Origin: Tubulanus polymorphus
Taxonomy: Eukaryota > Nemertea > Palaeonemertea > Tubulaniformes > Tubulanidae
Assembly (NCBI RefSeq): GCF_964204645.1
Contig: NC_134025.1
Coordinates: 22,040,001 to 22,104,000, forward strand
Direction: 5' to 3'
DNA: 64,000 nt
Shown here: positions 1 to 64,000 of the stretch, piece by piece
Layout of the letters: each line of letters opens with the position of its first letter
How positions within the stretch are numbered: the first letter of the stretch is position 1
Position numbers and translations under genes: made by a program
Notes under the pieces: model-generated
The model's input: only the letters and a program-made list of their open reading frames with translations
What the model was told of the DNA's origin: nothing
Databases searched by the model: none

Positions 1-27
1 AAAATAATTCAGCCGATTAATACATAC

Positions 28-3000
28 CACTCCAAAGTATAAGTGCTTCCTGCGCTTCTCACCTTCCTGATAAAGGGCAATATATGAACCTTCACTACAA
101 AGTAAGTACCCCGGTACAAATAAATTATTCATCACTAGTGACTAGATATTTATATTTTATATTTAGAAGCGCAGCAAGTTATTTACCTTATGTTGATTTC
201 GTAAACCATGTTGACACCACTTGTCTCAGGCACAGGATCCTGAAATTCAGAATTACACATTATAGCCATTCTCAATATGAAATTTTAATTAAACGGTTTA
301 ATTTTTGTTCAATAAACTTATATATAATTTTAGCCTACCGGTTACCGGGTACCTCAGTTACTCATATTACAAATAAACTGACGAAAGTGAACACATATAA
401 CATATTTTTTTACTCACATGAACTACGGCTAATTTTTCCTTGTCTGGTCTTGATGGAGCCTGAACAATAAAGGAATACAAAGTATGAATATTATTTTCAT
501 TAAATTTGCTCATTTCAAGAGATCTTTTTCAACTTACAGGATTAATGGAGCAAGTTCCATTTTGTGGTCTTGTTGAAGCCTGCAAGAGTTTTTATTAATT
601 ATTGAATTAATTTCTTTATGATGTGTGTTTTTCACCGTTTGATATGAATCGTAGAACTGTTCTTAAACTTACCGTTGTCAAACATTTCTTTTTCCTTCTT
701 TCTAGTTTTTCCTTTTCTTTTTGTTCTTTCAACTTCTGTTTTGAAACCGCATTTGCATATGCATCATCCGCAGTTAGAATGAAATAACGCTTATCATCGC
801 GTTTTCTTTTCTTTTCAGTTGGCATCAGTACGGGATAATCCAGCACATCATTGTCGGGATCAGCTAAGTACATCAAAATTAATCAGTAAGTATATGCAAT
901 TTGTTTGTAATTATATATTATTTATACTGCATATTTACATGGCGAATAAGTATTATCATTATTTTAAAAATGATCTTAACTCTTACCTGGGGATGAGTTA
1001 TTTTCGATCGGGAAGCTATCGATAACTTCAGCTGATGATTTAGTTTTCAAAATTTTCCATGCTGAATACAGTGCATCATTAGTCAAGTCACAGCCTTCGG
1101 TGTATCGTTCTTCAAATTTTTTCTTCATTTCCGAGGAAATGGCTGATTCCATTGCCTTTAAGGCAATGGAATGACCATCGATAGTTATAGGCAGTGTCTA
1201 CAAAATAATATGGTCAACCACTGATTGAGAAGATTATAAAACAATTCACAAATTAAAATATCTCATCCATTTGAAATCATCAATAAAATCTGCAATTATC
1301 ATTTTGAAAAGGATATATTGTGCTTGGACTTGAGAGACTGAAAAAATCAATGATCATGAAAAAGGTTAGAAACTGTAACACACAATGCAACAAACACTCG
1401 AACAGGTCATTAGTCCAAAAACAATCTAAACAAATTAAATTAATCATAAAAAAGTTGAAGTGAAATTAAATCACTATTCACACCTCACGAAATGGTTTTT
1501 CAACTGTTGTCAATACATTAGATGCAGATTCCTAAGTAAAAAGTAATGTGAAGAAAATTTTTTTTTTTCATCTTTACATTTGATAATATATATGGAACTA
1601 GGTTCTCTTAGATATATTTTAGATTTTTGTGCAAGTTTTACGAGAAAAATACCTTCGATAATCCTGAAAATGGATCTTGCATCGTTTCAATTGTAGGATC
1701 TGATACCTATAACCCATTATAAAAAAAAACATGTAGGTACAGTTAACCTCAATTAAGGGCAATACGGGTTACTTATTATTCAGTAACTCACCACATCAGC
1801 AACTCTTGTGCTTGATGGTAAAAAAGCTTCCTTGGGAATGATCTCGGGATTGAATGGAAAAAGACCACATGCTCGAAAACCATTTATAAGGTTCTCCGGG
1901 GTTATACTGAGCCATGTTGGTCTGAAGATCTCAAAGAAACAACTTTTGTTCACTATACGTCCCGGATTTTCGTTATGAAAATTCAAACATAGGCGATTCC
2001 ATGATGCTTTCAATGTCTTAAAGCATGATCTTCAAAGAAAGTGAAACATTAATTAGTCAGTTGAGGTCTAATTTCATTGGAAGATGTATTCTTTAATAAA
2101 ATCTGTAAGAAGTGTGTTTACCGATCTAAAGGTTGCAACCAATGTGAGGTATGTTCTGGTAATTCTAACAGTGTTACTCCATTTTCTCTTGCCAGCTCGA
2201 CCAATTCAAGAAAATTGTGGCTGTTATGTCCATCGGATATCAAAATCTGTGGACGAGCCGCTCCAATAGCAGGTAAAAAATTTTTCTTAAACCAAATCGT
2301 TGCAATTCCCTGTTGAAATCATGAATACATGAAATTTGACAATGCTTTTCACTTCAGGAGCCTGATTCAAAATGTGACTGACAACTAATTACCTGTTTCG
2401 TCCAACCACTCTCCGATACAGAAACTGTCGTACCTGCCGGTGCGTTCATTGTGTCAACTGAGAGTAATGATGCTGCCGTCTTGCCCTTAAAAATAACGTT
2501 AGGGGCCAGCATCTGCCCAGCAGCATTTCCACATGCCATGATCGTAACTGTTTCGCGATTGCCGCTGATTCGAGATTGAACATACTTGCTCCCTTTTCTG
2601 TAAATAAGAGTTTTGAAAATAAAATTTTCATCGTTATAACGTTCATTCCTAAATCTGTTGTTTTATGACTGTGGTATTGAGTTTCTGTATCTGGATGATT
2701 GCTGATAGTCGGAAATTAAAAATACTTCAACAACTCATTAGAATATTGCTGGGCTTAATAACTTGGGTTTGATAAGGGCTATTTATAGACCAACAGTTGA
2801 AGTATTTAAATGATAGGCTAATTTAGTTCAAAGCCTACCGTGCAACAATTTTTCCGGGGACATGAGAAAACTGAACGCCAGTTTCATCGAGATTCCAAAT
2901 ATGCATCGGTTGAGCATTTAGCAATACTTTTGTGGCCGATCTAAAGAACATTCCAACCTTCTTAACATTCATGCACTGATGTCGGATTGCCGCAGTGCCC

Positions 3001-3459
3001 TCTGGCTTTCGGAGTGCAACAGTGGGGTTTCTAGTTTTAAAGCCAGCCCAGAACTGGTCACTCGGGATAATCTAAAAGTAAAATATATATACCAGTATTA
3101 ATTATAAGGGATAAACAACAACCTTTTAGTGAAAATCGTTGGCCTACCTGTTTAAATGGTGTCCCCCTTTTTAAGGCGAGATCACCCGCATATTTCAATA
3201 GATTTCCCTTTGAAAAACCGTAACCGAGGTCTGCACGGTTTTTCGCGAAATCCGCAAGTTTTGATTCATCTGCCTCAGACAGATTCGTCGGTCGACCTAG
3301 TTTCCTTCCTGCAGGAATTTTCCCACTTATTCGGTCATGTAATGTTGATTTTGGTACGCCAAAGTTTTTTGCTGCCGATAATATTGACATCCCATTCTGA
3401 ACAGCCTCAACAGCTTCACCCATTTGCACTTCTGTCCAACGCCGATACACTTTTGACAT
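28..3459 (-). CDS. Intron-rich pogo/Tigger-type transposase-derived gene (partial, 3' end off the window)
   Basis: Twelve coding exons on the minus strand: 3459-3148, 3071-2839, 2597-2393, 2309-2122, 2029-1792, 1706-1653, 1531-1484, 1197-987, 863-673, 579-538, 459-418 and 66-28. All junctions are GT-AG and phase-consistent, giving 601 residues without a stop. The start is the ATG at 3459 (MSKVYRRWT). Residues 8-55 look like a psq-type helix-turn-helix ([20 protein letters not shown]). A DDE_1 catalytic domain follows, with D166 ([10 protein letters not shown]), D276 ([10 protein letters not shown]) and D312 ([10 protein letters not shown]); 35 residues separate the last two acidic positions. 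The C-terminal third is lysine-rich ([25 protein letters not shown]) and ends in three short phase-0 exons. In the pogo/Tigger family such proteins bind and cut transposon ends, or act as domesticated DNA-binding factors. No frameshift or stop is visible. The many introns and the absence of obvious flanking terminal repeats favour a domesticated gene or an old intron-bearing family. The final exons, especially 66-28, are less certain than the transposase core. Confidence 0.85.
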
Positions 3460-5068
3460 ACTTAAAAATAAAAAACATTGTAAATATCATGTTGATTATA
3501 AAAATAATAATAAAATGAATTCATTTTCTTTTATAAATAAGCCTTAATTATTTTCCTTAGTAAATATCATCACATGTTATTAGTTACAACCTGATCTCAG
3601 AATGGCATTTTCATAATTTAGGCCTACTGATAACTGTGTTATGGAGACTAGGTTATAGGCCTAGGCTCTGGGGCTAAAATGATGAATCAATTTGCATTTG
3701 TTTTCAGTATGCACTCTTTTGTGACAGTTATCTCAGAAAAAGGCCTGTTTGATGATAGACTACCGAGAAAACACACACAAATACCATCTATACATAAATT
3801 CGGAACTTCCGAAATTACGTGAACGAGCCAGAATAACCGGGTATACGATATCCGAAATTATGTGTAGGCGAGCGAGTTTCTAAAAATCGCTGATATTTCA
3901 TCAATGACCGTATTCCAATAGCGAATGAATGTTTATAAACAAACTTTTTACTTCCTAGAACTTCTTAGTAGTGTTTACATAACAGCTGGCCGCGAAATGC
4001 CGTAAAAATGGGGCAATCAATAATGTACTTACATGACCGATTTTTATCTCCTGCTTCGCTGGTTTCGTGTGCCGGGAAGAAATGCGTACTACGTCATCAA
4101 AACGGCGCGGATTTCCGTGGAATTCCCAGGAAATACCAACCTACCTCCCCTTTTTCAAATTTAAGCTCGTCCGAATAGGTATTCCCTCTACGCGACTGCT
4201 GAGAGGCCGTAGAAGAAAACTTCCGAAATTACGTGGTCTTCCGAAATTACGTGGAGTTACCCTAATCGAAAGAAAAAGTACACGATGTTTCTCTTACATG
4301 AGAACATACTGCACTGCGTATGCTTATTCTAAAATTAAAATGCATCAGTTTTCAGGTAAGGACGACAAAAACGTTTTCTGAAATAGGGCACCCTAAAAGT
4401 TCACATGATCTATCAACACACGCTCATTGGGCTAAGAATTATTTTTCTGTTGCGTCGATAGTTGCTGCACACGGGCGACTGATGAGTGATTTAACTGCAA
4501 CTCGCAATTTTCCATTGCACTATATCGAACATGTTTGCGCTCGAAAAAAAAACTGTTCGGACCCTGTAGGCCGGAGTAGAGAATAGGCAACTAGTGGGAT
4601 ACAGCTTGCGATGAGACCAGCTTGCGGCCTACCATATGCCGCCAGTTGCTGATAACCCCAGTACCTGTCACCCTGTAGTCCGACAATTGTTTGCCGTTCG
4701 TGTTCAAGAAATGCATTTAGGCTATGGATTTTAACTCACAATTTCTCATGCGGACAAGTACAAAGGGAAATAGACAGTTCATCATAGGCCCAATTTATTC
4801 ACTTGATATGAAATTCATTAAAGTAAACATCTGTGGGTCGGAACTCAAGCAGTCATCCTAGTGCGCAGAGATAACTAAATTCACCATATCATATCGCATT
4901 TTGTTCGGTTAATATCTTACGTGTTTGGCCAAAATCCCAGTTATGAATGGAAAATAACGTATTAGTATACATATACATGTATATAAATGATATATAGACA
5001 CTTGTGAAAATCTCTTTTGAGATTATTCAAAAGTTGTAACCTAGTTATGTCCATTTAGGAATTCCATA

Positions 5069-5130
5069 CAACCTAACGCCAACCCTAACCTATAGCCTAA
5101 ATCATACCCTACACCTAACCCTAAAATCTT
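5069..5130 (+). repeat. Degenerate CCCTAA-like (telomere-like) tract
   Basis: Several CCTAA/CCCTAA words (for example aaccctaacctatagcctaa and cctacacctaaccctaaaa) occur within about 60 bp. They match the C-rich strand of the ancestral animal telomere repeat, but imperfectly and without a long array. It could be an old interstitial telomeric fragment or simply low-complexity sequence. Confidence 0.4.
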
Positions 5131-5258
5131 ATTCAGACCTTTTTACTGATCGTAATTGAAGACATCTATTTCTAGAAATATATATATTGGGAAAACAGTG
5201 TTTACTAGAATGATGTCAAGTTTGGCAAAACATCCACTTTCTTATTCATTTGGGTTTT

Positions 5259-5722
5259 CAGGCACGGATCCAGACAGATACAGACGGATGCAGCACGTGC
5301 GGTAGTCGCAGTTTTTAAATGCCCTTGAAAAATTTATGTTTTGGGAAAAAAGTAAAGGGCACACAATTTGTGCGCCATAGAAAATAATTGCCTTTCTGTA
5401 CTAGGCCTAAAGCAAAATGTGAATGATATAAATTGCCCAAAATCATAAAAGGCAATCTAAGACATTTTTTTTTACTCAAAAGGGGCACTATTCTAAAAGA
5501 AACATTATTGTTGCTCTATAAATTTAATCGAAAAAGGGCAAATTTCGCCAAAAATCTAAAAAAGGCACAAGCAAATTGAATGTGAAGGCAAATTTAGTGG
5601 CATGATACCAATGAATGGCACTCAAACTCAAACTCGCTTGCTGGGCATTAAGGGCCCTTTTCAAAGTTGGTGCCCTTTCTTCACTGTGCTATAGTCACTG
5701 TATGGCCCTGGATCCGCGCCTG
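5259..5722. mobile_element. Non-autonomous DNA element with hAT-like terminal inverted repeats
   Basis: The left end reads caggcacggatccag and the right end ctggatccgcgcctg. These are inverted copies of about 15 bp with one mismatch, and the consensus CAGGCGCGGATCCAG is of the hAT type. A subterminal cacgtgcggtagtcgcag motif is shared with the element at 20281-20497. No transposase is encoded inside. A clean target-site duplication is not visible, which is consistent with age. Confidence 0.6.
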
Positions 5723-6790
5723 GATTTTTCACTTGAAATGGGTAGTTTTAGGTCACCTTCCTATTTTACTTATGTTGTGCTAATATCAGTATTACTATTA
5801 CTTAGGATTAGATTATGTTTAGGTTCATAAGCACCATAAGGGACACCTAAACTACAATTACTTCGCGTGATTTTTTGTTATTTTGGAGGTCAAAGATTTT
5901 GACATTGGATTGCCTTTTTACTTTCCTTTTATTTTAACTTACCTTCGACATGTTTCGGACTATTTAACAGTGATCTGGTCGAGGGAAATTCTGTTCTCAA
6001 TGTCAGATATCAGTCATTGATGCCTGGTATTTAACAGCAATCGGTATTTATTGTAGAATCGGTTGATATCGACAAATTACAGGTGTAAAGATGACAAAAA
6101 AAGGAACTGAAAAAACTCCAGACTCCTTGACATAGAATGTCAACTATGTATAGATGCAGCTGTAATTAAAATGTCAGTCGATTGCCAGTGTAGGAATTAA
6201 GTCCGGTTCCGCATTATTTACTTCACACTGTCGGGTACACCGGCGGGGCCTCTAGAATTCGTGAAAACATTTTAGTTATCTCATATAATAATAGAACATT
6301 CGAATTGAGAATACTTTTCTCTCTGTCTCCAGTCCGAATACAACCAGCTTAAATACTAATATATAGACTATTCTCAGTGTCTTCAATGGCTAATCTGTAA
6401 AAAAACAGTGGTTTCTCATGTTTGCTTGAAGCCGAATATGTTTCTTTCTGTCAACCAGCTAGAATATTCTCCAATGCTGCCTAAATAATTATTGAGGAAA
6501 ACTAGGGTTTGCCAGAAGTGACCTGAGAGGGTCTGATGACACAGCAGCAGTAGATGTGGAACAACACGCTTCCAAACAAAAGCCAGGGCCGTAGTGATGT
6601 TGGTCATTGACAGTGGATACGCTATTCGAACAAGACACTTCTTCAATGCAAGGACACTAAAATTTCCCATGAAAAATGTCTAGCGAAGACTGGAAACTAT
6701 CTGCGTTCAACAGCTTGATGTCAGATACACACAACTTCATAAATGAAGATAGACATATCCGGTATAAAGAAACTCTATTTCTTAATTCTA

Positions 6791-6796
6791 TTTATT
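6791..6796 (-). terminator. Polyadenylation signal of TMEM223
   Basis: An AATAAA hexamer on the minus strand lies 67 bp past the TMEM223 stop codon. It is the first canonical signal downstream. Confidence 0.6.
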
Positions 6797-6862
6797 TCAA
6801 ACAAAAAATACACAATAATGAATTTGCGGCACACGGTTGCTAAAAATTAAATGAACCATCAA

Positions 6863-9094
6863 TCACCACACTCTTTTAATTCCAACAGCATAATCATAAA
6901 GTTTGGTATTTGTAAAAGTACCAGATTTGTCTATGAGGAAAAACATATAACGGTCTTTTATTTTCATAGCTATTTGATTTTCCTTGCCGATCCGCGAATG
7001 TAAACAAGTCACGTGCTCCAACGGCACCGTCATCGTTCTTTTTCTTGCCGCGAACGAGTACGTTTCGATCATCACAGACTTTCCTCCTTTCAACAAATAA
7101 AGTCGGTGTATAGTCCTCAAAGGATAGATAATGCTTATCGCGAGACAAATGTAACCTAAATAAGAACAATAAGTTATAATATAAGTTACGACAATCACTT
7201 TCGAAACCATGCATTTTCCAATTCATGTGGGTCAGATTTCGTTGCCTAACTCCCCCAGTCAGCAAATATGGTAGAGTTATTCTTCATAATGCTACTAGTG
7301 TTGGGACCAATGGAAAACATAGCGTTATAAAGAATGATATTTTCATCGAATTTGTGTTGGATCGGGCAAATGTGTTATCTGAAAAATGTTGCCAATAAGT
7401 GAGCAATGGCATTAAAAAGATGGTGTAATAACGAACTTTTTACTGTATATAAGCATTAGCCTATTACATAAATGGAAGAAATTTCAAGACCACCTCTAGA
7501 ATATGTCATAAATGGTAGACAATTTCAAAACTACAAGTATTGTGATTAACAGATCATTAGTACCTAAAAATCTCAGTACTGGTATTGATCTTAAGCCATG
7601 TGTCGAACAAAATATGTCATTGACCTAAAATGAGTATCGCACCAGCTGGTTATTAAGAGCCAGGTTTGTCTAAATGTTCATTTCATGTTTAAATGCTTAA
7701 TCGATTTCCCATTTAAAACAACTCAATTGGTAAAATTATGTCATTGCATATACATGTACAGTCACGTACTACAGTCAACGGGTGCTTAAGGTGATTCACT
7801 GAAAGTAACCACAAACGACCTCATATGTTGTTTTTCTGGAAATCGGTAACATTTTTAAGGACAAGCTATCTTGTAGTTTCATTTTCCAGAGGTGCAGTCT
7901 TACAGTGGAACCTTGTTGTAATGAACTCAATGCAACGATTCATCAGACTATAACAACTATAGAATTTCGTCCCAAGTAAGACAATTCCACTAATTTCATA
8001 CTGGATATAACGATTTATCGGTTATAGCTAACATATGAACTTGTCCCGTGAAGTTCACTGTAACGAGGCTCCACTGTAAACCCCACTTAATCCAGATCAT
8101 CATTTCTGGTCCAGGAGACAGAGACTTTTTTTTCTTTGAATATCACGTTTTTGAAGAAATTAAGTCTATTCGCCACGGCAATATTTAGAACCTGTTCAAA
8201 ATTGGCATTTGGCCGCAGCAATAAAAAATTGCTTCCAACGTACCTGGGAGAAATCTGGATTATTAATCATTTATGTTCCAACTAACAGCGTCTGGTTTAG
8301 AGCAAAATCTGAATAGCCTAAAGTATATCTTACTAACATCGGAAACTAATTTGAAGGATCACCATTCATAATACAGTATCAATCAACAAAAATTTTGATG
8401 AATATCCGTACTGAAATTACAGATTTATCTTACCTAGCGATAAGCACAATCCAGTTATACCATTGCGATACATGTTTTTGCCCAAATTGATTTTCTTCCA
8501 CCAAGGAAGGCTGTCTTGATCGGCGCTGGAGGTTTCGAGGCTGGGGGTTGAATTGACATCTATCAAGTTATTATACGAAAAATGCGCCAGATACATCCAG
8601 AATATGAATTGCGCAATACCGAACAATCCTAATACTTTGTATAGTCGTTCGTTATCGTAACGGAATAGGAGAACATCTTGGCTGACATTAGGATCGATTT
8701 CGAAAGGAGCTTTGCCCGTCATTCTTCTTTTAGTTGCTGAACCGATAGTAGCGTAAATGCTCTTTCCATTATTGATGGGCGAAAAAAATCCAAAATTCAT
8801 CTTCCGTGGTATGCTTCCCGAAATGAACATTAATCTGTTAGTGATTCCAGCAATAGTTTTACTGGAAAATTTTTGGTTGTTTATAGTATGAAAAGAATTA
8901 CGACTAACATCTTTAGCAACAAAAACAGTCTCCAATTTAGACAAGAAAAGCTGACCCCGCTGGATACACTGTGGTGGTGGTGAATGAACCACAGCAGAGC
9001 CAAAAGAGTTTATTTGGGTGCTGCCAATTTTTGTGAAAACTTGATTCCGTCTTATCAAGTTTACAGAACAATGTAGTAGTAGGTTCCCGGACAT
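6863..9094 (-). CDS. TMEM223: Transmembrane protein 223 (mitochondrial complex IV assembly factor)
   Basis: Two coding exons, 9094-8434 and 7155-6863, join in phase 1 to give 317 residues. The start is the ATG at 9094 (MSGNLLLHCSVNLIRRNQVF); the basic, hydroxylated, acid-poor N-terminus suits a mitochondrial targeting sequence. The TMEM223 signature FRYDNERLYKVLGLFG lies at about 145-159. Transmembrane segments are expected at about 153-172 and 212-233. A conserved soluble tail carries LLKGGKSVMIETYSF and PLEHVTCLHSR. The human protein is an inner-membrane factor linked to COX1 translation and complex IV assembly. The protein is longer than human TMEM223 (about 200 residues) because of an extended N-terminal leader. 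The single intron contains a TA-flanked repeat (7903-8076). The gene is head-to-head with PPP1R21 across about 400 bp. Confidence 0.9.
7903..8076. mobile_element. Short element with pogo-like ends, in the TMEM223 intron
   Basis: It starts cagtggaaccttgttgtaat and ends in the inverted equivalent gttcactgtaacgaggct followed by ccactg, and it is flanked on both sides by TA. The termini and the TA duplication are those of pogo/Tigger or other Tc1-mariner non-autonomous elements. Copies with the same inner sequence (tttcatactggatataacg) lie at 18177-18365. Confidence 0.75.
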
Positions 9095-9494
9095 TATGAT
9101 AGCTACTTTTAATGGGTTTTAAGCGCTTTAAAGTGTCGTGAAATCAGTTTTCGTGAAATCAGTGGGCGCGGCCATATTGGGTACCTGTAACTTTGTAACA
9201 ACTACGCGAAAAGATGTTTAGTAGAGTTTTAGATATTAGCCATTGAAGAACAATTTAGATCAATTTGAGGTATTTATAATCATGATTAACTTATGCATTT
9301 CATAAACTATCTAATCGAATAGACGAACTCTCGTTAATCTACACGAAAGAAAGCTTCCTATATTCCTCTACAGTCCATTATCCGGCAAATAGTTCTCTGT
9401 GGTTGCAAGGCACCGAACGCCAAGGTTAAGGCGACAGCCCCAATTTTTCATTTACCAAGTAGTACCTGTCACATAAAATTATAGAAGAAAAACC
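9095..9494. promoter_or_regulatory. Likely bidirectional promoter of TMEM223 and PPP1R21
   Basis: Only 400 bp separate the two divergent start codons. No TATA box is obvious for either gene. This is an inference from arrangement: head-to-head housekeeping genes at this distance usually share a promoter. Confidence 0.5.
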
Positions 9495-12400
9495 ATGTCC
9501 GATCTACCTGGAAAGTATCAAAAGCTGGCAACTGAATATTCTAAGGTTGGTTGATTTATTATACTTACTGCATGTTTGTATGTAATTCAGGATATTTGTG
9601 ACTTGTGTAGTAAATTAAAGATTTAAGACTTGGACTAACTAAGTCTAAGTAGTAGTAGATTTCTTTTTTTGTGTTGTGGGTCCTCCCCCTGCCAGTGCCA
9701 GAGATTCGAACCTGAGGGCCTCACTTCACCAAGCCATGGCATGAATTCCTCCCACACATAAGACTGGGCGCGCAGGTTTGCCGCATGAAAAACTTGCTGC
9801 ACCAATCAGATTGCTTGTTAATCGCTGATAAATATGAGGCGAATTTCACGGAAGAATGACATCATCTAAGCTTCGCACTCGGTCTAGTGTGGCAGGGTTT
9901 CATACCATAGTCTCGATAATAATAATCTTTTAATACTGGAAAAATAAGTGGTAGGCCTAATCCACGAGGGATACATATTCTTGTTCTCCATCATAGGGCC
10001 CTACGCCATTTATCTATGAAATTACCCAAGTTCCAAAAATGAATTTACCCATGATACAATGGGCGTCCCTCGTCTCACTATACTATAGGCCTACAGAAAG
10101 GCAGGAAACAATCCTATCACTGTAATGCTTAGTTTAAGTCACCCGTTTAAGTCAGGACAGCTCGTACCTGCGCTTTTCGATCCAAATGAATGGCGACTTA
10201 TGAATATAGAGGCCTGATTTTGTGATTTGCAGACAAGCTGTAGCTTACTGGCTCCTACTATGCCATTGTTCGTTATTGACGTTTGTGGTTTTTTTTTATT
10301 TCTCCCTCAACTAGTTAAGAGCACAAATACCAGTTTTAAAGAAGGCTGTAATTGAAGAACAAGGAAAAGCTGAAGAACTGAAGGTAACCTTTTAAGACTT
10401 TGCAATATCTTTTTATCTCAGACTGGTAATCGTTTGTGGTCTTACTGCTGAGTAAAGTGTTTAGGTTAGTTTATATTCCAAAGTTGCACTAGTATTAGGC
10501 CTACTAAGTTATGGTTAGCCTACTGAGCTGAATCACGCAGATCCAAGTGCCAGATATACCGGTATCGATCTATCATATTTGGCGGTTCAATTTTGCGGAG
10601 ATTGCATCATTTGATAGTAGATTTTCATTAAAAACCTATGTTTTTTCTATGGTGCCTGCTTGAGCTGCTCCAGTTAGTTTCCTTATCATCAGTGGTGTGG
10701 TAAGCTTTGATAATCGGGTGGACTATGCCAACTGGAGTTTTGTGAAAATACCTGATTCTAAAACTAAACCACAGACTGACTAAAGCTCCCCCCAGCTCAC
10801 GGGCCTATTTGTAATTACTTATCTAAACCTACTCTAAGAAGAGTCCTGAACAAGCCAGATTTTCCTTTAGTAAAAAATGGAAACAATTATTTCATCATTT
10901 TTCCTTTCAGGATAGCATAAAAAGCAAAGATCAATCTATTCGCAAATATGAGCAAGAAATTGATAGTTTATCATTCCGTAACCAGCAACTTTCAAAACGC
11001 GTGCTGGTGCTACAAGATGAATTGGAAGAATCGCAAAGTAAAGGAAAAAAGGGGAAGGTATAACAACTTAAAAGCTTATTTTAGATAGGCCTAAATTTTT
11101 CCATAAAAATTTTTCATAAAATTTGTGTTTATCAGACTCCTCCAAACTAAATACTGACTAAGTCAGTACCTACCATAGACTGTTTATGTTTATATTTTAT
11201 CATATTTTCTGTATCCCTGTGTGACAATGCTGAACAGACTTCGACACCTAAAACTCTATTGACTTTAAAATTATGTTTCATTGATTTCCAGCATAAAAAC
11301 TCCGACCCTCCGCCCATGGGCTTTCCTGCAGACACATCAGTTATTGGACAAGAGTTACAGAGTAAAATTGAAGAAAATGCAAGACTCCACAAACAGGTAG
11401 GCCTACATAAGCGATTATATACATGCATGTGTACTCTATATAGGTAATGCATAGTACATGCATAGGTTAGAAAGGCATGATAACCAGGTCACTAATGATA
11501 TTCTCTAACTGTTCCCGATTTCTCATTTCTAAATCAAGAGTAAATTTGGTAATATTTTTAGGTGTACGAATCTGATCAGGAGTATAAACAAGTCGTCGAC
11601 GAATTACGAGATCGACAAAGCATCCTCGAACGAGAAACGAGCACGCATCAAGAAGTCATTAGGTCAATGGTCGAAAAACACAAATCCACCGTCGACAAAT
11701 TACAGGAAGAAAAAGCGATGTTAGAGGTGCGTGTTCGTGACCGATGGTTCAGGAAAAGTTATTTTCAGTTCATGTCGATGTCATGTTATTTTGAATTTTA
11801 TTTGAAATGCACGATTTCGTTCGTACAGGTAAAATACCAAGCCCAAGACAAGGAAGTGAGAGAATGTAAATTGCGTGCTGAATTAGCGTACGTTTTCTAT
11901 TGTTTATTATTTAATATTACCGTCGTCATTTGAACTCCATAATGCATTCGTCAGGGTGGCCACTTACGGGTAACTGGAATATTTTGAGATTTCTATATCG
12001 TGCGTAAAATCGAACAGTTTCCGTCTCTGTTGTACGTTTGACTGTGTTAATTCATTTAATTCTTTCCGGATCGAGTCAGGGAAAATAACCTGCATGTCAG
12101 AAAAAAGTCAGGGACTCAAATAAAAGTGGCCACCCAGTCTGTACACCGATTCACGTACGATGCTTTTTCTTGTTTTAAATATGCACAGTGAGCAACGGTT
12201 GGAACAAGTGCAAAGAGAGCTGCAAACAAAATTAGGAGTCGCTTCGAAAATCATCCGAGATAAATTGCCCTTCAATGATACTCGTAAGTGCGTAACGAGG
12301 AGCCTTGAACGCTACTGTGGTGATCAAGGAATTACTGGGCTCAGTTTCACGAAAAAGTTTAAGCCTAAAACGGTTAAGTTTGAATTGTTGTCCTCATTGA

Positions 12401-15400
12401 AAACATGGAGTAACCATCGGCAATTACACCAAAAATTTGAGTTTAACTTTTTTGTGAAACCGAGCCCTGGGCTTGATAGTAGTTTTTAGCATAGTCTTTC
12501 ATGAGCAATTTCTTCTCCATTTCGATTAAAATTGAATGAACTTTTATTCATCAGTTGATTATCGATAAAAACTACACCAATGACCAGGTATAAACTTATA
12601 AATCCCTTTGGTGGGTCATGGGGTGATGTATAAATTTGGGAACCTCAAAATCCACTAATGAACTCATTTTGACAACAAGATGTCAGTGCTACAGTATTCA
12701 TTCAGAATAAACTTTGACTGCCAAAGATACTTTTTATCTGGTTTTGGACTTAAATCCCTGCAGGCTCAAGTTCTGAGTGTGGTGAGTTTCTAGGTCATTA
12801 AATACTCTATTTGATCGCCAGGGGTAGTCGTATATTGAAATCATCAAATTGATCAAGATCAAGCATTTCACCAGGTGGGTACGGTGTCGCTGGACCGCTA
12901 GTTATTCACTTGTTTTTGCCATTTTAGTGAATCGAGACCTAAACTCGCTGAATATTCCCACGCATGATAGAAAACATCAACTACGCGCTAGAGAATTGAT
13001 CAACAATGCCGCCGGACACATTCGTGAACTTACTCAAGGCCTGTCCAACTGGCATACTTACACCGAACAACGAACTAAAATCTATCCCTCAGATGAGGCA
13101 AATGAACCGCTCAGTGATGTAAATAAGAAGGTAAATGTTTCCGATATTGCCTTCACACTAGCTAATTTTCCCATTTCGCAATTAGGCCTTCTTTCAAGGG
13201 TAGAGATTTTCGCTAGGAAAAGAATGGAAGCGATTTGGGAAGAAATTGAGAATTATTATTTAGTTTGAGTATTTTCCGCATAATAGCTTGGAAGGAGTGC
13301 GGAAAACATTTTTTTTTAAAGAATGAAATTCATTTTGAATTTTATTCAAATGATGGAGAAACAAAGAACGTTTTACACATCATTGATTAGGTTGAAAATG
13401 AAGATGGTAAAATTACGAGAAAATGATAACATGACTCAGGTTTTTTCATATGGTGTTTTTGGCAAAATTCCCATTAATACATCCCTGAGCAAAATGGGAA
13501 GACACCCATACCCGGCATTAAAAAGTGTTCCGGTATAATAGTAAACTCCCACAAGTTGTATCGCGTTTTATTGCTAATTTAAATATCATTCAGTATTTGA
13601 ACATTTATTTTATCTTTGATCATTTGTTTTTCATTCATTAGTTGTCCACGTTTCTCCATGAGAATGCCAGCTATCTGCGCGCTCTTGAAGCTGCATTTCA
13701 TCAGTTCCATGAAAGCCTCCGAGACGACGCCTTAACCACTCTCGTAAGTTTTCAGGTTACTAGCGATAACGGGGAAAATTCTTCATAACAGTAGCTTCGA
13801 TGTTTCATATTATTGGTGTATAATCATTTTCAAGGAGACGTCCGTTGGATTGCAAAACTTTTCGGACAAATTTCGATGTTACGTGAATTATGTTTCCAAG
13901 TTGCATCCATACCAGTTATTAAGGTTAGTTTCAACATTGTACATGTATTTTGGGTTTTTTGATTGCATAGAGAGAATTGATACTCATATTTCTTATCATA
14001 ATACCGGAAGTAACAATGTATGCTTTTCTAGTGTTCTTCTTAGTTTATGTTTCAGAAAAATGAAGCCTTGCAGCTTTATTAGCATGTAATATGACAAAAA
14101 CTTTCTTGTTGTCCTTACAGTTTAGAGGAAGAATGTGCTGTAGCCAGTTGTACATCGACGTTGAAGGCTAAAAACATGGAATTGCACTCAGCATTGCAAC
14201 GCTTCATGGCCGCGCTCAATAAATTGGAAACTCATACAGCTCTTATAGCTGCTCAGAGTATGTGTATGTAGATGAACTGGTATATTACTGTTGTCACTTA
14301 TTTTATTCATATCTCGTTTGTTTTAGGTAAAAAGGGTTGCCATCATCCCAAATCGAATCAAGGGAAAATGTTCGCTCTGTTAACGGCCAGTCTTCACGGT
14401 TTCCATGAAGCCCTTAGAGGTAAAACTACAACTTCGTTCAACATATGTATATTCAATCAATTGACAAAATTATGGGCAGGAACATTTGCTGATTTGTTTT
14501 GTTTCATCGGAAAACAATTTCAGAGGTATCGAAACATTATAATTCCAAAGTTTCTCTCGAGCACCAGTTACCTACCGCAACGCAGAAACTGAAAACTACA
14601 GATGAATGCGTTGTGTCCTCTTTAGTGTCTCTGGTCACTACGACAGGCAGGGTACGTAACTACTAGGCCTCTTTTGTTGTTCCATGGAGGTATAAGCTGG
14701 ATATATGTCTGGCTATGTTTTCAGAAGCAATTACTTTAGCCAGGGCGATTTAAATGTTGTTCTGCTCAATTCGATGCAAGTGGAAATTCAAATTTCAGAA
14801 GGTGCTCCCCGGAAATATTGAATTATTTATTAAGTGGAATTCCACAAAACCATTTTGAAAGCACACTGTTTTCAAGAAGACGAATTTGTAGAGTATTTTG
14901 AAATAATTATTCTTACATTGTCTTCACCCGTATTTCTATCTACAGTTCAGTACATTCCTTGAAAGTAATTTAGATTTCTTCAGTACAATGGCTGGCTATC
15001 GTACCCGTGGCAGCAGTATATCTACGAACGAATCAGAAGAGGGACCTAAATCTAATCCGGTTGTCAGTTTGTTCAGACAGCGTGCAGCAAACTATATACA
15101 ACTCATTAGCCGGGTAAGAATTCACATGAACCTCTATCACAGTTTGGGAAACGATATTATTTTCTCTTACTAAGGGGTTGGGTCTTTATGTTATTAGTAA
15201 ACATAAAATATTGTCCAAATACGAGTGAACTGCATGATTAATTTCGTCTATTTTGATACATTTTTGATTGGTTTGAATAAAGTGATTGTCATTTTCAGCC
15301 ATGTCCAGAATCGGTCCCATATAAAACCGCTCTTCAGAACAGACGCATACTCCTGAGTTCCACGGAAAGTCGTGATAGCTTAGCACAACAGGTAATGTAT

Positions 15401-16612
15401 CTTCAACACAGATGCATATATCAAATGCTTATGTACCGGGTATATGCAATATGTGATATCATTGCATAGGTGACCAGTTTACACGATAAAGTGTGCAAGT
15501 TGGAACAGGACAAGGAGCACTGGTTGTTGGAATCGCAGTTATTACAGATTAAGTACGAGAAAGAATTGAAGGTAAGATACATGTACTTTAGAAGAATTTT
15601 TACTCTACTCTTGTTTACTCTGCTTGTCGATGAAACCATTACTTATTACTCGGTCGTGCGGGGATTGGGAAATCTGGTCATCATACTTTTGTCGTATCCC
15701 TTAAATGTTCTCTTTGTGCCTCAGTTATTGCGGGTGAATTATTCGCTATATCTTCAAGACTTAATATTGCAATCCGTTTAGAGAGTGGGCGACCTGGAGC
15801 AACAATTGCAGAGATTACAGCGCAGTATGACAGGGTCTATTGAGGATAATCTACACATCGATTCAACAGCCGAACAGAGAAACAAATCGCTTTCAGTATC
15901 ATCAACATCCATAGATCCAACTATAGTAAGTTCTTCTTCCTTCGTGTGTTTCGAAAATTAACAATGGCATCTAGACTGCTGTGTCAAAAAGTGTTATCGT
16001 AGTATACTGGTTAATCTTGTCTTTCATAGATCGGTACATTGGTAAAAGAGGGAATCGAAGATGATGATGTGCAAACTCGCGAGGAACTGATTAAAAACCA
16101 TTATACAGCACGTATTACCAGTCTTACAAATCAGCTACAGGTGGCTGAAAGTAAGGCTGTTAATTTCCATGCTGAGGTAAGTGACAATCTTGAAACACCT
16201 ATCAGTAATCAACCTCTCAAATTTTCTTTTCTAGGTAGTTACTGTGTCATTTGATTTCATTGGCCAGGTATATAGATGTAGGAAAAATTTCCATCAGCAA
16301 ATTATATGGAATATTTTTCCCCCACTATGTAGGATGTATTATAAGCCTGAAGCATCAATTCTTTCATCTCCCTGTTAATCTAGGAAAAAAATTGATTGAA
16401 TATTGACTGTTTTCATTTATTTTCTAGTGTCGAGCTCTTCATAAAAGATTGAGCGCTGCTGAAAAGTCGAAAAGTGTTAATCTGACTGATTTAGATAGTA
16501 CTACTCAAGAAGTATCCCAGTTAAAGGTACTTAGTTAAGCATTGATAATTTACTCTCAAACAGTATGGATGAGTGGTTGGAACATCTGTAGTTTTCTTAG
16601 ACCTAACTCTTA

Positions 16613-16646
<34 letters not shown>

Positions 16647-17403
16647 CGTTATTATTATTATTATTATTATTATCCTCATTGCCTTTGTCCTCCTAGGAGA
16701 TGATGGTTACAGAGTAAATAGCCTAGGGCCAATAATCATATGAGCAGATTATGCGTAACTTTCCCTTTCTCCACCGAATAAATTGCGTTCCAGGTCCTGA
16801 TGTTTAAATCAAATGATAAAGATACGTCTTCATTTCCTAGGACGAGCTGCAAACTACGAAACGAAGTTACGAAAGCCAACTTAGTCTAATGAGTGAGCAT
16901 ATAGCTGGTTTGAATGATAAACTGACAACACAAAAAGATGAGATTGATGCTCTAAAATTATTACTTAATTCACACTCTAAGGTAAATACGGTATAGGTTT
17001 TATGGTTTTGAGGTATATCTTTTTGTATTCATCTTAAATCCAGGGTACAAATAGACTGATTATTTATTTGCACAAATCATCATAAAAACTTCATAAATTA
17101 TCCCTGGGTAAAAGATAAATTAGATTTTCATTGTCATTTAAAATAGTTGATCGAAGAATGATCATTGTTTTGAGCAACTAAGTTAGGGTCCAGCTCACAA
17201 AACATAACTGAATTCAATATGAAGTGAAGAAATTAGATTGATTTAAGATAGTAGGATATTTTTGAAACCCAGTCTCAGTGAACGTTCATATTTATATGAA
17301 ATTATCAATGAAACATTGATGAAAATATGAAAAATTGGCATTTCTTATAAAAGGATATATATTCTTTATTTTTCAGGGTAGTCGAAACCTCAAACGCAAA
17401 TAA
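9495..17403 (+). CDS. PPP1R21: Protein phosphatase 1 regulatory subunit 21 (KLRAQ protein, FERRY subunit Fy-2)
   Basis: Twenty-one coding exons give 787 residues, close to human (about 780): 9495-9545, 10315-10383, 10911-11057, 11292-11396, 11562-11726, 11829-11887, 12189-12283, 12928-13130, 13642-13743, 13835-13923, 14121-14257, 14327-14419, 14524-14651, 14946-15113, 15299-15391, 15470-15571, 15782-15925, 16030-16176, 16428-16526, 16841-16981 and 17377-17403. All junctions are GT-AG with matching phases. The N-terminus has the family signature GKYQKLATEYSK followed by LRAQ (KLRAQ domain) and a coiled coil (SIRKYEQEIDSLSFRNQQL). The middle has SLEEECAVASCTS, and the C-terminal family motif TTKRSYESQLSLMSEH lies at about 737-752. 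In mammals the protein is the Fy-2 subunit of the Rab5-effector FERRY complex on early endosomes, which carries mRNAs, and it was first described as a PP1 interactor. Nothing is broken or missing. Confidence 0.95.
9678..9906. mobile_element. Short element with divergent tRNA-like ends, copy 1 (PPP1R21 intron 1)
   Basis: The left end contains agattcgaacctga, a tRNA B-box-like motif on the minus strand, with an A-box-like ccatggcttggtga about 30 bp away on the same strand. The centre has a stretch shared with 50725-50993 (accaatcagattgcttgtt). The right end carries gcactcggtctagtgtggca followed by gggtttc, the inverted counterpart of the left-flank sequence of copy 2. It is a non-autonomous repeat, SINE-like or MITE-like. 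Confidence 0.6.
16614..16673 (+). repeat. (ATT)n microsatellite in a PPP1R21 intron
   Basis: About 60 bp of ATT repeats, interrupted once by a cgtt. Confidence 0.9.
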
Positions 17404-17423
17404 GGTTGCATCCAGAACCGAGA

Positions 17424-17448
17424 AATAAAATAAAATACTGACAATAAA
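17424..17448 (+). terminator. Two polyadenylation signals of PPP1R21
   Basis: AATAAA hexamers occur at 17424-17429 and 17443-17448, about 20 and 40 bp after the stop codon, implying a very short 3' untranslated region. Confidence 0.65.
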
Positions 17449-18176
17449 GAGCTTGATAGGCAACATTCATGTATACATATATATTTATCATACGGCCGAA
17501 TATAATGTAATTAGATACATTTACCACCAAACAATCCTCGGTAAACAACCATCTTATTAATGTTGATTTTATAGTTGTAGATTTTATTGCCTCACATGAA
17601 GACTTTATTGCCTCACATAAAGACAATAGCATCTCCCCTGAAAAAAGCACTAGACTTTTTCAAATATGTTATTATTTCAGCATATGAACTGTTGATTTGA
17701 CTTAGCGAGTCAAATTGGTTCGATTATTTGGCCTATCGATGGGGTTTTGTACCATAAAGGACATGTGTTTTGAAGTCAAAAGGACGGGTTCTTAACCCTA
17801 CTCAGTTTATGTGACTTCAAATAGAGACTTAAAGCTGGTTACTCGAATTAATGTACATGTAGTGTGTATTCTATCCCAATTTTTCTAATCCATGTACTGG
17901 TATCTATATTTGTTAATTCATTAGTTAGAAATATCTCATCGTAGATATCACAGTTATTCATATAACTATGTACTGTGTTAAATGTGAGGTAGTCTGATTA
18001 GTAAGGGATCTATCGCTGTAAAGACCTTATTTGTTTCTATGTACCTAGTAATTGATTACCGTTATGGTCTTCGTATGTTTGATAAGTTATCACAAAATGT
18101 CGGTTCGACATCGACAGCATAATCTAGTCAAAAATTCTCAAACTTTTCGGTCATTTTGGCAATATCATTTTCACTA

Positions 18177-18365
18177 GAGTGGAACCTCGTTATAACGAAC
18201 TCGATTACAATAATACGTGTATAACATTCATTTGGATGTAACAAATATAGAATTTTTGTCCCAAGTAGGAAAATTTGATTAATTTCATACTGGATATAAC
18301 GAACTATCGGTTATAAAGAACATATTTTCTGGTCTGATAAAGTTCGCTGTAACGAGGTTCCGCTG
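18177..18365. mobile_element. TA-flanked element with pogo-like ends
   Basis: It begins gagtggaacctcgttataac and ends gttcgctgtaacgaggttcc then gctg, with TA on both sides. The inner sequence matches the copy at 7903-8076. It is non-autonomous. Confidence 0.75.
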
Positions 18366-19077
18366 TATCATTTTCGTTTGTTACACATTTGTACTTGCCG
18401 AATGGACAGTATATTTTTTAATGTTTAGATCAAAAATAATTGTTTAATTTTGAAATTCAATCCGGTTATCATTGTTCATGGTGTAAAATTGAAATTATGG
18501 ATGATTATTAAAATATATATCAAATATAAAATTTGAATCTTTGGTTTTCTTAATTTATCATCATCCACCTCTTCCACCAAAGTTTGTTGTGTTCATTGAT
18601 GAAGTAGGCAGAGTACGTATCGGTCGTTAATGCCTTAAAAACAAGATTTGTAATTTATGAAATGTTTCAAATTCAATATACATGTAAAAACAATCCGGGC
18701 GTGTGATTATCTTAGGCAATCAGTTCCATAGCAAGCAGAGTCCACTTGCTATATATACCGTAGAAAAAAAGCGTGGAAACATGATGTAATTGATTAAAAG
18801 ATGAAAATGATTTTTTCAACTAGTAAGAATTTATTGTCATCCATTTGAAAACAATTTCAAATTTCGCTGAAGTGAACAGAAACCACTTAAAGCACATTTA
18901 ATTACTACACCCATAATATTCATCAACAAAAAAATAACATATAGCAACATTGATTATATACGAAAGTAAAAAGATAAAAATATAACGGCAGAAACCGTGG
19001 CTGCATCAAATCCTTAAATACATCAAAGTTATAAAATTTGAAATGATAACTCAATAGGTTATTTATCAACTGTTGGT

Positions 19078-22000
19078 TTAATTCATCTCTGGTGAAAAAG
19101 TAGTAGTGGACACATTGATGATCGGGTAAAAATCGTGACCCTGCTCATACAATCGCGTAAATGAGATGTCCATTGTCGAGGCGAGTGGCGCTTCTTCAAT
19201 GAATTCCTGTCGTTGATCTTGAGTATGCTGAAGACATTCTCCCTTCATCGCTTCGGCGTACGTCTGAGCCTTTTGCCTGCAAAAGCATTGCGATGTCAAA
19301 ATCATTCAAAAATCACAAAATTTTCTTGGCGAATGAGGAAGTGAGGAAGGTGAGAAAACAGACCTGTAAGGTTCTTGTTCCTGTGGGGACATCTTTCTCC
19401 AAGTTTGTCCCAAGAGTTTGCTTACTTGTGCAGTAGGCATTCCTTTATTTGCCCTGAAAGTAATATTTGTTCTTCAAGATATAACAGAAAAGATATTAGA
19501 TGAGAGGTTGACGTTTCATTTTCAAAAACGCTTTTGGAAATGACCGATAAAATTGGACCGAAACGTAAAATACTCATTTAGTTTTTTCTAATTATATTGT
19601 GGGTTTTCACTCCACGTTTGATAGTATGTAATGAAAAAAAAAACTAACATGATATAATCTCTTCGATGCAACCTACTGAACATCATAAAACCGTTCATCC
19701 ATGATGTTTTCCTCAAGTCGACCTTATTCTGTTTTGCATCATCCCTAAGACTTCAATTGCAATACGACGAGAAAATCAATTAACATATATACATGATATA
19801 CCGAAACGCGTGAATTTGATGATGATCAATGAATATTTCGATGTTTTAAGATAATCTTTAACAACCTACCCGTTCATTTCGACGACAGCTTCCTGCGAAT
19901 GCTCGTCGTTACGATCTAGAAATATATAGAAGAATAGATAAATGGACTTAGATTTAGTAAAACAGTATGTCCTTCTTTCTCGATACTGGTCAACTCAGAA
20001 AACCGCTTATTTGGTAGTATTTATATCAGGGTTTCAGTGCCTTAAATTTCGAAGTACAGCCTATTGGCTTGCACTGTATCCCTCGGAACCAACATCTTGT
20101 ATAAATATTAGAAACAATTTTTTCATTTATATTGTATGTACGGTTTACGAAAAATGAATATCTATCTATCTATCAAAGGTGATAGAATTGCATTTCTATT
20201 CTCGCAGCGATCAGAAACGGTTTGATTCCAATATGTTGGTAAACCTGTGAAATTGTCAAAATTATCATGTACAGAACATCCAGGCGCGGATCCAGGGTCA
20301 TTTAGTGACTGTCTCACAACATAATAAATCCCGTAGTACCCGCACGCGCTTTGGTTTGCGGATACAACGGGATTTATTACAACGAACTAAACCTTTGTCT
20401 TTATATATAATTTTAGTTTTATTGGCAACTAAAAATTTTTTAAAGCAGCTCTGACTGTCGCACGTGCGGCAATTGCGACAGCGTGGATCCGCGCCTGACA
20501 TCTCAAAACTGACCTGACGAATCAGGTTCGATTCCTCGAGTTCTAGTAGTTGTCTTCCATTTATCCGGTTGTTGGTGAATGTACCTTCCCACGTCGTAAT
20601 ACTGGTACTGTGGAGAGTCCGGTGGAAATTTCAGCTTTCTCTTCATCGAACAACCCCGTCTAAGATTTGAATCTTCCACCGCCACACCGTCGACTGCTCG
20701 ACTCGAATGCAGCAAATCTTGGATACCGTCGTGTCGACCATCGACGCAACACGATTTCGACGTATTGTGTACGACATCGAATTCCATCGGTTCGTAACTC
20801 AGCCCAGTGCAATTATTCGTTGTCACGTCCTGGCTCCATTCGGGCTCGACTTTGATACGCTTTGATAAGGTACACAACTTATCCACTGGCGAAAGTAAAC
20901 AGCTTTCTTGACTCTGAAAATATGAAATTTTGAAGTGCATAAAATGCCTCCCCCTGACCCTGTCCTTGTCCCTCTCTCCACGCTGAATTGAAATTCGTGA
21001 TGCAATGCATGGAATTATCAATTTTTCATTCATAAAACCTGATTTCCTTTATCGTCTGGTTCCATGCCGATAAGAGAATTGTGGAAGAGGGTTTGCCACT
21101 GGTCCGGATCCCAGCTACCAGCTTTCAGTGGATTGCGCAACGTGTCGTCTAACGACGGCATCGAATGAAACGGTTCGTGCCAATATTCGACCAAGGGGTC
21201 TTGTTGGCTCGTCGGCAAACTGATCGAAGACGCCTGGCTAGCACCAAAACTCGTCGTTGTAGAATCGACAGTTGGCGAGGATAGCTTGTATCGTTTGAAT
21301 GGAAGTTCGCGCATTTCTTTTCGCTTCATATAAAAGGAAATAAGAGAAAAGCGAATGAGACAAATCTAATTGAGACAGGGCGATTGATTTCCATTCTATA
21401 ACAATTCATTTCCACCTCTTTTACACAAATTGATAAATCCGGCACTTCAGCAGTAGTATGTTCAGGCGCCTTATTGTTGTCACCTCTTGCTAAATTACAC
21501 AGAGAAATAGAAATGTGAGTCAGTAATTCATAGTGACACTCTTTAATTCATTTTTCGTCTTCAAATCATTAATGATTACCGCTCATACCTTCGTTTGAAG
21601 CGACGAGATGTAAAAAGATACGCTCGGCTTCTTGAGGCAAGTCAAGACCCAACATTTCCACTAAATGGATGAGGCATTCTTCCAGAAAGCATGTATAGTT
21701 TATGATTTTTCGCAGCATCTCTATCTGAATGAGCGGCACGAGTTTGACATGTAAAATGTTTGGATCAATTACGTCACTGCATGTGTTGGACAAAAAAGTT
21801 GGATTCGAAAATGAATGTCAGAGTTTAGTACCGTACCTTTGTTTCTTTCACAGAGTGAGCCGGATCAGGCCTTGGGACCAATGATGAAATCTGTTGTAAG
21901 ATTGCATTCAAACTATGGTGACGACTCCTGTAATAGAGACTCTATGTTTTTCATTTCTATCAGAATTTTCTTTGCCTCCCACGACGAGTTACTCAAATTG

Positions 22001-24050
22001 TATCTAATATCAGCTAGGCCGGGGCAGCGTGGTGTTTGTTCGCTTACATCCGGTAATAAGCGGAATTATTTGACATGGAAAATAACCACCATCAAGGATA
22101 AGGACCCAGTCTTTTAATACCTTATGTTGACGAATATATGTTATCGCCTTTGTTTCCGAATATAAACTGGTTAACGTGAAACATGATTTGAATCCCCCCC
22201 CCCCCAAATAAACTGACCTTTCGTTATCCCTGTGCTGTTTTTGAAGTCTATCCCATGTTCTTGGCGAGTAACGAGCTTTCGCTTGTTGCACTTTTGCAAT
22301 CGGTGTTTTCAAACCACTCTCTTCTTTGGTTGCCTTCGTTTTCGATGTTTCTTGCTGATCGTTGCTTACAACATCTAAATTGATTGACTTCGTGATATCT
22401 TCGGGGTTTGGAGAAAAGTCGGGCGTTTCCTCATTTGTTGGATTGAGCAAAGCCCTTGAATCATCATTAGGAATTTTAACCGCATCTAAATTCCGTAGCT
22501 CCTCGTCAGCAGCTTGCACGCGAAATTGAACGTTGACTTGATTTTGGAGGGGACAATTAGTGGCTGGATTCGAATTATCTGACGCAATTGTATGCACGAT
22601 GCCGGTGCTGGGAATTGTCAACTGATTATTTGCTTGTTGTTGTAACTGTGTTATGAACTGGTTCAGTTGCTGCGCCGGTTGATGGATGAACGTGGTTACA
22701 GGCGGATTATTAGTTTCATCCAAACTAATCGTGTTGGGAACTACTTGAAAGACCGACTGAAAAATGAATGATTACAAACTGAGTCTACCATCAAGGCCAA
22801 CCAGTGTTGAGTTTCTCTTGAAGATGTAGCGACGGCCGAAAATGTTGTCTCCATCATCTAAAACTGCTGTGGATCATCGGAATTTGTCTCCTCGTTATGA
22901 TAAACTGAGAAGTTCCACACTAGAATCCACAATTCATCTTCCAGTTTCAACTAATCGTTTAACTCTTAAATCGATTCAGTTACTTCATTAATTCAATGTG
23001 TCTTAAAATAGATTTAGGTGTTATCCTTTTGTGGAACTGGACCCGCTGTCAATTAGTTTGACTCCAGATTGAGTTAAGAGGCTGTGTAAAATGCCCATAG
23101 GACTGTCCAAAACAAGGACTGAAAATAAGCTGAGCTAGTAATTAAGTATACTGAGTCGCTCCAGAAGGATAGGTTTTATTTTCTTTTATTTACATGTGGC
23201 CAACAAAAGATGATCGAGATTTTGTAATTTTAAACATTTTACAATAAAAACATGTGCATTTACATTTACTTGTAGTTTGAACACCTGTTTCCATCAGATA
23301 TAGATATAACCAACACTCGCTTCATCATAAATATATACTATAGATCCAATCAATACACGATATTCATGAGACATATAGAGAGAATTCAACAGTACTGCCC
23401 AGTGTGAAGAATGAAGAAGGCGGCGAATAATTATGATAAACTAATAGTTAGTAAGTAAAAAAAGCCGTCTCATGGAAGTCATCAACGCCTAGAAGAGATT
23501 AGTTTTGAATACTGTCTAGGGGATTATGGTGTTGTGAATTAAAACAGATCGTACACGTATCTGTCCCGGATGTGCATCGTGAAACATATGCATTGCAAAG
23601 GCTATAATACACTTAGATAAATTCAGGATCCAGGGTATTGTCAGATTATACTTTAGGTGCGGTTCCAGCTGAGACTTGTCCAAAAATCTGCTTGCTACGT
23701 CGTGAAAATGAGCAAGGCCCTTGTGGCCCTATTGTTTATCTAAGTCTAGGTCTTCACTCCGAAACTGTTTCTGACGTTGGTCCTATCGTCGTAATCCAAT
23801 GAGGACATACGATTTCTAGGATCAGAACAGTCCTATATATAAGCCTCTAGTCCTCTAGAACATCAGAATGAATTTCGATGGACTGGAAGAGCGCCTTATG
23901 TTACTTTTGAGGCACATCTTCTTTTAATACCTGAACTGTACATGGCGTCAACTTTGAACTTGTCTTCAGGAAGGCAGATTTCGGTAGACTTTTAGTAGCG
24001 ATGCCTAGTTTATTCCATGGCTTCTGAAATCGATTATAAGATGATGACAT
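19078..24050 (-). CDS. bHLH and HMG-box-like protein, MEIOSIN/BHMG1-like
   Basis: Ten minus-strand exons give 659 residues: 24050-23931, 22756-22218, 21927-21837, 21724-21589, 21489-21416, 21323-21039, 20913-20514, 19915-19870, 19453-19364 and 19276-19078. All are GT-AG with matching phases. A bHLH spans about 206-275: basic region QKQHRDNERSRHH (H-x3-E-R-x-R as in E-box binders), helix 1 SLNAILQQISSLVPRPDP, helix 2 ETKIEMLRKIINYTCFLEEC. After a low-complexity acidic and Ser/Thr-rich middle, residues about 545-605 resemble the last two helices of an HMG box (TAQVSKLLGQTWRKMSPQEQ, PYRQKAQTYAEAMK). Vertebrate MEIOSIN (BHMG1), partner of STRA8 in switching on meiotic genes, has this bHLH-then-HMG order; orthology is inferred from architecture, not alignment. 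The start is uncertain: 24050 is the first in-frame ATG of its exon. Oddities are a missing first HMG helix and a hAT-like insertion in the preceding intron. Confidence 0.75.
20281..20497. mobile_element. hAT-like short element in the bHLH-HMG gene intron
   Basis: Terminal inverted repeats are caggcgcggatcca and tggatccgcgcctg. The five bases acatc occur immediately on both sides (20276-20280 and 20498-20502). The right subterminal motif cgcacgtgcggcaattgcga is shared with the left end of the element at 5259-5722. It ends only about 16 bp from the 3' edge of exon 20913-20514. Confidence 0.7.
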
Positions 24051-24663
24051 TGCAATGGATTGGGAAAAGAGGTGTTTGATATGAATGCACCTGAGCAAAG
24101 GATCAATTACTCGGACTCAGTTTCGCTTATTTACCAAAACTCCAAGATGAATGAAATGGGTTTTGTATTCAACTTTTGAACTGTTGGTTTTCGGCTCTCC
24201 TTGAACTATAAACCTTTTCGACATTTTTATCAGCCTGAAAAAGAGGAATAATATATAATATCATGAGCTGTCAATGTGATTCCTCCAGGCTGGAGATTTT
24301 GATACTCGTAATTTTGTCTAACTAAGCCTGTACTGGAGGCGGGAATCGCTTTGCCCGTCGTTTTGCCAGGCCCATGGTCGAAAATGTAGCACATAGATTG
24401 AGAGCTTGACACGCACAATGATGAGTGAGACCAGTGGCAATTCCCGCATATTATTTTGGTATCTAAAAAACACTTTAGTACTTTAGATACCGGGGCACAT
24501 CCCTCCTCCGACAATTATATCATCTGGTCGTGTCCAAATGGCAACAAGCGCCATATCAACAAACTGTCAGGACATGTCATTGTAATAATGTCAACCTCGC
24601 AATGACGAAAATAGATAGGCCTAGGGGCGAGTGAGTGTGTAATGTGAAATGATAAAAGTCAGG

Positions 24664-24773
24664 ATCTAGTTCCACATTTGTTAGTTAGAGTTAACTGCTG
24701 AGTTAAAGTTAGTTCATTTTCAATGAGTTAACTCTGAGTCAAAAACTTAACTCAGAACTGTGGAACTGGGCCC
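24664..24773. repeat. Palindromic repeat of the ccagttccaca-ended family
   Basis: The left end atctagttccacatttgtta mirrors the right end aactcagaactgtggaactg. It is closely related to 46869-46966, which shares agttaactctg and gttcattttnaatgagttaa. Confidence 0.7.
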
Positions 24774-24863
24774 AGCATGTTTGTTGAATATATAATTTCT
24801 AATGATAAGTGAGATTAAGAAAATTCGTTTTTCCTCCTCTCCGTGCCGATTATTGATCACGAT

Positions 24864-26604
24864 AATAAACCATTTTACAGTTGCTAGCCGCCATTTTGTT
24901 AGGGTACTTTTGTCCCGTATTGTTGGGTCATTTTTTTCTCTTTTTTAAAAACTATCCGTGATGTGTATTGTATCATATTTCATCTGTCGATGGATGGATT
25001 TTGACAACTTCAGCAACATTCAAACCGCGTGAATCTCTAGTTTTCAGTTATGTTAAAATCATTTCTCAAATTTACAACAATGCGACATGAGAGCGATATA
25101 AAAATCGGTGGTCAGTTTTTGCCGTGCGCATAGAAATCCAGGGTACTGAACTTTGAAGTTCGTTATTTTCAGAAATAATTTTCTAAAAAATCCAAACATT
25201 TCAAGCACTGTGCGCATAAATGCCCCCTTTTAGGTGAACTTTGAAATTTTAAGATATCTTGCCTAGTTTTTTTCCTATGGCTCTTTAACTGCAGCGCGTG
25301 TATTGTCATTCCGAGATTCGGCGCTGTTTTCTTTGCGTGTATTTCAGTATATGGGAGTTATTTCTTCATTTTCACTACACTTGTCTCTACGGAAAATGGT
25401 TTTAATTGTTGGTACGAGTATCAGGTTTAAATATCACGTCGTTTATGCAATATAATAGATCGGAGACATTAGAGATGTTGGGGTTTAAGGGATTTTTCTG
25501 ACCAGTTTTAGCAGCGAGACTGAGCGGCATTTTGATCACGCATTCGAAGTTGCGCGCGGGAAGAGAATATATGGGCCTATATTGAGATGGAAGAAGAAAA
25601 GAAATATAGCACTCAAAATCGAGTATGATGACCATTTAAATCAGTAGTCTATCAATAAATTTACATAAAAATCTACTGAAATTAGATGGATGGAGAAGTG
25701 GTCAAAAAGCTGGACAAATGGGGTGGGGCAAATATTCAGCTACTTTCTATGAATACTTTCTATTAAGTACACTCAAGATTGATTAGATTGGGAAGAAAAT
25801 ATAGGAAAACGTTTTCTTTTTTTCGAATGTCAGACGCAGGTGATAAAAAGTAAAAAGTGACATCTACCATCACCAAAAACGCAAGAAGTGTGTGGATTGC
25901 ATTTACAACAAAAGAGTGATATTTTGGGTTTTCTTGGGTGCATGTACGTAAGCCTCTGCCTGCCGTAAAAGCGGTTACCATTACAGCCATTACGAACTAG
26001 CGCCGGAGAACGGAATACAGTATTAATGTTGTAATATTTAAACCTGATACTCGTACCAACAATTAAAACCATTTTCCGTAGAGACAAGTGTAGTGAAAAT
26101 GAAGAAATAACACCCATATACTGAAATACACGCAAAGAAAACAGCGCCAAATCTCGGAATGACAATACACGCGCTGCAGGTAAAGAGCCATAGGAAAAAA
26201 ACTAGGCAAGATATCTTAAAATTTCAAAGTTCACCTGAAAGGGGGCGTTTATGCGCACAGTGCTTGAAATGTTTGGATTTTTTAGAAAATTATTTCTGAA
26301 AAAAACGAACTTCAAAGTTCAGTACCCTGGATTTCTATGCGCACGGCAAAAACTGACCACCGATTTTTATATCGCTCTCATGTCGCATTGTTGTAAATTT
26401 GAGAAATGATTTTAACATAACTGAAAACTAGAGATTCACGCGGTTTGAATGTTGCTGAAGTTGTCAAAATCCATCCATGGACAGATGAAATATGATACAA
26501 TACACATCACGGATAGTTTTTAAAAAAGAGAAAAAAATGACCCAACAATACGGGACAAAAGTACCCTAACAAAATGGCGGCTAGCAACTGTAAAATGGTT
26601 TATT
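24864..26604. mobile_element. Large foldback element with about 570 bp inverted arms
   Basis: The left arm (about 24864-25437) and the right arm (about 26031-26604) are near-identical inverted copies. For example aataaaccattttacag at the left outer edge matches ctgtaaaatggtttatt at the right outer edge, and ggtacgagtatcaggtttaa at 25411 is inverted at 26039. About 590 bp of unrelated AT-rich sequence separates the arms. Only scattered differences are visible. No transposase or clear target duplication was found. A foldback-type DNA transposon or an inverted duplication would both fit. Confidence 0.85.
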
Positions 26605-26965
26605 GCAACACCACGCGCGTCGGCGCCGTCCAGGCCCCGTGGGCGGTGGTTGGTTGGTGGTGTGTGTGATGTGGCCGTGGCCGTGGGTGAGGTGACTTGT
26701 GGTGAAGAAAAACAAGTTGAAGAAGTCGAAGAAGGTCATTTGATTTTTAGTTTAATATTTAGCCTCTCCTCACAGCTGCGGGAGAGGGGAACATTTATCT
26801 TTCTTCATCAGCGCACCTGGTCTAAACTACTTAAGTTGGGAACGCTCTGTAAACGATTGAATTTGTTAATCAGCAATCGACTCACAAAACCTCGTGTAAT
26901 ATTTTTGTATTAACCGCCAATTCGCTTCCATGTCGATGTTAACTCACATTCATATATTATTAAAT

Positions 26966-27338
26966 GAGGGTTCGAATCCCATCGTGACTGCCGTATATAG
27001 ACCATTAAATGATGGATTTTTAAATAAATTCCGTGATCCGAATCACTAAGTTTATTGTTTAAAACACGATTTATGCATATAAGATAGTGGTTGAGATAGA
27101 TTTGTTAGGGAAAAGATTTTACGGGTCGTCGGGATTCGAACCTATTATAAATAGGCTAGCGGGTTCACAAATCAAATTGGGTCGAATCCCATCATGTTTG
27201 CATTTTCCGTGGTATCTAATTAAACAATTTCGATATAAAATAGTAAACAAAATATTAAGTTTAAGTTATATTAAAACCCTTACATTATCTCAGAACTTTA
27301 CATTGATTTACCAGATATTTATAGGATTCGAACCCTTT
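26966..27338. repeat. Cluster of four tRNA B-box-like motifs in alternating orientation
   Basis: ggttcgaatccc-type motifs lie near 26969 (plus), 27130 (minus, gggattcgaacc), 27179 (plus, gggtcgaatccca) and 27324 (minus, aggattcgaaccc). No complete tRNA cloverleaf could be drawn around any of them. They may be remnants of tRNA-derived repeats. Confidence 0.4.
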
Positions 27339-29999
27339 GTCGTAGAGTCACTGCTTATTTACATGCAGTGGAAATCGATGACGTTTTCACAGGAACCAGG
27401 AAGTGAAAGAAAAGGGTTTTTTTGCTAATTTAGACAAAAACTATCGTTCATTCGAGCTTTTACTGTCGATCAGAAGAACTGAGATGGATGGCATCGGTAT
27501 GTAGACTAAATGCATCTATTGCAAGTTAAGATTACTTCGTAGAATTAGGTGGCATTAGTCGTGATGATGAGCGCAGAGCGTTCTCTTGACAGTTTGACAT
27601 CTCTGACATGCTGACACTGACAGCCAGTCAGAGGCACTAAGTCAGTCGCGGCACTGACATGTTACTGTTTGATTAGAAAGCAGTGGTGTCAGAAAGAAGT
27701 GTCGAGATAAAACGATACCAAACCCCTGACACCGCAGATCAATAAGCATGAGTACCACCCGTGAGTGAGCATGGTGAATCTGAATATTTGTAGCCTAAAT
27801 GATACTGATTGATAGGACTCCTGGAGTCCTGGCCTAAGTGTTAATTCTTTTCACTGAAATCGAAATGAGGCCTAACCCTGTATCATTGTAAAGTAGGCCT
27901 ACTGATTCTAGTGTACTTGGCTGAGATTATCTCAGAAGTGATCGTAGATCTTAAGACTGGTCTTAAGTTGTCAGATTGGCTATATAACTGAGATGGTCTT
28001 AGACTGGTCTAAGTCATGACTGGTCTTATTGCGCAATTGCTCAGTTGAGACTTAAGCCAAGGATGGTTTTAAACCCGAAGACTCGTATTAAGTCATACTG
28101 GCCCCAGTGCTATAGCCCTACCAGTCCATAGGGCTAGTAATTTACTTTTATCACAAATAATTACTCTTTCAGTCACTTCACTTGTATCGGCCTAGCTTTT
28201 ATTTTTGGTTTATGTATTTTTCTTAAGATTCAATACCAGCAATTAAAGTTGACCCATCAATGGGTAAATTTTGTTTTCACAAATCTTCTTTCATTTTACC
28301 ATTTTGCATGATTCCTGTCTTATGATTTGAAACCATCTCATCTATTGCTGGAAAGTGTATTATCTTACAAAAAATATTTAAATTTTGATATTTAGATTAT
28401 TCAAACTCTACTAGACCTATCATCTCGTTGAGATTTATTTGTGCATGATATAATGACACAGAGTCATTAACGGTATAAGGAATTCAATCACTACGGTTCC
28501 TTCACGATGTTAGATGTTTTCAATTCTTTTTGACAGACGCGTTATGTAACTTCCCCATAACATCTAATCAACTCACTCCGGTCTTGGGTTTGACTTATTA
28601 GAATAGAGATTTTAAAAACATTAGATTCAGTAACCGGTTACTGTACATGTAGTTGGCTTGCATTTATCTTATGGTGGTAGCAACACAGTTCCATATCAAT
28701 TCAATGTAGATTTACTGCACCTAGAAATCTATCAATGTTATACCAAGTTCCACGTTTGCTGTTTAAATTTGACTCTGGAGCAGTTAAAATCAATCCATTT
28801 CATACAGAAAATTTGACTCCCAGAGTCCCATTGGAAAAAAATGAACAGTGGAGCTGGGTATAGTTTATTTATTCACGCAAAAATATTTTTTCTGGATATT
28901 TGAATAGTTCATGCAGCAACGAGTCAAATATTGATACCTCACTGCGCAATAAGCTCTGGGTAACTTTCTGCACATATGTTCAAAGGCTAAAATAAAAATG
29001 ATACCTTGTTTCTCCTAATCGGCCTAGTCATTTTGTAAGCTGCAATAAAATTTGTATCAGTTCATTGCTGCCAGGTCTACGGTTAGCCTGATCAAGAAAA
29101 AGATAATATACAGGTTACGTAGGCGGTTGGCCGGGTCAACTTTTGTGCTCAGCAGAAATGAGAAACAATGTATTGATTTTTTCAGCCTAAGCGTCGTTTT
29201 GTTCTGCGTTAAATCTTAACCTGGATCTCAAGGTATATTAGGCGGCGCTTATTGCCAATAGATGAAGTGTTTTTGAAGTAGCAGTTATCTTAAGAATAGT
29301 TTTCGTACAAAAATCTGTTCATTTTATCCACAGAGGCCTGAAGCTAAAAGGACATTGTTCTTGTCCCGGGAACTGAATCTATTACACAGTGCCTGCGTCA
29401 AATACCATATTATTAGTCTAGCTGTGGATTTTATTGTCCTGTAGCGATCTCCCTCTTGGTAGATAACCATGGCAACAACCCACTATTAAGTCGTATATAT
29501 GGATTTCAGTGAGCTTTGTCGACTGTTGAAAAAATATAGGCCTGCGGATCATAGAAGATGCATAGCCTAGGTTATCTCTAATGTTGTGCCAACCAAATAG
29601 GCTACAAGCTTTTTTGAATAACTTGCGAAATTGTTTGAGATATTATCAAACTTAATAGGCTATTAGGCTACTGCCTACATAATATGGTTACTATCTTTCT
29701 TTCATTACTATGAGTATTCTTTGAAGTGTCGTAAACAGTAGAGTCTGGTTTAAAGAAATGTTTTTTTTGTTGGGCACAACAGTCATAATTTATTGGTCGG
29801 AAAACTGCTATAAATTGCATTTGCTTTTTATCGAATCTGGACCTGGAATTATTGTTGAAATCAATCGCGTACCTGTCTGTCTCGTTGTCGTCACCTCGAG
29901 AGACTGAGAGAGTATATTGATTATTCATGCATCACCGCCAGTCCAGACATATTCCGCGTCGTCTAGTTCAGCACAGCAGACGCAGCGGAAACGGCAGAT

Positions 30000-60028
<30,029 letters not shown>

Positions 60029-62657
60029 AAACGCAACTATTCGTTAAGATCTGAATTCTGCTACAGCTACTCAATTACATCATATAAAAATCAAGCCGAT
60101 ATTCGAGTTTATCATAATTGTATAGGATATACCTGAAAAAAAAAAACCCATTTCCAAGCGATAAAAGTAGTAATGTCCATGTGTTTCGTGTATACCAATT
60201 TTTTTGTCACGGCAAAAAGATATTTAGAAATCATCGTTATTTAAATATTCATGTCATAATAATAAGATATAAGTTATTCGAAGCTGTGCATTTATATATA
60301 AGATGACCTATGACCTGTCTGTATAAGCTCCTCTTAATGTTCACGCATTATGGATTAATTGGAAGGCCTTACACTCGGGGATAACCATACGTCCAATTAT
60401 TTATACAAATATTTCGTGGTAATTTCTTAGAACTGATCCAATGGCCATAGCAACTCATACGCGGCAGTAACTAGCATATAAGTGTAATTGCTATGTGAGC
60501 TACTATCCTGTTCCCAGTTTCATGAGAAATATGAAGCTCAAAAATAGTTAAGTTTTAAGTTTTCATCAAATACGAGTAAAAACCTTTTCATAAAACTGGG
60601 CAGGCAAAGATCGGTCGGTATTTGAAACGAATAAGAAAATCAGAATATGCCTTATTTTACTGAATCTAAGCGTTATCTTGAGAATATATTTTTTTCTATT
60701 TGCTCAAAAAATGAATGCATCGTATCGCCGTTAGCTGTATTGTAGTTGACATTCCATTCGTCGTATAGGTGTTAAGTCAAAAATTACCTACCTACCTTGA
60801 AAAAAGATAGCGGTCGTGTGATTGTTTTGTACTGTTTTTGTATTTCCATTGACTGGTCTCGGTGTCACCAGTTGAATATATCTATCAGCTGCGTATAAAC
60901 TTGTGCATGTAAAAAATCAAATACTTTACGATAATTACTCGCTGTATTTTCGTCATTAAACCACAGACCTCGGAATCTAAATCTCGGAAATTTGAAATTA
61001 AGTAATTTCAACAGCCACAAAACTGAGGTCGATAATGTACTTTTGTGATGTACTTAAATTTAGTCGGGTCAATGATTGCCCGGTCTTGATTTTTTTCCCG
61101 GAACCATTTCGTTAAGCATGTGTGCATATCAATCGTAAAACTATAACCGTCATTCGTTCATTAAGAAATTGTACACTTTTCGCTTTCTAGTCACTGTTGA
61201 TATATTCTCCTTATAGATTTATTTCACGTTCTGCAGGGTAGATCCGCGACGGCTTTTTTGACATTCTTCCTGAGAATGAATTATACAAAAGAGATGCTAT
61301 TGCAGGAGGCGAGGCTAAGCAGCTTAGATGTTCACAGTCTCTGTGCTTTCTCGACATCCGAGGTCAATTTCATTCAATGTGAAGTGTCTAAAAAATATTG
61401 TCTCTCAAAAATAAATGCTAGGCTATATGGAAGATTACAAGAATAACACTATGACACTGCCGGAAGGCTCAAAAGGCCCCCCAAGGATCTGCCCCCATTC
61501 AGAACCTATATCAAACACTATTACTCGGTTCTAAATGTGATATTCTTCCTGTGTATATGAATTCTAACAGCAGAAATCGTATCTTAATTCAATATGACTT
61601 TAAATGGCAAGAGTTTAATTAGATCTTTCATAAACTTTGCTGAGAAACATCATCAAATTTATCTAGACAATAGTTTAATCATGGGTTAAGGGGTTAATGT
61701 AAACTCTTTTTTCTACTGCCGAACGTCCGAAGTCGGTATTCATTCATGCAATACACATCAATAGTGCTTTTTGTCACTGTAGTCCCTACATATATCCAAC
61801 GACCAACAGAATAAATAACTGAATATATTTGTGAATAATTATACATCACAATTCATACCCAATAATTGTATTTCTGGATGAATTAAGCCATGTCTACACC
61901 AGATGAAAATCAATTTACCAGTAATTGTTTAAAAATTTTAAATTACAAAAGTCATTAGATTGCTTCATCAGTAGTAGAACTTTTCATTCTTAATGGCAGA
62001 TGGAAAACCGGTAGTGATTATAGAGGTATACTGTGAACTATCTGAACATGCTCAGATAGAGGTTCAGATGATTTGCACATCATCAAACTTTAGTGTAGAC
62101 ATAGCTTTAAATCTGAAAAATACAGTTGAGTCAGTGCTTTGCCGTTTGTAAAACCTTAGATGTTATGAGCTTTAAATTGTCTTATGCTCTGTAATGGTTA
62201 CATGGGAAAATTGAAATAAATTGTTATACTATGAGATACTCTCACAACTCAAGATTGTTTCTTTTTATTGGTTTGGGATATCTGTTGATTGCAACACAGT
62301 CAATGGCCTAAACTCTACATTTTGAATGCTAGCCACCCGTGCCTAGAGAAATCCTTTTCAGTTCATCCCTTTCAGACCAATGTGCTCTAGACTAAATAGC
62401 AGACACATTGGTTTATATGTATCTACCTAATTACCCAGAACAGTTTAGTTGCGAGTTTACTGAACACAGTACCAGGTGAAAAATCCAATTTATTAGTTGG
62501 TCCAAACTAGATTTATGGCGCAAGATGCGTAGACGCATTAAGATCTAAGGTTCTGCTCTGGGTTTAGTATAAATACAATGTATGAGTCACTCGTCACATT
62601 AATTGCGGAAATTGGAACTGAAAAAAAACTCATAAAATATTCATTGTTAAATTACTT
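60029..62657. other. Gene-free interval between convergent EML and TRMT61A
   Basis: Presumed 3' untranslated region of EML followed by AT-rich sequence. No exon with family similarity was recognised. A 62-codon ORF at 61258-61446 shows no domain or codon bias. Confidence 0.6.
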
Positions 62658-63792
<1,135 letters not shown>

Positions 63793-63802
63793 TCATGAGC
63801 CT

Positions 63803-63932
63803 GGGGCCAGTTGCACAGTCGTGACTTAAGTCCATAAGTGGTCTTCAATCTTAAGACTGGTCTTAAGTTGTAGCTATAGAACAATGTTGGACAGGGTCTT
63901 GTAAAGTCTAAGCCACGACTGCAACTGGCCCC
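63803..63932. repeat. Palindromic repeat, GGGGCCAGTT ends
   Basis: ggggccagttgcacagtcgt at the left mirrors cacgactgcaactggcccc at the right. The inner part has cttaagactggtcttaag. Same family as 53710-53839 and 33068-33196. Confidence 0.85.
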
Positions 63933-64000
63933 TGGACCCTTACTACTATAAATCCATCTTTTCTCAAGTACCCTTAAGATCGATGAGTTATTCAGACTAT

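Follow-up and report, generated by a model that had tools for sequence, protein, structure and literature searches.

Two animal families are known to pair a bHLH domain with an HMG box, and the question raised by this locus is to which of them a gene of this build in a probable invertebrate belongs. The window, i.e. the whole stretch of DNA that was analysed, is 64,000 nucleotides long and contains such a gene. On the basis of its architecture and gene order, we consider it likely to be orthologous to MEIOSIN (BHMG1) and thus a new member of a known family. Literature is cited here from excerpts. In these, STRA8 and MEIOSIN are described as the mammalian meiosis starters tied to retinoic acid, the zebrafish meiosin gene is expressed in late progenitors (PMC12289312), and a mussel gonad study contains one mention of stra8 (PMC7804246). 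Among the matches listed on MEIOSIN, BHMG1 and STRA8 in this partial literature, no invertebrate MEIOSIN was named in titles or the beginnings of abstracts. The gene may already be annotated among the predicted proteins in sequence databases. If it is truly a MEIOSIN orthologue in an invertebrate, the pre-vertebrate role of this factor and its need for STRA8 or retinoic acid become questions which can be asked.

Gene structure and exon organization

The gene is located on the minus strand and runs from 24224 to 19078. Its exons were assembled from genomic DNA into a chain of 12, encoding a protein of 709 residues. All 11 junctions of the chain possess GT-AG introns with compatible phases. E1 (24135..24224) is the probable first coding exon. 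It has its own ATG as putative start codon (MSKRFIVQ...) and is followed by the donor GTAAAT, from which a phase-0 splice leads to E2 (23931..24023). E3 (22218..22756) encodes a glutamine-rich region at the N-terminus together with the larger part of the basic region. E4 (21837..21927) encodes the end of the basic region, helix 1 and the loop of the bHLH domain, while E5 (21589..21724) encodes helix 2 and the stretch after it, both as placed by the exon chain together with Pfam. The split of the bHLH across three exons, one of only 91 bp (E4), had been described in the initial annotation and was recovered here. The linker is formed by E6 (21425..21489), E7 (21039..21323), E8 (20514..20913) and E9 (19870..19915), the last of only 46 bp. 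The HMG box is distributed over three exons, all placed by the exon chain and Pfam. E10 (19649..19744), an in-frame exon of 96 bp, encodes its helix 1 (WMNGFMMFSRLHRRDYI), E11 (19364..19453) its middle part, and E12 (19078..19276) its end along with the C-terminus and the stop codon.

Two candidate start codons are present. One is the ATG of E1. The other, MSSSYN at 24050, reads through the acceptor of E2, to which E1 alternatively splices in phase. A ten-exon chain which starts at MSSSYN (24050) and lacks E10 encodes 656 residues. A multi-exon bHLH and HMG gene at 19078-24050 had been proposed earlier with ten exons and 659 residues; the gene stands, and the model is revised to the 12 exons and 709 residues given above. 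As 656 is close to 659, the earlier model was probably built without E10, with a gap of three residues unexplained. The C-terminal HMG box of that model is likewise present, but the exon for its helix 1, and perhaps also E1, had apparently been omitted. The intron in which E10 is situated holds 22 in-frame cassette candidates, and 19649-19744 was selected among them since it makes the HMG box complete. With an alternative acceptor six bases further upstream, the exon would be longer by two residues. As E10 is phase-neutral (2/2) and 96 bp long, its loss leaves the reading frame intact, and it may be skipped in some transcripts.

The splice sites were chosen by eye, the exon chain was built, and the sites were ranked afterwards with a generic matrix against a background of 300 GT and 329 AG in the region. 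On this scale no GT of the region exceeded the threshold of 5.5, the top score being 4.6. Nine of the 11 donors ranked 18th or better of 300, the weak ones being those of E6 (89th) and E7 (64th). Weak acceptors were found at E7 (115th), E10 (100th) and E11 (68th of 329). By these ranks, the linker exons E6 and E7 and the edges of E10, along with the acceptor of E11, are the least certain parts of the model. The joint between E8 and E9 bears on the integrity of the whole chain, as a bHLH gene (E1-E8) and an HMG-box gene (E9-E12) could lie here side by side. The intron between them measures 598 bp, E9 contains an ATG codon as a potential start, and the chain is known from genomic sequence alone. 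Nevertheless, the donor of E8 ranked 2nd of 300, the acceptor of E9 ranked 21st of 329 and the phases agree across the junction, which makes two separate genes very improbable.

Domain composition of the protein

Both domains score above their Pfam cut-offs. The bHLH domain (PF00010) reached 28.4 bits as an isolated region against a cut-off of 20.7, and 23.3 bits in the whole protein, and the match is a moderate one. The HMG box (PF00505) reached 46.2 bits in isolation against a cut-off of 25.4, and 43.5 bits in the whole protein. It is nearly full, occupies residues 598-654 of 709 and is situated C-terminal to the bHLH with a spacing of about 316 residues. With E10 the match covers profile positions 5-61 at 46.2 bits, and without it positions 14-61 at 37.9 bits. 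No model named for MEIOSIN was found among the Pfam matches of the protein.

By eye, the basic region HRDNERSRHH shows the glutamate and the arginine which contact the E-box, and the HMG box retains MN-F-M, a motif typical of SOX-type boxes. When the HMG region was compared with PDB, an SRY-HMGB1 chimera (E = 4.6e-11), SOX30 (4.6e-8) and HBP1 (6.1e-7) were matched. For the bHLH the best PDB match was NeuroD1, which is weak (E = 0.0035). Neither a MEIOSIN nor a STRA8 entry was present among all eight PDB matches of the bHLH or among the best 60 of the 68 matches of the HMG region.

Related sequences in the same genome

The own genome of the organism (267.8 Mb in 77 contigs) was searched for relatives. 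It revealed no close bHLH paralogue, the best match beyond the own exons having E = 0.02 (3 further of 6 places), and no close HMG paralogue, with a best value of E = 2e-5 (8 further of 11 places). In unspliced scans, 83 bHLH and 53 HMG places (E <= 10) were paired by position, and no second bHLH and HMG gene was found among these pairs. The nearest pair lies 65.6 kb apart on opposite strands. The gene of the window itself served as control and was recovered by half. E11 alone surfaced in the HMG scan (24.9 bits, E = 0.0066), and the bHLH of the window is missing from the 83 places. A STRA8-like gene whose domains are split over exons might therefore escape this pairing search. An HMG box over two exons, weakly similar to that of the window (41% over 37 residues, E = 0.385), was observed on the plus strand of contig C3 (G000:C3:20658026-20658334); all listed bHLH places are more than 225 kb away from it.

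Gene neighbourhood and linkage

An EML (echinoderm microtubule-associated protein-like) gene is situated on the plus strand, its matching part extending approximately over 38606..59501 with coiled-coil and propeller exons. The coiled coil (from about 38606) matched EML4 (E = 1.6e-9) and EML2 (E = 5.6e-8) in PDB, and the propeller exons match singly, under whole-domain cut-offs. Upstream of the coiled-coil exon, at 29979-37000 on the same strand, short ATG-led stretches with donor-like ends were seen by eye. First exons of the EML gene, perhaps alternative ones, are possible at 29979, about 32873 and about 36958. The distance from the bHLH and HMG gene is 14 kb to the confirmed EML exon and 6 kb to a possible first exon, and the two genes are probably adjacent in head-to-head orientation, 6 to 14 kb apart. 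Between them, at 24864-26604, lies an inverted repeat with arms of 590 nt, 97% complementary, and a spacer of 561 nt, which looks like a fold-back mobile element.

Other features of the window are a late PPP1R21 exon at 16841-16981 on the plus strand (PPP1R21_C, 65.3 bits), a GCD14/TRMT61A-like tRNA methyltransferase in two exons at 62661-63792 on the minus strand (157.2 and 80.1 bits), and an ORF of the TMEM70/TMEM186/TMEM223 family at 8420-9118 on the minus strand (51.7 bits). An ORF with a Psq-type helix-turn-helix at 2357-3486 on the minus strand (46.8 bits), which has a DDE_1 match under its cut-off nearby (17.3 bits), is perhaps part of a pogo-like transposon. DR5 retinoic acid elements were not enriched, as five were found against 3.58 expected and 27 of 100 shuffles gave at least five.

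LOC388553, an older name of MEIOSIN, is named together with EML2 in an excerpt of a human gene list. Excerpts of further sources place EML2, FBXO46, GIPR, QPCTL and SNRPD2 in a single human locus (PMC9345824), list GIPR, SNRPD2, QPCTL, FBXO46, BHMG1, SIX5, DMPK, DMWD, RSPH6A, SYMPK and FOXA3 in the human region (PMC10449981), and give FBX046 (so printed), BHMG1, SIX5, DMPK, DMWD, RSPH6A and SYMPK around the DM1 repeat (PMC6888582). With an EML neighbour in the window and with EML2, FBXO46, BHMG1 and SIX5 sharing a human locus at 19q13.32, the gene order favours MEIOSIN over STRA8. The PPP1R21 and TRMT61A-like neighbours are absent from the excerpted human gene lists compared. Five families, small ones near human MEIOSIN selected once EML was known, were searched in the genome, and four of the five were found on the contig of the window (C1). 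All matches of SIX (4/4), RSPH4/6 (9/9), IRF2BP (1/1) and OPA3 (2/2) were on C1, the IRF2BP model having also matched one bacterial control genome, while all three SYMPK matches were on contig C2. The four SIX matches and the single IRF2BP match, set against the numbers in vertebrates, together with the size of the genome, point to an invertebrate; COX1 gave no match in the assembly. OPA3 is 1.7 Mb away from the gene and the remaining families 4.8 to 21.8 Mb, so the linkage is at chromosome scale only, EML excepted. The probability that at least four of five families fall on C1 by chance is 0.0006-0.0013 when C1 is taken as 10.8-13% of the genome, where the lower share derives from the top coordinate seen, which sets the contig at no less than 28.9 Mb.

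Possible function and evolutionary origin

A meiotic role of the gene is suggested by its likeness to mouse MEIOSIN, which is reported to act with STRA8. The bHLH would dimerise with itself or with another bHLH protein, and the HMG box would bind and bend DNA. Together they would act at the promoters of germ-cell genes and switch the cells from mitosis to meiosis. The findings suggest that a MEIOSIN-type meiotic factor predates vertebrates. We also put forward, only tentatively, that in early animals entry into meiosis was already controlled by one MEIOSIN-type gene, which either preceded STRA8 or worked in its absence, and that the STRA8 and MEIOSIN pair of vertebrates was derived from it.

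Comparison with MEIOSIN, STRA8 and other families

The resemblance to MEIOSIN stated in the initial annotation is borne out by the domain chain, and is extended by the EML neighbour and by the four of five families on the contig, but the architecture fits STRA8 as well. MEIOSIN contains bHLH and HMG domains like STRA8 (PMC9604137, excerpt). As STRA8 shares this build, architecture alone cannot select MEIOSIN. If the gene goes back to an ancestor that MEIOSIN shares with STRA8, or is nearer to STRA8, it would be a co-orthologue and not an orthologue of MEIOSIN specifically; we hold this to be unlikely. It would agree with the single bHLH and HMG gene detected in the genome. The EML neighbour, however, matches MEIOSIN at human 19q13.32, while human STRA8 is located elsewhere, at 7q33. 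In mouse STRA8 the two domains are spaced by about 136 residues and not by about 316 as in the window gene. Of the 393 residues of STRA8, 28-79 form the bHLH and about 216-268 an HMG box predicted by Phyre2 (PMC6392498, excerpt), and the STRA8 basic region is without the E-box determinants (PMC7810945, excerpt), unlike the basic region of the window gene, which has both residues by eye.

Points which count for MEIOSIN orthology are the domain order, the EML neighbour, the contig linkage and the absence of a detected closer paralogue. Those which count against it are the similar build of STRA8, SYMPK on C2, the distance of 1.7 to 21.8 Mb to the linked families other than EML, the PPP1R21 and TRMT61A-like neighbours, NeuroD1, of another family, as best PDB match of the bHLH and the weak splice sites, along with DR5 elements that are not enriched.

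SOX/SRY proteins and HBP1 resemble the window gene in the HMG box, where they gave the best PDB matches, and to our knowledge they contain no bHLH domain. NeuroD-type proteins share the bHLH, with a weak match, and we know of none with an HMG box. Nor do we know of any animal family other than MEIOSIN and STRA8 which pairs the two. This bears on whether the two domains were fused independently in this lineage, with a convergent likeness to MEIOSIN. The moderate bHLH match, and a likeness which rests on architecture and gene order, would allow such a fusion; the shared domain order, the lack of a further family with this pairing known to us and the EML neighbour make it very improbable. In MEIOSIN the bHLH precedes the HMG box, and this order is found in the window gene with both domains over their cut-offs. 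The vertebrate family and the gene of this probable invertebrate are thus likened by architecture and gene order, with EML beside the gene and the SIX, OPA3, RSPH4/6 and IRF2BP families on the same contig.
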